A DNA stretch of 64,000 nucleotides, taken from the NCBI RefSeq assembly GCF_035645195.1, contig NZ_DASQNA010000033.1, positions 124,001 through 188,000 on the forward strand, in the 5' to 3' direction. This DNA is from Paenibacillus sp. GTDB lineage: Bacteria; Bacillota; Bacilli; Paenibacillales; YIM-B00363. The first letter of the stretch is position 1, and every line of letters starts with the position of its first letter. The position numbers were made by a program, and so were the translations under genes. Positions 1 to 64,000 of this stretch are shown in pieces. The notes below the pieces were generated by a model. It saw nothing but the letters and a program-made list of their open reading frames with translations, made no database searches and was not told the DNA's origin.

Positions 1-1
1 C

Positions 2-712
2 ATGCTGCTCATCTCCGTCCCGCTGCTCGTACTTGTGTTGTTTAAAGCGCTGTTCAGCAACACGCTTATGACGGACAGCATGTGGGAAGTCGCCGGCCAT
101 TTCGCGGAGCTGCCTTCGCTTCTCTCCTTCAGCGCCGCGGCGTTTATGATGTCGGGCTTTATGAGCCTGACCGTGTTTAATCGCGCCATCGCGCCGAACG
201 TCAAGAAGCCCGGATATTTGCTGGCGCTGGCGGCGATCGGGGCGATTCAGGTGCTGCTGACGTTCCTGCTGCCCGTCGGCTTCCACGGCGCGGACGGCGT
301 GGCGGAGCTGACGTATCCGTGGTTCGTGACCGCGGATTCGCTCCGTCTGACGTACGGCTTCATCGAAAGGGTGCTGTATGTGTTTTTGCTCGCCTATGTG
401 TTGATCAGCGTCATGTCCCTGCTCATTTTTTGGCATATCGGGCTCGAGCACGCGAAGCCGCTGCTGCCGCGCTTCATCCGTTCGCCGTCGCTTCGGGCGC
501 TGTTCCCGTACGCGATATTGGCCGCGCTGTCGGCGGCCGTCATCGTTCTCGAGAATCGCTCCGGGCTGGCGCTGATTCGGGACGCGGCCGACGCGTGGCT
601 CTGGATGTACGTGCCGAACGTGCTGCTCGTGCTGGCGGTGCTCGCTTGGGCGGCGTACAAAGAGCGGCAGTCGGACCGAACGGAGGGAAGCGATGAAGCC
701 GTATCGCATTGA
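2..712 (+). CDS. Spore germination permease, GerAB/GerKB family (5' end cut by window)
   Basis: The 236 visible residues are dominated by hydrophobic segments, with at least six likely membrane helices, and end in a short charged tail. The pattern and the directly following Ger(x)C gene identify the B subunit of a GerA-type nutrient germinant receptor, an amino-acid-permease-like protein of the spore inner membrane that binds germinants with the A and C subunits. Family members are about 360 residues, so the ATG at position 2 is probably internal and the N-terminal third lies outside the window. The last 20 bases overlap the next gene, which implies translational coupling. The family call is fairly secure; the germinant cannot be predicted. 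Confidence 0.85.
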   Translation: MLLISVPLLVLVLFKALFSNTLMTDSMWEVAGHFAELPSLLSFSAAAFMMSGFMSLTVFNRAIAPNVKKPGYLLALAAIGAIQVLLTFLLPVGFHGADGVAELTYPWFVTADSLRLTYGFIERVLYVFLLAYVLISVMSLLIFWHIGLEHAKPLLPRFIRSPSLRALFPYAILAALSAAVIVLENRSGLALIRDAADAWLWMYVPNVLLVLAVLAWAAYKERQSDRTEGSDEAVSH

Positions 713-1802
713 AGCCATCGCCAAAACGGCGCTCGCGCTTGCGCTCTTGCTCTTCGCGGGCGCCGGCTTTAACGGGTACAAAGACATCGACAAGCGGTTT
801 TTCGTCGTGACGATGGGCATTGACGAAGGCAAAGGCGGCTACAAATACGAGGTGCTGCTGAAGCTGGCGCTGCCGCAAGCCGATCCGAAGGCGGCCAAGA
901 ACGAATTCGTGGTGCTGAGCAAGCAGTCGGATTCGATCGCGTCGGCCGTCGCGTTCATGAAATCGCAGGTCGACAAAGAATTCGACTTCGGCCATATGAA
1001 GATGGTCCTGATCGGCGACAAGCTCGCGAAACGGGATTGGTTCGGCCCGATGGACTGGTTTTTCCGCCGGCGGGATATCCAAAAAATCGCTTACGTGGCC
1101 GCGGCGCGGCCCGACGCGAGGACGGTGCTGGAGCTGAAGCCGCCGTTCGAGAACTTGCCGTCCGAATCGTTCTTTATCGCGTTCGGCGACGAAGGCACCG
1201 AAACGCCGTATATCGTTTCCGAATTTTTATTCGATTTGCTTCGTAGATTGCATGAGAGGGGCATCGATCCCGTCGTGCCGATCATCGAGCCGTTCGAGAA
1301 GCAGTTCGCCATTCAGAAAGCGTACGTGATCGAAAAGGACGGCGCGAAGCTGGAGCTGAACCCGCAGGAAACGGCGCTATACAGCATGCTGCTCAACCGC
1401 TCCGAACGGGCGACGCTCGCGGCCGGCGAAGGGAAGAACGAATTTTCGGTCACCGCCGAAGAAATCAAGCTGGAGTACGAGCTCGACGCGAAGCCGTCGC
1501 CGCCGAGAGTCCGCGTCGGCGGTACGATTCTCGGGACGCTCGAAACGGTGCCCGCGAACGCGGAGCTGGACGATCTAGGGCCGTACGAGCGGGAGCTCGA
1601 GCGGCGGATGAACCGCGAATTGGTCGCCTTCCTCGAAATGATGCGGACGGCGGGCGTCGATCCGATCGGCTTCGGCCTGCGATATCGCGCGAAACACACG
1701 AACAATAAAACGGAATGGGAGGAGTGGAAAAAGCTGTACCCGAAGCTGACGTTCGACGCTAACGTACGGGTGACCCTCGAAACGACGGGCGTCATCGAAT
1801 AA
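693..1802 (+). CDS. Ger(x)C family spore germination protein lacking the lipobox cysteine
   Basis: A 369-residue C subunit of a GerA-type germinant receptor. It starts within the end of the permease gene behind a GGAGGGAAG ribosome binding site. A hydrophobic N-terminal segment (residues 12-25) is followed by GFNGYKDIDKR and then the family's TMGID motif at 40-44; the long C-terminal domain matches the Ger(x)C fold in length and in its RYRAK/WKKLYP-type tail. Family members are normally lipoproteins with a Gly-Cys lipobox followed by W-D at this place. Here residue 26 is Phe and there is no Cys, so the protein cannot be lipidated in the usual way and may be anchored by an uncleaved signal segment. 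It closes the germination operon; a promoter for the next gene begins just after the stop. Confidence 0.88.
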   Translation: MKPYRIEAIAKTALALALLLFAGAGFNGYKDIDKRFFVVTMGIDEGKGGYKYEVLLKLALPQADPKAAKNEFVVLSKQSDSIASAVAFMKSQVDKEFDFGHMKMVLIGDKLAKRDWFGPMDWFFRRRDIQKIAYVAAARPDARTVLELKPPFENLPSESFFIAFGDEGTETPYIVSEFLFDLLRRLHERGIDPVVPIIEPFEKQFAIQKAYVIEKDGAKLELNPQETALYSMLLNRSERATLAAGEGKNEFSVTAEEIKLEYELDAKPSPPRVRVGGTILGTLETVPANAELDDLGPYERELERRMNRELVAFLEMMRTAGVDPIGFGLRYRAKHTNNKTEWEEWKKLYPKLTFDANVRVTLETTGVIE

Positions 1803-1808
1803 GCGGCG

Positions 1809-1838
1809 TTGTGCTTTTTCGCCGCGTTCGCCTATAAT
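1809..1838 (+). promoter_or_regulatory. SigA-type promoter of the murG-like gene
   Basis: TTGTGC at 1809-1814 and TATAAT at 1833-1838 are separated by 18 bases, lying just after the germination operon and 55 bases before the murG-like ATG. The perfect -10 makes this likely; the -35 matches four of six consensus bases. Confidence 0.65.
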
Positions 1839-1892
1839 GTAAATGTTTGGCGTATCGCAGCATCGAGAAACAGAGGGCGGAGGGGAAGGCTT

Positions 1893-2969
1893 ATGAAGCG
1901 ATCCATCGTGTTCACCGGCGGAGGGACCGCCGGCCATGTGACCGTGAACTTGGCCTTAATGCCGCATTACGTCCGGGAAGGCTGGGACGTTCATTATATC
2001 GGTTCCGCGAAAGGCATCGAACGGGAGTTAGTCGCGAACGTCCCGCAAGTCACGTATCACGCGATCGCGACGGGCAAGCTGCGGCGGTACATGGATTGGA
2101 ACAACGTGAAGGACCCGTTTCGCGTCATGAAGGGCGTCTGGCAGGCGTATCGGCTGCTCGCCGCCATTCGTCCGAGCGTCGTGTTTTCGAAGGGCGGGTT
2201 CGTGTCGGTGCCGGTCGTCGCCGGCGCTTGGCTGAACCGGATTCCCGCTATCATTCACGAATCCGATTTGACGCCGGGGCTCGCGAACCGGCTCGCCATT
2301 CCGCTCGCCGCCAAGGTGTGCACGACGTTCCCCGATACGGCGAAGCATCTGCCCGCCGCGAAAGCGGTCCACGTCGGAGCGGTCGTTCGCGAGGAGCTGT
2401 TCCGCGGGGAGGAAACGAGGGGACTGTCGCGACTCGATTTCGTCCGCTCGAAGCCGGTGCTGCTCGTCATGGGCGGCAGCCTCGGTTCCCAGCGGATCAA
2501 TCGGGCGGTGCGCGACGAGCTCGAGGCATTGACCGATATGTTCCAAATCGTGCACTTGTGCGGCAAAGGCAATGTCGAGCCGGCGCTCGATTCCCGCTCC
2601 TATCGGCAGTTCGAGTACGTGACCGACGAGCTGCCCGACCTGCTGGCGGCCGCCGACGTCGTCGTCTCGCGTGCGGGGTCCAACTCGATCTTCGAGTTTT
2701 TGGCGCTGAAGAAGCCGATGCTGCTCATTCCGCTGTCGCTCGCCGCGAGCCGCGGCGACCAGATCGCGAACGCGGAAAGCTTCCGAAGCCGCGGCTTCGC
2801 CCGGGTGCTGCCGGAGGAGGAGCTCACGGGGGAGACGTTCGTAACGGCGGTGCGGGAGCTGTACGAGCGGCGCGAACAATATGTTGCCGCCATGGAGCGG
2901 GAACCCGAGCGGGAACCGCTGCGTCAGCTGATCGGCCTTATCGACGACGCGGCGCGCGGGCGCTCGTAA
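1893..2969 (+). CDS. murG: MurG-like UDP-GlcNAc:undecaprenyl-PP-MurNAc-pentapeptide GlcNAc transferase
   Basis: A 358-residue GT28 glycosyltransferase. MurG adds GlcNAc to lipid I to form lipid II on the inner face of the membrane. The N-terminal glycine loop GGGTAGH is at residues 9-15, the second-domain loop GGSLGSQRIN near 195, and the donor-binding segment SRAGSNSIFEF near 255; the IHESDLTPGLANR stretch is also typical. The ATG at 1893 follows GGAGGGGAAGG and is preferred over the in-frame TTG at 1809, which is the -35 box. It stands alone, outside any dcw-type cluster, so it is probably the second MurG paralogue common in Bacillus and Paenibacillus rather than the main cell-wall copy. 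That paralogue status is inference, because the rest of the genome is not visible. Confidence 0.85.
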   Translation: MKRSIVFTGGGTAGHVTVNLALMPHYVREGWDVHYIGSAKGIERELVANVPQVTYHAIATGKLRRYMDWNNVKDPFRVMKGVWQAYRLLAAIRPSVVFSKGGFVSVPVVAGAWLNRIPAIIHESDLTPGLANRLAIPLAAKVCTTFPDTAKHLPAAKAVHVGAVVREELFRGEETRGLSRLDFVRSKPVLLVMGGSLGSQRINRAVRDELEALTDMFQIVHLCGKGNVEPALDSRSYRQFEYVTDELPDLLAAADVVVSRAGSNSIFEFLALKKPMLLIPLSLAASRGDQIANAESFRSRGFARVLPEEELTGETFVTAVRELYERREQYVAAMEREPEREPLRQLIGLIDDAARGRS

Positions 2970-2972
2970 TCG

Positions 2973-3037
2973 AAAAACCTTCGCCCTTTCGGATACGCGG
3001 TTTTGTTGCCGCGCGCCGCTCGGAGCGAAGGTTTTTT
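2973..3037. terminator. Bidirectional intrinsic terminator between convergent genes
   Basis: A 12-bp perfect inverted repeat (2973-2984 with 3025-3036) has an A-run on its left arm and a T-run on its right, so it can end both the murG-like transcript and the minus-strand transcript from 3042. The loop is about 40 bases and contains a small CGCGG/CCGCG helix. Confidence 0.75.
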
Positions 3038-3041
3038 CGGG

Positions 3042-3278
3042 TTAATGCGTGTAATCGGTTTTTTCCACTTCGATTTTGTTGCCGACCGATTTCGCCCAAT
3101 CGAGGAATTGTTTCCCGTTCACCGTCTGCTCGCCGCGCTCGTTTTGCTTGAACGAGAATTTGCCCTGCGACTCGAGCTTGCGGATCGTATCGAAGCCGAG
3201 CCCGGTCATGCCGGCCAGCACGTCGATCGGATAGTTCGTTCCTTCGTCGAGCTCCTTCACTTTCATTTCGTATTCCAT
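3042..3278 (-). CDS. Small hypothetical protein, 78 aa
   Basis: The start ATG at 3278 is preceded by AGGGGGCG, which overlaps the stop region of the upstream DUF1540 gene, five bases away, so the two are translated from one message. The protein is soluble, mixed-charge and without cysteines, with a helix-rich centre (VLAGMTGLGFDTIRKLESQGK) resembling a short DNA-binding or adaptor-type helix pair. No confident family was recognised. A longer reading upstream has arginine-rich shadow composition and overlaps the DUF1540 gene, so it was not used. The convergent terminator lies directly after its stop. Confidence 0.7.
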   Translation of the reverse strand: MEYEMKVKELDEGTNYPIDVLAGMTGLGFDTIRKLESQGKFSFKQNERGEQTVNGKQFLDWAKSVGNKIEVEKTDYTH

Positions 3279-3283
3279 TCTGG

Positions 3284-3670
3284 TTACGCCCCCTGACGCT
3301 TTTCGAACGTTTGGCAGTTCGTGTCCTGGCATTCGTTGCTGTCGCGGCCTGTAATTTCGATCGCCTTCGCGACGCAAATCGCGCCTTCTCCCCAATACTC
3401 GCAGGAGGACACCGTGCACATGACGCTCGGGTTCACTTGATACGCGGGGTTGACGAGCCCCATGACGGTGCCCGCGACGTTGATGTTGTCCGCGGAACCG
3501 AGATAGTTCGCCAAGCTGCTCGCGTGGGCGAACGATTTGCACATCGTTTGCTCGACGATCATGGACATTTTCGTTTCTTCCTCATGCACGATATCGATGT
3601 TTTTCGCTCCGCAGCGGTCGCCGTACAAATAGTGCGTGCACGTGTTGACGACGCATTTCACCTCAGGCAC
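3284..3670 (-). CDS. Protein with two DUF1540 domains
   Basis: A 128-residue protein carrying two copies of a cysteine motif (around residues 4-45 and 78-120): V-x-C-x4-C followed by H/E-Y, a G-x-C/ICVA segment and a terminal C-x4-C-x-T-F. This is the DUF1540 pattern, a small domain of Firmicutes thought to bind metal and often seen in sporulation-associated proteins. GTG at 3670 is chosen because GAGGGA lies 8 bases upstream and the protein then begins VPEVKC, as in family members; the longer reading to 3748 adds unrelated sequence. It is followed by a coupled 78-aa gene. Its function is unknown. Confidence 0.82.
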   Translation of the reverse strand: MPEVKCVVNTCTHYLYGDRCGAKNIDIVHEEETKMSMIVEQTMCKSFAHASSLANYLGSADNINVAGTVMGLVNPAYQVNPSVMCTVSSCEYWGEGAICVAKAIEITGRDSNECQDTNCQTFEKRQGA

Positions 3671-3838
3671 TGCCGATCCCTCGCTTTCCAAAGTAGATAG
3701 TCGTATCGTTCCCTGAACCGGAACCGAATATAATCCTGAGTTGCGCAAATGCGGGGACGCCGGCCAAATAATCCGGAGCCGGTTCGGCTATCCTAATCGG
3801 TAAATCGACGGAAACAGACATGAGAGGAGCGTTATAAC

Positions 3839-4642
3839 ATGAGGGCGGAACGCATCGCAAGGGACGTGTTTTGGAAAAGGCTGCTGATGGTGAACGTCGT
3901 CTTTCTCGGAAAGCCCGGCGCGCGCAGCGGGGAGTGGGCGCTCGTCGACACGGGGCTGCCGTATTCGGCGGACGCGATCGAACGGGAGGCGAAGGAGCGG
4001 CTCGGGTATCAGGGATCCCCGTCCTGCATCGTGCTGACGCACGCGCATGTGGACCATGCGGGCAGCGTGCGGGAGCTCTCGCGGCGCTGGAACGCGCCGG
4101 TATACGTGCACGAACGGGAGCTGCCGCACGTGACGGGCAAGGCGGCGTATCCGACGCCGGATCCGACGGTCAGCCCGGGCTGGATCGCGAAGCTGTCGCC
4201 GCTGTTCCCGACGAAGGCGATCGATCTCGGCGGCGCGGCGAAGGCGCTGCCGGCCGACGGCTCGGTGCCGGGCCTGCCGGAATGGCGCTGGGTGGCGACG
4301 CCGGGTCATACGGACGGGCATATTTCGCTGTTCCGCGAATCGGACCGGACGCTGCTCGTCGGGGACGCGTTCACGACGGTGGAGCAGGAGTCGCTCGGCG
4401 CGGTGCTGATGCAGCGGAGCGCCGTGCACGGCCCGCCCGCGTATTTGACGACGAATTGGGAGGCCGCGCATATGTCGGTATGGGCGCTGCGGGCGCTGCG
4501 GCCGCACGCCGCCGTGCCGGGCCACGGCCTGCCGATCGTCGGGGAGATGGATTGCGGGCTGTATTTGGAGCTGCTGAGCGAGCATTTCGAAGAGATCGCC
4601 GTGCCGAAGCAAAGTAAATTTCTCGGCAAGCCTCAAACGTAA
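3839..4642 (+). CDS. MBL-fold metallo-hydrolase
   Basis: A 267-residue metallo-beta-lactamase superfamily enzyme. The zinc motif THAHVDHAG gives H68, H70, D72 and H73; further metal ligands are the H of PGHTDGH, the D of LLVGDAF and the late PGHG histidine, so both metal sites look intact. Such proteins are cytosolic hydrolases of thioesters, lactones or related substrates (glyoxalase II-like or quinolone-response-like), and the substrate cannot be deduced. The ATG follows GAGAGGAG. Its 3' end overlaps the convergent gluQ gene by 10 bases, so antisense interference between the two is possible. Confidence 0.88.
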
Positions 4643-5592
4643 GGGCGCAGCGCGTCCGCGGGCAGGCGGAGCGGCTCCTTTGGAAGGCGGTCGAGGCGAA
4701 AATGCGGAATCAGCTCGATCGGCCGCACGGGCTCGGGTCGGTCGATAATGCCGGCGAGGGCGGCGATGTGTCCGACGAGCGCTTCGGCGCTCGCCCCGGC
4801 TTGCCGGAGCGCCGCCGCGGCGAGCGATTTTTGGCGCTTCGACAGCCGTTCGCCGTCCGCGTCGCACAGGAGCGGCACATGCGCGAAGCGGGGCGGCGTC
4901 AAGCCGAGCGCCCGGTACAGCCACAGCTGCCGCGGCGTCGAGTCGAGCAGGTCGGCGCCGCGCACGGCGTCGGTAATCGCCATGGCGGCGTCGTCGACGA
5001 CGACGGCGAGCTGGTAGGCGATGACGCCGTCCGCGCGGCGCACGACGAAGTCGCCGCCGGCGCCGGGCGGGAAGACGACTTCGCCGAAGACGCCGTCGCG
5101 GAACGAGATCGGCGCGTCCACGGGGACGGCGAAGCGGAGAGCCGGGGCTTTGGCCTCGGCTCTTCGTTTGCGTTCGGCGTCGGAGAGCCCGCGGCATGTG
5201 CCCGGATACGCCGGCCCTTCGGACGCGAGGCCGTGCGGGGCGCTCGCCACCGCCAGCAGCTCGGCGCGGCTGCAGAAGCACGGGTAGAGCAGCCCCTTGG
5301 CCCGCAGCTCGTCGAGCGCGGCTTCGTACATCGCCTCGCGCTCGCTTTGCGTATAGGGGGCGTACGGTCCGCCGACGTCGGGCCCTTCGTCCCAATCGAG
5401 GCCGAACCAGCGTAAATCTTCAAGAATGAGCTCCGCCCACTGCGGGCGCGAGCGGGGCTTGTCGATATCTTCCATGCGCAGCACGAATGCGCCGCCGGCG
5501 CCGCGCGTCGCGAGCCACGCCATGAGCGCCGCGTACAAATTGCCGAGATGCAGCTGTCCGGACGGCGTCGGCGCGAAGCGGCCGCGTGTCAT
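4633..5592 (-). CDS. gluQ: Glutamyl-Q tRNA(Asp) synthetase
   Basis: A 319-residue GluRS-like protein without an anticodon-binding domain. GluQRS transfers activated glutamate to the queuosine base at position 34 of tRNA-Asp. Visible motifs are [14 protein letters not shown] (class I HIGH-type signature), the zinc site CFCSR with a later YPGTC, and the KRQKS sequence in place of KMSKS. The length fits the family (about 300). Two ATGs six bases apart (5598 and 5592) are possible; 5592 is preferred because AAAGGA then lies 9 bases away. A TATAAT promoter lies upstream and the gene is transcribed divergently from hrpB. Confidence 0.9.
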
Positions 5593-5625
5593 GAGCATCG
5601 ATCCTTTCGCGTTCGTTCTACGCTC

Positions 5626-5655
5626 ATTATACGGAGGCCGGCGGCGCGTTCGCAA
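5626..5655 (-). promoter_or_regulatory. SigA-type promoter of gluQ
   Basis: Read on the minus strand, TTGCGA (5655-5650) and TATAAT (5631-5626) are 18 bases apart and 28 bases upstream of the gluQ start region. Confidence 0.6.
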
Positions 5656-5740
5656 ACCGGGCGGACCTCTTCCCAAGTCGAATCGTTTCGTGTAAGGTAA
5701 GGTTCATGAACAACGATACGCAGGAAGGGAACGACGCAAC

Positions 5741-8209
5741 ATGACCGAACGATTGCCGATCGAGGACGCGCTGCCGGAGCTGCGCCGCGCGCTCGCGGCC
5801 GCGCCGAACGCCGTCCTGACGGCGCCGCCCGGCGCGGGCAAGACGACGCTCGTGCCGCTCGCGCTGCTGGACGAAGCGTGGGCGCGGGGCGGGCGCATCG
5901 TCATGCTGGAGCCGCGCCGGATCGCGGCGCGCGGCGCGGCGCGGCGGATGGCGCAGCTGCTCGGGGAGCGCGTCGGCGAGACCGTCGGCTACGTGACGCG
6001 CGGCGATACGAAGATCGGGCCGCGGACGCGCATCGAGGTCGTCACGGAAGGCATCTTGACGCGGCGGCTGCAGCGCGACCCCGGACTCGAGGGCGTCGCG
6101 GCCGTCTTGTTCGACGAATTTCACGAACGGAGTTTGCATGCGGACTTAGGATTGGCGTTGACTCTGCAGGCGCAGGCGCTGTTCCGCGACGATCTGCGGC
6201 TGCTCGTCATGTCGGCGACGATCGAAGCGGACGCGGTCGCCGCGCTGCTCGGCGGCGCCGCGATCGTGCGCAGCGCCGGCCGGATGTTCCCGGTCGAGAC
6301 GCGGTACGCCGACCGGCGCAGCGACGCGCCCGTGGAGCGCCGGACGGCGGCGGCGGTCGTCGATGCGCTGCGGCGGCATCCGGAGGGAGATACGCTCGTC
6401 TTCCTGCCGGGCGGCGCCGAAATTCGCCGGACGGCGCAGGAGCTCTCGCGCCTCGGGCTGCCGTCTGGCGTGCGCGTCGCGCCGCTGTACGGGGCGATGC
6501 CGCCCGAGGCGCAGGACGCGGCCGTGGCGCCGTCGCCGCCGGGCGAGCGCAAAGTCGTGCTCGCCACCAGCATCGCGGAGACGAGCCTCACCGTCGAAGG
6601 GGTTCGCATCGTCGTCGACGCGGGACTCTCTCGCGTGCCGCGTTATTCGCCGCGCACCGGACTGACCGCGCTCGAGACGGTGCCGGTCACCGCCGCGTCG
6701 GCCGATCAGCGCCGCGGCCGGGCCGGCCGGGTCGCGCCCGGCGTCTGTTACCGGCTGTGGACGGAGGAGGAGCATCGGCGCCTCGCGCCGTTCGGCGAGC
6801 CGGACATCGCCGCGGCCGATTTGACGCCGCTCGCGCTCGAGCTGGCCGTCTGGGGCGCGGCGGACCCGATGGAGCTCGCGTTCCTCGACCCGCCGCCGGA
6901 GGGCGCGTATAAGCAGGCGACGGATCTGCTGCGCCGGCTCGGCGCGATCGACGAGCGCGGCGCCGCGACGGCGGCGGGCCGGCGGATGGCCGAGCTCGCC
7001 ATGCATCCGCGGCTCGCCCATATGACGCTGCGCGCGGTCGAGCTCGGGCGGGGCGACCTCGCCTGCGAGCTGGCGGCGCTGCTGGAGGAGCGCGAGGAGA
7101 CGGGCGCGTCCGTCGACATGCGCGAGCGGGTAGAGGCGCTCCGCCGGGGCGCCTCGCCCGCCGCCGCGCGGCAGCGGGAAGAGGCGGCGCGCCGGATGCG
7201 CGACGCCGGCATCACCCGTGCGGGCACGGACGCCGCTTATGCCGGCGAGCTGCTCGCGCTCGCCTTCCCCGACCGGATCGCGCTGCGGCGCGCGAACGGC
7301 AAGTATACGCTCGCGAACGGCCGCGGCGCCGAATTCGCGGGCGACACGCCGCTCTCGCGCGAGCCGCTGCTCGCGATCGCCGAGCTGGACGGCGCCGGCG
7401 TCGACAGCCGCATTCGATCGGCGGCGCCGCTGCAGCTCGACGCGCTGAAGCGGCTGCTCCCGGACCGGCTGCGGACGGAGGACGACGTCTATTGGGACGA
7501 CGCTTCGGCGTCCGTCCGCGCGCGGCGCCGGATCGCGTTCGACGCGCTCGTGCTGGAGGAGACGCCGCTCGCTTCGCCCGACCCCGACCGCGTCCGTGCC
7601 GCGCTGCTCGCCGGGGTCGCGTCAACCGGCCTCTCGGCGCTGCCGTGGACGCGCGCCGCCGAGCAATGGCGCGACCGGGTCCGCTTCCTGCGGCGGCATG
7701 CGGGCGACGAATGGCCGGATTTAAGCGACGAGGCTTTGCTCGAGGCGCTGGACGATTGGCTCGGGCCGCATGTGTACGGTATGAAGTCGAAAGGCGATCT
7801 GCAGAAGCTGAAGCTCGTCGACGTCCTCGAATCGATGCTGACGTGGGACCAGCGGCGCAAGCTCGACGAGTGGGCGCCGACGCATCTCGTCGTGCCGAGC
7901 GGCTCGCGGCATGCGGTCGATTACGGCGATCCGGACGCGCCGTCGCTGTCGGCGAAGCTGCAGGAGCTGTTCGGCTGGGCGGAGACGCCGCGCATCGCCG
8001 GCGGCCGGGTGCCGCTGACGATCGAGCTGCTGTCTCCCGCCCAGCGGCCGGTGCAAATTACGCGGGATCTCGCGAACTTTTGGCGGGAGACGTATTTCGA
8101 AATCAAGAAGGATTTGAAGGGGCGGTACCCGAAGCATTATTGGCCGGACGATCCGACCGCCGCCGTCGCGACGCGCGGCACGAAGCCGCGGCCGGCGCCC
8201 GCCCCTTGA
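5741..8209 (+). CDS. hrpB: ATP-dependent helicase HrpB
   Basis: An 822-residue DEAH/RHA-family helicase, the usual HrpB length. Motifs in order: GAGKTT (residues 31-36), DEFHE near 125 (the HrpB variant of DEAH), SATIE, TSIAETSLT, and QRRGRAGR. After the two RecA domains come the helicase-associated and HrpB C-terminal domains ending in the DLANFWRETYFEIKKDLKGRYPKHYWP segment region (about residues 780-805). The ATG follows GGAAGGGAA. HrpB is widespread but its cellular role is poorly defined; RNA unwinding is assumed from the family. The gene is probably co-transcribed with the haemoglobin gene 17 bases downstream. Confidence 0.93.
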   Translation: MTERLPIEDALPELRRALAAAPNAVLTAPPGAGKTTLVPLALLDEAWARGGRIVMLEPRRIAARGAARRMAQLLGERVGETVGYVTRGDTKIGPRTRIEVVTEGILTRRLQRDPGLEGVAAVLFDEFHERSLHADLGLALTLQAQALFRDDLRLLVMSATIEADAVAALLGGAAIVRSAGRMFPVETRYADRRSDAPVERRTAAAVVDALRRHPEGDTLVFLPGGAEIRRTAQELSRLGLPSGVRVAPLYGAMPPEAQDAAVAPSPPGERKVVLATSIAETSLTVEGVRIVVDAGLSRVPRYSPRTGLTALETVPVTAASADQRRGRAGRVAPGVCYRLWTEEEHRRLAPFGEPDIAAADLTPLALELAVWGAADPMELAFLDPPPEGAYKQATDLLRRLGAIDERGAATAAGRRMAELAMHPRLAHMTLRAVELGRGDLACELAALLEEREETGASVDMRERVEALRRGASPAAARQREEAARRMRDAGITRAGTDAAYAGELLALAFPDRIALRRANGKYTLANGRGAEFAGDTPLSREPLLAIAELDGAGVDSRIRSAAPLQLDALKRLLPDRLRTEDDVYWDDASASVRARRRIAFDALVLEETPLASPDPDRVRAALLAGVASTGLSALPWTRAAEQWRDRVRFLRRHAGDEWPDLSDEALLEALDDWLGPHVYGMKSKGDLQKLKLVDVLESMLTWDQRRKLDEWAPTHLVVPSGSRHAVDYGDPDAPSLSAKLQELFGWAETPRIAGGRVPLTIELLSPAQRPVQITRDLANFWRETYFEIKKDLKGRYPKHYWPDDPTAAVATRGTKPRPAPAP

Positions 8210-8226
8210 CTGGGAGGTCGAGATCA

Positions 8227-8631
8227 TTGGAAGACGACGTAACTTTATTGGACCGGCTCGGCGGGGAAGAGACGGTCGCGCGGCTCGTCGACAAGTTTTA
8301 CGATCGGGTGGTGCGGGACGAGTCGCTCGCGCCGTTGTTCGCCGCGAGCGACATTCGCGAGGTGAAGCGGAAGCAGACGCTGTTCCTGACGCAGTTCTTG
8401 GGAGGGCCGCCCCGTTATTCCGAGGAATTCGGACACCCGATGCTGCGATACCGGCATCTGCCGTTCCCGATCACGCCCGCTCGAGCCGAAGCGTGGCTCG
8501 CCTGCATGGCCGGGGCGATGGACGACATCGGACTGCAGGGTCCGGCGAGAGAGTTTGTTTACGGCCGATTGACGCAGGTCGCCCACCACATGGTGAATAC
8601 GCAGGAAGACGACAGCCCCCTCGATCGTTGA
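8227..8631 (+). CDS. Truncated haemoglobin, group II (YjbI/trHbO type)
   Basis: A 134-residue 2/2 globin. It has the proximal-histidine region (RQ...HHMVN near the C-terminus), the FYDRVVRDESLAPLF helix and the GGPPRYSEEFGHPMLRYRH loop typical of group II truncated haemoglobins, which bind O2 or NO. The start is TTG at 8227, with GGGAGGT seven bases upstream; no ATG is available in frame. In Bacillales this gene is commonly linked to oxidative or disulfide stress genes (yjbH/yjbI); here it follows hrpB instead. A terminator hairpin begins inside the final codons. Confidence 0.88.
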   Translation: MEDDVTLLDRLGGEETVARLVDKFYDRVVRDESLAPLFAASDIREVKRKQTLFLTQFLGGPPRYSEEFGHPMLRYRHLPFPITPARAEAWLACMAGAMDDIGLQGPAREFVYGRLTQVAHHMVNTQEDDSPLDR

Positions 8632-8650
8632 GGCGGCTGTTCGCTTTTTT
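8612..8650 (+). terminator. Intrinsic terminator of the hrpB-haemoglobin unit
   Basis: ACAGCC (8612-8617) pairs with GGCTGT (8635-8640), with an inner CCTC/GAGG helix, followed by TCGCTTTTTT. The stem overlaps the haemoglobin stop codon. Confidence 0.65.
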
Positions 8651-8661
8651 GCGAGGCTGTT

Positions 8662-8678
8662 TCTTAAGATCTCTTAAG
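8662..8678 (+). promoter_or_regulatory. Phased TCTTAAG direct repeats upstream of the response regulator gene
   Basis: TCTTAAG occurs at 8662-8668 and 8672-8678, a 10-bp period that places both copies on one face of the helix, as is typical for OmpR-family dimers. The pair lies about 70 bases before the response-regulator start, and the same arrangement recurs at 11074. It is proposed as the binding site for this regulator (autoregulation); this is inference from pattern. Confidence 0.5.
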
Positions 8679-8747
8679 GTTGCACCGCAAGCGGGGCATT
8701 TCAGGCGACGATCATGTATAGTGGAATGGAAGAAAGGAGGTGTCCGG

Positions 8748-9440
8748 GTGAGCTATCGCATATTGATCGTCGACGACGACCGGGACATCGCCGGTTTGAT
8801 CGAGATTTATTTGCGCAACGACGGATACGACACGGTGAAGGCGCACGACGGCGAAGAAGCGCTGCGGAAGCTGGAGGAGGAGGCGCCGATCCATTTGGTC
8901 GTGCTCGACATCATGATGCCGAAGCTGGACGGGCTGGCCGTCTGCCGGCGCATCCGGGAGGATCGGGCGCTGCCGATCTTGATGCTTAGCGCTAAAGCCG
9001 AGGACACGGACAAAGTGCTGGGCTTACTCACCGGAGCCGACGATTACATGGTAAAGCCGTTCAACCCGCTGGAGCTCAGCGCGCGGGTGAAGTCGCTGCT
9101 GCGCCGGGCGTACCGGCTGTCGGCCGAGGCGAGCGCGCCGGACGACGCCATCCGCATCGGGCCGCTGCGCATCGACAAGAGGACGTTCCGCGCGGACGTC
9201 GACGGCAAGCCGCTCCATTTGACGACGACCGAATTCGGCATCTTGCATTTGCTCGCGAGCTATCGCGGCCAGGTGTTCAGCGCCGAGGACATTTTCCAGC
9301 AGGTGTGGAAGGAAAAGTATTTCGATTCGAACAATACGGTCATGGTCCATATCAGCCATTTGCGGGACAAGCTCGAGCAGGAGACGGGCGATAAAATGAT
9401 CGTCACCGTGTGGGGGGTCGGCTACAAAATTGACGCATAA
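8748..9440 (+). CDS. OmpR-family response regulator (VanR/YkoG-like)
   Basis: A 230-residue regulator with a receiver domain (VDDD acidic patch at the N-terminus, phospho-acceptor D54 in VVLDIMMP, conserved MVKPF lysine) and a C-terminal winged helix ending in TVWGVGYKID. It starts at GTG 8748 behind AAAGGAGGTG. It overlaps the sensor kinase gene by 11 bases, so the two form a coupled pair. Phased TCTTAAG repeats upstream suggest autoregulation. The regulon is unknown; the same repeats precede the small-protein gene at 11177. Confidence 0.93.
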   Translation: MSYRILIVDDDRDIAGLIEIYLRNDGYDTVKAHDGEEALRKLEEEAPIHLVVLDIMMPKLDGLAVCRRIREDRALPILMLSAKAEDTDKVLGLLTGADDYMVKPFNPLELSARVKSLLRRAYRLSAEASAPDDAIRIGPLRIDKRTFRADVDGKPLHLTTTEFGILHLLASYRGQVFSAEDIFQQVWKEKYFDSNNTVMVHISHLRDKLEQETGDKMIVTVWGVGYKIDA

Positions 9441-10554
9441 CCTCGTTCGCGCGCTCGTGCGCAAGTTTATGCTGCAGCTCGTATACAGCGCGCTCGGCTC
9501 GGCCGTCTTGACGTTCGCGACGGCGCTGCTCGCGGCGGGCGCCTATGACCTTATGATCGTCGGCGGTTTGATCCGGCTGCTGCTCGATCTGCTTCCTCCG
9601 GAAGTGTGGGCCGTCCTGGTCCTGCTCTTTTATTTCGTCGCGATTTTGGTTTGGTTCCAATGGAGGCGCTACCGATATTACGGCGAAATGATCGCCTCCG
9701 TGCGCCGCATCGCCGAGGGCCGCTTCGACGTCGAGGTGCCCGTGAAGCAGGCGGACGACTTCGGCGTGCTCGCGGCCGACATCAATTCGCTGATCGCCCG
9801 GCTGCGCGCCTCGATGGAGGAGGAGCGCCTCGCGGAGCAGACGAAAAACGAGCTGATTACGAACGTATCGCACGATCTGCGGACGCCGCTGACGTCGATT
9901 CTCGGCTATCTCGGGTTGATCGACGACGACAAATACCGAGACGAGGTCGAACTGCGCTATTACGTACAAATCGCTTACGCCAAAGCGAAACGGCTGCATG
10001 CGCTGATCGACGATCTGTTCGAGTATACGCGGATGCGCCACGGCGGATTGCCGCTGCGCAGCGCGACGTTCAACGTCGCGGAGCTTCTCGGCGAGCTGCT
10101 CGCGCAGCATCGGCTTCAGCTGGAGCGGGCGGGCGTCGAGGGGACGCTGTCGGTCCCGGAAGCGCCGGCGTTCGTCGTCGGCGACCCGGACAAGCTCGTC
10201 CGCGTGTTCGAAAATTTGCTGACGAACGCGATTCGTTACGGCAGCGACGGGAAGCGGGTCGACGTCGCCGTCCGTTCGGAAGGCGACGAGGCGGTCGTCG
10301 ACGTCGTCAATTACGGCGAGCCGATCCCCGCGGCGGATTTGCCGTACATATTCGACCGGTTTTATCGGGCGGACAAATCGCGGACGGCCGCGGCGGACGC
10401 CGGCGGCTCGGGGCTGGGCCTCGCGATCGCGAAGAGCATCGTCGAGAAGCACGGCGGCTCGATCGCCGCGTTCAGCGACGCGCGCAGTACGATGTTTCGG
10501 GTGAGGCTGCCCGCCGCCCCGCCGCCCGTCCGGAAACGGAAAGCCGGCGAGTAG
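9430..10554 (+). CDS. Sensor histidine kinase, VanS-like, short sensor
   Basis: A 374-residue membrane kinase. Two membrane helices (about 15-38 and 57-76) flank only some 18-20 extracytoplasmic residues, so the signal is probably sensed in or at the membrane rather than by a large external domain. A HAMP-like linker follows, then HisKA with phospho-acceptor H148 in VSHDLRTPLTS, and HATPase with N-box NLLTNAIRYGS and the GGSGLGLAI glycine box. The start is TTG 9430, overlapping the regulator's stop. The TAG stop shares its final base with the first unit of a 51-bp tandem repeat array. Confidence 0.92.
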   Translation: MTHNLVRALVRKFMLQLVYSALGSAVLTFATALLAAGAYDLMIVGGLIRLLLDLLPPEVWAVLVLLFYFVAILVWFQWRRYRYYGEMIASVRRIAEGRFDVEVPVKQADDFGVLAADINSLIARLRASMEEERLAEQTKNELITNVSHDLRTPLTSILGYLGLIDDDKYRDEVELRYYVQIAYAKAKRLHALIDDLFEYTRMRHGGLPLRSATFNVAELLGELLAQHRLQLERAGVEGTLSVPEAPAFVVGDPDKLVRVFENLLTNAIRYGSDGKRVDVAVRSEGDEAVVDVVNYGEPIPAADLPYIFDRFYRADKSRTAAADAGGSGLGLAIAKSIVEKHGGSIAAFSDARSTMFRVRLPAAPPPVRKRKAGE

Positions 10555-10945
10555 TCGGAGGTATTCCGATTGCATCGGTCCCCGCGGCGAATTTGGCGCC
10601 AATAGTCGGAGTTACTCCGACGAACTCAGCCCCTGCGGCGGATTTGGCGCCAATAGTCGGAGTTACTCCGACTAATTCAGCCCCTGCGGCGGATTTGGCG
10701 CCAATAGTCGGAGTTTCTCCGACGAACTCAGCCCCCGCGGCGGATTTGGCGCCAATAGTCGGAGTTACTCCGACGAACTCAGCCCCTGCGGCGAATTTGG
10801 CGCCAATAGTCGGAGTTACTCCGACGAACCCAGCCCCTGCGGCGGATTTGGCGCCAGTAGTCGGAGTTTCTCCGACTAATTCAGCCCCTGCGGCGGATTT
10901 GGCGCCAAAAGTCGGAGTTACTCCGACTACCCTCGCCCTCGCAGT
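10554..10945. repeat. 51-bp tandem repeat array, seven full copies plus a partial, each with two palindromes
   Basis: Units start at 10554, 10605, 10656, 10707, 10758, 10809, 10860 and 10911, exactly 51 bases apart. Each contains GTCGGAG-TTA/TTT-CTCCGAC (7-bp dyad, 3-base loop) and, centred about 35 bases later, the palindrome TTGGCGCCAA. Copy 1 is the most diverged; copies 3 and 7 share a GACTAATTC variant, and copies 4 and 7 share the TTT loop. The array fills the gap from the kinase stop to just before the next regulatory region. Since 51 is a multiple of three, open frames run through it on both strands, but it looks non-coding. No spacers are present, so it is not CRISPR. Its role is unknown. 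Confidence 0.95.
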
Positions 10946-11073
10946 TGCTTCTACGCTCCTCTCCTGCCGCAAAATCCCCCGAAGTCCGCATTTCGCCCGC
11001 ACCCGTTCAATTTTTTCCGCAGCCGGTCTTCCGCAATTCCCGCCTCGAACCGCCCATGAATGAAGAATCCATT

Positions 11074-11113
11074 TCTTAAGAAATCTTATGATTTCCGTTA
11101 AACAGTTCTTAAA
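11074..11113 (+). promoter_or_regulatory. Second TCTTAAG-type phased repeat block
   Basis: TCTTAAG at 11074-11080 and TCTTATG at 11084-11090 reproduce the 10-bp period seen upstream of the response regulator, followed by TCTTAAA at 11107-11113. The block lies about 65-100 bases before the small-protein gene at 11177, making that unit a likely target of the two-component system. TAAAGT at 11124 is a possible -10. Between this block and the repeat array (10946-11073) nothing else was recognised. Confidence 0.5.
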
Positions 11114-11176
11114 CTCGGTCCGGTAAAGTAAAAACCATCGAACGACGCGCAAGCAAACGAGGTGACGAAGGGACCC

Positions 11177-11428
11177 GTGCGATTCGACGAAAAATTGAAG
11201 CTGCTGAAGCGGTACGAACACGCCGTGTTCGCCGCTTGCGTGCACGTGCTGACGGACGAGCGCCGGGCGATTTTGGCGTCGAAGGAGACGCTGATCGATC
11301 TGTTCCGGGACGAAGCGTTCCCGACGGCTTCCGAGGAGGAGCGGACGCGGAAGCTTCGCTCCGCCGCCGCTAAACAGTGTATTCGACTATATTCGAAGGA
11401 AAGAGGGTTCGCAAATGCAAACGTATGA
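11177..11428 (+). CDS. Small protein resembling an isolated sigma-70 region 2
   Basis: An 83-residue soluble protein. The order of residues (LLKRYEHAVFAACVHVL, then LIDLFRDEAF, then a helix with KQCIRLYSKE) is reminiscent of ECF sigma factor region 2.1-2.2, but there is no region 4 and the segment is short. It could be a degenerate sigma-like protein or an unrelated helical protein; confidence in that likeness is low. GTG 11177 is chosen (GAGGTGA about 11 bases upstream); GTG 11162 is an alternative adding five residues. The 3' end overlaps the following membrane-protein gene by 14 bases, implying coupling. Confidence 0.7.
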   Translation: MRFDEKLKLLKRYEHAVFAACVHVLTDERRAILASKETLIDLFRDEAFPTASEEERTRKLRSAAAKQCIRLYSKERGFANANV

Positions 11429-12464
11429 GAAACAACCGACGATCGCCCTGCTGCTGGCGGTCATCCCAGGGGTCGGCCATTTGTACTGGGGCCAATACAT
11501 CAAAACCGTTCTTTACGGCGGGGCGGCGCTGACGCCGCCCGCGCTGTTCGCCGCGGTCACGCTGTTCGAGGGCCGCATCATCCCGGAGCTGTTCTTCCTG
11601 GCGCTGGCCGGCGTCATCGTCGTCTGGTGCGTGAACATGGCCGACATGGCGCTGACGCTGTCCCGGGGCGCCGCCGCGACGGCCGCCGCCCCGGCGGATG
11701 CGGCGCAGCGCGATCGGGCGCTGGCGACGGCGCTGTCCCTGATTCCCGGCGCCGGCCATGCATACGCCGGCGCGCCGCGGCGCGGACAGCTGTACTTCGC
11801 CGCCGCGCTCGCCGCGCTCGCGGCGCCGCTTGCGGCCGCGATCATGTTCGGCGAGCCCGCGCTGCTGCTGCTGTGGCTCGCGCTGCCCGCGCTCATGCTG
11901 GCGGCCGCCGCCGACGCTGCCGAATCGCTCCGCCGGAAGGAGTTCGGCGCGCTCGCGGCGGACGAGACGGCGGCCGAGATGTGGCTCGCGCCGGCGGCGA
12001 ACGGCGGGCGTCCCGCCGTCGCCCAATTGCTTTCGGTCGTCCCGGGAGCGGGACATGTGTATCGGGGCGAAACCGGCAAGGGGCTGCAGCTGCTGGGAGC
12101 CGCGTTGCTGCTGCTGTACGCCAAGACGGAACTGAATCTGAGCATCGCCGCGTTCGTGTTCCCGGCGCTGTGGGCGTTCGCCTTAGCCGACCTCCGGCAG
12201 AGAGCGTTCGGCGCGGCGCGGGAATCAGCGGATGTCGACGCGCCGCTGCTCACTCCGGGCGCGCAGCGGTGGGCCGGAGCGGCGTTCATCGCCGTCGGCG
12301 CGTACATGGCGATCGACCGGATCGCGCTGGACGCTCTGGCGGCCTTGCTGCCGAACGTCCATTGGCATTATGAATTCCGCCGCTGGTCGGAAGCGATTTT
12401 CGCCTCGATCGCGCTGCTCGCGGCAGGCGTCGCCCTGCTGAGCCGGGGCGGCCCTCGCCGATAA
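11415..12464 (+). CDS. Multi-pass membrane protein with three PGxGHxY repeats
   Basis: A 349-residue, alanine- and leucine-rich membrane protein with roughly nine hydrophobic helices. The motif [IV]PG[AV]GHxY appears three times (IPGVGHLYWG near 18, IPGAGHAYAG near 110, VPGAGHVYRG near 207), each followed by a basic/Gln turn and two hydrophobic helices. This is the arrangement of TM2-like or DUF5683-like small membrane modules, here triplicated; a final unrepeated helical pair follows. Its function is unknown. It is coupled to the 83-aa gene upstream and ends at a strong terminator, so the two form one unit, probably under the adjacent two-component system. Confidence 0.85.
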   Translation: MQTYEKQPTIALLLAVIPGVGHLYWGQYIKTVLYGGAALTPPALFAAVTLFEGRIIPELFFLALAGVIVVWCVNMADMALTLSRGAAATAAAPADAAQRDRALATALSLIPGAGHAYAGAPRRGQLYFAAALAALAAPLAAAIMFGEPALLLLWLALPALMLAAAADAAESLRRKEFGALAADETAAEMWLAPAANGGRPAVAQLLSVVPGAGHVYRGETGKGLQLLGAALLLLYAKTELNLSIAAFVFPALWAFALADLRQRAFGAARESADVDAPLLTPGAQRWAGAAFIAVGAYMAIDRIALDALAALLPNVHWHYEFRRWSEAIFASIALLAAGVALLSRGGPRR

Positions 12465-12470
12465 CCCGCT

Positions 12471-12507
12471 GCCGCCGGCTTCCCGCCAAAGGAGCCGGCG
12501 GCTTTTT
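12471..12507 (+). terminator. Intrinsic terminator
   Basis: A perfect 10-bp stem GCCGCCGGCT/AGCCGGCGGC (12471-12480 with 12493-12502), a 12-base loop and a TTTTT tail follow the membrane-protein stop directly. Confidence 0.85.
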
Positions 12508-12556
12508 GGCATTCGGGCCTCGTCCTATGATATAACAGGGGAAGGAGGCGATAAGC

Positions 12557-13789
12557 ATGGAACAATTCCAAACGTATTTACATAATTACGTCCAATTGGG
12601 CGTGCGCGTCGGCGTCAATTTGCAGCCTAGCCAGACGCTCGTCATTCAAGCGCCGACGACGGCGCTCGAGCTCGTCCGGCTCGCGGCGAAAGAAGCGTAT
12701 GCGGCGGGCGCCAAGTACGTGCACGTGGAATGGAACGACGACGGTCTGACGCGGATTCGAACCGAGCTGACGCCGGAAGACGCGTTCGACATCGGCCCGT
12801 CGCTGCGCGCGCACAACTACGACCGGCTGATCGAGCGGGACGCGGCGTTCCTGTCGTTCGTCTCGGCGAATCCGGATTTGCTGCAAGGCGTCGACCCCGA
12901 CCGCGTCGCCAAGGTGACGAAGGCGATGCGGGCAGCGATGCACAATTTTTACGCCGGCTTGCGCACGGACAAATTCAGCTGGAGCATTCTGGCGGTGCCG
13001 TCCGAGGTGTGGGCGAACAAAATGTTCCCGAACGAGCCGGAAGAGCGCCGCATGAACCTGCTGTGGGAGGCGGTGTTCCGGGCGACGCGGGCGGACGCGG
13101 CGGATCCGGTCGCGGCATGGATGGAGCATCTGAAGCAGCTGCAGGCGAAGAGCGACTACTTGAACGCCAAAAGGTATCGCGCGCTGCATTATACCGCGCC
13201 GGGCACCGATCTGACGGTGGAGCTCGCCGACGACCATCTGTGGGTCGCGGGGGACAGCATCAACGAGAAAGGCACGATGTTCGTCGCCAACATGCCGACG
13301 GAGGAAGTGTTTACGGCGCCGAAGCGCGGCGGCGTGAACGGCACGGTGCGCAGCACGAAGCCGCTCAATTACGCGGGCAATTTGATCGACGGCTTCGAGC
13401 TGACGTTCAAGGAGGGCAAAATCGTCGACTTCAAAGCGGACCAAGGCGAAGAGACGCTGAAGCGGCTGCTGGAGACGGACGAAGGCGCGTCCTACCTCGG
13501 GGAAGTCGCGCTCGTGCCGCACGCCTCGCCGATCTCCGATATGGGCATGATTTTCTACAACACGCTGTTCGACGAGAACGCGTCGAACCATTTCGCGATC
13601 GGCAGCGCGTACGCGTTCACCGTGCAAGGCGGCAAGACGATGTCCAAAGAGGAGCTCGCGGCGAAAGGGCTCAACGACAGCCTGACGCATGTCGACTTCA
13701 TGGTCGGCTCCGCCGACATGAGCATCGACGGCATCGCGGAAGACGGCACGCGCGAGCCGTTGTTCCGGAACGGCAACTGGGCGATTTGA
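12557..13789 (+). CDS. Aminopeptidase, M29 family
   Basis: A 410-residue thermophilic-aminopeptidase (AmpS/AmpT) type metalloenzyme that releases N-terminal residues from peptides in the cytosol. Metal-ligand regions are visible: MPTEEVFTAP, YLGEVALVP, IFYNTLFDENASNHFAIG and SLTHVDFMVGS, the last supplying His and Asp. The length is normal (about 410). The ATG is preceded by GGAAGGAGG. A TATGATATAAC stretch at 12526-12536 is a likely -10 region. It is monocistronic, with a terminator before and a shared convergent terminator after. Confidence 0.93.
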   Translation: MEQFQTYLHNYVQLGVRVGVNLQPSQTLVIQAPTTALELVRLAAKEAYAAGAKYVHVEWNDDGLTRIRTELTPEDAFDIGPSLRAHNYDRLIERDAAFLSFVSANPDLLQGVDPDRVAKVTKAMRAAMHNFYAGLRTDKFSWSILAVPSEVWANKMFPNEPEERRMNLLWEAVFRATRADAADPVAAWMEHLKQLQAKSDYLNAKRYRALHYTAPGTDLTVELADDHLWVAGDSINEKGTMFVANMPTEEVFTAPKRGGVNGTVRSTKPLNYAGNLIDGFELTFKEGKIVDFKADQGEETLKRLLETDEGASYLGEVALVPHASPISDMGMIFYNTLFDENASNHFAIGSAYAFTVQGGKTMSKEELAAKGLNDSLTHVDFMVGSADMSIDGIAEDGTREPLFRNGNWAI

Positions 13790-13811
13790 CGACAAAAGCG
13801 GCGCAAAAAAG

Positions 13812-13848
13812 GCCGGCGAGACGGGGAACCCCCCGTTTCGCCGGCTTT
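13812..13848. terminator. Bidirectional intrinsic terminator
   Basis: A 15-bp stem with one G-T pair (13812-13826 with 13831-13845) and a four-base loop lies between the convergent aminopeptidase and aldo/keto reductase genes, with an A-run on the left and TTT on the right. Confidence 0.8.
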
Positions 13849-13853
13849 CGCAT

Positions 13854-14852
13854 TTATGCATTCAAAATGTCGTCGATGCGCCGCAGCTCTTCATCGCTGA
13901 AGTCCAAGTTGGACAGCGCGGCGACGTTCTCTTCGATTTGCGCCGGACGGCTCGCGCCGATCAGCGCGGACGTCACCTTGCCTCCGCGCAGCACCCAAGC
14001 GAGGGCGAGCTGCGCGAGCGACTGCCCGCGGGCGGCGGCGATCTCGTTCAGCTGCCGCGCCTTGGCGATTTTGTCCGCCGTGACGTCCTTCGCGTTCAGG
14101 AACGGCGACGTCGTCTTCGCCGCGCGCGAGTCGGCCGGAATGTCGCCGGTCAAATATTTGTTCGTCAGCAGCCCTTGCGCCAGCGGCGTGAAGGCGATGC
14201 TGCCGACGCCGTGCTCGTCGAGCGTTTGCTGCAGGCCGTTCTCGATCCAACGGTTGAACATCGAGTACGCCGGCTGGTGAATCAGAAGCGGCGTGCCGAG
14301 CTCGCGCAGGATGCGGATCGCTTCGCTCGTTTGTTCCGCCGTGTAGTTGGAGATGCCGACGTACAGCGCTTTGCCTTGACGAACGACCTGGTCGAGCGCG
14401 GCCATCGTTTCCTCGAGCGGTGTCTCCGGATCGGGGCGGTGCGAATAAAAAATATCGACGTAGTCGAGCTTCATCCGCTTCAGGCTTTGGTCGAGGCTCG
14501 AGATCAAATATTTCCGGGAGCCCCAATCTCCGTACGGTCCCGGCCACATGTAGTAGCCTGCCTTCGTCGAGATCACCAGCTCGTCGCGGTACGGCGCGAG
14601 GTCGGTTTGGATAAGACGGCCGAACATTTCCTCCGCCGAGCCCGGCGGGGGACCGTAGTTGTTCGCCAAATCGAAATGGGTGATGCCGAGGTCGAAAGCC
14701 TTCCGTACGAGGGCTCGTCCGTTCTCGAACGAATCGACGCCGCCGAAGTTGTGCCACATGCCGAGCGAGATCGCCGGCAGCTTCAGTCCCGATTTGCCGC
14801 AGCGGCGGTACGCCATCCCGTCGTAGCGGGCGGGGTTCGCGAAATATACCAT
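13854..14852 (-). CDS. Aldo/keto reductase, YghZ-like
   Basis: A 332-residue NADPH-dependent oxidoreductase with a TIM-barrel fold. The catalytic set is recognisable: the Asp of FDLANNYG with its Tyr, the Lys of ISTKAGYYMWPGPYG, and the His of YSHRPDPETP. The GPYGDWGSRKYL segment and the length are typical of the YghZ (L-glyceraldehyde-3-phosphate reductase) subgroup, which detoxifies methylglyoxal-type aldehydes. The true substrate is not established here. The gene is divergent from the cobyrinate synthase gene, and an ATTATA at 14896-14901 reads as TATAAT on its strand. Confidence 0.92.
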   Translation of the reverse strand: MVYFANPARYDGMAYRRCGKSGLKLPAISLGMWHNFGGVDSFENGRALVRKAFDLGITHFDLANNYGPPPGSAEEMFGRLIQTDLAPYRDELVISTKAGYYMWPGPYGDWGSRKYLISSLDQSLKRMKLDYVDIFYSHRPDPETPLEETMAALDQVVRQGKALYVGISNYTAEQTSEAIRILRELGTPLLIHQPAYSMFNRWIENGLQQTLDEHGVGSIAFTPLAQGLLTNKYLTGDIPADSRAAKTTSPFLNAKDVTADKIAKARQLNEIAAARGQSLAQLALAWVLRGGKVTSALIGASRPAQIEENVAALSNLDFSDEELRRIDDILNA

Positions 14853-14954
14853 AAATCAGGGTTCCTCCCGTCGCGAATTTAAGGTAACATGATCCATTAT
14901 ATATGGAAACGTTCTCTACTTCACTACACGTTTTCCAAAAGGAGGGGTTACGCG

Positions 14955-16382
14955 GTGGACGAAATACGCCGGAGGCCCCGGATCGTCGTCGCCGGCACCG
15001 GGAGCGGCGTCGGCAAAACGACGGCGACGATCGGTATTATGCGCGCGCTGCAGCGGCGAGGCTTAAAGGTTCAAGGGTTCAAATGCGGGCCGGATTATAT
15101 CGACCCGACGTATCATACCGCGGTCACCGGACGGCCGTCTCGCAACGTAGACGCGTGGCTCGCGGGCGAGGACGGCGTGCGGGAGACGTTCGAGCGCGGC
15201 GCGGCGGACGCGGACGTCTCAATCATCGAGGGCGTCATGGGCATGTTCGACGGGCGCGACGTCGAGTCCGATGACGGATCGACCGCTCATATCGCCGAAG
15301 TGCTCGCCGCTCCCGTGCTGCTCGTCGTGGACGTGTCCGGCACGGCCCGCAGCGCGGCGGCGGTCGTGCACGGATTCCGGACGTTCGGAGCGGGAGGCCG
15401 CATCGCGGGAGTGCTCGCGAACCGGTGCGGCAGCCGCGGCCATTACGAGCTCGTCAAGCGGGCGGTCGAGGCGGAATGCGGCGTGCCGGTCGTCGGCTGG
15501 CTCGGCGCGGACGACGAGCTCGGCGCGCCGGAGCGCCATCTCGGCCTCGTGCCGGCGGTCGAGCGCGGCGAGCTGGCCGGCTGGTTCGACAGGCTCGCCG
15601 AAACGGTCGAACGCGGCGTCGATTTGGACGCGCTGCTGGCGCTGGCGCGAGGAGCCGAGCCGCTGCCCGCTCCGGCGAGCGAGGTGCGGCAGGGCGCCGC
15701 GGCGCAAGCGGACGGGCCCGTAATCGCGGTGGCGAAGGACGCGGCGTTCCATTTTTACTATCCGGAAAATTTGGAGCTGCTCGAGCGGCTCGGGGCGAAG
15801 CTCGTTACGTTCCGGCCGCTCGACGGGGAAGGCTTGCCCGACGAGGCGGACGGCGTCTACCTCGGCGGCGGCTTCCCGGAAGAGTATGCGGAGCGGCTGG
15901 CCGCCAACCGCCGGCTTCCGGAGCAGCTGCGCGCCTTAGCGCCGCGAGGGCTGCCGATCGTCGCCGAGTGCGGCGGCTACATGTATTTGTGCCGCTCGAT
16001 CACCGACCGTTCGGGGCGAAAGTATCCGATGGCGGGCATCGTTCCGGCGGACGTCGCGATGCAGCCGAAGCTGGCGGCGATCGGCTACCGGGAAGCGACC
16101 GCCAAGCAGGACTGCGTTTTGCTCGCCGAGGGGGAGTCGATTCGCGGGCACGAATTTCATTACTCGCGCATCGTGGAGGCCGACGCTTTCCCGCGGCTGT
16201 ACGAAAGCGCCGGCCGATTCGGCGCGAGCTTGGACGGATTCGCGGTTTGGAACGTCGCGGCAGGATATACGCACTTCTACTTGCCCTCCAACCCGCGGGC
16301 AGCCGAACGATGGGTCGCGGCTTGCGCCGCCTATCGGGCTACGCGCAAAGGGGGAGCGCCCGGGGCGCCTCATTCGATTTAA
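14955..16382 (+). CDS. cbiA: Cobyrinate a,c-diamide synthase
   Basis: A 475-residue enzyme that uses ATP and glutamine to amidate the a and c side chains of cobyrinate in cobalamin synthesis. The N-terminal domain has the P-loop GTGSGVGKTT (14-23) and FKCGPDYIDPTYH; the C-terminal class I glutamine amidotransferase domain has the nucleophile C339 in VAECGGYMYL and a late HFYLPSNP histidine. GTG 14955 is chosen because GGAGGGG lies 7 bases upstream; the open frame before it lacks support. No other cobalamin gene is nearby, so the gene is orphaned within this window. Hydrogenobyrinate synthase (CobB) is the aerobic equivalent and cannot be excluded by sequence alone. Confidence 0.9.
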   Translation: MDEIRRRPRIVVAGTGSGVGKTTATIGIMRALQRRGLKVQGFKCGPDYIDPTYHTAVTGRPSRNVDAWLAGEDGVRETFERGAADADVSIIEGVMGMFDGRDVESDDGSTAHIAEVLAAPVLLVVDVSGTARSAAAVVHGFRTFGAGGRIAGVLANRCGSRGHYELVKRAVEAECGVPVVGWLGADDELGAPERHLGLVPAVERGELAGWFDRLAETVERGVDLDALLALARGAEPLPAPASEVRQGAAAQADGPVIAVAKDAAFHFYYPENLELLERLGAKLVTFRPLDGEGLPDEADGVYLGGGFPEEYAERLAANRRLPEQLRALAPRGLPIVAECGGYMYLCRSITDRSGRKYPMAGIVPADVAMQPKLAAIGYREATAKQDCVLLAEGESIRGHEFHYSRIVEADAFPRLYESAGRFGASLDGFAVWNVAAGYTHFYLPSNPRAAERWVAACAAYRATRKGGAPGAPHSI

Positions 16383-16397
16383 GGGTTTGGATTCGTT

Positions 16398-16403
16398 TAT
16401 AAT
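16398..16403 (+). promoter_or_regulatory. -10 element of the ctp gene
   Basis: A perfect TATAAT lies 39 bases before the protease start and just after the cbiA stop. The best -35 candidate (TCGATT at 16374-16379, 18 bases away) is weak. Confidence 0.45.
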
Positions 16404-16441
16404 GGACGAAGCGACAGACTCGACAACGAAGGATGAGGACT

Positions 16442-17821
16442 ATGGGCAGCAAATTTCGCTATATTCCCGCGATGCTCGCTTCCGCGCTCGCGGGCGGGGC
16501 AGCCGCGTATACGTATGCGCAGATGGAGACGACGTCCGAGCTCGGCAAGCTGGAGCGGGCGATGCAGCTGATTGAACAAAGGTACGTAGAGCCGGTCGAT
16601 CGGACGAAACTGATCGACGGCGCGATCGAAGGCATGCTGCATGCGTTGGAGGATCCGTATACGACGTACATGGATCAGGAGGAAGCGGCCGCCTTCAACC
16701 AAAACATCAGCGCCTCATTCGAAGGAATCGGCGCGACGATGGAGGAGATCGACGGCCGCATCGTGATCGTCGCGCCGATCAAAGGTTCGCCGGCCGAAGC
16801 GGCCGGTCTGAAGCCGGGCGACCAAGTCATTAAGGTCGGCGACCAAAGCCTGGAAGGAATGGAAGTGCACGAAGCGGTCATGCTCATTCGCGGCAAGAAA
16901 GGCACGACCGCGGAGCTGACGATCGTGCGCGACGGCAAACAGGTGCAAGTATCGATCGTGCGCGACACCATTCCGCTGGAGACGGTGTATTCCGAGCTGC
17001 GGGAGGACGGCGTCGGCGTCATCCGCATCGCTTCGTTCGCGGAGACGACCGCGGCGGAGTACGAAGAAGCGGTTCGCAAACTGCTGAACGAAGGGATGAA
17101 AGGGCTCGTCATCGACCTGCGGCAAAACCCGGGCGGCTTGACGGACGCGGCGGAGAGCATCGCCGAAACGCTCGTCCCGGACGGCAAGCCGATCGTCCAG
17201 TTCAAAAGCAGGGGCCGCGAGCCGCAAATCACCGTATCCCAATACAACGATATCGGCCTCGGCGCCATGCCGATCGCGGCGATCGTCGACGGCGGCAGCG
17301 CGAGCGCGGCGGAAATCGTCGCCGGTGCGCTGCAGCAGTCCGCGAACGTGCCGCTCGTCGGAACGACCACGTTCGGCAAAGGGACGGCGCAGCTGAACCA
17401 GCCGTTCCAGGACGGATCGAGCATGAAATATACCGTGGCCGAGTGGCTGACGCCGAACGGCGGCACGATCCACAAAACCGGACTGACGCCGGACGTCGTC
17501 GTCGAGCTTCCGGCTTACGCCAATCTGCCGCTCGTCAGCGACGACGTGACGATGAAAGAGAACGAGTTCTCGGACAATATCAAAACGATACAGCTGATGC
17601 TGAAGGCGATCGGCTTCGATCCGGGCCGGGAGGACGGGTTTTTCGATGCCGGCACGACTAGGGCCGTCCGACGCTTCCAAGCGGCCAAAGGCATCGAGCA
17701 GACCGGCGTCGTGCAAGGGGAAACGACGCGGGCGATCATCGGGGATGTGCGCGAAGCGATCCAGGCGAACGACACCCAGTTGGAACAGGCGGCGAAGCTG
17801 GTTCGCGAGCGATTCCAATAA
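16442..17821 (+). CDS. C-terminal processing peptidase, S41 family (CtpA/CtpB-like)
   Basis: A 459-residue exported serine protease. Order: N-terminal signal/anchor helix (about 8-25), a helical S41 N-domain, a PDZ domain (about 90-175, with SPAEAAGLKPGD), the S41 core with the catalytic pair S288 in GGSASAAE and K313 in FGKGTAQ, and a C-terminal peptidoglycan-binding domain (about 385-445). The 25-residue spacing of Ser and Lys matches the family. In spore formers CtpB cleaves SpoIVFA during sigma-K activation; CtpA has a less clear role, and which this is cannot be settled. ATG 16442 follows AAGGA at good spacing and is preferred over 16433. Confidence 0.92.
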   Translation: MGSKFRYIPAMLASALAGGAAAYTYAQMETTSELGKLERAMQLIEQRYVEPVDRTKLIDGAIEGMLHALEDPYTTYMDQEEAAAFNQNISASFEGIGATMEEIDGRIVIVAPIKGSPAEAAGLKPGDQVIKVGDQSLEGMEVHEAVMLIRGKKGTTAELTIVRDGKQVQVSIVRDTIPLETVYSELREDGVGVIRIASFAETTAAEYEEAVRKLLNEGMKGLVIDLRQNPGGLTDAAESIAETLVPDGKPIVQFKSRGREPQITVSQYNDIGLGAMPIAAIVDGGSASAAEIVAGALQQSANVPLVGTTTFGKGTAQLNQPFQDGSSMKYTVAEWLTPNGGTIHKTGLTPDVVVELPAYANLPLVSDDVTMKENEFSDNIKTIQLMLKAIGFDPGREDGFFDAGTTRAVRRFQAAKGIEQTGVVQGETTRAIIGDVREAIQANDTQLEQAAKLVRERFQ

Positions 17822-17854
17822 ATATATCTTAATGTACAAGGGAGAGAGTACAGG

Positions 17855-18814
17855 ATGCCAAGCTTGGATATGCCGCTGGAACAATTGAAACAATATATGG
17901 GGAGAAGCCCGAAGCCGGACGATTTCGATGCGTATTGGGCCGAAGCGCTGCAGGAGCTCGACGCGACCGCGCCCGAGCCATTGATCGCGCCGAGCGCGTT
18001 CCAGCCGCCGAACGCCGAATGCTTCGACCTGACGTTCACCGGGGTGCGCGGCGCTCGCATCTACGCGAAATATTTGCGGCCGAAAGGCGTATCCGCTCCG
18101 CATCCGGCCGTGCTCCAATTCCACGGATACACCGGCAGCTCGGGCGATTGGTCCGATAAGCTGAGCCTCGTCAACCTCGGTTTCTCCGTCTTCGCCATGG
18201 ACTGCCGCGGACAAGGGGGCAAGTCCGAGGACGTCGGCGGCGTCAAGGGCAACACGATGCGCGGCCAATTCATCCGCGGCCTCGATTCCGGCCCGAAGGA
18301 TTTGCTGTTCCGGCACATCTTCCTTGACACGGCGCAGCTCGCCCGCGTCGCGATGTCGATGCCCGAAGTCGATGCGGAGCGAATCGGCGTGCAGGGCGGC
18401 TCGCAGGGCGGCGCGCTCGCCCTCGTCTGCGCGGCGCTCGAGCCGCGCATCAAGCGCTGCGTCTCCGTCTTCCCGTTCTTAAGCGATTACAAGCGCGTAT
18501 GGGAAATGGATCTTGCGAAGGATGCGTACGAAGAGCTGCGCATGTATTTCCGCCTGTTCGATCCTCGTCACGAACGGGAGGACGACATTTTCCGCACGCT
18601 CGGTTATATCGACGTGCAGTATTTGGCGGAGCGCATTCAGGCCGAGGTGCTGATGGGCATCAGCTTGATGGACAACATTTGCCCGCCGTCGACGCAGTTC
18701 GCCGCATACAATCGAATTCGTTCGACGAAAAGTCATATCATTTACCCGGACTTCGGACACGAAGGCTTGCCGGGCTTTAACGACGACGCGTATTTGTTCC
18801 TATCCAAGTTATAA
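17855..18814 (+). CDS. CE7 acetyl esterase (acetylxylan esterase / cephalosporin-C deacetylase)
   Basis: A 319-residue cytosolic alpha/beta hydrolase. The CE7 signatures are all present: RGQ in MDCRGQGGKS, GGSQGG with nucleophile S183, the Asp of SLMDNICPPS, and HE in FGHEGLPG with H302. These enzymes deacetylate xylo-oligosaccharides and cephalosporins. No signal peptide is seen, in keeping with intracellular action on imported oligosaccharides. The ATG follows GGGAGAGAG. It lies 33 bases after the ctp gene and may be co-transcribed, though no functional link is apparent. Confidence 0.93.
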   Translation: MPSLDMPLEQLKQYMGRSPKPDDFDAYWAEALQELDATAPEPLIAPSAFQPPNAECFDLTFTGVRGARIYAKYLRPKGVSAPHPAVLQFHGYTGSSGDWSDKLSLVNLGFSVFAMDCRGQGGKSEDVGGVKGNTMRGQFIRGLDSGPKDLLFRHIFLDTAQLARVAMSMPEVDAERIGVQGGSQGGALALVCAALEPRIKRCVSVFPFLSDYKRVWEMDLAKDAYEELRMYFRLFDPRHEREDDIFRTLGYIDVQYLAERIQAEVLMGISLMDNICPPSTQFAAYNRIRSTKSHIIYPDFGHEGLPGFNDDAYLFLSKL

Positions 18815-18877
18815 CGGCAGCTAGAGGCGTATAAATGAACGGCGAACTACCGACCTTACCAAGGGGGTGGTTTTCCG

Positions 18878-19336
18878 ATGAATCGAGCGATGATTACGGG
18901 CCTCAGCACCATCGCTGCCGCCCAAGCGTTGAAGCTGCCGATCGAGTACGCGGCAAGAGGCAAGTGGGATTGGTCGACGCTGTTCCGCACCGGCGGCATG
19001 CCCAGTTCGCACTCCGCGGGCGTCGCGTCCTTGGCGACGTATATCGCCCTCAAGAAAGGCGTACCCGCCGTCGATTTCGCCATCAGCGCGCTGTTCGGAC
19101 TGATTGTCATGTATGATGCGATGGGCATTCGGCGCCGCGCCGGCGAAATGGCGGTGGAGCTGAACGAGTTGGATGCCAGAGTCGAAGAGCTGGCCGACCA
19201 GCATCCCGGGACGTACCACCGAGAGAAGCGGGCGCGGCTGAAGGAAGAGCTCGGCCATCTTCCGCGGGAGGTGGCGGTCGGAGCGCTGCTCGGCATCGCC
19301 GCGGGATGGCTCAGCCGCGCGCTGGAGCGCAAATAA
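18878..19336 (+). CDS. Divergent PAP2 family (DUF212/YuiD-like) membrane protein
   Basis: A 152-residue membrane protein with the diagnostic GGMPSSHSAGVASLATYIAL stretch, a divergent relative of the acid-phosphatase PAP2 fold, plus the YDAMGIRRRAGEMA segment and a C-terminal helix. Family members such as B. subtilis YuiD are of this length; the biochemical role is not established. A strong AAGGGGGTGG precedes the ATG. It is followed by a clear terminator. Confidence 0.9.
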   Translation: MNRAMITGLSTIAAAQALKLPIEYAARGKWDWSTLFRTGGMPSSHSAGVASLATYIALKKGVPAVDFAISALFGLIVMYDAMGIRRRAGEMAVELNELDARVEELADQHPGTYHREKRARLKEELGHLPREVAVGALLGIAAGWLSRALERK

Positions 19337-19345
19337 CGTTGCAAT

Positions 19346-19379
19346 GAACGGTCCCCTTAATGGGGGCCGTTCGTTTTTG
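19346..19379 (+). terminator. Intrinsic terminator
   Basis: GAACGGTCCCC (19346-19356) pairs with GGGGGCCGTTC (19362-19372) through a G-T pair, with a five-base loop and a GTTTTTG tail. Confidence 0.8.
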
Positions 19380-19461
19380 TGCCTGCTTCCTTCTCCCTAC
19401 ACGTCGTGTTATAGTAATGCTACATATTAGAGAGATACGAAAAGTCGAGGAGGGGGACGCT

Positions 19462-20328
19462 CTGCAATCGCCATTGCTGCATATCGGCGTAGACGCCGGG
19501 GGAACGCTCGTCAAAATCGCCTGCGAGCACGAGGACGGCGCGATATCGTTCCGGAAATTTCGAAGCTCCGACCTAACGCAGGCGGCTGAATGGGTGGATG
19601 CGCAGCCGCTGCGAGGAAATTTGTGCCTTACCGGAGGCAAGGCCGGCTTATTCCAAGCGTTGATTCGGCGGGAAGCCGGCCATGTAATCGAATTCGAGGC
19701 GACCTGCAGCGGAGCGAAATGGCTGCTCTGCCGGGAAGGCATTGCGCTGCCCTCGTTTCTGCTGACGAACGTCGGCACGGGGACGTCCATTCATTACGTG
19801 GACGAGCATACGCATTACCGCGTCGGCGGCACGGGCGTCGGCGGCGGAACGATTCTCGGCCTCTCCGCGCTGACGACGGGCATCGACGATTTCGAGGAGA
19901 TCGTCCGTCTGGCCGCCGCGGGCAGCCGGGACGACATCGATTTGACGGTCGGCCATATTTACGAAGGCGCGACGCCGCCGATCCCGGGCGAGCTGACGGC
20001 GAGCAATTTCGGGCGTTGGCTGCAAACGGGAGGGAGCCGTCGCAAGGAGGATGTGCTGGCGTCGGTCATCGGGCTCGTCGGCGAGACGGTGGCGACCGTC
20101 AGCGTGCATGCGGCCGGGCAGAGCGGTGCGGCATGCGTGCTGTACATCGGCTCTTCGTTCGTTCGCAACGAGCTGCTGCGCCGCGTCGTGGCGGGGTATA
20201 CGGAGCTTCGCGGCTCCCGTTCGCTGACGCTGCCGGACGGGGAATTCAGCGGGGCGGTCGGGGCGCTGCTGTCGGCGCGAAACGCCGATGCGCAGGTGCC
20301 GCTCGCTTGCGGGCCGGAGGGGCGCTGA
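19462..20328 (+). CDS. coaW: Type II pantothenate kinase
   Basis: About 288 residues of an ASKHA-fold kinase that phosphorylates pantothenate, the first step of CoA synthesis. The phosphate loop is IGVDAGGTLVKI; adenosine and substrate loops appear as NVGTGTSIHYV and GGTGVGGGTILGLS, with YIGSSFVRNE near the end. This is the CoaW type found in staphylococci and some bacilli. The start is uncertain: an ATG at 19417 has no ribosome binding site and abuts a TATAGT (19410-19415), so it may lie upstream of the message. CTG 19462 has GGAGGGGG five to six bases upstream and is preferred; TTG 19474 is also possible. Confidence 0.87.
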   Translation: MQSPLLHIGVDAGGTLVKIACEHEDGAISFRKFRSSDLTQAAEWVDAQPLRGNLCLTGGKAGLFQALIRREAGHVIEFEATCSGAKWLLCREGIALPSFLLTNVGTGTSIHYVDEHTHYRVGGTGVGGGTILGLSALTTGIDDFEEIVRLAAAGSRDDIDLTVGHIYEGATPPIPGELTASNFGRWLQTGGSRRKEDVLASVIGLVGETVATVSVHAAGQSGAACVLYIGSSFVRNELLRRVVAGYTELRGSRSLTLPDGEFSGAVGALLSARNADAQVPLACGPEGR

Positions 20329-20375
20329 CGCCCTGACGCGCGCCTACGGGCAAACGGCGGTTTTGAAAATAATGG

Positions 20376-20404
20376 TTGACACTGGAAGACATACGGCGTA
20401 TAGT
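20376..20404 (+). promoter_or_regulatory. Near-consensus SigA promoter of a small transcript
   Basis: A perfect TTGACA (20376-20381) and TATAGT (20399-20404) are separated by exactly 17 bases. A GGGAAAACATTCCC dyad (20412-20425) sits at the expected transcription start and may be an operator or a 5' hairpin. Confidence 0.85.
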
Positions 20405-20454
20405 AACTCAAGGGAAAACATTCCCAAACTAATTTTTGGAAAGGGTGATGGAAC

Positions 20455-20556
20455 ATGTTGACGATCGCAACGGCCGCAATGAACGCACGTCCGAACACAA
20501 TTGCATTCGCTTCACTTGGCTCCATCGTACCCGGAAGCGCGGCGCTGATTCGGTAA
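20455..20556 (+). CDS. Putative 33-aa peptide in its own transcription unit
   Basis: ATG 20455 is preceded by AAAGGGTGATGG at 5-10 bases and reads 33 codons to TAA. The peptide is mildly hydrophobic and rich in Ala, with two Pro and one net positive end (ALIR). It sits between a near-consensus promoter and an intrinsic terminator, with about 50 bases of leader, so a discrete RNA of roughly 210 bases is expected. It could be a true small protein, a leader peptide, or an RNA whose reading frame is incidental. No homologue was recognised. Confidence 0.45.
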   Translation: MLTIATAAMNARPNTIAFASLGSIVPGSAALIR

Positions 20557-20589
20557 TCAGCCGCACGCTTGTTGAGAGTATGGGATTTC

Positions 20590-20624
20590 AGCCACGGTGA
20601 ACGAATGTTCGCCGTGGCTTTTTT
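20590..20624 (+). terminator. Intrinsic terminator of the small transcript
   Basis: AGCCACGGTGAAC (20590-20602) pairs with GTTCGCCGTGGCT (20607-20619) with one G-T pair and a GAAT loop, followed by TTTTTT. Confidence 0.85.
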
Positions 20625-20657
20625 ACGTCCAAAAACGAAAGGAGCGATCATCAAATT

Positions 20658-20753
20658 ATGCGAGAATCCGAAACAATGACGCCGCCGAATGCCGCATGGT
20701 CCCCGTCTCAAACGTTGGTAAAGTACTACAATAAAACAAGAAAACGAAGGTGA
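20658..20753 (+). CDS. Possible 31-aa ORF upstream of a 58-aa gene
   Basis: ATG 20658 follows AAAGGAG, though the spacing of about 13 bases is long. It reads 31 codons ending in a basic tail (YYNKTRKRR). Its final codons contain the ribosome binding site of the next ORF, 8 bases later, which would allow coupling. No homologue was recognised and the reading may be incidental. Confidence 0.3.
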   Translation: MRESETMTPPNAAWSPSQTLVKYYNKTRKRR

Positions 20754-20761
20754 ACGTTATC

Positions 20762-20938
20762 ATGGAATGGATGTACGTCGCGGAGCAATTGGCCTCCGAA
20801 AAGCATATGGCATTGGAAAAAGAAGCGCGCATCGCGCGTCTTGCGAAGACGGAAGGTCGTCCTTCGCGGAAGCGGGCGTTCGCATTTAAGCTGTGGAACG
20901 TCGAAGTGACGGTCCGCACGGTGCGAAAATTGAGCTAA
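20762..20938 (+). CDS. Small basic hypothetical protein, 58 aa
   Basis: ATG 20762 with GAAGGTGA upstream. The N-terminal half is a likely amphipathic helix (YVAEQLASEKHMALEKEARI), followed by a basic stretch (RPSRKRA) and a short beta-like end (WNVEVTVRTVRKL). It is soluble and has no cysteine. No family was recognised. It lies just downstream of the small transcript and the 31-codon ORF; the 204 bases after it hold only a GGACC/GGTCC hairpin and an extended -10 promoter for rarD. Confidence 0.6.
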   Translation: MEWMYVAEQLASEKHMALEKEARIARLAKTEGRPSRKRAFAFKLWNVEVTVRTVRKLS

Positions 20939-21035
20939 TCGAAACATCCGGCGGCGCCGGGACCCGCAGCGGTCCCTGCGCCGCTCGCGTGTTCTTATCG
21001 GCCGAAAATCGGCGCGTCCCGGCGCGCCCGAGATA

Positions 21036-21044
21036 TGGTACAAT
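21036..21044 (+). promoter_or_regulatory. Extended -10 promoter upstream of rarD
   Basis: TGGTACAAT forms a TG-N-TACAAT extended -10, inside TATGGTACAATG. The same eleven bases recur before the pterin dehydratase gene at 24577-24587. The -35 region is weak. Confidence 0.45.
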
Positions 21045-21142
21045 GACGCATGAAGACTTGCCGCCCCTCCATGGCGCTCGGCCTCGAGAGGACGGCATAA
21101 AATCAGACAGCTTAGAACAACGGAACGGGAAGTGGAGAAACC

Positions 21143-22006
21143 TTGAAACTCGGGGTTGGATACGCCGTGATGGCGTACGTCGCATGGGGCTTGCTGCCCT
21201 TATATTGGAAATGGTTCGATACGCTGTCGGCCGGCGTCCTGCTCGGCCATCGCATCGTCTGGTCGTTCGCGTTCGTCGTCGTTCTGCTGCTTGCGGCGAA
21301 TCGGGGACGGCTCGCCTCGGTCAAACCGAAAACGAGAGCGGAGCTGCTCGCCATGATCGCCGCTTCGGCGCTGATCAGCGTCAATTGGCTTATTTTTATT
21401 TATGCCGTGAAGTACGGCCATGTCGTAGAAGCAAGCTTGGGCTATTACATCAATCCGCTGATGAACGTCGTGCTGGCCGTTTTCTTCTTGAAGGAAAGGC
21501 CGACGCCCGTGCAATGGACCGCGATCGCGCTGGCCGCCGTCGGCGTCGCCTCCTTGACGGCGACGTACGGCAAGCCGCCGTGGATCGCGCTGACGCTCGC
21601 GGTCTCGTTCGCGCTATACGGCTTGGTCAAGAAGAAAACCGCCGCGGGACCCGCGGAAGGATTGTTCTGGGAGACGGCGTTCGCGCTGCCGGCGGCGGCC
21701 GTATATTTGGCGTTCGCGGGAGGCGCCGCCGCTCCGCTGGAATCGCCGTCCGGCTGGGCGCTGCTGTTGTCCGGCGCGGCGACGACGCTGCCGCTGCTTT
21801 GGTTCGCCGCGGCGGCGAAGCGGCTTACGCTGACGACGATCGGACTGATCCAATATTTATCGCCGACGATGACGCTGGCGATCGGCGTACTGCTGTTCCG
21901 CGAGCCGTTCACGTCGACGCATCTGTGGAGCTTCGCGTTCATCTGGGTCGCGCTGGCGCTGTACACGGCAGCGTCGCTGCGGCGAATGAAGCTGGCGGCG
22001 GGATAA
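21143..22006 (+). CDS. rarD: EamA-family transporter RarD
   Basis: A 287-residue membrane protein with about ten helices in two EamA halves. The opening GYAVMAYVAWGLLPLYWK and the segment ASLGYYINPLMNVVLAVFFLKER are characteristic of RarD, linked to chloramphenicol sensitivity in older work and assumed to export small metabolites. The start is TTG 21143 behind GTGGAGAAA; no in-frame ATG precedes the first helix. It is followed after 25 bases by a small membrane-protein gene, probably co-transcribed. Confidence 0.92.
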   Translation: MKLGVGYAVMAYVAWGLLPLYWKWFDTLSAGVLLGHRIVWSFAFVVVLLLAANRGRLASVKPKTRAELLAMIAASALISVNWLIFIYAVKYGHVVEASLGYYINPLMNVVLAVFFLKERPTPVQWTAIALAAVGVASLTATYGKPPWIALTLAVSFALYGLVKKKTAAGPAEGLFWETAFALPAAAVYLAFAGGAAAPLESPSGWALLLSGAATTLPLLWFAAAAKRLTLTTIGLIQYLSPTMTLAIGVLLFREPFTSTHLWSFAFIWVALALYTAASLRRMKLAAG

Positions 22007-22031
22007 AAAATAAAACTATCGGGGTGGGCGC

Positions 22032-22295
22032 ATGGCCAAACGAATCGGTATTTTTTGTATCGTGTTATCCTTCGCGTTGTACGCATTGCTGCTGGCCGTG
22101 CCGTTTCTGCCCGCCGGCTCCTCCGGCAAGGCGGGCGCCGCCGCGGCGCTCGTGATCGCGGGAGAGGTCGCGTTTTGGATCGGGGGCCTGCTGCTCGGAA
22201 GAGAAGTCATTAAGAAATATCGGAGGTTTCTCTCGCCCGCAGCTTGGGCGAAGCGAAAATCCGCCGAAACGCAAGGAGAGAAGGAACAAACATGA
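22032..22295 (+). CDS. Small two-helix membrane protein, 87 aa
   Basis: Two hydrophobic helices (about 5-26 and 36-56) followed by a basic cytoplasmic tail (REVIKKYRRF...AKRKSAE). It resembles short 'transporter suppressor' type proteins of Bacillales, but that likeness is weak. GGGGTGGGC precedes the ATG. Its stop overlaps the ATG of the following acetyltransferase gene (ATGA), so the rarD, membrane protein and GNAT genes form one unit. Confidence 0.8.
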   Translation: MAKRIGIFCIVLSFALYALLLAVPFLPAGSSGKAGAAAALVIAGEVAFWIGGLLLGREVIKKYRRFLSPAAWAKRKSAETQGEKEQT

Positions 22296-22798
22296 CGATT
22301 CGCGACGCGGAGAGAGAGGATCTCGTCTCGATTACAGACATCTACAACGACGCGATATTACATACGACCGCGGTATACGACTACGAGCCGCATTCGCTTG
22401 ACAGCCGCATCGCCTGGTTCGAGAACCGGCGTTCGGGAGGGTTTCCCGTCATCGTGTACGAGGTCGGAGGTGCGGTCGCCGGCTTCGCCTCCTTCGGTCC
22501 GTTCCGACCTCACCAAGGGTACCGGTATACGGTCGAGCACTCCTTGTACGTGCATCGGGAATACCGGAAGCGGGGCATCGGCCGAGCGCTGCTGGAACGA
22601 CTCATCGAGCTTGCGGAGTCTTCAGGATACGCGGTGCTCGTCGGGGGCATCGACGCGGCGAACGTGGAGAGCATCCGCCTTCACGAACGGTTCGGCTTCG
22701 AGCATGCCGGCACGATACCGAAAGCCGGCTGCAAATTCGGACGTTGGCTGGATTTGGCGTTTTATCATCGCCAGCTGCGGGGGCCGGCGTCCCCGTAA
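22292..22798 (+). CDS. GNAT N-acetyltransferase, phosphinothricin-acetyltransferase-like
   Basis: A 168-residue GNAT enzyme starting at ATG 22292 (AAGGAGAGAAGG upstream), overlapping the previous stop by four bases. The order IRDAEREDLVSITDIYNDAI, then HSLYVHREYRKRGIGRALL (acetyl-CoA loop with RKRGIGRA), then the N-V-x-S-I-x-L-H segment and GFEHAGTIPKAG matches the PAT/YwnH group, which acetylates small amines such as phosphinothricin or methionine sulfoximine. The actual substrate is unknown. Confidence 0.9.
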   Translation: MTIRDAEREDLVSITDIYNDAILHTTAVYDYEPHSLDSRIAWFENRRSGGFPVIVYEVGGAVAGFASFGPFRPHQGYRYTVEHSLYVHREYRKRGIGRALLERLIELAESSGYAVLVGGIDAANVESIRLHERFGFEHAGTIPKAGCKFGRWLDLAFYHRQLRGPASP

Positions 22799-22859
22799 TG
22801 CGTTCGGGTAACCGGAGACGATTAGGGCAGTCTATTCGGAAAGAGTGGAGGGATCGGTC

Positions 22860-23711
22860 TTGTCGATCTGCGAGCATCGACCGGTCGCGCTCGTAACGGG
22901 CGCCTCGGCGGGGTTCGGCCTGCATTGTTCGATCGAGCTGGCGAAACGCGGCTTTCTCGTCGTCGCGGCGATGCGGGATCCCGCCGGCCGGGGCGCCGCG
23001 CTGACGCATATGGCCGCGCGCGAAGGCGTCGGGGAGCGCATCGCAGCGGCGAAGCTCGACGTCACCGATGCGGAACAGATCGAGGGCGTCGTGCGCGGCG
23101 TCGTCGAACGATACGGCCGCATCGACGTTCTGCTGAACAACGCGGGCTATGCGCAGGGCGGCTTCGTCGAGGATGTGCCGCTCGAGTCGTTCCGCGAGCA
23201 GTTCGAGACGAACGTATGGGGATTGATCGCGATGACGAAGGCGGTCCTGCCGTATATGCGGGAGCGGCGAAGCGGCACGATCATCAATATGAGCAGCGTG
23301 AGCGGCCGCCTCGGCCTGCCCGGCTTCGCGCCGTATGCGGCGTCGAAATTCGCGGTCGAAGGGTTCAGCGAAGCGCTGCGGCTCGAGCTCCGGCCGTTCG
23401 GCGTCCACGTCGTGCTGATCGAGCCGGGCTCGTATCGGACCGATATTTGGGCGAAGGGGTTCGCCCGGATGGCCGGGGACGAGACTTCGCCGTACGCCTC
23501 GATGCTCGAGCGCGTGAAGCGGGCCGCGGAGCGGTCGGCGAGGGCGGGCGGCGACCCGCGGGACGTCGCTCGGCTGGCGGCTCGCGCCGCGTCGGCGCGC
23601 CGTCCGAAGCTGCGCTACGCGCTCCCCGCCTCGGCGGCGCTGCTGCCCGTCGCCAAAGCGCTTCTGCCGTGGTCCTTAATCGAACGGGCGATCGGCCGGG
23701 CGCTGAGATAG
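22860..23711 (+). CDS. Short-chain dehydrogenase/reductase
   Basis: A 283-residue classical SDR. It has TGASAGFG (cofactor loop near residue 13), NNAGYAQGG, the catalytic Ser of INMSSVSG and Y-x3-K in YAASKFAVEG. The C-terminal 60 residues end in a hydrophobic, possibly membrane-associated helix. TTG 22860 is preferred because GGAGGGA lies seven bases upstream; GTG 22845 has no free site. Substrate unknown. A long terminator hairpin follows and is shared with the convergent NlpC/P60 gene. Confidence 0.9.
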   Translation: MSICEHRPVALVTGASAGFGLHCSIELAKRGFLVVAAMRDPAGRGAALTHMAAREGVGERIAAAKLDVTDAEQIEGVVRGVVERYGRIDVLLNNAGYAQGGFVEDVPLESFREQFETNVWGLIAMTKAVLPYMRERRSGTIINMSSVSGRLGLPGFAPYAASKFAVEGFSEALRLELRPFGVHVVLIEPGSYRTDIWAKGFARMAGDETSPYASMLERVKRAAERSARAGGDPRDVARLAARAASARRPKLRYALPASAALLPVAKALLPWSLIERAIGRALR

Positions 23712-23722
23712 AACGTATGAGA

Positions 23723-23767
23723 AAAGACCGCGCGATTTTTCCGCAGAGGGAGGATCGCGCGGTCTTT
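23723..23767. terminator. Bidirectional intrinsic terminator
   Basis: A 14-bp perfect inverted repeat AAAGACCGCGCGAT/ATCGCGCGGTCTTT (23723-23736 with 23754-23767) between convergent genes, with A/T runs at both ends. Confidence 0.8.
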
Positions 23768-23783
23768 CATTATGGTTGCAGGT

Positions 23784-24482
23784 TTACAGTACGTTCCGGG
23801 CCGTTACGTAATGATTGGACCAAAAGCCGGAGCGAAGGTTCGAAACGCCGACGCCGTCGAAGCTCGGGGACGCGTGAATGAACTCGCCGTCGCCGATGTA
23901 CATGCCGACATGGTTGATTCTCCCGTCGTCGTTCGTATCGAAGAAGACGAGGTCGCCGATGCGCAAGTTCGACTTGCGGACATAGCTGCCTTCTTTCGCC
24001 TGCTGGCGGCTGGACCGCGGCAGATCGACGCTGTGCTTGCGGAAAACGAATTCCATGAACGAGGAGCAGTCGACGTATTTGTTATTGGTGTTCCAAGGCT
24101 CGGCACCCCACTTGTAATCGAAGTCGCCGTTATACGACTTCGCCGTGGCGGCCAATCTCGTTCTAAGGTTGGTGCCGCTTGCCGCGGTTTCGCCGCTCGT
24201 GCCGGCGCCGCCTCTGTAGTCGGTATATTTGTCGGATGCGGAAATGTATCCGATCGTGCCGCTCTTCGTCTCTACTTTCAGCCAGTTTCCGGATGCTTCG
24301 CTAATGACGTGAACGTCTTCGCCTCTTTTAAGCATGCGGTACACTTTGCCGGACAAGCTGGGTTTCGATCTCAAGTTCACTCCGTACGTTACTTCCGTTT
24401 CGTAGCTTGCCGCCGCCGAAACGGACGACGCCAACAACAACGTACCTGCTAACGATGCGAGGAAAATCGAGAGTTTTCGCAT
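23784..24482 (-). CDS. Secreted SH3b-NlpC/P60 peptidoglycan endopeptidase
   Basis: A 232-residue exported protein. A signal peptide (about 1-24, ending SVSAAA) is followed by one bacterial SH3 domain (28-85) and an NlpC/P60 domain with the catalytic C139 in VDCSSF, H191 in NHVGMYIG and H203 in FIHASP. Such enzymes cut the D-Glu-to-diamino-acid bond in cell-wall peptides. The ribosome binding site GGAGGTGATGG is very strong, suggesting high expression. Monocistronic. Confidence 0.93.
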   Translation of the reverse strand: MRKLSIFLASLAGTLLLASSVSAAASYETEVTYGVNLRSKPSLSGKVYRMLKRGEDVHVISEASGNWLKVETKSGTIGYISASDKYTDYRGGAGTSGETAASGTNLRTRLAATAKSYNGDFDYKWGAEPWNTNNKYVDCSSFMEFVFRKHSVDLPRSSRQQAKEGSYVRKSNLRIGDLVFFDTNDDGRINHVGMYIGDGEFIHASPSFDGVGVSNLRSGFWSNHYVTARNVL

Positions 24483-24557
24483 CCCATCACCTCCGCCTAC
24501 AAGGATAACCCAAGCCTAAAAGGCGGCGGGAGGGTCCAAATTATGCCAACTTTCGGA

Positions 24558-24587
24558 TTCAACCGACAAAAGCTGGTATGGTACAAT
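24558..24587 (+). promoter_or_regulatory. Extended -10 promoter of the pterin dehydratase gene
   Basis: TGGTACAAT at 24579-24587 with a weak TTCAAC (24558-24563) 18 bases before TACAAT. The eleven-base context is identical to the promoter before rarD. Confidence 0.5.
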
Positions 24588-24652
24588 GGAAAAAACGCGG
24601 CATGAACGCAAATTTCGAGACATGTGTCGCTTTTGTGAACGGAGGGGATTCG

Positions 24653-24967
24653 GTGTCGGAACGATTGACGGAGCAGGACATCGAACGGAGGCTTGCCGCG
24701 TTACCCGGTTGGTCGCTGGAAGACGGCAAATGGCTGGTGAAAAAGGCGCGGTTCCGCTCGTATTTGGACGGCGTCGACTTCGTCTCGCGGGCAGCCCGCG
24801 CGGCGGAGCGGCTCAATCATCATCCGCTGATCGCGATCGACTATAAGCTCGTAACGCTGCGCCTTACCTCATGGCGGGCGGGAGGCATCACGGAGCTCGA
24901 TTTCGAGGCGGCCGCCGCATTCGACCGCGAACTGCCGGGGGAAGGCGGAGCCGAGTCCGCGGAATAA
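24653..24967 (+). CDS. 4a-hydroxytetrahydrobiopterin dehydratase (PCD/DCoH)
   Basis: A 104-residue pterin carbinolamine dehydratase, which recycles the pterin oxidised by aromatic hydroxylases and may serve molybdopterin enzymes. The active-site pattern E-x3-H-H-P-x5-Y-x9-W-x8-D is complete (starting at ERLNHHP). Trp stands where many homologues have a third His, a replacement accepted in the published family pattern. GTG 24653 is chosen because GGAGGGG lies six bases upstream and the length then fits the family; the frame upstream to 24578 overlaps the promoter. Its presence in the same window as a pterin-cofactor gene cluster is only suggestive. Confidence 0.88.
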   Translation: MSERLTEQDIERRLAALPGWSLEDGKWLVKKARFRSYLDGVDFVSRAARAAERLNHHPLIAIDYKLVTLRLTSWRAGGITELDFEAAAAFDRELPGEGGAESAE

Positions 24968-24984
24968 CGACATCTCAGCGCCAG

Positions 24985-25010
24985 GCGGCCGAATCTTCGG
25001 CCGCTTTTTT
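24985..25010 (+). terminator. Intrinsic terminator
   Basis: A perfect 9-bp stem GCGGCCGAA/TTCGGCCGC (24985-24993 with 24996-25004) with a two-base loop and TTTTTT. Confidence 0.88.
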
Positions 25011-25116
25011 CGCGCGCGTGTCGGGAACCATTTTTCCCCAGCCTGTAACCTTCGGCCGTCCCGTGCGTCTAATGTAAGAAGTACGAAAGAAACGGACAAA
25101 GGGGTTTGGAGAATTC

Positions 25117-27498
25117 GTGCAAACACATTGGATTACGCATGCCGCCCGATGGACGATCGCGGCGGCCGTCGCCTTAGCGGTTTGTTGGACGAGCGTCTTC
25201 GGGGCGGCCGCCGGCGCGGACGCGGCGAGAGAACCGCTGCAAGTATCCGTCGAAGCAGGGTACGGCGGCAGCGCCAAGGAAGGCCGATGGTTTCCCGTGA
25301 AGGTGACGCTCTCGAATCCCGGCGACGACGTGTCGGGAGAATTGGCCTTGTATTCGGAGGGCGAGAGCGGCAATGTCGCCTACGCGAAAGCGGTCGATCT
25401 GCCGCGGGGCAGCACGAAAACGGTATGGTTCGCGCTTCCGGGGCGACCTTCGCATGTAGGCGGACAGCATCTCGTTTTCCATGAAGGGGGCGTCGAGCGC
25501 GGGAAGGAAGTGCCGTTCGCGCAAGGCAAAGCGTCGGTCGCGCCGTTGATGGCACCGGCGGACGCGCTGTTCGTCGGCGTGCTCGCCCGCGACCCGGATA
25601 CGCTCAATTTCCTCACGTTGTTCAATCAACGGGGCATGCAGGTGGACACGACGCATTACACGGTCGATTCGTTCCCTTGGGACGCGACGATGCTCGACGG
25701 CCTCGATGTCGTCGCGATTAACGACGCCGCCGTCGATACGCTGACCGAAGCGGAGGCGTCCGAGCTGCGGGCGTGGGTCGCCCGCGGCGGCCGGCTTCTC
25801 CTCGCCGGCGGAGCGGGCTTTGCGAAAGCGGCGGCGCTTTCGGCGCTGTCCCCTGTCGATGTGACCGGAACGGCGGCGGTGACGGCGCTGCCTTCGTTCG
25901 AGGAGGCGGCGGGCGAGCGGCTCGCGTTCGCGTCCCCGTTCACCGTGTCCGCGGGCACCGTCCGCGAAGGCGAGACGCTGTTCGAGGAGGACGGGATCCC
26001 GCTCGTCGTGACCGATCGATACGGATCGGGCCAAGTGACGTACATCGCATACGATTTGGCGCTGCAGCCCCTTGCCTCATGGAGCGGCAATTTGAAGCTC
26101 TGGGAGCGCATATTAGAAGGCTCGCTTCCGTATGGTTCCGGAGCGCAGCAAGGGAAGTACGTGTATATGGACGGTACATGGGAAATGGAGCGGGCGCTCG
26201 ATTATTTCCCGCAGTTCGTCCCGCCGGCGTTCGGCTCGTTGGCGCTTTTGTTTTTGCTGTACGCGGTGGTGATCGGGCCGCTGTTGTACTTCGTGCTGAA
26301 GAAGCTGGATCGCCGCGAATGGGCATGGTTCGCCATCCCGGCGCTCGCGATTGCGACGAGCGGGATCATTTACGGCGTCGGCGCGTCCGGCCGCGGGAAC
26401 GCGCTGGCGCAAACGCTCGCGATTCAAGAGCTGGACGGCGAAGGCGGAGCGACCCGGACGGCGTCGTCGTCGGTGTTCGTGCCGAACGGCGGGCGTTATT
26501 CGCTTCGATGGGAAGGGGAACGCGCCGTCACGGTCCATCGGTGGAACGAAGGCGTCGGCGCAGGGAACGGCGGCGAGGCCACCGCGATCGTCCGCGCCGA
26601 CGCGGATCGCACCGCGGCCACGTTCCGCAACGTGCCGTATTGGTCGATCAAGAAAGCGTATGTCGCGGAAGAGACCGTTCCGGACGCCGGCGCGATTACG
26701 TATTCGCTTCGCCTCGAAGCGGGCGCCATCGTCGGCGAGGTCGCGAACGAGACGCCTAATGATCTATACGAAGCTGGCGTGCTGTACGGCGATCAATGGG
26801 CGAGAATCGGGGAGCTGCCGCGCGGCGAACGCCGGACGTTCCGCCTCTCGATCGGCGCCGTTCAGATGGCGCATTCCGACCTCGGCGGCATCGTGCTGCC
26901 GTACGGCGGCAGCGACGAGCAGCTGCGGGAACGCGCGCTGCTGAACGTCTACGCCGATACGCTGCGCAATCGCGCTCGGGGCGGCGCCGCAGCCGCGCCG
27001 GTGTTTCTCGGCTTCGCCCGCGGCGACGATCCGTTGTTCGCCGTGGAAGGAATCTACGCGGACGCGACGCGCATCGATTTGTACGCGCAGCCGCTCGCCT
27101 TCGATTATGAACAGAACGGCAGGCTGATGATTCCGGGCGGCGCCGTGCAGCCGTACGTGGAGAGCAGCAGCTTGACGTATGGGCATGGGTACGGCACCGG
27201 CAGCATCGACGCCGGCGCCGGCAGCTTCGTCCTCGCGTACCGGCTCCCGCAGCGCGCGAATTGGGCGTACGAGAAAGTGACGCTGAACGGAAGCGTCCAG
27301 GCACCGTTCTCGCTCGAGCTGTGGAATGAGCGAAAGCAAGCGTGGGAGCCGCTCGCCGGAGCGCAGGCGGAGCTCGAAGGGGAGCGGCTCGCCGAGGCGC
27401 TGACGTCCGACGGACGGATCCGTTTGCAAGCGTCTAGCAACCAGGGCGGCGTCTTCATGTTCCCGCAGCTGGCGGCGGAAGGGAGAGTATTGCCGTGA
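25117..27498 (+). CDS. Membrane protein with GATase1-like domain, first gene of the MoxR-vWA operon
   Basis: A 793-residue exported membrane protein. Order: signal/anchor helix (about 10-32), a beta-sandwich-like region, a glutamine-amidotransferase-like alpha/beta region (about 145-290, with DGLDVVAINDA and LRAWVARGGRLLLAGGAG, but no catalytic Cys), two membrane helices (about 368-390 and 397-416), then a long beta-rich C-terminal part. No enzyme residues are evident, so a structural or ligand-sensing role is likely. GTG 25117 follows GGGGTTTGGAG. Its stop overlaps the GTG of the ABC ATPase gene, tying it to the eight-gene operon. Specific function unknown. Confidence 0.82.
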   Translation: MQTHWITHAARWTIAAAVALAVCWTSVFGAAAGADAAREPLQVSVEAGYGGSAKEGRWFPVKVTLSNPGDDVSGELALYSEGESGNVAYAKAVDLPRGSTKTVWFALPGRPSHVGGQHLVFHEGGVERGKEVPFAQGKASVAPLMAPADALFVGVLARDPDTLNFLTLFNQRGMQVDTTHYTVDSFPWDATMLDGLDVVAINDAAVDTLTEAEASELRAWVARGGRLLLAGGAGFAKAAALSALSPVDVTGTAAVTALPSFEEAAGERLAFASPFTVSAGTVREGETLFEEDGIPLVVTDRYGSGQVTYIAYDLALQPLASWSGNLKLWERILEGSLPYGSGAQQGKYVYMDGTWEMERALDYFPQFVPPAFGSLALLFLLYAVVIGPLLYFVLKKLDRREWAWFAIPALAIATSGIIYGVGASGRGNALAQTLAIQELDGEGGATRTASSSVFVPNGGRYSLRWEGERAVTVHRWNEGVGAGNGGEATAIVRADADRTAATFRNVPYWSIKKAYVAEETVPDAGAITYSLRLEAGAIVGEVANETPNDLYEAGVLYGDQWARIGELPRGERRTFRLSIGAVQMAHSDLGGIVLPYGGSDEQLRERALLNVYADTLRNRARGGAAAAPVFLGFARGDDPLFAVEGIYADATRIDLYAQPLAFDYEQNGRLMIPGGAVQPYVESSSLTYGHGYGTGSIDAGAGSFVLAYRLPQRANWAYEKVTLNGSVQAPFSLELWNERKQAWEPLAGAQAELEGERLAEALTSDGRIRLQASSNQGGVFMFPQLAAEGRVLP

Positions 27499-28421
27499 TC
27501 GACATTCGGGATTTGACCAAAACGTTCGGCGGGTTTACCGCCTTGAACGGGTTGACGCTGTCCGTGGAGAAAGGGACGGTGTTCGGGTTCGTCGGCCCGA
27601 ACGGCGCCGGGAAGTCGACGACGATGTCGATTCTCGCGACGCTCCTGCTGCCGACATCCGGCACGGCGAAGGTCGCCGGCGTCGACGTGACGGAACGTCC
27701 GCACGAGGTGCGGCGGCTGATCGGATATATGCCCGATTTCTTCGGGGTGTACGACAATTTTAAGACGACCGAGTACTTGGATTTCTACGGTGCGAGCTAC
27801 GGCATTCCGCGCGCGGAGAGGGCGAAGCTCATCCCGGAGCTGCTCGAGCTCGTTAATTTGGCGGATAAGGCGGACGTTTACGTCGATTCGTTGTCGCGGG
27901 GGATGAAGCAGCGGCTGTGCCTCGCGCGCTGCCTCGTGCACGATCCGGAGCTGCTCATTCTCGACGAGCCGGCGTCCGGTCTCGACCCGCGCGCCCGCAT
28001 CGAAATGCGCGAAATTTTGAAGGAATTGAAAGCGATGGGGAAGACGATCCTTATTTCTTCGCATATTTTGCCGGAGCTCGCCGAGATGGTCGACGAAATC
28101 GGAGTCATCGAGAACGGCGAACTGCTGGCGAAAGGGAAAGTGACCGACATCCAGCAGCGCATGCGGGCGAAGCGGGTGCTGCACGTCCGCCTGCTCGAGC
28201 GCGAAGCGGAAGCGGCCGCGATGCTGAAAGAGCAGCCCGACGTCGCGTTGGTGCAGCAGGACGCGTCCGGCATTCACGTCCATTTCGCCGGCGCCGACGA
28301 GGGGCAGTGGCAGCTGCTGGAGCGGCTCGTGGCCGCCCGGTTCAAAGTCGTCTCGTTCAGCGAGGCGCAGACCGATTTGGAGGACGTGTTCCTCGAAATT
28401 ACGAAAGGAGCGCGAACATGA
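27495..28421 (+). CDS. ABC transporter ATP-binding protein
   Basis: A 308-residue ABC ATPase of the ABC-2/NatA class. Walker A GPNGAGKSTT (near 35), signature SRGMKQRLCLAR, Walker B LLILDEPASGLDP and the H-loop region LISSHILPEL are all intact. It starts at GTG 27495, overlapping the previous stop, and its own stop overlaps the permease ATG (ATGA). Within this operon it presumably powers the adjacent permease; the substrate is unknown. Confidence 0.93.
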   Translation: MIDIRDLTKTFGGFTALNGLTLSVEKGTVFGFVGPNGAGKSTTMSILATLLLPTSGTAKVAGVDVTERPHEVRRLIGYMPDFFGVYDNFKTTEYLDFYGASYGIPRAERAKLIPELLELVNLADKADVYVDSLSRGMKQRLCLARCLVHDPELLILDEPASGLDPRARIEMREILKELKAMGKTILISSHILPELAEMVDEIGVIENGELLAKGKVTDIQQRMRAKRVLHVRLLEREAEAAAMLKEQPDVALVQQDASGIHVHFAGADEGQWQLLERLVAARFKVVSFSEAQTDLEDVFLEITKGART

Positions 28422-29284
28422 ACCTTCGGTCGCGATGGATCAACCCTGTGCTGGAGAAAGAGTTTCGGCTGCGCATGCGAACGGTCCGTTCGCCGCTCGC
28501 GCTGCTTGCGTACCTTGCGGTCATCGGGCTGCTGGCGTTCGCTTATTTGTACGTGGAATCGCAGAACCGCGGGCCGAACGGTTTTACGCCGGAGGCGAGC
28601 CGATTTTTGTTTTATTTCTTGAGCGGCGCGCAGATGGTGCTCGTCTGCTTCATGGCTCCCGGTCTTACGGCCGGCGTCATCAGCGGGGAGCGGGAGAAGC
28701 AGACGCTCAGCATGCTGCTCACGACGCAGCAAAGCTCGGCCGCGATCATTCTTAGCAAGCTGGCGGCTTCGCTCAGCTTTATGCTCTTGGTCGTGTTTAC
28801 GACGCTGCCGATTTACAGCATCGTGTTTTTGTACGGCGGCATTTCCCCGGCTCAGCTGCTGTCGGTCTTCGGCTTTTACGTGCTCGTCATGCTCATGCTC
28901 GGCTCGCTGGGCGTCATGTTCTCGACGCTGTTCCAACGAACGGTCGTCGCCGTGATCGTGACGTACGGCAGCGGTCTGTTCCTGTACGTGCTTACGGGGC
29001 TAGCCGCATTGTTTCTTATGGCGGTGTCGGGCGCGCAGCTGCGGTACGAAGCGGGGTTCCTGCTCGGCTTGAATCCGCTCTCGGCCATGATCGGGCTGTT
29101 CGAGCCGAGCTTTACGAACGAGTTTTTCCGAGGATCGCTCGCCGGTTTGCAGATGTGGCATATTTTCGTGTCTTCGCATCTCGTCATCGCGGCGTTCGCC
29201 GTCTGGACGGCGGTGCGAAAGCTGCGTCCGGCCGCGCGCGGCCGCAAGACGGCTCAGCCTGCTTCCGAGCCGTCTGCGAAGTGA
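28418..29284 (+). CDS. ABC-2 type permease
   Basis: A 288-residue permease with six hydrophobic helices. The N-terminal INPVLEKEFRLRMR cytosolic segment and VISGEREKQTLSMLLTTQ after helix 2 are typical of ABC-2 exporters. It partners the ATPase encoded four bases upstream. ATG 28418 follows GAAAGGAG. A basic tail ends the protein. The next gene begins 49 bases later with its own GGAGGGGAAGG, probably on the same message. Confidence 0.92.
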   Translation: MNLRSRWINPVLEKEFRLRMRTVRSPLALLAYLAVIGLLAFAYLYVESQNRGPNGFTPEASRFLFYFLSGAQMVLVCFMAPGLTAGVISGEREKQTLSMLLTTQQSSAAIILSKLAASLSFMLLVVFTTLPIYSIVFLYGGISPAQLLSVFGFYVLVMLMLGSLGVMFSTLFQRTVVAVIVTYGSGLFLYVLTGLAALFLMAVSGAQLRYEAGFLLGLNPLSAMIGLFEPSFTNEFFRGSLAGLQMWHIFVSSHLVIAAFAVWTAVRKLRPAARGRKTAQPASEPSAK

Positions 29285-29333
29285 TCGCTGCCGATCGATT
29301 AAGCTGTATGCGCATGGGGGGAGGGGAAGGTTT

Positions 29334-31004
29334 ATGTCATCGGCGGCCGAGCGATTCGTGAAGCTTGTTGCCGGCGTTCGCGGACGACTGATGAGGCAGC
29401 GGCTCGTCCGATATGCGGCGCGCGGGTTCGCGGCCGGCGCGGCGGCGGCCTGCGCGCTCGGCGCGGCCGGCTTCGCGCTGCCGATCGCGCATTATCGGCT
29501 GGCGGGAGCGCTGCTGCCTGCGGCGTTCGCTTTGGCGGGCGCGGCGGCCGCCTGCTTCCGCCGGCCGACGCTCGAGGACGCCGCGCGGGCGATGGACCGC
29601 CGCGGCGGTCTCGAGGAGCGAATCGCGACGGCGCTCGCCTACCTCGGCGACGACGGCCCGATCGCCCGGCTGCAGCGGGAGGAAGCGCTGCGGCGCGCGG
29701 AGGCGTTCGCGGCCGCGGCGCGCGAGCGGCTGCCGAATCCGCCGCTAGGGCGGACGATCGGTTCGGCGGCCGCGGCGCTGCTCGCGTTCGCGCTGCTGGC
29801 GTCGCTGCCGAACCCGATGGACGGCGAGCTCGCGCGTCGCGCGGCGGAGCGGGAGGCGGTCGCGGATATGACCGAGGAGGCAGGGCGGCAGCTCGACGAG
29901 CTTCGTTCCGCCGCGCTGCCGCCGCTCGAGCGGGAGGCGCTGGAGCGCGAGCTGTCGGCGTTGGAGGCCCGTCTGAGCGACGCTCCCGCGTCCGCTGCGG
30001 CGCTCGAAGCGCTCGAGGAGGCGTTGGAGCGGCTTCGGGACATGGAGCGGCTTGCGGCGGCGGAGGCGGCTTCGGCGGAGCGGTGGCGGGAGCTGGCGGC
30101 TAGCCATCCGGCGCTGGCGGCGCTCGCCCGGCGGGATCTCGACCGCGCGTCGGCGGATGCGGCGCTCGCGCAGCTGCGCGGCGAGGCCGCGCGGATGACG
30201 CCGGAGCAGAAGGAGCGGCTCGCCGCGGCGCTGGAGGAGCTCGCCGCCTCCGCGGCCGCGCCGGACGCCGAAGCCGAGCGCAGGCTGCGGGAGGCGCTGG
30301 AGCGCCTGGCGGCGGAAGCGCGCGGCGCGGTAGGCGCGTCGGGCGAGATGGACGCGGAGGCGCTCGCGGCGGTGCGGGACGCGCTGCTCGCGGCTGCGGC
30401 GTCGCAGGCTGCGGCGCAGCGGCTGGCGGAAGCGGCCGCGCAGGCGGGCGCGGGGCTCGCCGCGGCGGGGCTCGGCGCGGCCGAAGGGCTGTCAGCCGCG
30501 GGGGCGGCGCTGCCGGCGGATTGGCGCGCGGACGGCGCTGCCGCTCGCGCCGCCGAAGCCGCGGTCGCAGGCGCGGCGGACGGCGTCGAGACGGCGGAAG
30601 GCGGAAGCGGCGGTCAAGGCGCAGGCGGTGGAACCGGCGGAAGCGGCACAGGCAGCGGAACCGACGGAAGCGGCGCAGGCGGCGGAACCGGCGCGGGCCG
30701 CGGCACCGGCCCGGGAGGCTCCGGGGCAGGCGTCGGCGCCGGCTCGCGGGAGCTGGTCAGCACGCCGCGCGCGGCGAACGGCGGCGGCTCGCCGTCCGTC
30801 GATTCGGGACCGGTGCGCGGCGGCGGCGGCGACATTTCGGAAGGCGGCAGCGCTCCGGCGCTCGACGGCGCGGCGCGACCGTACGAAGAGGTGTTCGCGG
30901 AATACGAAGCCGAAGCGGCGCGTTCCTTGCCGCGGTCGACGCTGCCGCAAGGGATGCAGGAGCTCGTCCGCGATTATTTTACGGAAATTCAACCGAACCG
31001 GTGA
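29334..31004 (+). CDS. Ala-rich coiled-coil membrane protein (DUF4175-like)
   Basis: A 556-residue protein. Two N-terminal hydrophobic helices (about 28-48 and 53-72), a short cytosolic segment with EDAARAMDRRGGLEERIATAL, a third helix (about 140-160), then some 270 residues of Ala/Glu/Arg-rich heptad-like sequence suited to long coiled coils, a Gly/Ser/Thr low-complexity linker (about 420-480) and a conserved-looking end (EVFAEYEAEAARSLPRSTLP). The layout resembles DUF4175-type proteins that accompany MoxR and vWA genes. High Ala content makes similarity searching unreliable. It could be a scaffold between the membrane and the MoxR ATPase (inference). Confidence 0.82.
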   Translation: MSSAAERFVKLVAGVRGRLMRQRLVRYAARGFAAGAAAACALGAAGFALPIAHYRLAGALLPAAFALAGAAAACFRRPTLEDAARAMDRRGGLEERIATALAYLGDDGPIARLQREEALRRAEAFAAAARERLPNPPLGRTIGSAAAALLAFALLASLPNPMDGELARRAAEREAVADMTEEAGRQLDELRSAALPPLEREALERELSALEARLSDAPASAAALEALEEALERLRDMERLAAAEAASAERWRELAASHPALAALARRDLDRASADAALAQLRGEAARMTPEQKERLAAALEELAASAAAPDAEAERRLREALERLAAEARGAVGASGEMDAEALAAVRDALLAAAASQAAAQRLAEAAAQAGAGLAAAGLGAAEGLSAAGAALPADWRADGAAARAAEAAVAGAADGVETAEGGSGGQGAGGGTGGSGTGSGTDGSGAGGGTGAGRGTGPGGSGAGVGAGSRELVSTPRAANGGGSPSVDSGPVRGGGGDISEGGSAPALDGAARPYEEVFAEYEAEAARSLPRSTLPQGMQELVRDYFTEIQPNR

Positions 31005-31018
31005 ACCGAGGAGGAGCC

Positions 31019-32008
31019 ATGATCGAATCGATAGCGCAATGGGAAAAACTGCAGGAAGCCGCGGCGGCGATCCGGGAACAAATCGGCCGGGTCGTGGTCG
31101 GGCAGAAGGAAGCCGTGGAGCAGCTGCTGTGGTGTTTGTTCGCCGGCGGTCACGCGATTCTCGAAGGCATCCCGGGCCTCGGAAAAACGATGCTCGTCAA
31201 AACAGTCGCCGAGGCGGTCGATTTGTCGTTCTCGCGCATTCAATTTACGCCGGACCTCATGCCGGCCGACATCACGGGCACGAACTTGATTCAATTCGGG
31301 GAACGCGGCGAAACGTCGCACCGGTTTCAGCCGGGACCGATTTTCGGTCATCTCGTGCTGGCGGACGAAATCAACCGCGCGACGCCGAAGACGCAGAGCG
31401 CGCTGCTCGAGGCGATGCAGGAGCGGACGGTCACCGTCGGCTCCGTCACTCGGGAGCTGCCGCGCCCGTTCTTCGTGCTGGCGACGCAAAACCCGCTCGA
31501 GCAGGAGGGGACGTATCCGCTGCCGGAAGCGCAGCTCGACCGGTTCCTCGCGAAGCTGATCGTCACGTATCCGTCGCGCGAGGAGCTGAAGGAAATCGCC
31601 CTGCGCACGACGGCGGCGGATGCCCCGCAGGTTCGGAAAGTCGCCGACGGCGCGGCGATCGAAGCCATACAGGATACCGTCAAAAGGCTGCTCGTCGAAG
31701 GCGAAGTGCTCGATTACGCCGTCCGGCTCATCATGGCGACGCATCCCGCCGAGCCCGAAGCGCCGGAAGCCGTGAAGCGGTACGTCCGGTACGGCTCCGG
31801 TCCGCGCGGCATCCAGGCGCTGCTGTCGCTCGCGAAGGCGCGCGCGTTCGGCGCCGGACGAATGAACGTGTCGTTCCACGACATCGAGCAAGTCGCGCTG
31901 CCGGCGCTGCGGCACCGCATCTTCCTGACGTTCGAAGGGGAAGCGAGCGGCATGACGACGGACGCCGTGCTCCGCGAACTGCTGGCGTCGCTCGGAGGGC
32001 GCGCGTGA
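31019..32008 (+). CDS. MoxR-family AAA+ ATPase
   Basis: A 329-residue ATPase. Walker A GIPGLGKTMLVK (near 49), Walker B LVLADEINR, sensor 1 TQNPLEQEGTYPLPEAQLDRF and the AAA lid are intact. MoxR proteins act with vWA-domain partners as chaperones that insert metals or remodel complexes. ATG 31019 follows GAGGAGGAG. The stop overlaps the GTG of the DUF58 gene (GTGA), the classic MoxR-DUF58 pairing. Confidence 0.95.
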   Translation: MIESIAQWEKLQEAAAAIREQIGRVVVGQKEAVEQLLWCLFAGGHAILEGIPGLGKTMLVKTVAEAVDLSFSRIQFTPDLMPADITGTNLIQFGERGETSHRFQPGPIFGHLVLADEINRATPKTQSALLEAMQERTVTVGSVTRELPRPFFVLATQNPLEQEGTYPLPEAQLDRFLAKLIVTYPSREELKEIALRTTAADAPQVRKVADGAAIEAIQDTVKRLLVEGEVLDYAVRLIMATHPAEPEAPEAVKRYVRYGSGPRGIQALLSLAKARAFGAGRMNVSFHDIEQVALPALRHRIFLTFEGEASGMTTDAVLRELLASLGGRA

Positions 32009-32907
32009 GCGCGGAGCGGCTCGGCCTCGACGCCGAAGCGCTCGTCCGGCTCGAACGGCTGTCGATCGCGGCGAACGTCCGCGTTCGCGGGGCGGCGCTC
32101 GGGAAGCGTCGATCGCGCCGGACGGGCTCGTCGCTCGATTTCGCCGATTATCGGCTGTACGCGCCGGGCGACGACGTCCGTCAAATCGATTGGAACGCCT
32201 ATGGCCGAAGCGGCAAGCCGTTCGTCAAGCTGTTTCACGACGAGCAGGAGCTTCCGCTGCGGCTGTGGGTCGATGCATCTGCGTCCATGAACACGGGCGA
32301 AGACGCGTTCGGCGGCGGCAATAAGCTGGCGTACGCCAAACGGCTGGCCGCCTGCGTCGGGTATTTGGCGCTGTGCGGCTTCGACCGGGTGTCCGCCTTC
32401 GCGTTCGGCGGGGAGACGGCGGCGGAGCTGCCCCCGCAGCGCGGCAAAGGTTCGGCGCAGCGGCTGTTTCGGTTTCTGGCGGACGTCGAGCCGGGGAAGG
32501 AAGGCGACTTGTACCGGTCGCTGGCGCAGCCGAAGGCGCTGCCGCGCGGGCCGGGAATGACGTGGATTTTTTCGGATTTCTTGTACGAATCCGGCATCCG
32601 CGAAACGTTGAACGTGCTGCTCGCGGCGAAGCAGGAAATCGTCGTCGTTCAGGTGCTGTCTCCGGAAGAGCTCGATCCGCGCCTTGCGGGGGATGTGCGC
32701 CTCGTCGACGTCGAAACGGACGCGGGCAAAGAGGTGTCCGTATCGCCCCGAGTGCTCCGCTCGTACCGCGAGGCGCTCGAGGCGCACGTCGGCTCGCTGA
32801 AAGCGTACTGCCGCGAGCGGCATATCGCGTACGCGCTCGCTTCGACGGACGTTCCGGCGACTGCATGGGTTACGTCCACGCTGCGCGGCGCCGGCGCGCT
32901 CGCTTGA
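32005..32907 (+). CDS. DUF58 domain protein
   Basis: A 300-residue soluble DUF58 protein, a vWA-like partner of MoxR. The defining stretch is visible: LDFADYRLYAPGDDVRQIDW, then AYGRSGKPFVKLF and a MIDAS-like DASASM (DxSxS). It is coupled to the MoxR gene by a four-base overlap. DUF58 proteins are thought to recruit clients to MoxR. No signal peptide is seen. Confidence 0.93.
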   Translation: MSAERLGLDAEALVRLERLSIAANVRVRGAALGKRRSRRTGSSLDFADYRLYAPGDDVRQIDWNAYGRSGKPFVKLFHDEQELPLRLWVDASASMNTGEDAFGGGNKLAYAKRLAACVGYLALCGFDRVSAFAFGGETAAELPPQRGKGSAQRLFRFLADVEPGKEGDLYRSLAQPKALPRGPGMTWIFSDFLYESGIRETLNVLLAAKQEIVVVQVLSPEELDPRLAGDVRLVDVETDAGKEVSVSPRVLRSYREALEAHVGSLKAYCRERHIAYALASTDVPATAWVTSTLRGAGALA

Positions 32908-32949
32908 TTTGACGCCGAGCAACTTTGTGAACGAAAGGAGGGATCCGCC

Positions 32950-34872
32950 ATCCGCTTCGAGACGTTGTCCGCCCTGTGGTTCGCGCTCGCGCTGCCGCTG
33001 ATCGCGTTGATGTATTTGCTGAAACGGAAATACGTCGATACGCCGGTATCGAGCCATATGCTGTGGAATAAAGCGCTGCGCGAGCTGGAGGCGAACCGCC
33101 CGTGGCAAAAGCTGCGCGCCCGGCTGCTCATGCTAATCCAGCTGCTCGCGGCCGCGCTGCTCGTTCTGGCGCTGGCGGGTCCCGCCGTCATGTCGGAGCG
33201 CGGAGGGGCGCGCCATCTCGTCCTCGTCGTGGACCGTTCGGCGAGCATGTCCGCCCGCGACGCGGCGGACGTTGACGGCGCGCCGCTCCGCCGGCTGGAC
33301 GCGGCCAAGCGCAGCGCGCTCGCCGCGCTCGACGACGCGCCGCGGGACGCCGTCGTGACGCTGCTCGCCGTCGGGGAGCGGCCGGAGACGCTCGCGGAGA
33401 AGTCCGCGAACCGGAACGCGGTGCGCGAGGCGATCGAGCGGCTCGAGCCGACGTACGGCGCCGCGGCCTACCGCGAGACGCTGTCGCTCGCGGCCGCGCT
33501 GACGCGGGACGACGGCCCCGACGCGGCGATTCGATGGTTTACGGACGGACAGGTGCCGGAAGTGGTTTCTGACCTGGTCTTCGCGTCGCCCGTCGCGGTA
33601 GTCGAGCCGGAGACGGCGAACGGCGCGGGGAACGCGGCGGTGTCGCACTTCGGCGTCAAACGTAACGCGGCGGACGGCGCCGTCTCGGCCGCCGCTTCGA
33701 TTCGCTATTGGGGCGAATCGCCGGCCGCTGTTCGCGCCGCGGTGTTCGCCGACGGACGGCTCGCCGCGGAGAAGCGGATCGAGGCGCGTCCGGGCGGCGC
33801 AGCGCCCGTCTACTTCGAAGGGCTGCCGCCGGCCGAGTGGTACAAATTGACCGTAGATGCCGGCGATGCGTTCGCGGCGGACGACGCGTCCTACGCGTTC
33901 CTCGCGGAGCAGCGCCCGAAGCGCGTGCTCGTCGTCGGCGACGGCAATATGTTCTTGGAGAAGGCGCTCCGGCTCGCCGGCGCGGAGGTGACGCTGGTCG
34001 CTCCGGATGCGGCGGACGCGTGGGCGGCGTCGTACCGGAACGAAAACGCGATGGACGCGATCGTCATCGACGTCGAACCGGAGGCTTGGACGCCGTCGGA
34101 AGCGTGGCGGGAGATGGCTGAAACGACGCCGGCGCTGTTCATCCGTTTCGGCTACGAGGGCCGGGAACGCGCGGCGCCAGCCGGTCCGTATACGGTCGAG
34201 ACGCATCCCGCAACCCGGTATTTGTCGTTCGCGGATACGCATGTGGCCGCCGTATACGAGCCGGTGGGCGCGCCCCCGGGCAAACCGATCGTCGCTTCCC
34301 GGGAGGGCGTCCCGCTGCTGATCGCCGGGGAGGAAGCGGGAGTGCCGCGGCTGACCGTGACGTTCGCGCTGGAGGGGTCGGATTGGCCGCTTCGCACCGA
34401 GTTTCCGGTGTTCGTGCTCGGCGCGCTCGATTGGTTGACCGCGTCGCATAGCGGGAGTCTCGGAAGAGCCGTCGCCGGCGAACGGCTGTCGATCGCGTTC
34501 GCGCAGCTCGCGGCGGATGCCCGCTGGGAGCGGGGGGACCCGGCCGGGGAACCGATCCGGGCGGAGCTCGCGGACGGGAAGCCGGCCGAAGGGCAAACCG
34601 CCCCGGCCGAGCCAGGGCTGTACCGCCTCGTCGAGACCGACGAATCGGGTCGAGTGCTCGCGGCGCGTTGGCTCGATGTCGTGAGCGATCCGCGCGAATC
34701 GGCGCCCTCCGGCTTCGACGGCGCGTTCGCGCGCGGCGAGTCCGCGGAAGCGGGCGGCGCCGAGAGCGAGGAACCGCGGACGGCGGTGCCGATGTGGCGC
34801 TGGGCCGCGCTGCTGGCGCTCGCCGCCGTCGTCTGGGAATGGGGGGTGTACCGGCGTGGGACTACGACTTGA
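32950..34872 (+). CDS. BatA-like vWA membrane protein, probable ATC start
   Basis: A 640-residue protein. N-terminal helix pair (LSALWFALALPLIALMYLL, then about 55-75) frames a cytosolic loop, followed by a vWA domain with an intact MIDAS (VVDRSASMS), further beta-rich and alpha/beta segments and a final membrane helix near 620-637. The start is unusual. AAAGGAGG (32934-32941) lies eight bases before ATC 32950, giving IRFETLSALWF, the normal BatA-type N-terminus. The nearest conventional start, TTG 32965, is 23 bases from that site, and no in-frame ATG or GTG is available. The 3' end overlaps the next gene by 17 bases. Confidence 0.88.
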   Translation: MRFETLSALWFALALPLIALMYLLKRKYVDTPVSSHMLWNKALRELEANRPWQKLRARLLMLIQLLAAALLVLALAGPAVMSERGGARHLVLVVDRSASMSARDAADVDGAPLRRLDAAKRSALAALDDAPRDAVVTLLAVGERPETLAEKSANRNAVREAIERLEPTYGAAAYRETLSLAAALTRDDGPDAAIRWFTDGQVPEVVSDLVFASPVAVVEPETANGAGNAAVSHFGVKRNAADGAVSAAASIRYWGESPAAVRAAVFADGRLAAEKRIEARPGGAAPVYFEGLPPAEWYKLTVDAGDAFAADDASYAFLAEQRPKRVLVVGDGNMFLEKALRLAGAEVTLVAPDAADAWAASYRNENAMDAIVIDVEPEAWTPSEAWREMAETTPALFIRFGYEGRERAAPAGPYTVETHPATRYLSFADTHVAAVYEPVGAPPGKPIVASREGVPLLIAGEEAGVPRLTVTFALEGSDWPLRTEFPVFVLGALDWLTASHSGSLGRAVAGERLSIAFAQLAADARWERGDPAGEPIRAELADGKPAEGQTAPAEPGLYRLVETDESGRVLAARWLDVVSDPRESAPSGFDGAFARGESAEAGGAESEEPRTAVPMWRWAALLALAAVVWEWGVYRRGTTT

Positions 34873-37723
34873 GACGCCGCTCTATTTGCTGCTGCTGCTT
34901 CCGGCTGCCTTATATTTGTATTGGGTATGGAAGTCGACCGCTCGCATGGACGGGCGCCGCCGGAAGGCCGTCCTCGCGGTGCGCGGGGCGGTCGTCCTGC
35001 TGCTCGTTCTCGCGCTCGCCGGACTGCAGACGGTCGCGGCGATCGAGCGGCAGGCGGTCGTGTTCGTCGCCGACCGCTCGGACAGCGTCGCGCGGGACGA
35101 CGCGCTCGCGGCTTGGATTCAGGCCGCGTCGACCGCGAAGGAAGCCGACGACGCGGCAGGCGTCGTCTCCGCGGGGGCGAACGCGTCCGTCGAGCGGCAA
35201 GCGAGCGAAGCGGCGATAGAGCGGTTCGCGTTCGGCGGCGAGATCGACGGGCGATATACGCGATTGGACGAGGCGCTTCGACTGGCGGGCGCGCTGCTGC
35301 CCGAAGACGCGTCCCCCCGCATCGTGCTCCTCTCCGACGGGAAGGAGAACGTCGGCGACGCGGCCGCGCAGGCGCGGCTGCTTCGCGATCGAGGCGTCCC
35401 GGTGGACGTCGTGCCGCTCGCTTCCGCGCAGCGGAGCGACGCCGCCGTCGAGGCGCTGCGCCTTCCCGAACGGCTGTACAAGGGCGAGCGGTACGCGGTC
35501 GAAGCGGATATCGAGAGCACGTTCGCGGGCGAAGCGGTGCTTCGTATTTACGAGGACAACCGCGAAATCGCGAGCCGATCGATCGAGCTGACGCCCGGCG
35601 CGAACCGGTTCGTCCTGCAGGGCATCGCGTTCGAAGAAGGGCTGCATCGGTATCGGGCGGAGCTGTACGCCGAGCTCGACCAAGTGTCCGCCAACAACGC
35701 GGCGTACGGCTTCAGCCGGGTCGAAGGCCCTCCGAGAGCGCTGCTCGTCGAAGGGAGCGAGGGAGAGGCGGCGAACGTCGCGAACGCGCTCGACGCAAGC
35801 CTTATCCCCTACGAGCTCGTTGCGCCGGAGTTGCTGCCGCTCGAGTTGATCGATTACGCCGCGTACGATTCGATCGTGCTCGTAGGCGTGCCGGCGACTC
35901 GCCTGTCCGAACGGAGGATGCAATTGATCGAGCAGGCGGTTCGCGATTACGGGGTCGGCCTCGTCATGATCGGCGGCGAACAAAGCTATGGGCTAGGCGG
36001 CTATTTCCAGACCCCGATCGAACGCGCGCTCCCGGTATACATGGATTTGCGGGGCAAACGGGAGATGCCGTCGCTTGCGCTTATGCTCGTCATCGACAAA
36101 TCCGGCAGCATGTCGGACGGCAAGCTCGAGCTGGCGCAGGAAGCGGCGGCGCGCACCGCGGAGCTGCTGCGCGAGCGCGACACGATCGGGGTGCTCGCGT
36201 TCGACTCCGCCCCGTGGTGGGTCGTCGAGCCGCAGCCGCTGACGGAGAAGGACGACGTCATCGAACGGATCGGTTCGATCGCGGCGGACGGCGGCACGGA
36301 CATTTACCCCGCGGTGGCGGAAGCGTTCGCGAAGGCGAAGGACATCGACGCGCAGCGCAAACATATCATTTTGCTTACGGACGGCCAGTCGGCGTCGAAC
36401 CAGAGCTACGAGGCGCTGGCGGAGCAAATGGTCGAGGCCGGCGTCACGCTCTCGACGGTGGCGATCGGCAACGACGCGGACCAGCGGCTGCTCGAGCGGC
36501 TCGCAGGGCTGGCGCAAGGTCGGTATTATTTTACGAACGATCAATCGACCGTTCCGGCCATCTTCAGCCGCGAGGCGGTGCTGATCTCGCGAACGTATGT
36601 CGTCGACCGCCCGTTCGTCCCCGCCGCCGCGCAGGCGCCGGATTGGCAGCCGCTGTTCGCGGGCGGCCTTCCCGAGGTGCGGGCGTACGTCGCGACGACG
36701 CCGAAGGAGACGGCGGAAGTGGCGCTCGCAAGCCCCGAGCCGGACCCGCTGCTCGCGCGTTGGCAATTCGGCGCGGGCAAGGCCGTCGCATGGACGAGCG
36801 ACGCCGCCGGGAAATGGGCGCCCGATTGGGTGAGCTGGGATCGGTTCCCCGAGACGTTCGCCGGCATCGTCAAGTGGACGTTCCCGGCGTTCGGCGCGGC
36901 CCCGATGGAGGTCGAAACGAAAATTTCCGGGAACGAAGCGGACATTCGCGTCCGCGTCGGCGACGCCGATCGCGCGGAGTTTGGAAATTTAGTCGCGACG
37001 GTGACGGACGAAGCGATGAACGTACGCCAGGTGGAGCTGGAGCCGACGGCCCCGGGCGAGTACGCCGGTCGAGCGGAGCTGCTGCAGCCGGGCGCGTACT
37101 TGGCGCGGATCGAGCGATCCGGCGGCGGGACGGAGGAGGGACCGACGTCCGCGGCGGCGGTCGCCGGCTTCGTCGTCCCGTATTCGCCGGAATACCGCAT
37201 CGGCGGCCGAGACGGCACCGAGGCGCTCGTACAAATCGCAGAGCTGACCGGCGGGCGGGTGCTCGATTTCGAGCGGCCGGAGGACGCGTTCGCGGCTCCG
37301 ACAGAGCCGAAGCTTCGCGTCGCCGGTCTACATCGCGAGCTGCTTGCCGCAGCGCTCCTCCTGTGGGTCGCGGATATCGCGCTCCGGCGGCTGCAGCTCA
37401 CGCGGACCGCGCTGCGCCGCTTCATGCCGCGGCGGAGCGCGCGCGGCGAAGCGGTCCCGCCGACGGAACAGCCCGGGGCCGCGACGGCGGCGGAGCGGCT
37501 GCGGCGCAAATTGTCGGCGGAGCGCGCCGCCCGCCCAGAGCAGCCTTCGCGGGCCGCGCATCCGTCGGCGCCCGCATCGCCGAAGGCGCAAGCGCCCGCG
37601 CACCCTGCTCCCGCGCCGCCGCCCGCACCCCCCGCGCCAGCCGCCGATCCGTCGAGTCCGGAAGCCGGGACAGATCGGATGAGCCGGCTGCTCGAGGCGA
37701 AGCGGCGCCGCGGGAGATTATAA
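34856..37723 (+). CDS. Large membrane protein with two vWA domains and a GATase1-like domain
   Basis: A 955-residue protein. Two N-terminal helices (about 8-25 and 38-57), a first vWA domain (67-200, DRSDSV with DxSxS and LLSDGKEN), a GATase1-like region (about 300-390, with YGVGLVMIGGEQSYGLGGY), a second vWA domain (about 405-560, IDKSGSMSDGK), an Ig-like part, a membrane helix near 830, and a cytosolic Pro/Ala-rich tail ending in a basic helix. Both MIDAS motifs look functional. It starts at GTG 34856 inside the previous gene and ends the operon at a terminator. Such proteins are presumed outer partners of MoxR/DUF58; its ligand is unknown. Confidence 0.9.
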   Translation: MGLRLETPLYLLLLLPAALYLYWVWKSTARMDGRRRKAVLAVRGAVVLLLVLALAGLQTVAAIERQAVVFVADRSDSVARDDALAAWIQAASTAKEADDAAGVVSAGANASVERQASEAAIERFAFGGEIDGRYTRLDEALRLAGALLPEDASPRIVLLSDGKENVGDAAAQARLLRDRGVPVDVVPLASAQRSDAAVEALRLPERLYKGERYAVEADIESTFAGEAVLRIYEDNREIASRSIELTPGANRFVLQGIAFEEGLHRYRAELYAELDQVSANNAAYGFSRVEGPPRALLVEGSEGEAANVANALDASLIPYELVAPELLPLELIDYAAYDSIVLVGVPATRLSERRMQLIEQAVRDYGVGLVMIGGEQSYGLGGYFQTPIERALPVYMDLRGKREMPSLALMLVIDKSGSMSDGKLELAQEAAARTAELLRERDTIGVLAFDSAPWWVVEPQPLTEKDDVIERIGSIAADGGTDIYPAVAEAFAKAKDIDAQRKHIILLTDGQSASNQSYEALAEQMVEAGVTLSTVAIGNDADQRLLERLAGLAQGRYYFTNDQSTVPAIFSREAVLISRTYVVDRPFVPAAAQAPDWQPLFAGGLPEVRAYVATTPKETAEVALASPEPDPLLARWQFGAGKAVAWTSDAAGKWAPDWVSWDRFPETFAGIVKWTFPAFGAAPMEVETKISGNEADIRVRVGDADRAEFGNLVATVTDEAMNVRQVELEPTAPGEYAGRAELLQPGAYLARIERSGGGTEEGPTSAAAVAGFVVPYSPEYRIGGRDGTEALVQIAELTGGRVLDFERPEDAFAAPTEPKLRVAGLHRELLAAALLLWVADIALRRLQLTRTALRRFMPRRSARGEAVPPTEQPGAATAAERLRRKLSAERAARPEQPSRAAHPSAPASPKAQAPAHPAPAPPPAPPAPAADPSSPEAGTDRMSRLLEAKRRRGRL

Positions 37724-37736
37724 GACAAGACCGAAT

Positions 37737-37768
37737 CCCGGCGACCTCGCCGGGTATTTTATTTTTTA
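37737..37768 (+). terminator. Intrinsic terminator of the MoxR-vWA operon
   Basis: A perfect 7-bp stem CCCGGCG/CGCCGGG (37737-37743 with 37748-37754), ACCT loop, then TATTTTATTTTTT. Confidence 0.85.
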
Positions 37769-37772
37769 TAAA

Positions 37773-37790
37773 AATTAAAGCGCTTTAATT
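37773..37790. promoter_or_regulatory. 18-bp palindrome with AAAGCGCTTT core, cre-like
   Basis: AATTAAAGC-GCTTTAATT is a perfect 18-bp palindrome just after the terminator and about 130 bases before the c-di-GMP riboswitch. The core resembles a CcpA cre, with two mismatches to the consensus. It may be an operator for the GGDEF-EAL gene. Confidence 0.4.
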
Positions 37791-37917
37791 CAAATTGTCG
37801 AACGTTGACGATTCTGATAAGCTTGGAAAACCTCGCTAGCCGGCGTTCGACGAGAGTGTTCGTCAGCGGAATCGACAGAAATCGGGAAAAGCAAAAAACG
37901 TCAAATGGATTCGTTGG

Positions 37918-38005
37918 TTTCAGGGCAAACTTGTCGAAAGACAAGGACGCAAAGCTATGGGGCTGCAGCGCGTCAACGCGACACGTAACGCCAAGCCGCC
38001 GCGAT
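37918..38005 (+). ncRNA. c-di-GMP-I (GEMM-I) riboswitch
   Basis: The conserved core is directly readable: AGGGCAAAC, a P1b hairpin TTGTC-GAAA-GACAA with GNRA tetraloop, GGACGCAAAGC carrying the ligand-binding and tetraloop-docking bases, then a second arm GGGGCTG...GCCAAGCCGCC. This is the class I cyclic-di-GMP aptamer. It lies about 65 bases before the start of a GGDEF-EAL gene. No intrinsic terminator is obvious between aptamer and gene, and the right flank carries the ribosome binding site region, so translational control is plausible (inference). The rest of the 347-base gap holds the operon terminator and a palindrome. Confidence 0.88.
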
Positions 38006-38070
38006 GGAGGAACGCGATCCGACGGCGGCCGAAATGAGGAGCAGCCGTATTTGATGTGGAGGTGAGAGGC

Positions 38071-41000
38071 GTGTCCCCAAACGAAGAGCTGTTGCAGAAC
38101 GTTTTTCGGGGTATCGCCGACCCGATTGCCGTCGTTGCCGTCGAAGACGGCGGGGATTGCCGCTTGGTCGCTTGCAATCCGGCTTCGACCGAGGTCGGAT
38201 TTTTCAAAGAAGAAGATATCGGCCGGCGGATCGCCGACATGTTCCCGCCGGAACTTGCCGACGAGCTTATTCACTCGTATCGCGAGTCGGTTCGAAGCCG
38301 CAAGCCGATGACGTATCAGCGGGAAGTTTCGACGCCGAAAGGGAGCATGCAATACGAAATTACTTATCATCCTTTGGTGAAGGATGACGGATCCGCGATG
38401 ATCATTATTACCGTCAAAGATATCACCGAACGGGTTAAGCAGGAAAACGTCATTGAGAGCCATCGCCGCTTCATGGAATCGTTCATGGACAACATGAGCG
38501 ACGCGGTGTTGATCACGGATCCCGAATCGAACATTCTTCACGTGAACGAAGGCTTCGTCCGCATGTTCGGCTGGTCGAAGGAGGAGCTGATTGAGCGCAA
38601 TGTCTTTCGCATCCCGTTCGTTCCGGAACCCGAGCGTTCCGATTCCGCCGAATTGCTCGCCAAGGCTTGTTCGGGCCGGCCGACCGCCAATTTCGTCACC
38701 AAGAGACTTCGCCGCGACGGAACGGAGGTCGATGTATCGCTGTCGCTGTTCGCCGTGCCGGATGCGGAAGGGCGGCTGATCGCGTTCGGGGGCATATACC
38801 GGGACATCGCCGAGCAAATGGAGCGGGAGCGGCAGCTTGCGATCGACGAGCAGCGGTATAAGTCATTGTACGACCGCAACCCCGACGCCGTCTTCGAAAT
38901 CGACCCGGAAGGCAAATTCGTCGGCGTCAACCCGCAAGGGGGCAACATCGCCGGGATGGATCCGAAGGAGCTCGTCGGCATCGAATTCGCTCGCCTCGTG
39001 CATCCCGAAGATTTGCCGGTCGCGGTCGAGCAGTTTCATAGGGTCATGAACGGGGATGTCGGCGATTTTCAAATCCGCGTGCTTCGCATCTCGGACCAAT
39101 CCGTCGCGTTTATGAAAATAACGACGATGCCGATCTACGTGAACGGGGAAATCGTCGGCATGTATGGCATCGCGAAAGATATTACGGACAAGGTGCGCGC
39201 GGAGAAGGAGCTCGAAGTGAGCGAGCAGCGGTACCGATCGTTGTTCGAAAGGAACCCGGACGCCGTCTTTTCCTTCGATCCGGAAGGCAAAATCTTGACG
39301 TATAACAAACGCACAACGGAAATCTCCGGTTATACGAAGGAAGAACTGCTCGGACGTTCCATCCTGCCGTTTTGCCATCCGGACGACGTGAACTTGGTGC
39401 TGTCCATGCTGGAGCGCGTCTACCGAGGGGAAAGCGTCAATTACGAGGTCCGCATTTGGCATAAGCTGCGGAACGATTATTTCATTATGAACGTAACGAA
39501 CTTGCCGGTCGTCGTCGACGGCGGCATCGTGGGCGTATTCGCGATCGCGAAAGACGTCACGCCGCTGCGGCAGGCGGAGCGGGAGCTGCAGGAGAGCGAG
39601 CAGCGATATAAATCGTTGTTCGACCATAACCCGGACGGCGTATATTCGCTCGATTTGGAAGGACATTTTCTCAGCTTTAACGAAACGATCCAAGAAATGC
39701 TGGGTTATTCGGAAGCGGAGATTGCGGGCCGTTCGTTCGCGCCGTTCGTGCATCCAGACGATTTAGCGCATGTTTGGGAACATTTCCAGGCTGCCGCCAG
39801 AGGAGAGTACCGCCAGTACGAGCTGCGGTGCATCCCCAAGCACAAAACGACCTATATGACCTTATCCGTAAAAAATTTGCCGATTTACATTAACGGCGAA
39901 ATTCGAGGCGTGTTCGGCATCGCCAAAGATATTACGGAATTTAAGCAAACGCAGCAGGAGTTGATCGACAGCGAAGCGCGTCACAGGAAGCTGGTCGAGC
40001 TGTCTCCGGACCCGATCATCGTGCATCGCGACGGCAAGCTGCTGTTTTGGAACCGGGCGGCGATCGAGGTGTTCGGCGCGGGGGCCGGCGGCAAGCACGA
40101 CGACGTGACGATTGCGCATTTTGTCGCTCCCGAAGATCTGGAGCGCGCCAGGGGATTCGAACGGCAGATTCATGAGGCCGGAGACTCCAAAGAACCGCAG
40201 GAATTCGTGCTTAGGCGTCTGGACGGCTCCACGTTCCATGCGGAGCTGATCGGCACACGCTTGGACTATAACGGCGAGCCTGCGACGCTCTTGATCGTGC
40301 GGGATATCACCAAACGGAAAAAGAGCGAACAGCTGATCGAATATATGGCGTACCACGACGCGTTGACGGGACTTCCGAACCGGGTGCGGTTCCGCCAATT
40401 GGTCGAAGAGAGGTTGAAGGAGCCGAACGGAGCGATGTTTTTCATCGATTTGGACCGGTTCAAATGGATCAACGATACGCTCGGCCATCGCATCGGCGAT
40501 CATTTGTTGAACGAGGTGAGCCGGCGATTGAAGGTTTGCGCCTGCGGCATCGTCTCGAGGCAGGGCGGCGACGAATTTACGGCCTATTTGCCGGGCTCGG
40601 ATCGCGCGCAGGCGGAGGCGAAGGCGCTGGAGTTGATCCGGAAGCTGTCGGAGCCGTATTTGATCGAAGGGCACGAGCTGTTCGTTACGCCGAGCGTCGG
40701 CATCAGCTTGTTTCCGGGGGACAGCGCTGACGTCGAATCGCTTATTCAGCATGCGGACGCGGCTTTGTACGAAGCCAAGGAAAGCGGGGGGAACGCTTAC
40801 TCGTTCTTCAGCGAGGAAACCGATCGCGCCAATAGTATCAAAATGAACCTTAGCAAAGAACTGCGCAAAGCGATTGCGCTGGACGAGCTGTATCTCGTCT
40901 ATCAGCCGAAATACGATCTGCAGGAGGGGCGCATCGTCGGCGCCGAGGCGCTCGTTCGGTGGAACCATCCGGAGCGGGGCATCGTGCCGCCGGACCAGTT

Positions 41001-41619
41001 CATTCCTTTCGCGGAAGAGACGGGGCTCATTTTACCGATCGGCGAATGGGTGCTTCGCACCGCCTGCCGCCAGACGAAACAGTGGCACGACGAGGGGCAC
41101 CGCTTCAACATTTCGGTAAACTTGTCCGTCAAACAATTTTTACAAAACAATTTCGTCGAACAGATCAAAAAAACGTTGGACGAAACCGGGCTGCCGCCGT
41201 CATGCTTGAACCTCGAAATCACGGAAAGCGTTCCGATGCTCGATTTGGAGTCCTCCATCGTGAAGCTGAAGCGCGTCAAGGAGCTGGGCGTCACGATTTC
41301 GTTGGACGATTTCGGCACGGGGTATTCGTCCTTGAATTATTTGCGCCTGCTGCCGTTCGATTTCCTGAAGATCGACAAGTCGTTCATTCAAAACATGCAC
41401 CAAGACGCATTCCATGCTTCGATCGTCCAATCGGTCATTACGATCGTTCATCACCTGGGAAGAAGGGTCGTGGCCGAGGGGGTCGAGACGAAGGTGCATC
41501 TTCACATGCTCGAGCAATCGGATTGCGACGAGGCGCAGGGATATTATTTGAGCCGGCCGATCGAGGCGAAAGCGTTCGAACGGCTGCTCGAGCAAGCGAC
41601 GGTCCGGCGGGGAGGTTGA
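38071..41619 (+). CDS. Six-PAS GGDEF-EAL c-di-GMP turnover protein
   Basis: A 1182-residue soluble sensor enzyme. Six PAS domains in tandem (about 1-117, 125-255, 265-380, 388-505, 512-630, 638-755; each repeats QRYxSLxxxNPDxV or similar) lead into a GGDEF domain (motif intact near residue 832, with DLDRFKWINDTLGH) and an EAL domain (EALVRWNHPERG near 958, DDFGTGYSSL, AEGVET all present). No RxxD inhibitory site is seen before GGDEF. Catalytic residues of both halves look intact, so it may make or degrade c-di-GMP. There are no membrane helices. GTG 38071 follows GGAGGTGA. A c-di-GMP-I riboswitch precedes it, suggesting feedback. Confidence 0.93.
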   Translation: MSPNEELLQNVFRGIADPIAVVAVEDGGDCRLVACNPASTEVGFFKEEDIGRRIADMFPPELADELIHSYRESVRSRKPMTYQREVSTPKGSMQYEITYHPLVKDDGSAMIIITVKDITERVKQENVIESHRRFMESFMDNMSDAVLITDPESNILHVNEGFVRMFGWSKEELIERNVFRIPFVPEPERSDSAELLAKACSGRPTANFVTKRLRRDGTEVDVSLSLFAVPDAEGRLIAFGGIYRDIAEQMERERQLAIDEQRYKSLYDRNPDAVFEIDPEGKFVGVNPQGGNIAGMDPKELVGIEFARLVHPEDLPVAVEQFHRVMNGDVGDFQIRVLRISDQSVAFMKITTMPIYVNGEIVGMYGIAKDITDKVRAEKELEVSEQRYRSLFERNPDAVFSFDPEGKILTYNKRTTEISGYTKEELLGRSILPFCHPDDVNLVLSMLERVYRGESVNYEVRIWHKLRNDYFIMNVTNLPVVVDGGIVGVFAIAKDVTPLRQAERELQESEQRYKSLFDHNPDGVYSLDLEGHFLSFNETIQEMLGYSEAEIAGRSFAPFVHPDDLAHVWEHFQAAARGEYRQYELRCIPKHKTTYMTLSVKNLPIYINGEIRGVFGIAKDITEFKQTQQELIDSEARHRKLVELSPDPIIVHRDGKLLFWNRAAIEVFGAGAGGKHDDVTIAHFVAPEDLERARGFERQIHEAGDSKEPQEFVLRRLDGSTFHAELIGTRLDYNGEPATLLIVRDITKRKKSEQLIEYMAYHDALTGLPNRVRFRQLVEERLKEPNGAMFFIDLDRFKWINDTLGHRIGDHLLNEVSRRLKVCACGIVSRQGGDEFTAYLPGSDRAQAEAKALELIRKLSEPYLIEGHELFVTPSVGISLFPGDSADVESLIQHADAALYEAKESGGNAYSFFSEETDRANSIKMNLSKELRKAIALDELYLVYQPKYDLQEGRIVGAEALVRWNHPERGIVPPDQFIPFAEETGLILPIGEWVLRTACRQTKQWHDEGHRFNISVNLSVKQFLQNNFVEQIKKTLDETGLPPSCLNLEITESVPMLDLESSIVKLKRVKELGVTISLDDFGTGYSSLNYLRLLPFDFLKIDKSFIQNMHQDAFHASIVQSVITIVHHLGRRVVAEGVETKVHLHMLEQSDCDEAQGYYLSRPIEAKAFERLLEQATVRRGG

Positions 41620-41680
41620 CCTTCCGGCGAAGCGGCGCGGCAAAAGCCGGGTCGCGTTTGACTCCGAAAACGGATGAGTG

Positions 41681-41719
41681 CGGCGGCCGGGACCATGCGC
41701 GAACCGGGCCGCCGTTTTC
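41681..41719 (+). terminator. Intrinsic terminator after the GGDEF-EAL gene
   Basis: CGGCGGCC (41681-41688) pairs with GGCCGCCG (41707-41714), followed by TTTTCG. Confidence 0.6.
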
Positions 41720-41832
41720 GTATGCATCGCTCTCCGTCGTCGGCCGCGGATAACTCCGACCGAATTGAGCCAACCTTTCCTTGTACATACCGTACTGCTT
41801 TATTAGTAATATTGATAGTTCCTATAAAGTCC

Positions 41833-41865
41833 TTTTCATTGCATGCTGCCGCTACCTATGATAGG
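41833..41865 (+). promoter_or_regulatory. Putative cysJI promoter with overlapping dyad
   Basis: TTTTCA (41833-41838) and TATGAT (41857-41862) are 18 bases apart; the -10 lies inside the dyad CCTAT-G-ATAGG (41855-41865). A related ATAG-N3-CTAT element lies about 40 bases upstream. A repressor site is plausible; the regulator is not identified. The remaining part of the 318-base gap (41720-41832) is AT-rich with nothing else recognised. Confidence 0.45.
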
Positions 41866-41937
41866 TTCAATAGAGGAAAAAATTAATGGAATCAAATTAC
41901 TCGGAATTACAGACGAAAAGTGGCGAGGTGTGTTCGG

Positions 41938-43767
41938 TTGGTACTTCAAGTTACGAATAGTCCATTTACTCAGGAGCAGGTCGAGCTCCTGAATCGATTG
42001 CTGCCCACGCTGACGGAAGCGCAGCGGAATTGGCTCGGCGGATATTTGGCCGCGCTTCAAGGCGCGGGAGCTCCTGCCGCGGCTGGCGCTCCGGCGGCTG
42101 CGGCGCCGGCGGCGATCGCCCCGGCCGTTCCCAAAGAAGTGACGATCCTGTTCGGCTCGCAAACCGGCAACAGCCAAGGACTCGCCAAGAAGACGGCCGC
42201 GAAGCTGAAGGAACAAGGCTTCGAGGTGACGCTCTCGTCCATGGGCGACTTCAAGACGGGCGATTTGAAGAAAATTCAAAACCTGCTCATCGTCGTCAGC
42301 ACGCAAGGCGAAGGCGATCCGCCGGACAACGCGATCCCGTTCTACGAGTTCCTGCACGGCAAGCGGGCTCCTAAGCTCGAAGGGCTGAACTTCTCCGTGC
42401 TCGCGCTCGGCGATACGTCGTACGAGTTTTTCTGCAAAGTCGGCAAAGACTTCGACCAGCGCCTGGAAGAGCTCGGCGGGAAGCGTCTCTCGCCTCGCGT
42501 CGACTGCGACGTCGATTTCGACGAACCGGCCGCGCAATGGATGGCGCAAGTGTCCGCCGCGCTGAACGAAGCGACGGCAGGCGGCGGCGCATCCGCCGCC
42601 GCGGCGGCTCCCGCGTTAGGCGCGGCGGCCGGGGAATCGGAATATTCCCGGACGAACCCGTTCCAAGCCGAAGTGCTCGAGAACCTCAATTTGAACGGCC
42701 GCGGCTCGGACCAAGAAACGCGCCACGTCGAGTTGTCGCTCGAAGGCTCCAACTTGACGTACGAACCCGGCGACAGCTTGGCCGTCTATCCGCAAAACCA
42801 TCCTCGCCTCGTCGAGGAACTGATCGAAGCGTTCGGCTGGAACGCCGAAGAGGCGGTTCCGCTGCCGAAGGGCGGCGAAACGGCTCCGCTCCGCGAAGCG
42901 CTGACGCGTCACTATGAAATAACGGTGCTGACGAAACCGCTGCTCGAACAAGCGGCGAAGCTGACCGGGAACAGCGGTCTCGCGGAGCTGACGGCTGCGG
43001 GCCGCGAGCAGGACTTGCGCGCGTACGCGTATGGCCGCGATCTGCTCGATCTCGTTCAAGACTACGGCTTGAAAGGCGTGCCCGCGAAAGAATTCGTCTC
43101 GATTCTTCGCAAGCTTCCCGCGCGCCAATACTCGATTTCGAGCAGCCAGAAGGCGCATCCGGACGAAGTGCATTTGACGGTCCGTTCGGTTCGTTACGAG
43201 TCGCACGGCCGCAACCGATACGGCGTTTGCTCGACGTTCCTCGCGGACCGCGTCGAGCCGGGCGATACGCTGCCGGTATACGTGCACCACAACCCGAACT
43301 TCAAGCTGCCGGCCGACCCGGCGACGCCGATCATCATGATCGGGCCGGGCACGGGCGTCGCGCCGTTCCGGGCGTTCCTCGAGGAGCGCGAAGAAATCGG
43401 CGCCTCGGGCAAGTCGTGGCTGTTCTTCGGCGACCGCCGCTTCTCGACGGACTTCTTGTACCAAACCGAATGGCAGCGCTGGCTGAAAGCAGGCGTGCTG
43501 ACGAATATGGACGTTGCGTTCTCCCGCGACCAAGAACAGAAAGTGTACGTCCAGCACCGGATGCTGGAGAAGAGCCGCGAGCTGTACAAATGGCTTCAAG
43601 AAGGCGCCGTCGTGTACGTCTGCGGCGACGAGAAGCGGATGGCGCACGACGTTCATGCCGCGCTCGCGACGATTTTGGAGCAGGAAGGCGGCTTCAGCTC
43701 GGACGAAGCGCTCGAATATTTGAAGCGGATGCAGCAGGACAAGCGCTATCAGCGCGACGTTTATTAA
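41938..43767 (+). CDS. cysJ: Assimilatory sulfite reductase (NADPH) flavoprotein subunit
   Basis: A 609-residue diflavin reductase that passes electrons from NADPH through FAD and FMN to CysI. The flavodoxin domain (about 68-210, FGSQTGNSQ, STQGEGDPPDN) follows an Ala/Pro linker; the FAD domain has ARQYSISSS and the YGVCSTFL loop, and the NADPH domain has GPGTGVAPFRAF and LFFGDRR. It ends in Y as in other CysJ proteins. TTG 41938 is the start, with GAGGTG upstream, giving VLQVTNSPFTQEQVELLNRL as in Bacillus CysJ. Confidence 0.95.
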   Translation: MVLQVTNSPFTQEQVELLNRLLPTLTEAQRNWLGGYLAALQGAGAPAAAGAPAAAAPAAIAPAVPKEVTILFGSQTGNSQGLAKKTAAKLKEQGFEVTLSSMGDFKTGDLKKIQNLLIVVSTQGEGDPPDNAIPFYEFLHGKRAPKLEGLNFSVLALGDTSYEFFCKVGKDFDQRLEELGGKRLSPRVDCDVDFDEPAAQWMAQVSAALNEATAGGGASAAAAAPALGAAAGESEYSRTNPFQAEVLENLNLNGRGSDQETRHVELSLEGSNLTYEPGDSLAVYPQNHPRLVEELIEAFGWNAEEAVPLPKGGETAPLREALTRHYEITVLTKPLLEQAAKLTGNSGLAELTAAGREQDLRAYAYGRDLLDLVQDYGLKGVPAKEFVSILRKLPARQYSISSSQKAHPDEVHLTVRSVRYESHGRNRYGVCSTFLADRVEPGDTLPVYVHHNPNFKLPADPATPIIMIGPGTGVAPFRAFLEEREEIGASGKSWLFFGDRRFSTDFLYQTEWQRWLKAGVLTNMDVAFSRDQEQKVYVQHRMLEKSRELYKWLQEGAVVYVCGDEKRMAHDVHAALATILEQEGGFSSDEALEYLKRMQQDKRYQRDVY

Positions 43768-43806
43768 TAGCGAAGTTTGAACGACCCGAGAGGAGAGAGA
43801 CGCACC

Positions 43807-45528
43807 ATGTCAGAAAATAACCTGCTCTCGCCGAACAGCGCGCCGCACAGCGACGTCGAAGATATTAAACGGCGAAGCAATTACTTGCGGGGCACGCTGG
43901 CGCAGACGCTGGAGGATCGCATTACCGGATCCATCCCCGAAGACGACAACCGTCTGATGAAGTTCCACGGCAGCTACATGCAGGACGACCGGGACTTGCG
44001 CAACGAACGGAAGAAGCAAAAGCTCGAGCCCGCGTACCAGTTCATGCTGCGCGTGCGCGCGGCGGGCGGCGTCGTGACGCCGGACCAATGGCTCATGATG
44101 GACCGCATCGCGCAAAAATACGCGAACGGCACGATCCGTCTGACGACGCGCCAATCGTTCCAGCTGCACGGCGTGCTGAAGTGGAACATGAAGGCGACGA
44201 TCAAAGAAGTGAACGAGGCGCTGCTGAGCACGCTCGCCGCGTGCGGCGACGTCAACCGGAACGTCATGGCCAACCCGAACCCGTACCAATCCGAGGTTCA
44301 TGAGGAAGTATACGAATGGGCGAAGCAGGTGAGCAATCACCTCGACCCGCGAACGAGAGCGTATCACGAAATTTGGCTCGACGAAGAAAAGGTGTTCGAC
44401 AGCCGCGACGGCGAGGAGCAAGAGCCGATTTACGGCCCGGTTTACTTGCCGCGGAAGTTCAAGATCGGCATCGCCGTTCCTCCGTCCAACGACGTCGACG
44501 TGTTCTCGCAGGATCTCGGCTTTATCGCGATCGTCGAGAACGGCAAGCTGGTCGGCTTCAACGTCGCTGTCGGCGGCGGCATGGGCATGACGCACGGCGA
44601 CACGAAGACGTACCCGCAGCTCGCGCGCGTCATCGGCTTCATCAAGCCGGAGCAAATCGTCGACGTGGCGGAGAAAATCGTTACGATTCAGCGCGACTAC
44701 GGCGACCGTTCGGTGCGCAAGCACGCGCGCTTCAAGTATACGATCGACGATCGCGGCATCGAATGGCTGATCGGCGAGCTGCACGCGCGGCTCGGCTGGC
44801 AGCTCGAGGACGCGCGTCCGTACCATTTCGACCATAACGGCGACCGGTACGGCTGGGTGAAAGGCAGCGACGGCAAGTGGCATTTCACGTTGTTCATCCA
44901 AAACGGCCGCGTGAAGGACGAGGAAGGCTATCCGCTCATGACGGGGCTGCGCGAAATCGCGAAGGTGCACACCGGCGACTTCCGTCTGACAGCGAATCAG
45001 AACCTGATCATCGGCGGCGTCACAAGCCAGAAGAAGAAGAAAATCGAAGAGCTGATTAAGACGTACGGGCTAACCGACGGCGCTCAATACACGGCGCTGA
45101 AACGCAACTCGATGGCATGCGTCGCGCTGCCGACGTGCGGCCTCGCGATGGCGGAGGCGGAGCGCTACTTGCCTTCCTTGCTGGAGAAGCTCGAGCCGGC
45201 GCTCGCGGAGAACGGCCTTCGCGACGAGGACATCGTCATCCGCATGACGGGCTGCCCGAACGGCTGCGCGCGTCCGATGCTCGCGGAAATCGCGTTCATC
45301 GGCAAAGGTCCCGGCAAATACAATATGTACCTCGGCGGCGGCTTCGCGGGTCAGCGCCTCAACAAGCTGTACCGCGAAAACATCGGCGAAGACGAAATTT
45401 TGTCCGAGCTGCGTCCGATGCTGCAGCGGTACGCGAAGGAGCGCGAAGCGGGCGAACATTTCGGCGATTTCGTCATCCGCGCGGGCTACGTCAAAGAAAC
45501 GCGTTCGGGATTGGATTTCCACGAGTAA
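43807..45528 (+). CDS. cysI: Assimilatory sulfite reductase (NADPH) hemoprotein subunit
   Basis: A 573-residue sirohaem/4Fe-4S enzyme that reduces sulfite to sulfide with six electrons from CysJ. The cluster cysteines are visible as C438-x5-C444 (CVALPTC) and C483-x3-C487 (GCPNGC); the sirohaem-binding [10 protein letters not shown] stretch and duplicated nitrite/sulfite reductase halves are present. ATG 43807 follows GAGGAGAGAGA, 39 bases after cysJ, forming a two-gene operon ending at a hairpin. The sulfate-activation genes are not in the window. Confidence 0.96.
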
Positions 45529-45541
45529 GCTTCGCATTCCT

Positions 45542-45570
45542 GAGCCGACCGGTCGTTCCGGTCGGCTCTT
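45542..45570 (+). terminator. Hairpin terminator after cysI
   Basis: A perfect 11-bp stem GAGCCGACCGG/CCGGTCGGCTC (45542-45552 with 45558-45568) with a TCGTT loop; the T-run is short. Confidence 0.6.
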
Positions 45571-45647
45571 CGCATGCGTGCGGACGCTGTTACGCACAAC
45601 CCGCGCCCCGGGCGATGCGCGCCGGGGAAGCTAAGGGAGGGAAGCGG

Positions 45648-46622
45648 ATGGAAAGCTTTATATACTCGCTGTCGCTCATCGCCGCAGGGCTGCTCGTCGG
45701 CAAGCTGCTGCGCGAGGCGGAACGGAGAGGGAAGACGCCGGATCGCATTTCGCTCTCTATATGGATGCAGCGGACGACCCGGTTCGTCATGTTAGGATTA
45801 AATCCGATCGTGGTGGTCGGCGTGTTTTGGAATTTGCGCGCTTTGGAGCCCGAGCTCGCCCTGCTGCCGGCGCTCGGCGTTTTTTCGCTGACCGTCGGCG
45901 GGTTGGCCGCGATCGGGTTTGCGAAGCTGCTGAAGCTGAATCGAGCGCAGACGGGCTCAATGTTCGTATCGGGGTCGTTCACGAACTTAGGCAGCTTCGG
46001 CACGTTGTTTTGTTTCGTCTTCTTCGGCGAGCAGAGTCTCGTATACGTGGCGATGTACCGGCTGCTGGAAGAACTCGTGTACTATACCGTCGGGTTCCCG
46101 ATCGCCAGGCTGTACGGAACCGGTTCGCGCGGAGAGACGGTTCGGAGCGGGCTTTCGAAGCTTGTTCGCGACCCGTTCGTGCTGGTCCTCGCCGGGTCGA
46201 CGCTGGCCGGCTTATGTCTCCGGGCGACCCCGTGGGAGCGGCCGGAGCTGTACGGCGGCGTCATCGATTGGATCGTGCCCGCGTCCACGGCGCTGCTGGT
46301 CGTCTCGATCGGGTACAACATGAAGTGGACGGCGATTCGGGGGTATCTGTTACCGTGCGCGTCCATCTCCGCCGTCAAGTTCGTCGTCGTTCCGCTTTGC
46401 GTCGCCGGCGCCGCCGTTTCGTTCGGCCTCGCGGGCCTGCACGACGGGCTCGCGTTGAAGGTCGTCGTGCTGCTGTCGGCGATGCCGCCGGCGTTCACCT
46501 CGCTCATCCCGCCGCAGCTGTATAAGCTGGATACGGATCTGGCCAATTCCAGCTGGCTGCTGAATTCGGGCATGATGGTGCTGGTGCTTCCGCTCCTGTA
46601 TGGAGCGGTGGAGCTGCTGTAG
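45648..46622 (+). CDS. AEC family (auxin-efflux-carrier-like) permease
   Basis: A 324-residue membrane protein with about ten helices in two halves, each with the broken-helix pattern of the AEC family (GSFTNLGSFGTLF in the first, SAMPPAFTSLIPPQLY in the second). Bacterial AEC proteins move malate, malonate or related organic anions; the substrate here is unknown. ATG 45648 follows GGGAGGGAAG. Convergent with the MFS gene, which ends nine bases away. Confidence 0.85.
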   Translation: MESFIYSLSLIAAGLLVGKLLREAERRGKTPDRISLSIWMQRTTRFVMLGLNPIVVVGVFWNLRALEPELALLPALGVFSLTVGGLAAIGFAKLLKLNRAQTGSMFVSGSFTNLGSFGTLFCFVFFGEQSLVYVAMYRLLEELVYYTVGFPIARLYGTGSRGETVRSGLSKLVRDPFVLVLAGSTLAGLCLRATPWERPELYGGVIDWIVPASTALLVVSIGYNMKWTAIRGYLLPCASISAVKFVVVPLCVAGAAVSFGLAGLHDGLALKVVVLLSAMPPAFTSLIPPQLYKLDTDLANSSWLLNSGMMVLVLPLLYGAVELL

Positions 46623-46631
46623 GCAAGCCGC

Positions 46632-47825
46632 CTATCCCGCCCCGTCCGACGACAGCCGCGTGAACGAAGCTTTCGTCTCTTTGCCCAACAGCGCCAGCAC
46701 GATAACGCCGCTCGCGAGAACGGCCGTGAAGATGCCGAAAATGGTTCCGTAGCCGAGGCGTTGTTCCATCAATGCGCCGACCATCCAAGGCGCCGCGATG
46801 CTGCCGAGACGGCCGAACGCGGCGGCGAAGCCGGAGCCCGACGCCCGGATCGGCGCCGGATAATTTTCCGGCGTATACGCGTATAGCGCTCCCCACGCTC
46901 CGAGATTGGAGAAGGACAGCAGCGCTCCGAAACACAGCATAAGGCCGACCGAATCGCTTTCTCCGAACGCGAACGCCGCGACGGCCGTCAGGAAGAGGAA
47001 TAAAGACAGCGTCCACTTGCGGCCGAGCTTCTCGATCAACACCGCCGCCGCGAAATAGCCCGGCAGCTGCGCCGCAGTCATCCATAGCACGTAAGAGAAG
47101 CTTTGGATTAGGGTGTACCCTTTCTCCACGAGGATGGAAGGCAGCCAGAGGAACATTCCGTAATAGGAGAATGAAATCGCGAACCAGACGCTCCACAGCG
47201 CGATCGTCTCGTTCCGGAACGCCGAGAACAATCCGGCGGCGCTCGCGCGCTCCTCGGTTCGGCGAAACGCGGGGGATTCCGGGATATTGTTGCGGATGAA
47301 GAAGGCGTACAGCGCGGGCAGCGAGCCGATGACGACGGCCGCCCGCCACCCGTAAGTCGGCATAATATAATAAGCGATAACCGCCGCCGCGATCCAGCCG
47401 ACCGCCCAGAAGCTTTCGAGCAGCACGACGGCTCGGCCGCGGTGCCGCTCCGGAGCGAATTCGTTCACGAGGGTGGAGGCGACGGGCAGCTCCGCACCCA
47501 AGCCGAGCCCCATGACGAACCGAAGGACGAGCATCGCGGCAAGGCCCGTCGCCGCCGCGCTGCCGAAGCTGGCGAGGCCGAATACGACCAAGGTCGAAAG
47601 AAACACGGGCCTCCGGCCGAACCGGTCGGCGAGCAGTCCGCCGAGCGACGCGCCGACCGCCATCCCGAGCATATTGACCGTTCCGAGCATGCCCGCTTCG
47701 CCGGGCGTCAGCTGCCATTCCCGCCGCAGCATCACGATCACGAAGGACAACAAGCCCACGTCCATGGCGTCGAACATCCACCCGAATCCCGCGGACCAAA
47801 ACACCTTCCGAAATGCGCTCGTCAT
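46632..47825 (-). CDS. MFS transporter, metabolite:H+ symporter type
   Basis: A 397-residue permease with twelve helices. FDAMDVGLLSFV in helix 1, GGLLADRFGRRPVF in loop 2-3, and APERHRGRAVVL in the cytosolic region fit the aromatic-acid/niacin-type (NiaP-like) sugar/metabolite symporter group. ATG 47825 follows GAGGAGG; the reading to 47921 adds an unlikely leader. Substrate unknown. It is divergent from the GH3-GH30 operon but there is no evidence they are functionally linked. Confidence 0.88.
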   Translation of the reverse strand: MTSAFRKVFWSAGFGWMFDAMDVGLLSFVIVMLRREWQLTPGEAGMLGTVNMLGMAVGASLGGLLADRFGRRPVFLSTLVVFGLASFGSAAATGLAAMLVLRFVMGLGLGAELPVASTLVNEFAPERHRGRAVVLLESFWAVGWIAAAVIAYYIMPTYGWRAAVVIGSLPALYAFFIRNNIPESPAFRRTEERASAAGLFSAFRNETIALWSVWFAISFSYYGMFLWLPSILVEKGYTLIQSFSYVLWMTAAQLPGYFAAAVLIEKLGRKWTLSLFLFLTAVAAFAFGESDSVGLMLCFGALLSFSNLGAWGALYAYTPENYPAPIRASGSGFAAAFGRLGSIAAPWMVGALMEQRLGYGTIFGIFTAVLASGVIVLALLGKETKASFTRLSSDGAG

Positions 47826-47988
47826 CGCCGTATTACGCCTCCTCGTTTCCTGCGCTGCCAAAGTATAGATTATTGTTCGCCAATGCGCTTCCCCACTATG
47901 CGCCGTCCGCAAGCCGGACAACGCGTGCCGCGAATGCCGCCATTTTTACGAATCCTTTGTACATCCTTTCGAGTTTTCGGTTTCGCGA

Positions 47989-48018
47989 TTGACGGCAGCT
48001 AGGGCGCAGGACTATATT
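47989..48018 (+). promoter_or_regulatory. SigA-type promoter of the GH3-GH30 operon
   Basis: TTGACG (47989-47994) and TATATT (48013-48018) with an 18-base spacer. The cre site starts 12 bases downstream, over the expected transcription start. Confidence 0.65.
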
Positions 48019-48029
48019 CGATCCGGAAG

Positions 48030-48045
48030 ATGGAAGCGCTTTAAT
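48030..48045 (+). promoter_or_regulatory. CcpA cre site
   Basis: ATGGAAGCGCTTTAAT matches the WTGNAANCGNWWNCAW consensus at all positions but one. It lies just downstream of the promoter, where CcpA binding would repress the glycosidase operon when preferred sugars are present. The remainder of the 339-base gap has no other recognised feature. Confidence 0.75.
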
Positions 48046-48164
48046 CGACCGAATGTTTAACTGAATGTCGATCGCGTCGACGAATGGGGGTGGATGAAAA
48101 GCTTCATCCGTACAGATGAATGAGATGGCTTGAATAGGAATTTTAAAGCAAAGGGTGACTCGAG

Positions 48165-51100
48165 ATGAGCGCGTTATCGTTTCGAAGATTCACGCTGTTT
48201 GTTTTGGTCGTTGTGTTCGCGGCATCAACGCTGACGATCACGGGATCCGAAGCGGCTTCCGCCGCCGACGAGCCGTATCGCGATCCGAATTTGCCGGTGG
48301 AGGCGAGGGTCGACGATCTACTGGCGAGAATGACGCTGGCCGAGAAAATCGGGCAGATGGTGCAGGCGGAACGTCTGGCCGTCACGCCGGACGACGTTCG
48401 GAATTATTTTCTCGGTTCCGTGCTGAGCGGCGGCGGATCCGCGCCTGCGCCCAACGCGCCTCAGACGTGGATGGATACGGTGGACGCCTTCCAAAGCGGG
48501 GCGCTGCAGACGCGCCTCGGCATACCGATTCTTTACGGCATCGATGCCGTTCACGGCCACGGCAACGTGTACGGGGCTGCGATCTTCCCGCACAATATCG
48601 GCATCGGCGCAAGCCGCGACCCCGATTTGGCGCGCCGGATCGGAGCGGCCACCGCGAAAGAGGTCCGAGCCACAGGCATCCATTGGGCGTTCTCGCCTTG
48701 TTTATGCGTCCCGCTCAACGAGCGCTGGGGGCGGCATTACGAAGGCTTCGGCGAATCTCAAGAGCTGGTTGGCGCGATGGGTGTCGCTTATACGACAGGG
48801 CTGCAGGGGAGCCCGGGTTCGAGCGGCTTTATGCAAGGGCACCGCGTCGTCGGGAGTTTGAAGCATTGGGTCGGCGACGGCGCGACCGTCGACGGGGACG
48901 ACCAAGGCAATATCGTCATGCCGGAGGCGGACTTGGATCCGTATATCGAGCCGTATCGCGACGCCATCGCGGCGGGCGCCCGAACCGTCATGGTGTCGCA
49001 CAGCGGGCTGAACGGGCTCGAGACGCACGCCGATTACCGCCTCATCACGGAAGTGTTGAAGAGGGAGATCGGGTTTACCGGCATCGTTCTTTCCGACTGG
49101 GACGGCATCAACGCCATCCCCGGCGATTACGCCGCGGACATCCAAGCCTCCGTGAACGCGGGCATCGACATGTTCATGGTGCCTTACAGCTGGAAGGAGT
49201 TTATCGCCATTTTGACCGATCACGTTCTGGACGGCCGCGTGCCCATGTCCCGGATCGACGATGCCGTCGAACGAATTTTGCGCGTCAAATTCGAAGCCGG
49301 CTTGTTCGAGCGTCCTTGGGCGGACCGGTCGCTCCTTGCGGACGGCAGCTTCGGCGGAGCGGAGCATCGCGCCCTCGGCCGGGAAGCCGTACGGAAATCG
49401 GCGACACTGCTCAAGAACGAAAATCACATATTGCCGCTTTCCAAGAACCTCGGAAAAATTTTCGTCGTCGGCGATATCGCCCACGATATCGGCTTCCAAT
49501 CCGGCGGTTGGACGAAGGAGTGGCAGGGCCAGATCGATCTCCACAACGGCGGGCAAAAAATTACGCCGGGCACGACGATTCTGGAGGGCATCCGGAACAC
49601 CGTCGCCGGCTCCGGCGCCTCGGTAACGTACGAGCGGACGGACGGGAGCAAAGCGGCGGGCCATGACGTCGCGATCGTCGCGATCGGAGAACGGCCGTAC
49701 GCGGAATGGAAGGGCGATATCGGGACGCCGCACAACGGCGATCCGAACGAACAATACGGGTACGATTTGAACTTGAGCGCCGAAGACCAGCGGATTCTCG
49801 ATGCAGTCAAAGCGACAGGCGTTCCGACGGTCGTCGTTATGGTATCCGGCCGCCCGCTCATGATCGCGGATCGACTCAACGATTGGCAGGCGTTCATCGC
49901 GGCGTGGCTGCCCGGCACGGAAGGCGACGGTCTGGCGGATGTGCTGTTCGGCGATTACGATTTTACAGCGAAGCTTCCCGTTACGTGGCCTTCCAACTTC
50001 GGCCAAATTCCGATCAACCTCGGCGACGCCGATTACCGGCCGTTGTTCCCGTACGGGTACGGATTGAACGCTTCGCGTACCCATGCTAAATCGGTGCCCG
50101 GCGTCATCGAAGCGGAAAATTACAACGATGCGTTCGGCGTTCGGACGGAACCGACGCTGGATTCGAACGGCGGACTGAATGCCGGGTATATCGACGAGGG
50201 CGACTGGTTGGAGTATCGGATCAACGTTCCGGCGGCGGGCTTGTACCAAGTTCGGCTGCGAGCGGCCAGCGCGGCGGGGGCGCCGAACGCCGTCCGGCTG
50301 ATGAACGGTTCCGCCGAACTTGCGGTCTATAGCATCCCCAATACGGGCGGCTGGCAAAACTGGACGACGATTTCGCAAGACGCCATGCTGAGCGCCGGCG
50401 TGCAAACCATCCGGCTCCAGGCGAACGCGGGCGGCTGGAATTTGAATTGGATCGAGCTCATACCGCTTGCCCCTCAGGAGAGCGGAAACCTGTTGGTCAA
50501 CGCCGGCTTCGAAACGGGTTCGGCCTCCGGATGGGCGTCGTGGAATAACGGAACGAACGCCCAGTTCGTCGATACCGACAATCCGCGCACGGGTTCTTAC
50601 AAGCTCGTTCATTGGGCGCAGACCGCTTACCAGCAGTGGACGCAGCAAACGTTGACCGTCCCGAACGGAACTTACCGATTCAGCGCCTGGGCACGGAGCA
50701 GCGGAGGGCAAAAGAAACTGCACTTGTTCGCCAAGCCGTCGAACAGCGCCGAGGAACTGACCGCCGATATCGCATCCAATGCCGGAGACGGTTGGGTCAA
50801 ATACACGATCGACAATATCCAGGTTACGAACGGTCAGATCGAGGTCGGCGTATGGTCGAACGCGAACGCAGGCAATTGGGTCGTGCTCGACGATTTGGAA
50901 TTGACCTCGGCGAACTTGCTCGCCAATGCGGGCTTCGAGCGTGGCAATACGTCCGGATGGACCGAATGGCATGACGGCGTACTTGCGCAGAAAGCGGATC
51001 CCGACCATCCGTTCGAAGGCAGTTACAAACTTACGCACTGGGCGGGGACGGCCTATAGGCAGTTGACGTCCCAAACCGTCGACGTTCCTAACGGCATGTA

Positions 51101-51338
51101 CCGGTTTTCCGCCTGGGTCCGCTCCGGCGGCGGCCAGGGGTCGCTTCATTTGTTCGCGAAGCAGCACGGCGGGCCGGAGCTTACGGCCGCGATCGGTTCC
51201 CAGCCGATCGGAGACTGGACGGTCTATACGATTCCGAACATCGCCGTAACGAACGGACGCATCGAAGTCGGCGTATGGTCGGACGCGAACGCCGGCAATT
51301 GGGCGGCGTTCGACCGATTCGAATTGGTTCGACAATAG
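48165..51338 (+). CDS. Secreted GH3 beta-glucosidase with CBM6 and two C-terminal carbohydrate-binding repeats
   Basis: A 1057-residue exported enzyme. A signal peptide (about 1-34) is followed by the GH3 barrel (DDLLARMTLAEKIGQM, YGIDAVHGHGNV, SLKHWVGDG, nucleophile D311 in VLSDWDG) and the GH3 second domain (YAEWKGDIGTP, LPVTWP...LFPYGYGL). A CBM6 domain (about 643-768, VIEAENYNDA, GDWLEY) and two copies of a jelly-roll CBM (from about 775 and 917, each N-L-L-x-N-A-G-F-E plus YKLxHWA and GVWSxANAGNW) end the protein. It should release glucose from beta-glucans outside the cell. AAAGGGTGA precedes the ATG. Forms an operon with GH30 under a cre-controlled promoter. Confidence 0.93.
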   Translation: MSALSFRRFTLFVLVVVFAASTLTITGSEAASAADEPYRDPNLPVEARVDDLLARMTLAEKIGQMVQAERLAVTPDDVRNYFLGSVLSGGGSAPAPNAPQTWMDTVDAFQSGALQTRLGIPILYGIDAVHGHGNVYGAAIFPHNIGIGASRDPDLARRIGAATAKEVRATGIHWAFSPCLCVPLNERWGRHYEGFGESQELVGAMGVAYTTGLQGSPGSSGFMQGHRVVGSLKHWVGDGATVDGDDQGNIVMPEADLDPYIEPYRDAIAAGARTVMVSHSGLNGLETHADYRLITEVLKREIGFTGIVLSDWDGINAIPGDYAADIQASVNAGIDMFMVPYSWKEFIAILTDHVLDGRVPMSRIDDAVERILRVKFEAGLFERPWADRSLLADGSFGGAEHRALGREAVRKSATLLKNENHILPLSKNLGKIFVVGDIAHDIGFQSGGWTKEWQGQIDLHNGGQKITPGTTILEGIRNTVAGSGASVTYERTDGSKAAGHDVAIVAIGERPYAEWKGDIGTPHNGDPNEQYGYDLNLSAEDQRILDAVKATGVPTVVVMVSGRPLMIADRLNDWQAFIAAWLPGTEGDGLADVLFGDYDFTAKLPVTWPSNFGQIPINLGDADYRPLFPYGYGLNASRTHAKSVPGVIEAENYNDAFGVRTEPTLDSNGGLNAGYIDEGDWLEYRINVPAAGLYQVRLRAASAAGAPNAVRLMNGSAELAVYSIPNTGGWQNWTTISQDAMLSAGVQTIRLQANAGGWNLNWIELIPLAPQESGNLLVNAGFETGSASGWASWNNGTNAQFVDTDNPRTGSYKLVHWAQTAYQQWTQQTLTVPNGTYRFSAWARSSGGQKKLHLFAKPSNSAEELTADIASNAGDGWVKYTIDNIQVTNGQIEVGVWSNANAGNWVVLDDLELTSANLLANAGFERGNTSGWTEWHDGVLAQKADPDHPFEGSYKLTHWAGTAYRQLTSQTVDVPNGMYRFSAWVRSGGGQGSLHLFAKQHGGPELTAAIGSQPIGDWTVYTIPNIAVTNGRIEVGVWSDANAGNWAAFDRFELVRQ

Positions 51339-51385
51339 TTTAGGAAGAGCGTACGCAGCGACAACGACGACAAGGAGGAACGACC

Positions 51386-53302
51386 ATGAAACGTTTCAGA
51401 AGATGGCTGATGTCCGCTATCGCGGTCGCGCTGTGGGCGGGCTCGTTCGGAGCGGCTGCGCCGAAAGCGGAAGCCGCCCCGTCTCTCGTAGAGGTATACT
51501 ACAGTTCCGAATCGAACACGGTGAAACCGAAGGATCGGAATTGGTACTGGAATACCGAATGGGCCATGTCCGACGTACCGTACCAACTCTCTCGTCAGCC
51601 GGATATTGCGTTCACGAGTCCGACGGGAACGAACGTCCCGGCGATCGCCGTCCATCCGGACCAGCGGTACCAAACGATTCTCGGCATCGGCACGTCGCTC
51701 GAAGAGTCGACGATCTATAACCTGTCGCTTATGTCCGCGGGGAAGCGGGAGGAGGTGCTGCGGAAATTGATCGATCCGGTCAACGGCGCCGGAATGAGCT
51801 TGTTCCGCATCACGTTCGGAGCATCCGATTTCACGGGCCGCCCTTTCTACACCTACGAAGATACGCCGGGTCAATTCTCAATTCAGAAAGATATCGACTA
51901 TAACATCGTCGAGACCATCAAGCAGGCGATCGCGATCGGCAAGGCGACCGGCAACCCGATCCGCATCTTCGCCAGCTCCTGGACCGCGCCGGCTTGGATG
52001 AAGACGAACGACAGCATTCTCGGCGATACGAATCCGTCCGTCGACGGCGTCGGAGAGGGCTATTTGCGCAGGGAGCATACGAACAATTTGGCGGCGTATT
52101 ATCGGAAAGCGATTCAAGCGTATCAAGCCCAAGGCATTCCGATTTATGCGATGACGATTCAGAACGAGCCGTTGTTCCCTGCGCCGTACCCCGGCATGCT
52201 GCTGACTCCGGACAACGAGAGAGAATTGACTCTCGCGATGAAGGCGGAATTCGATGCCCATAACCTGCATACGAAGCTGTGGTCGTTCGACCATAACTTC
52301 GCGGACGTATGGAAGCATGTCCCGGGCATTCTGGACAACGCGCAGGCGCGGGCCGCCGTGGACGGCGTCGCGTTCCACGACTACGCCGGCGAACCGGCAA
52401 CGATGACGGACGTTCATAACATATATCCGGAGAAAAACATGATGGTGACGGAACGCGCCGTATGGGGTACGGCTGGAGCCGACCGGATCGCTCAATACTT
52501 CCGCCATTGGTCGACGACGTACGTGAACTGGGTCACCATGCTCGATCAGGATTGGAGCCCCGAACAGTGGTCCGGCGACCCCGATCCGACGATGCTCATT
52601 CAAAGCAAATGGAACCGGGATCAGTACTGGGCTACGCCGGAATACAACTTCTTCGCGCAATACGCGAAATTCGTTCGCCCGGGGGCGAAGCGGATCGGCA
52701 GCGATTACGGCTTCAAGGATACGGTCACGAACGTGTCGTTCCTGAATACGGACAATACGGTCGTCAGCGTCGTCATCAACCAGAACGATTCGCCCCGCAC
52801 CTTCAAAATCCAGGCGGACGGCTACGAATTCATCCATACGATTCCGAAGTTTACGGTGGCTACGTTCAAATGGGCGCGCAGCGGCTCAAGCGCGGGAGCG
52901 CCGATCGGCGCGACGATCGCCGTCAAGTCGATGGCGAACGGCCAATTCGTCGCTGCGGAAAATGCGGGAGCCGACGCCTTGATCGCGAACCGGAACGCGG
53001 TCGGCACGTGGGAGAAGTTCCAAGTCGTCGATGCGGGCGGCGGCTACATTGCGCTCAAATCGCTGGCGAACAACAAGTTTGTCGCGGCGGAGCATGCCGG
53101 CGCATCGAGTTTGATCGCAAGGAGCGACGCCCCTCAGGAGTGGGAACAATTCCGCTGGATCGACAACGGGGACGGCACGTTCTCGCTGCTGTCGAACGCC
53201 AACATGAAGTATGTGACGGCCGAGAACGGAGGCTCGAGCCCGTTGATCGCGAACCGCATGCAAATCGCGGACTGGGAGAAATTCCAATATTTTATTCAAT
53301 AA
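51386..53302 (+). CDS. Secreted GH30 glucosylceramidase-type glycosidase with fascin-like beta-trefoil
   Basis: A 638-residue exported enzyme with a signal peptide (about 1-31, ending AEAAP). The GH30 barrel carries acid/base E261 in TIQNEPLF and nucleophile E356 in MVTERAVWG, with WTAPAWMKTND and the C-terminal beta-domain. Residues from about 505 form three repeats of the fascin/actin-crosslinking type (VKSMANGQFVAAENAG, LKSLANNKFVAAEHAG, LSNANMKYVTAENGG), a beta-trefoil likely used to bind polysaccharide. GH30 members hydrolyse beta-1,6- or beta-1,3-glucans or glucosylceramide. With the GH3 gene 47 bases upstream, fungal-type beta-glucan breakdown is a reasonable inference. Confidence 0.93.
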   Translation: MKRFRRWLMSAIAVALWAGSFGAAAPKAEAAPSLVEVYYSSESNTVKPKDRNWYWNTEWAMSDVPYQLSRQPDIAFTSPTGTNVPAIAVHPDQRYQTILGIGTSLEESTIYNLSLMSAGKREEVLRKLIDPVNGAGMSLFRITFGASDFTGRPFYTYEDTPGQFSIQKDIDYNIVETIKQAIAIGKATGNPIRIFASSWTAPAWMKTNDSILGDTNPSVDGVGEGYLRREHTNNLAAYYRKAIQAYQAQGIPIYAMTIQNEPLFPAPYPGMLLTPDNERELTLAMKAEFDAHNLHTKLWSFDHNFADVWKHVPGILDNAQARAAVDGVAFHDYAGEPATMTDVHNIYPEKNMMVTERAVWGTAGADRIAQYFRHWSTTYVNWVTMLDQDWSPEQWSGDPDPTMLIQSKWNRDQYWATPEYNFFAQYAKFVRPGAKRIGSDYGFKDTVTNVSFLNTDNTVVSVVINQNDSPRTFKIQADGYEFIHTIPKFTVATFKWARSGSSAGAPIGATIAVKSMANGQFVAAENAGADALIANRNAVGTWEKFQVVDAGGGYIALKSLANNKFVAAEHAGASSLIARSDAPQEWEQFRWIDNGDGTFSLLSNANMKYVTAENGGSSPLIANRMQIADWEKFQYFIQ

Positions 53303-53331
53303 AATAAATGAAAATCGTGCCTATGCCTTCG

Positions 53332-53368
53332 GCGGCCTCGCGCGCATGAGCGCGTCGGGCCGCGTTTT
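53332..53368 (+). terminator. Intrinsic terminator of the GH3-GH30 operon
   Basis: GCGGCC and CGCGC arms (53332-53345) pair with GCGCG and GGCCGC (53350-53363) around a three-base internal loop, with an ATGA loop and GTTTT tail. The 200 bases after it show no recognised feature before the next gene. Confidence 0.7.
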
Positions 53369-53572
53369 CGTTATGGAGGGAGAACGGAACTTTCATTCTG
53401 GTTTTGGCGTCTAGATTGGAGAAGGAAGCGCCAAGCACCGTTAAGGGGGCGGCTTATGCATTATTCGTTGAAAATGCATTGATCTTGACGGGAATTTTTA
53501 TGCATATCAACGAGGGGCTCGACAGCTTCGGGGAGCCGAAGATGATGAACAGATAGGGAGAGGAAGAACGAT

Positions 53573-54070
53573 ATGCGCGTTAGAACCGTCACGGAACAAG
53601 ATGCGGAGGCATTCGTTCGTCTGCTGAACCAAATCGACGGCGAATCCGATTTTATGCTATACGAGCCGGGGGAACGATCGGTCACTGCGGAGCAGCAACG
53701 GGAAAAGATCGCAGCCTTGGGAGAGCGCTCGACGATTCTCGTCGCAGAGCTGGAGGGAGCGTTGACGGGGTACGTAATGGCCGACGGCGGATTCGCCAAT
53801 CGGAACAAGCATTGCGCCTACCTCGTCGTCGGCGTTCTGCAAGCGTGCTCCGGGAGAGGCGTCGGCACGCGGTTGTTCGAGGAGCTGGAACGGTGGGCGG
53901 TCGACCGCCGCTTGACGAGGCTCGAACTGACCGTCATGCGGCACAACGAGCGGGCGATTGCGCTATACCGCAAAATGGGCTTCGACATCGAAGGCGTCAA
54001 GAGACGCTCGCTCTTCGTGAACGGGGAGTACGTCGACGAATATTATATGGGGAAACTGTTGGAAGGTTGA
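53573..54070 (+). CDS. GNAT N-acetyltransferase
   Basis: A 165-residue GNAT enzyme with the acetyl-CoA loop ACSGRGVGTRLFEEL, the beta-strand LTRLELTVMRHNERAIALYRK split by a bulge, and the GFDIEGVKRRSLFVNGEYVDEYYM end typical of the SpeG/YjcK-like group. Some relatives acetylate polyamines or ribosomal protein termini; the substrate here is unknown. GGAGAGGAAG precedes the ATG. It is monocistronic, followed by a perfect hairpin. Confidence 0.9.
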   Translation: MRVRTVTEQDAEAFVRLLNQIDGESDFMLYEPGERSVTAEQQREKIAALGERSTILVAELEGALTGYVMADGGFANRNKHCAYLVVGVLQACSGRGVGTRLFEELERWAVDRRLTRLELTVMRHNERAIALYRKMGFDIEGVKRRSLFVNGEYVDEYYMGKLLEG

Positions 54071-54086
54071 ACGTTCGCAAAGAAGA

Positions 54087-54108
54087 GGGGAGCCGCATGC
54101 GGCTCCCC
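54087..54108. terminator. Perfect 22-bp palindromic hairpin
   Basis: The 22 bases read identically on both strands (arms GGGGAGCCGCA and TGCGGCTCCCC), between convergent genes. There is no long T-run, so it may act as a weak terminator or a message-stabilising hairpin. Confidence 0.55.
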
Positions 54109-54134
54109 TGCTTGCGTTCGGCCGGCGCGCGGCA

Positions 54135-54332
54135 TTACGTCGGCTTGCCGTTGAGCGTCGGCGGCGCTTCCTGCTGCATGTCCGGGCCGAATTCGTCGAC
54201 GGCGGCGGTCGGATTGCCGTCTTGATTCCAGGCGTCGTTCGTCATGAACGCCTTTCGCCGTCCTTCGTCGGTCGAGTCTTTCGCTTTCGCCCGCTCGAGT
54301 CGGTTTTCGTTTTCGTTTCCGTTTCCGTTCAT
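54135..54332 (-). CDS. Small hydrophilic hypothetical protein, 65 aa
   Basis: ATG 54332 is preceded by AAGGAGGTGG, an excellent ribosome binding site. The protein is highly polar, rich in Asn, Glu, Lys and Pro (it opens MNGNGNENENRLERAKAKD), without cysteine or hydrophobic core, and is probably disordered. Its composition is like small spore or stress proteins of Bacillales but no known SASP motif is present. It lies 31 bases downstream of the yitT-like gene and may share its message. Confidence 0.7.
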   Translation of the reverse strand: MNGNGNENENRLERAKAKDSTDEGRRKAFMTNDAWNQDGNPTAAVDEFGPDMQQEAPPTLNGKPT

Positions 54333-54363
54333 CGGGCCACCTCCTTCGCGATCGCGCGCATCC

Positions 54364-55044
54364 TTAGGAGTGTTCCCGAATTTCGTTCCGAACATTTACA
54401 TCGCAAGCGGGAGGCGCATTCTCCTTCGATCGGACGAGGGGCAATCCGCCGCCGGGCGGCTGCTCGGGCAGGGGCGAACGCTTGTATCGTCCGACGATGA
54501 GGCTCGCGACCGCGATCGACAGCACGGACGCGGCCGCATGACTCCACCCGAGCATCCACGCGGCAGCCGCCACGATCAGAAAATCGGTGACGAAGATGGA
54601 CGCGCCTCGATTGATGCCATGCAAGCGGTCGAGCACGAGCGCGAAAATTTGGACGCCGCCGAGAGAGGAACCGTTGTTCAGCACCACCGAGATGCCGGCT
54701 CCGATGCAAATGCCCGAAGCGACCGCCGCGATTGCGGCGGGCATCGTCGGGAACGACCAATCGAAACGATGAAGCGTATGGCTGATCAACGAGATGCCCA
54801 TGATCGCGGTCAACGTCGACCATGTGAATCGCCAGCCGAGATGGCGGATGGAAAGGAGAAAGAACGGAAGGTTGACGGCGGCGAACCAGAAGGACCAAGG
54901 CAGCGGAGTGGTGTAGCTGAGCAGGAAGGCGACGCCCGCCGTGCCTCCGAACGCCAGCTCGTGAACGGCAAGCAGCTTCATGCCTATGGACGTGATACAA
55001 AGGGCAAGACCGATCAGGAAGGTTTTCCGAACGAGCCGCATCAT
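54364..55044 (-). CDS. YitT family membrane protein
   Basis: A 226-residue membrane protein with five or six helices of the YitT/DUF161 family (ELAFGGTAGVAFLLSY, INRGASIFVTDFLI). It lacks a clear cytosolic DUF2179 domain, the tail being a short polar stretch, so it is the truncated YczE/YitT form. Function unknown; homologues may export sulfur compounds. Tandem ATGs occur at 55044 and 55041; GAAGGAGA upstream suits 55044. The reading to 55653 is arginine-rich shadow. Confidence 0.82.
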   Translation of the reverse strand: MMRLVRKTFLIGLALCITSIGMKLLAVHELAFGGTAGVAFLLSYTTPLPWSFWFAAVNLPFFLLSIRHLGWRFTWSTLTAIMGISLISHTLHRFDWSFPTMPAAIAAVASGICIGAGISVVLNNGSSLGGVQIFALVLDRLHGINRGASIFVTDFLIVAAAAWMLGWSHAAASVLSIAVASLIVGRYKRSPLPEQPPGGGLPLVRSKENAPPACDVNVRNEIREHS

Positions 55045-55229
55045 CCTAGCATCTCCTTCCCCAAGGGATGCTTTATGATATTCAACCGGCGTTCGAAAAG
55101 TGCCCGGCGTGTTCGTCCTGTTAACGGGCGGCGGCAAGCTGACCCGGGCGGCGCGAGGGGCGCGCATGCGAACGAACAAAGGGCGGAAGGGAAGGTGACG
55201 GAAGGCAAGGAGCGGGAGAGAACGAACGC

Positions 55230-55284
55230 ATCCCTTCGGCGAGAGAATTCGGCGAGAGAACAGCTCGTTCTTCGCCGAAGGGAT
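55230..55284. terminator. Long inverted repeat after the moeB-like gene
   Basis: A 13-bp perfect inverted repeat ATCCCTTCGGCGA/TCGCCGAAGGGAT (55230-55242 with 55272-55284) surrounds a 29-base loop containing a further partial copy. It separates the ThiF/MoeB gene from the YitT gene; T-runs are weak. The rest of the 254-base gap has nothing recognised. Confidence 0.5.
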
Positions 55285-55298
55285 GTCAAAAGCGGGCT

Positions 55299-56333
55299 TC
55301 AGCTCCCGATATATTTCGCGTACAACGATTTCGCCTCGACGATATCTTGGGTGCCTTGAATCATGACGCGCCCGTCGCGAAACAGCACCAAGGTGCGGTC
55401 GTCGATCGACGCCCGCAGCAGGAACGGGTTGCGCTCGACGACGCCGACGTTGCGGAGCACCTGCTCCTCTTTGTCGAAATCGATCACTCGGGGCGATCTC
55501 GGCGTGAACTGCACGGAGTCGCGGCCGCACATGACCGTGAATACATCGTCTTCCTCGGAACCGTTCAAAAACTCGAACAGCCCTTGCCCGCACGCCGGGC
55601 AGTTCGGCTGCCGGCCGCCGGCGATGTTCATCTGCATGTGCATGTTCGTCCACATCTCGAACTGCTCCAAATACGGGTTGAAGCGGTCATGAGCGCCGAC
55701 GAGAATTTTGAACGCCTCGGCCGCTTGATACGAGGCGACGACATGGACGATCGGACCGATGACGCCGACGGTGTCGCACGTGTCGCCGCGCCCTTCCGGC
55801 GGGTGGGGGAACAGACAGCGGAAGCAGGGCGTCTCGTACGGCCGCACGGCGGCGAACATGCCTCGCGAGCTGACCGCGCCTCCGTACACCCACGGAATGC
55901 GATGCTTAAGCGCGACGTCGTTAATCAAATATCGGATTTGAAAATTGTCCGTGCCGTCCAAAATGATGTCGACGCCCGTCAGCAGCGATTCGGCGTTGCC
56001 GGGGTGAACGTCGTCCACGACGGGCTCCACCGTCACGGAGGAATTGACTCGGCTCAGCTTCTCCGCGGCGGCCGCCGCCTTCGGCATATGCCGCCTCGCG
56101 TCGTCTTCGTCGTACAGCATTTGACGCTGGAGATTGCTTTCCTCGACGAAGTCGCGGTCGATGATGCGGACGTAGCCGACGCCGCCGCGGACGAGGTGAT
56201 TCGCCAGCACCGACCCGAGCGCGCCCGCGCCGACGACGACCGCGCGGCTCGCGAGCAGCTTCGCTTGGCCTTCGGGGCCGATCGGCGTGAACAGCATTTG
56301 CCGGGAGTACCGTACCTTCGGATCTTGCGCCAT
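55299..56333 (-). CDS. moeB: ThiF/MoeB/HesA family adenylyltransferase
   Basis: A 344-residue E1-like enzyme that adenylates the C-terminal Gly-Gly of a ubiquitin-like sulfur carrier (MoaD or ThiS). It has the nucleotide loop GAGALGS (near 37), IIDRDFVEESNLQRQ, ILDGTDNFQIR, and two zinc pairs CFRC and CPAC. About 70 extra C-terminal residues (after NGSEEDD) form a small domain not found in E. coli MoeB. ATG 56333 follows AGGAGG. Placement beside tup, moaD and moeA genes favours a MoeB role over ThiF. Confidence 0.87.
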   Translation of the reverse strand: MAQDPKVRYSRQMLFTPIGPEGQAKLLASRAVVVGAGALGSVLANHLVRGGVGYVRIIDRDFVEESNLQRQMLYDEDDARRHMPKAAAAAEKLSRVNSSVTVEPVVDDVHPGNAESLLTGVDIILDGTDNFQIRYLINDVALKHRIPWVYGGAVSSRGMFAAVRPYETPCFRCLFPHPPEGRGDTCDTVGVIGPIVHVVASYQAAEAFKILVGAHDRFNPYLEQFEMWTNMHMQMNIAGGRQPNCPACGQGLFEFLNGSEEDDVFTVMCGRDSVQFTPRSPRVIDFDKEEQVLRNVGVVERNPFLLRASIDDRTLVLFRDGRVMIQGTQDIVEAKSLYAKYIGS

Positions 56334-56365
56334 GAATGAGTGCCTCCTGTCGGACGTGATTACAA

Positions 56366-57106
56366 TCAATAAACGATTTTGCCCTGAATGAAATCGCGCA
56401 GCAGCTCGCTTCGCGGACGCTCGAAGAAGGCGGCGGCCGGGCCGCGCTCCGCGATTTCGCCCTGCCACAGAAATAAACATTCGTCCGCGAGACGCCTGGC
56501 TTGCAGCAGCTGATGCGTCACCATGAGAACGATCGTCGACCGCCTCTCGCGAATGCGGCGGAGCGCCTGCTCCATCAGCTCGACGTTGCCGGGATCGAGA
56601 TTCGACGTCGGCTCGTCGAGCAGCAGCAGCTCGGGCTCCACGACGACGGCGCGGGCGAGCGCGACCCGCTGCGCTTCGCCGCCGGACAGCGTCGACGCCT
56701 TCCGGTGCGCCGCCGCTTCCAAGCCGACGAGCGCGAGCGCGTCAAACGCGCGAGCGTTCCGCTCGGGCTTCGGCAGACCCCGATAGCGGAGGCCGAGGGC
56801 GACGTTCTCGAGAACCGTCGCCTGGAACAGAACCGCGTTCTGGGCGACGAACGCCATTCGCCGCCGCAGCGCCAGCGCCGCGCGGGGGCGGATCGCCGGC
56901 AGCGGCTCGCGGACGCCGGCGAACTCGAGCACGCCGGACCGCGGCCGCTCCAGCAGATTGACGGCGCGCAGCAGCGTGCTCTTGCCGGCGCCGCTCGGGC
57001 CGACGACGCAGGTGAAGCTGCCCGGGGCGAAGCGGGCTTCGGGCACCGTCAGGAGGGTGCGCCCGTCCCGAACGACGAGAAGATCGTGCAGCGATACGCC
57101 GGTCAT
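56366..57106 (-). CDS. tupC: Tungstate ABC transporter ATP-binding protein
   Basis: A 246-residue ABC ATPase with Walker A GPSGAGKSTLL (near 36), signature STLSGGEAQRVALARA, Walker B LLLLDEPTSNLDP and H-loop MVTHQLLQARR. It starts at 57106, overlapping the stop of the permease gene by four bases. Together with TupB and TupA it forms a tungstate importer. GGAAGG precedes the ATG. Confidence 0.92.
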   Translation of the reverse strand: MTGVSLHDLLVVRDGRTLLTVPEARFAPGSFTCVVGPSGAGKSTLLRAVNLLERPRSGVLEFAGVREPLPAIRPRAALALRRRMAFVAQNAVLFQATVLENVALGLRYRGLPKPERNARAFDALALVGLEAAAHRKASTLSGGEAQRVALARAVVVEPELLLLDEPTSNLDPGNVELMEQALRRIRERRSTIVLMVTHQLLQARRLADECLFLWQGEIAERGPAAAFFERPRSELLRDFIQGKIVY

Positions 57107-57753
57107 CGGGATGCCTTCCTTTCCGCCTGCAGCCGCTCCAGCGCTCCCGCAACCATGAAGCTGTTGAACAGAAAGCTGAGCGCCAGCAAGGCGAGGCCGA
57201 GCTGCAGGCCCGTTTCGTAATTGCCTTTGCGCGTTTCGAGAATGATGGCGGTCGTCATCACCCTCGTTTGGTGTTCGATATTGCCGCCGACGAGCATGAC
57301 GGCGCCGACCTCCGAGATCGCCCGGCCGAACGCGGCCGCGACCGCCGCGGCGATGCCTCGGCGCGCTTCCTTCACCATCGTCAGCGCCAGCTGAAGCCTC
57401 GTCGCGCCGAGGCTGAGCGCCGTTTCGCGATAGCCGGACTCTCTCGCTTGGACCGCCGACATCGTCAGCCCGGTCACGATCGGCGCGACGAGCAGCGTCT
57501 GCGCGATCGTCATCGCCCACGGGGTGAACAGCAAATCAAGAAAGCCGAGCGCGCCGTAGCGCGACAGCAGCAGGTACACGACGACGCCGATCAAGACGGG
57601 CGGCAGCCCCATCAGCGTAAACACGGCGACCGCGAGCGCGCGCCTTCCGGGGAACGAGAACAGCGCCAGCGCCGCGCCGGCGGGAATGCCGACGGCGGAG
57701 CCGAGCAGCACCGCCAAGGCGGACACTTGAATCGACAACAGCATGATTTGCAC
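57103..57753 (-). CDS. tupB: Tungstate ABC transporter permease (short N-terminus)
   Basis: A 216-residue permease with five or six helices and the coupling-helix EAA-type motif ETALSLGATRLQLALTMV. The family start normally adds about 20 residues before the IMLLSIQVSALAVLLGS helix, but an in-frame TAA only some 30 bases upstream prevents this. GTG 57753 is annotated; GGAAG is closer in spacing to the ATG at 57744, while an ATT at 57768 with AAAGGA upstream would restore five residues. The gene lies between tupA and tupC in one operon. Confidence 0.87.
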   Translation of the reverse strand: MQIMLLSIQVSALAVLLGSAVGIPAGAALALFSFPGRRALAVAVFTLMGLPPVLIGVVVYLLLSRYGALGFLDLLFTPWAMTIAQTLLVAPIVTGLTMSAVQARESGYRETALSLGATRLQLALTMVKEARRGIAAAVAAAFGRAISEVGAVMLVGGNIEHQTRVMTTAIILETRKGNYETGLQLGLALLALSFLFNSFMVAGALERLQAERKASR

Positions 57754-57794
57754 GACTTCCGGTTGAATACGCCGACACGTCCTTTATACGAAAT

Positions 57795-58658
57795 TCATCG
57801 CTGCTTGGCGTTCGGAGTGAACAGGGGCTTGCCGTATTCGTCTTTTCCGAATTCGCCGATCAACCGTTGGCCCGTCTCGCCGGTCAGAAATGCGATCAAC
57901 CGGGCCGCTTCGTCCGGATGCTTCGTCGACGCGACTTGGATGACGCCGTAAGGGTTCTGCAAGCCGGCGTCGCCTTCGAGCACCGGGGCGAGCTCCGTGT
58001 CGCACGCGAGGAACGTCGCTTCGTCGGACAAGGTGTAACCCCGCTTCTCGTCCGTCATTTTCAGCGTCGCGCACATGCCTTGTCCGGCGGAGATGTAACC
58101 TTCAAGGCCGGCCGGATCGATGTTCGCCTGCTTCCAGAGCGACAGCTCCTTCTTGTGCGTGCCGGAATCGTCGCCGCGAGAGACGAACGGCGCGCCGGAG
58201 GAGGCGATGCGGGACAGCGCGTCCGCCGCGCCGCCCGCGCCGCGCACGCCGGCCGGGTCGTCCGACGGACCCGCTAACAAAAATTGATTATACATCACAT
58301 CGTAAGCGTTGACACCGTACCCTTCTGATACGAAGGCGTCCTCCGATTGGCGGTCGTGCACGAGCAGCACGTCGGCGTTGCCGTCTTTGCCGAGCTGGAT
58401 CGCTTGTCCGGTGCCGACGGCGACGACGTCTACCCGGATGCCGGTGTCCTCTTCGAAGACGGGCAGCAGCGTATCCAGAAGGCCGGAATCCTGGGTGCTC
58501 GTCGTCGTGGCGAGCACGATCTCCGCGGCCGAATCGCCGCTCGCGGCGGGCAGCATCGGCGCGCAGCCGGCGGAGACGGCGGCGAGGGCGAACGCGGCTC
58601 CTTGAAGCGCTTTCCGACACCATGACCCGACGTGAAAATTTCGCCTAGGAAACTCCAT
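57795..58658 (-). CDS. tupA: Tungstate-binding lipoprotein
   Basis: A 287-residue substrate-binding protein. The lipobox region AAVSAGCAP (Cys near 31) indicates lipid anchoring. The mature protein opens with the TupA signature ATTTSTQDSGLLD, which distinguishes tungstate from molybdate-binding ModA, and contains VSRGDDSGTHKKE and TDEKRGYTLSDEATF. ATG 58658 is chosen because GGGGGAG lies five bases upstream; the reading to 58733 adds a tyrosine-rich leader. It heads the tupABC operon, opposite the oxidoreductase gene that would use the metal. Confidence 0.93.
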   Translation of the reverse strand: MEFPRRNFHVGSWCRKALQGAAFALAAVSAGCAPMLPAASGDSAAEIVLATTTSTQDSGLLDTLLPVFEEDTGIRVDVVAVGTGQAIQLGKDGNADVLLVHDRQSEDAFVSEGYGVNAYDVMYNQFLLAGPSDDPAGVRGAGGAADALSRIASSGAPFVSRGDDSGTHKKELSLWKQANIDPAGLEGYISAGQGMCATLKMTDEKRGYTLSDEATFLACDTELAPVLEGDAGLQNPYGVIQVASTKHPDEAARLIAFLTGETGQRLIGEFGKDEYGKPLFTPNAKQR

Positions 58659-58700
58659 CGCCACTCCCCCAAAACTTGGATATATGTTATAATACAACAA

Positions 58701-58716
58701 AAGAAAGCGCTTCGCT
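58701..58716. promoter_or_regulatory. cre-like AAAGCGCTT element in the tupA-aor intergenic region
   Basis: AAGAAAGCGCTTCGCT has the GAAAGCGCTTC core of CcpA sites with two mismatches, 43 bases upstream of tupA and near an AT-rich promoter-like TATTATAAC on the minus strand. Catabolite control of tungstate uptake or the oxidoreductase is possible. Confidence 0.35.
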
Positions 58717-58761
58717 GTTTTAAATTTCTTCAAATTTTTACTTTTGGTTGGAAGGAATTTG

Positions 58762-58791
58762 CGAACAGCGTTCGAAATATGTATTTATAAT
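58762..58791 (+). promoter_or_regulatory. Putative aor promoter with CGAAC-N3-GTTCG dyad
   Basis: A perfect TATAAT (58786-58791) lies 70 bases before the oxidoreductase start. The dyad CGAAC-AGC-GTTCG (58762-58774) covers the -35 position, where no good hexamer is present, so an activator or repressor may bind there. It differs from a LexA box, which has a four-base centre. Confidence 0.45.
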
Positions 58792-58860
58792 CGGATGCAT
58801 CAATGCCATCGTACATGATTTCGAAGCGCGCGTTCAACTTTGAAGAGGAGGCGAACGGAT

Positions 58861-60669
58861 TTGGGGATCGGCGGTTTTAAGAACAAAGAAGTGGTTGTGG
58901 ATTTGACGGCGGGAAGCGTCAGTTATCGGGGCATCGACGAGGAGCTGGCGCGAAAGTACATCGGCGGCCGCGGTCTTGGCGTTAAATACGTCTTCGACAA
59001 TGGGCCCGATGTGGAAGCGCTTTCCGAAGAGAACATTCTTTGCATCATGACGGGACCGATTTCCGGATCGCGAACGTCGATGAGCGGCAGATTGTGCGTC
59101 GTCACGAAGTCGCCTTTGACCGGCACGGTCACCGACTCCCACATGGGCGGGTGGACGGCCGCGAGACTCAAGTGGGCGGGCGTCGACAACATCATTATTA
59201 AAGGCAGAAGCGACAAGCCTGTATATTTGTACATCGAGAACGGGACGGCGGAGCTGCGCGACGCATCCGACGTCTGGGGCAAAGGCACGCGCGACACCGT
59301 CCGCGCCATGCAGGATCGGTACGGCAAGGACAATTTGTCCGTCATGTGCATCGGCCAAGCCGGTGAAAACCGGGTGCGGTACGCGGGCTTTATCAACGAG
59401 AACGACCGCTCCGCGGGCCGAGGCGGCACAGGCGCGGTCGCCGGGTTCAAAAACTTGAAGGCGATCGTCATCCGGGCCGAGCAGAAGGGCAACATGCCGC
59501 AGCCGGCGAACGACGAGGCGTACAAGAAGGCGAATCAGGCGAGCCTCAAGCTGATCATGGAAGGCGGCCTCACCGCGCCGAAGAAGGGCGGGCTTTCCGT
59601 CTACGGGACGAACGTCCTGACGAGCCTCATTAACGAGGTCGGCGCGCTGCCGACGCGGAACTCGCAAGTGTCGCATTGGGAAGGGGCCGAAGGCCACAGC
59701 GGCGAGACGGTCAACAGCACGCTCCTCGTCGCCGACAATACGTGCCATGCATGCCCGGTCGCTTGCAAGAAAGAAGTCGAGGTCAAGGAAGGCAAATACA
59801 AGACGCGCGTCGAGAGCTTCGAATACGAGACTGCGTGGGCGCTCGGGGCGAACTGCGGTCTCGGCGACGCCGCCGCGATTTCGTACCTGCTCAATTTGTG
59901 CAACGAGCACGGCATGGATACGATCGAGCTCGGCAACGTGCTGTCGGTTACGATGGAAGCGTTCGAGAAAGGGTTGATTTCCGAACGCGTCGATTGGGGC
60001 GACGCCGACCGCATGATCGAGCTGACCGAAATGATGGTGCGCCGCGAAGGCATCGGCGACATCCTCGCCGAAGGCGCGGTGCGCGCGGCCAAAGCGTTCG
60101 GCAACCCGGATCTCGCGATGGCGGTCAAAGGCCAAGCGATTCCGGCGTACGACCCGCGCGGCATCCAGGGCATCGGCCTCGGCTACGCGACGAGCAACCG
60201 CGGCGCCTGCCACCTTCGCGGGTATACGGTCGCTTCCGAGATCGCCGGCATTCCGGAGCCGACGGACCGGCTGAAGCCGGAAGGCAAAGGCGAGCTGCTG
60301 AAAATTTTCCAAGATCTTCACTCGTTCTCGGATTCGATGGACATCTGCAAATTTTCGGCGTTCTCGATCGGCGCGGAAAACTACGCGGCGCAATACGCCG
60401 GCATGACGGGCATCGAGATTACGGCGGACGACGTGCTGAAGATCGGGGAGCGCATTTACAACTTGGAGCGTTACTACAACAACTTGGCGGGCTTCAACAA
60501 GCGGGAAGACGATTACCTGCCGAAACGGTTCACGGAGGAGCCGGCGACCGGCAACAGCGCCGGATCGGTCAGCCGGATGGATATTATGCTTGACGAATAC
60601 TACCGGGCGCGCGGATGGGTCGACGGCGTCGTGCCGGAGGAGAAGCTTCGCGAGCTGGAAATCATTTAA
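58861..60669 (+). CDS. aor: Tungsten-containing aldehyde ferredoxin oxidoreductase
   Basis: A 602-residue AOR-family enzyme that oxidises aldehydes to acids (or reduces acids) with ferredoxin, using a tungsten bis-pterin cofactor. The 4Fe-4S ligands are C295-x2-C298-x3-C302 (CHACPVAC) and C496 (DICKF), the same spacing as in the archaeal enzyme. The N-terminal domain carries the pterin-binding GGRGLGVKYV and SGRLCVVTKSPLTG stretches. TTG 58861 follows GAGGAGG at nine bases; the upstream TTG 58840 would place that site inside the gene. It is flanked by tungstate import and pterin genes. A cre-like GGAAGCGCTTTCC occurs within its first 60 codons. Aerobic Bacillales rarely depend on AOR, so a role in acetaldehyde or aromatic aldehyde detoxification is conjecture. 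Confidence 0.94.
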   Translation: MGIGGFKNKEVVVDLTAGSVSYRGIDEELARKYIGGRGLGVKYVFDNGPDVEALSEENILCIMTGPISGSRTSMSGRLCVVTKSPLTGTVTDSHMGGWTAARLKWAGVDNIIIKGRSDKPVYLYIENGTAELRDASDVWGKGTRDTVRAMQDRYGKDNLSVMCIGQAGENRVRYAGFINENDRSAGRGGTGAVAGFKNLKAIVIRAEQKGNMPQPANDEAYKKANQASLKLIMEGGLTAPKKGGLSVYGTNVLTSLINEVGALPTRNSQVSHWEGAEGHSGETVNSTLLVADNTCHACPVACKKEVEVKEGKYKTRVESFEYETAWALGANCGLGDAAAISYLLNLCNEHGMDTIELGNVLSVTMEAFEKGLISERVDWGDADRMIELTEMMVRREGIGDILAEGAVRAAKAFGNPDLAMAVKGQAIPAYDPRGIQGIGLGYATSNRGACHLRGYTVASEIAGIPEPTDRLKPEGKGELLKIFQDLHSFSDSMDICKFSAFSIGAENYAAQYAGMTGIEITADDVLKIGERIYNLERYYNNLAGFNKREDDYLPKRFTEEPATGNSAGSVSRMDIMLDEYYRARGWVDGVVPEEKLRELEII

Positions 60670-60690
60670 CGAATCCGAATATCAGGCGCG

Positions 60691-60723
60691 AAAAAAAGGT
60701 GGAACTCGATTCCACCTTTTTTT
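60691..60723. terminator. Bidirectional intrinsic terminator
   Basis: A 14-bp perfect inverted repeat with A7 on the left arm and T7 on the right (60691-60704 with 60710-60723) and a CTCGA loop, between convergent genes. Confidence 0.9.
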
Positions 60724-60772
60724 CAACCGGCGCCGGGTTCGCCCCGGGCGGCGGGCTTCGCCGGGCGGAGGA

Positions 60773-61045
60773 TTATCCTCCGGCGCGGAACGTTTTCGTG
60801 CGGTACGCGCGGACGACGGCGTCAAGCCGTTCGTCCGTGTCGGCTTCGAAGCGGATTTTGACCGCGTTGACCGCGAAGATGGGGGTGAACCGGATTTCCG
60901 TCTCTTCGAGAATGTCGGCGCGCCAGCCGGGCCCTTCGAACCGCAGCGGAAAATCGGACGAGCGGGGCTCGGCGTCCAGCTCTTTCAGGTAATCGATCAG
61001 ATGCGACAAGCGGATGCCGCGCAGCTCCAACGTTCGCTCGGCCAC
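60773..61045 (-). CDS. Hypothetical 90-aa protein coupled to moaD
   Basis: A compact, soluble alpha/beta-looking protein. The first part (LRGIRLSHLIDYLKELDAE) is helical; the rest has an amphipathic strand pattern (WRADILEETEIRFTPIFAVNAVKIRFEAD) and a basic C-terminus. GTG 61045 follows GGGAGG, four bases after the moaD stop, so it is translated with MoaD. No family was recognised. Its position between MoaD and an AOR suggests a cofactor assembly or sulfur-transfer accessory, but this is only context. Confidence 0.75.
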   Translation of the reverse strand: MAERTLELRGIRLSHLIDYLKELDAEPRSSDFPLRFEGPGWRADILEETEIRFTPIFAVNAVKIRFEADTDERLDAVVRAYRTKTFRAGG

Positions 61046-61048
61046 GGC

Positions 61049-61324
61049 TCAACCTCCCGCCACGGGGGGAAACAGGGCGAACTGGTCTTCCGCGCGCACC
61101 TTCGTCTCGAGACCCTCCAAATGAATGATATTGCGGCCGTTAATGTACACATGCACGAACGGCTTCAGCCGGCGGGCCGCGTCGAACACCTCCGGCTCGA
61201 GCGGAGGGAACTGCTCGATAAGCGCTTCCAAAACTTCGGCGACCGAGCTTCCGTCCGGGGCAGGCACTTTGACGACTTTGTTCATGCAAATTTCTCGGAA
61301 ATTCGCGAACACTTTCACGTTCAT
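61049..61324 (-). CDS. moaD: MoaD/ThiS-like sulfur carrier protein
   Basis: A 91-residue ubiquitin-fold protein ending in Gly-Gly after FPPVA, the tail that is adenylated by MoeB and thiocarboxylated to deliver sulfur to the pterin dithiolene. The VKVFANFREI opening and VHVYINGRNI middle are typical of MoaD. It is divergent from moeA across 70 bases and coupled to the 90-aa gene. Its partner MoaE is not in the window. Confidence 0.9.
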   Translation of the reverse strand: MNVKVFANFREICMNKVVKVPAPDGSSVAEVLEALIEQFPPLEPEVFDAARRLKPFVHVYINGRNIIHLEGLETKVRAEDQFALFPPVAGG

Positions 61325-61394
61325 GCGCGTTCACCTGTTTCGTCGTTTTTTTCTTCATTATAAACAAACATACGCGGTTGGGTAGGAGGAAGGC

Positions 61395-62624
61395 ATGAAA
61401 TTTTTTAACGTCTTGACGATCGAAGCGACGTTGTCGCTCATTGCGGAGCAGTTTTCGCCGGTGCGGCCGCCGGTTCGCATTGCGGCGGCCGACGCGCTCG
61501 GCCGCGTCGCCGCCGAGGAGATCGCATCGAACGAACAAGTGCCGGCGTTCGCGAGGTCGACGGTGGACGGCTACGCCGTCCGGGCGAAGGACACGTTCGG
61601 CTCCTCGGACGCGATTCCGGCGTTTCTTACCATCGTCGGGCACGTCCGGATGGGCCGAACGCCGGACAAGGCGGTCGGCGAAGGCGAGGCGCAGTACATC
61701 CCGACGGGCGGCATGCTGCCGCCTGGGGCGGACAGCGTCGTCATGATCGAGCACGTCGAAGAGGTCGGCGAGCTGCTGAACGTGTTCCGCCAAACCGCGC
61801 CCGGGGAGAACGTCATTCAAGCGGGGGACGACGCGCAGCCCGGCGCGCCCATCGTCGCCCGCGGCACCCGGCTGCGCCCGCAGGAGCTGGGCGTGCTGGC
61901 CGCGGCCGGCGTCGTCGACGTCGCGGTGTACCCGGTGCCGGTCGTCGGGCTGCTGTCGACGGGCGACGAGATCGTTCCGCCGGAGACGCGGACGCTGGCG
62001 CCCGGAGAAGTGCGCGACGTCAACCGCGTCATGATCGCCGGCCGGCTGCGAGAGGCGGGCGCCGAGGTGATCGACGGCGGCATCGTGCGGGACGACCTCG
62101 AGCTGTTCGTCCGCCGCGCCCGCGAGCTGTTCGAACAATCGGACATGCTGATCATCTCCGGCGGCAGCTCGGTCGGCAGCCGCGACTTCACCGTGCAGGC
62201 GCTGGAGGCGCTCGGCGAGCCGGGCGTGCTCGTCCACGGCGTCGCGACGAAGCCCGGCAAGCCGACGATCATCGGCAAAGCGCAGGGGAGGCCGGTCGTC
62301 GGACTGCCGGGACATCCGGTGTCGGCGCTCATCATGCTGGACGTGCTCGGCCTGCCGATCGTCCGGCGCATCCGCGGCGAGCGGCCCCAGTCGTTCGACG
62401 ACCGGCTGCGCGCCCGCCTGACGAGGAACGTGGCGTCGGCGGTCGGGCGGACGGATTATATCCGCGTGAAGCTCGAGCAGCGCGAAGACGGCCTGTGGGC
62501 CGCGCCGGTGTTCGGCAAGTCGGGGCTCATTTCGACGATGGCCCAAAGCGACGGCATCGGCGAAATTCCGGCGAACAAGGAAGGCATGCTGGAAGGCGAA
62601 TGGATACAAGTGAAACGGATATAG
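61395..62624 (+). CDS. moeA: Molybdopterin molybdenumtransferase MoeA
   Basis: A 409-residue MoeA that inserts molybdate or tungstate into adenylated molybdopterin. Motifs: ARSTVDGYAVRA, YIPTGGMLPPGADSVVMIE, LSTGDEIV, SGGSSVGSRDFT, GKPTIIG and LPGHPVSALI. The length is normal. GGAGGAAGG precedes the ATG. Sixteen bases separate it from a second moeA-like gene. With tupABC and AOR beside it, tungsten insertion is likely its main job, though molybdenum cannot be excluded. Confidence 0.94.
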   Translation: MKFFNVLTIEATLSLIAEQFSPVRPPVRIAAADALGRVAAEEIASNEQVPAFARSTVDGYAVRAKDTFGSSDAIPAFLTIVGHVRMGRTPDKAVGEGEAQYIPTGGMLPPGADSVVMIEHVEEVGELLNVFRQTAPGENVIQAGDDAQPGAPIVARGTRLRPQELGVLAAAGVVDVAVYPVPVVGLLSTGDEIVPPETRTLAPGEVRDVNRVMIAGRLREAGAEVIDGGIVRDDLELFVRRARELFEQSDMLIISGGSSVGSRDFTVQALEALGEPGVLVHGVATKPGKPTIIGKAQGRPVVGLPGHPVSALIMLDVLGLPIVRRIRGERPQSFDDRLRARLTRNVASAVGRTDYIRVKLEQREDGLWAAPVFGKSGLISTMAQSDGIGEIPANKEGMLEGEWIQVKRI

Positions 62625-62639
62625 AGGGGGTAGCGAGCG

Positions 62640-64000
62640 ATGACGAACATGCGAACCATTTACCTCGAAGACACGCCGCTGCCCGAAGCGCAGCGCACGC
62701 TGGTCGAACGGGCCGCGCTGCCGCGCAGGACGGAGACGGTTCCGACCCGCGAAGCGCTCGGCCGCGTGACGGCGGAGCCGGTGTATGCGGTCGTCTCGAT
62801 GCCGAATTACCACGCGTCCGCGATGGACGGCGTCGCGGTCGCGGCGTCTTCCACGTACGGCGCGGACGAGTCGCGGCCCGTCCGGCTGCGCCGGGGAGCG
62901 GATTACGACGTCGTCGATACGGGCGATCCGATCCCCGCGGGCCGCGACGCCGTCATCATGATCGAGCACATTCATCAAGTCGACGACGATACCATCGAGA
63001 TCATGGAGCCGGCGGCGCCTTGGCAGCATATTCGGCCGATCGGGGAGGACGTCGTCGCGGGCGAAATGATTCTCCCGCCGTACCATAAGCTGCGTCCCGT
63101 CGATCTGGGCGCGCTGCTCGCGGGCGGCGTCACGACCGTACCCGTGTTGATGCGGCCGACGGCCGCGATCATCCCGACCGGCACGGAGTTGATCGAGCCG
63201 CGCGACACGGTCGAGCGGGGCGAAATCATCGAATTCAACGGCACGGTGTTTTCCGCGTATTTGACGGAGTGGGGCGCGGAGCCGATGTATATGGGGATCG
63301 TGAAGGACGATTACGACGCGATCAAGCGGAAGGTGCTCGAAGCGGCGGAGACGGCGGACGTGGTCATCCTGAACGCCGGATCGTCGGCGGGCACGGAGGA
63401 TTTCACGGTGCACGTCGTCTCCGAATTGGGCGAGGTGCTGACCCACGGCGTCGCCACCCGCCCGGGCAAACCGGTCGTCACCGGCATCGTGAACGGCAAG
63501 CCGATCATCGGGCTGCCCGGGTACCCGGTGTCCGCCTATTTGGCGCTGGAATGGTTCGCGAAGCCGTTGATCGAATCGTACTACGGCCTCGCGCCGATCC
63601 CCCGCGAGACGATCAAGGCGACCTTGGGCCGCCGCGTCGTGTCCGTCATGGGCGCCGACGACTTCGTGCGGATGAACGTCGGCCGCGTGGACGGGACATA
63701 CGTCGCGAATCCGCTGACGCGCGCCGCGGGCGTGACGATGTCGATGGTGCGGGCCGACGGGCTGCTGCGCATCCCGCCGTCGGGGATGGGCTACGAGCAG
63801 GGGGACGAAGTCGAGATCGAGCTGTATCGCCCGAGATCGCATATCGACCATACGCTCGTCGTGACAGGCAGCCACGATTTGTCGCTCGACGTGCTGAGCG
63901 CGCATCTTCGGAAGCGGCACCCCGGGCGGTTCATGGTTTCCTCCCACGTCGGCAGCATGGGGGGACTGCTCGCGATTCAGAAGGGCGAGGCGCATGCGGC
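62640..64000 (+). CDS. MoeA paralogue with C-terminal substrate-binding-protein-like domain (3' end cut by window)
   Basis: 453 codons are visible from ATG 62640 (GAGGGGG upstream) to the window edge with no stop. Residues 1-400 form a second MoeA (NYHASAMDGVAV, DTGDPIPAGRDAVIMIEH, IPTGTELIE, NAGSSAGTEDFT, GLPGYPVSAYL). From about residue 410 a new domain begins (HTLVVTGSHDLSLDVLSAHL, then GSMGGLLAIQKGEAHA), the opening of the periplasmic-binding-protein-like domain found fused to MoeA in many Firmicutes, which may bind the oxyanion. The two tandem MoeA forms could handle separate metals or steps; this is inference. Confidence 0.9.
   Translation, partial: MTNMRTIYLEDTPLPEAQRTLVERAALPRRTETVPTREALGRVTAEPVYAVVSMPNYHASAMDGVAVAASSTYGADESRPVRLRRGADYDVVDTGDPIPAGRDAVIMIEHIHQVDDDTIEIMEPAAPWQHIRPIGEDVVAGEMILPPYHKLRPVDLGALLAGGVTTVPVLMRPTAAIIPTGTELIEPRDTVERGEIIEFNGTVFSAYLTEWGAEPMYMGIVKDDYDAIKRKVLEAAETADVVILNAGSSAGTEDFTVHVVSELGEVLTHGVATRPGKPVVTGIVNGKPIIGLPGYPVSAYLALEWFAKPLIESYYGLAPIPRETIKATLGRRVVSVMGADDFVRMNVGRVDGTYVANPLTRAAGVTMSMVRADGLLRIPPSGMGYEQGDEVEIELYRPRSHIDHTLVVTGSHDLSLDVLSAHLRKRHPGRFMVSSHVGSMGGLLAIQKGEAHA

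Follow-up and report, generated by a model that had tools for sequence, protein, structure and literature searches.

The stretch of Paenibacillus sp. DNA analysed here (64,000 nucleotides, hereafter the window) contains a tandem array of 51-bp units that starts at the very end of a sensor histidine kinase gene, raising the question of whether its palindromes act as double-stranded DNA sites, as hairpins in a transcript, or only in the spread of the element itself. TRF returned it as by far the top array of the whole window (period 51, 6.8 copies, 92% matches, 0 indels, score 605), and alignment in 51-base rows resolved eight palindromic cores, every interval being exactly 51, that span 10554-10927; they make up seven full units and, at the end, a core followed by a partial linker of ~17 nt (Table 1). 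The first core is degenerate and supplies the kinase stop codon TAG (10552-10554), starting on its last base, which is also the end of the ORF (10554); register, coordinates and start of the array are thus confirmed as originally described. The variants that had been noted as shared among copies 3, 4 and 7 are likewise real (TAATTC in 3 and 7, a TTT loop in 4 and 7), and the picture of a tandem noncoding array shaped by local duplication or conversion is supported. By contrast, the claim of two palindromes per unit is not supported: the second, TTGGCGCCAA, does occur six times in the window array but was absent from all other arrays read in the genus, and so belongs to the linker of this particular array rather than to the element, no conserved second structure having been seen. 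Elsewhere in the window, GC-rich low-complexity repeats with periods of 9, 18 and 27 bp lie at 30388-30710 within an ORF (29334-31004).

Table 1. Features of the array and its surroundings, in positions of the window
Feature	Coordinates	Core	Strand	Remarks
OmpR-type response regulator, partner of the kinase	8721..9440		+	
Sensor histidine kinase (HAMP, HisKA, HATPase_c)	9430..10554		+	directly 5' of the array; stop overlaps first core
Unit 1 core, degenerate GTCGGAGGTATTCCGAT	10552..10570 including stop codon	10554-10570		TA + first base = kinase stop TAG
Linker 1, 34 bp	10571..10604			51-base row alignment
Unit 2, core + linker	10605..10655	10605-10621		
Unit 3, core + linker	10656..10706	from 10656		TAATTC variant
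Unit 4, core + linker	10707..10757	from 10707		TTT centre
Unit 5, core + linker	10758..10808	from 10758		
Unit 6, core + linker	10809..10859	from 10809		
Unit 7, core + linker	10860..10910	from 10860		TTT centre; linker with TAATTC variant
Unit 8, complete core + degenerate partial linker (~17 nt)	10911..10944	10911-10927		
Conserved intergenic block TTCTTAAGAAATCTTATG...GTTCTTAAA	11068..11115		+	sequence comparison; probable promoter of the next operon
Small ORF, downstream gene	11177..11428		+	kept in the genus, 44-47% identity
Membrane-type protein, downstream gene	11415..12464		+	DUF6677 match

The window array belongs to a genus-specific satellite with about a dozen related intergenic arrays in the same genome (G000, 5.95 Mb), in which pattern searches, on which all genome-wide counts given here rest, located 63 exact copies of GTCGGAG-NNN-CTCCGAC, nearly all of them within ~12 arrays (the window array and ~11 others). 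Exact copies number 155 in G001, which holds at least 14 arrays with distinct linkers, 35 in Paenibacillus sp. RH52_bin.063 (G002) and five in G004, where four of the five are solitary cores. Paenibacillus alkalitolerans (G003) gave 175 core-type matches, mostly to ACCGGAG-NNN-CTCCGGT, a version whose changes are matched on both arms. No arrays were found in G005, of the same genus, its core matches being at background only. The family is therefore present in five of the six species examined, with two periods and two core versions (GTCGGAG...CTCCGAC in G000, G001, G002 and G004; ACCGGAG...CTCCGGT in G003); the GTC-type arrays share a TA-GTCGGAG-NNN-CTCCGAC-TA core and a period of 51-52 bp, and their 34-bp linkers differ from array to array. 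The search of related genomes that had been proposed for the unit thus uncovered both further arrays and copy-number variation, and recurrence of the family in independent genomes rules out an assembly artefact confined to one contig. Arrays do break the draft assembly: contig C38 of G000 ends inside one, and its flank resembles that of C40 (L028, L029). Among the other genera of the order, 387 genomes outside the genus and its family neighbours gave no convincing 51-bp-spaced core pair (two chance-level matches, 3 mismatches), and no 52-bp-spaced pair was convincing either (two unrelated matches). The collection scan also gave matches in Nocardiopsis, Streptantibioticus and other taxa; these look unrelated, as they share only the short core of the pattern and differ in flanks and linkers, and Bacillus sp. 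MM2020_1 (L045) was set aside with a single 51-spaced pair, its genome holding two cores of the type.

The original prediction recognised no known repeat class; the arrays fit, in every feature tested, the published 52-nt noncoding satellites of Firmicutes. These satellites have a constant repeat of 52 nt (51-53) with variable sequence, were found in ~30% of the Bacillus species studied (Subirana & Messeguer, PMC8161180), are particularly abundant in Paenibacillus, carry species-specific short signals that are often present with their reverse, and have been proposed to support protein polymerisation on DNA or to give rise to small RNAs (PMC8161180). The arrays described here are similarly noncoding and of constant 51-53 length, form several families per genome that differ in sequence, run from 4 to >30 copies with a length not conserved between strains, and bear in all units a short species-specific signal and its reverse. 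The class itself is thus already published, but the genus of our arrays lies outside the coverage of PMC8161180, and new here are a measured core-versus-linker constraint, the resolution of the signal into a single palindrome whose two half-sites flank a free centre, the species-wide core switch, and a weak linker consensus that ties the families of one genus to one common ancestral unit. As judged from the consensus units published in Table 1 of PMC8161180, of which 14 of 27 contain an inverted repeat beyond that of shuffles at p<0.05 (combined p 2.6e-11), a palindrome appears to be a general feature of the 52-bp units of this class.

Spacing is nearly invariant, with 221 of the 237 intervals at 42 loci in four species measuring 51 bp, 11 measuring 52 and 3 measuring 50. 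The P. alkalitolerans loci have 52 bp in 73 of 81 intervals, and 52-bp arrays or units also occur in G001 and G002. Linkers are alike within an array and mostly different between arrays; at two loci (L067 and L072) two linkers alternate to give a 102-bp super-period, and at another (L083) unrelated linkers follow one another at 52/51 spacing. When the linkers were oriented, a weak consensus emerged (TACAGGCC.C....GGGCC......GGCGAAATA) whose inner information amounts to 8.45 bits versus 3.34 +/- 0.25 in shuffles, and which can be recognised by eye, with one extra base, in the P. alkalitolerans linkers. On this basis an independent origin of the linkers was rejected, and the arrays descend from one ancestral unit.

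Arrays differ between species by whole units. Several array loci are orthologous between species, and the copy number at such loci extends from none, or a single core, up to 32: the 11 copies of L068 correspond to one core at L081, with flanks that are ~95% identical and meet the array on both sides, and the 32 copies of L066 correspond to one core at L082. At shared loci the core is kept and linkers are identical at 7 to 17 of 29 positions, as against 77-86% identity of the flanks. A synteny comparison of the P. alkalitolerans arrays with those of the other species revealed no convincing shared position. Growth by a fixed-length duplication of the flank around a single core was considered and rejected, since the length over which flanks match the linkers ranges between 0 and 34 nt on each side and defines no constant cut.

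Averaged within arrays, diversity amounts to 0.119 in the linker and 0.116 in the three central bases of the core, but to 0.018 in the stem, ~6.5-fold below the linker; of 20 arrays, 19 have a stem less diverse than their linker (Wilcoxon p 1.9e-6). Since the arrays were found through the core, the search favours conserved cores between arrays; comparison within arrays avoids most of this bias, as no array showed a missing copy. Each unit contains one conserved palindrome composed of two half-sites, TAGTCGGA and TCCGACTA in the species of the window, around a free centre of 3-5 bp, together with a rapidly changing linker that maintains a unit length of 51 or 52 bp. The centres TTT and AAA are equally common in linker-oriented units, and we observed the flip between them once within a single array (L027:3004-3377) and at ~1:1 across arrays, as if the centre inverts.

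The distribution of mismatches bears on the form in which such a palindrome might be recognised. An RNA hairpin is expected to protect the pair that closes its loop and to tolerate G-U pairs. Among 268 cores, the loop-closing pair is mismatched in 31, the outermost pair in 15, and pairs 3-6 in 3, 0, 2 and 5, respectively; mismatches at the loop-closing pair have moreover been amplified through arrays (9 of 10 in L061, 19 of 21 in L126 of P. alkalitolerans) and are also carried by further G001 arrays. On the sense strand, stem mismatches show no preference for G-U over A-C (15 to 15). A free loop-closing pair without G-U bias favours two double-stranded DNA half-sites over an RNA hairpin. L061 also contains a higher-order repeat in which two versions of a mismatched core, TTAATCCGAC and ATTGTCCGAC, occur together.

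The arrays are located at the 3' ends of genes and are for the most part absent from divergent promoters. With gap orientation taken from a simple codon-usage gene caller, 13 arrays lie in convergent gaps, 24 in tandem and 2 in divergent ones (raw counts over the array-bearing gaps only), and in 22 of the 24 tandem gaps the array is closer to the 3' end of the preceding gene.

Comparison of the related species suggests that the fixed part of the unit is a candidate binding site for a DNA-binding protein, and the likeliest reading of the arrays, to which we assign a probability of roughly one half, is that they are phased palindromic sites for a putative dimeric protein of this kind. The palindrome would be the double-stranded DNA site of the dimer, and a spacing of ~5 helical turns would place neighbouring dimers on nearly the same face of the helix, where they could contact each other and bind cooperatively. 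The outcome would be a local nucleoprotein array downstream of genes, which might for example act on supercoiling, form a roadblock or help to organise the nucleoid. Within each array, slippage or unequal exchange would keep changing copy number and linker sequence, and selection or the specificity of the protein would hold half-sites and spacing. That all copies present exactly the same face, as originally proposed, is true only approximately: at 10.5 bp per turn, 51 bp correspond to 4.86 turns and 52 bp to 4.95, and because 51 bp is not an exact multiple the phase drifts by ~50 degrees per unit, the originally proposed binding-protein reading with about five turns per unit itself being supported. 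On the other hand, a mobilising enzyme, or gene conversion among the arrays, could account for conservation of the core in place of a host function, and the absence of arrays from G005 indicates that whatever they do is dispensable.

More tentatively, and at somewhat below even odds, the constant-length satellites of Firmicutes may at large be binding arrays for a lineage-specific dimeric DNA-binding protein that co-evolves with its palindrome. We take the matched two-position change on both arms in the sampled P. alkalitolerans arrays, along with the change of period from 51 to 52, as fitting such co-evolution. If correct, the satellites would be the equivalent, in bacteria, of satellite binding of the CENP-B-box or ParB-like kind, located at gene 3' ends. 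Few abundant repeat classes of bacteria are, like the 52-nt satellites, without a function, a mobilising enzyme or an explanation of their fixed length, and the two cores, two periods and graded orthologous loci of this genus render the constancy of length testable, in the form of asking which protein binds the half-sites and whether it differs by core type.

The main rival to sites for a host protein, which we nonetheless consider unlikely, is a selfish REP- or MITE-like element devoid of host function, whose palindrome is recognised only by the enzyme that mobilises or amplifies it and whose location at gene 3' ends reflects selection against insertion elsewhere. The dispersal of copies, the occurrence of single cores in G004, an expansion that uses different cores in different species, absence from G005 and a 3'-end bias like that of REPs (PMC3733652) are all consistent with it. 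With REP/BIME elements the arrays share short GC-rich palindromes in high copy, intergenic in convergent or tandem and rarely in divergent gaps. They differ, however, in their strict tandem register and constant period, with units head-to-tail rather than alternating, and in lacking a constant tetranucleotide tag, the bases before the core being variable (AATA, TGTA, TGCA, TTTA) where REP/BIME have GTAG/CGTC. Nor did searches with PF01797 and NF047646 find a Y1/RAYT transposase in any of the six genomes of the genus, with positive controls. CGTC REPs have been reported to lack a RAYT. REP/BIME elements have DNA gyrase, IHF or Pol I as binding partners. The linkers point to one common ancestor, yet no insertion footprint was identified, and a selfish origin alone leaves unexplained why length is constant across unrelated sequences in other Firmicutes.

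Improbable, in our estimate, is that the array functions after transcription, folding at the 3' terminus of the kinase mRNA into successive hairpins that would protect this end, substitute for a terminator or serve as a source of sRNA. The transcript of the window array folds far better than shuffles (z = -10), but the palindromes alone account for this score, as they would in any palindrome array. The orthologous gap, located via the gene with the DUF6677 match, holds no array in G001 and G004 and has an intrinsic terminator in its place, as such a role would have it; the conserved block of Table 1 is also kept in these array-free gaps. Transcription of the 52-nt satellites of B. coagulans is documented (PMC8161180, PMC8625621). 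Against this, neither a U-tract nor a terminator was found at the window array, the 13 arrays between convergent genes would be transcribed from either side, and the original alternative of a row of short hairpins is not supported, since mismatches concentrate at the loop-closing pair and do not prefer G-U over A-C. Conserved linker structure is likewise lacking: a second hairpin is visually suggestive in many GC-rich linkers, but was rejected because the folding of 39 linkers was no better than that of shuffles (Stouffer -1.3) and covariation between columns did not rise above noise (z>3 in 2 of 465 pairs). Rfam gave sub-threshold chance matches only.

A neutral satellite, arising by chance tandem duplication of the ancestral 51-bp unit and maintained by concerted evolution with nothing bound, would explain the descent from one unit that the linker consensus reveals and the free variation in copy number, but we regard it as very improbable, since neutral homogenisation does not predict a stem 6.5-fold less diverse than the linker of the same arrays. 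Finally, a protein-coding repeat (17 residues, VGVTPT...) or a CRISPR-like array is scarcely credible: one reading frame on each strand stays open across the window array, yet neither ORF has a Pfam match and the 50-, 52- and 53-bp intervals of related arrays break any frame, so that translation as a conserved protein, named at the outset as fatal to a noncoding array, fails; and the arrangement of palindromic repeats parted by spacers of ~30-34 bp resembles CRISPR in its dimensions, but these spacers are nearly identical within an array, the dozen or more arrays per genome lie at gene 3' ends, and Cas1 (PF01867) was found in none of the six genomes of the genus.

Other tandem repeats were seen along the way. 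An unrelated repeat of ~105 bp (CGCACCACCATGCAGCAC...GTGCACATCGCC) adjoins a two-core array in G001 (L058:3100-3480) and in G004 (L080). The actinobacterium Nocardiopsis chromatogenes carries a 51-bp array of 14 near-identical units (L034, 4898-5612) whose sequence is unrelated to this family. In Cohnella panacarvi (L054, 4044-4250), a 51-bp tandem repeat of unrelated sequence with a strong CGTTG/CAACG inverted repeat may likewise belong to the 52-nt class.
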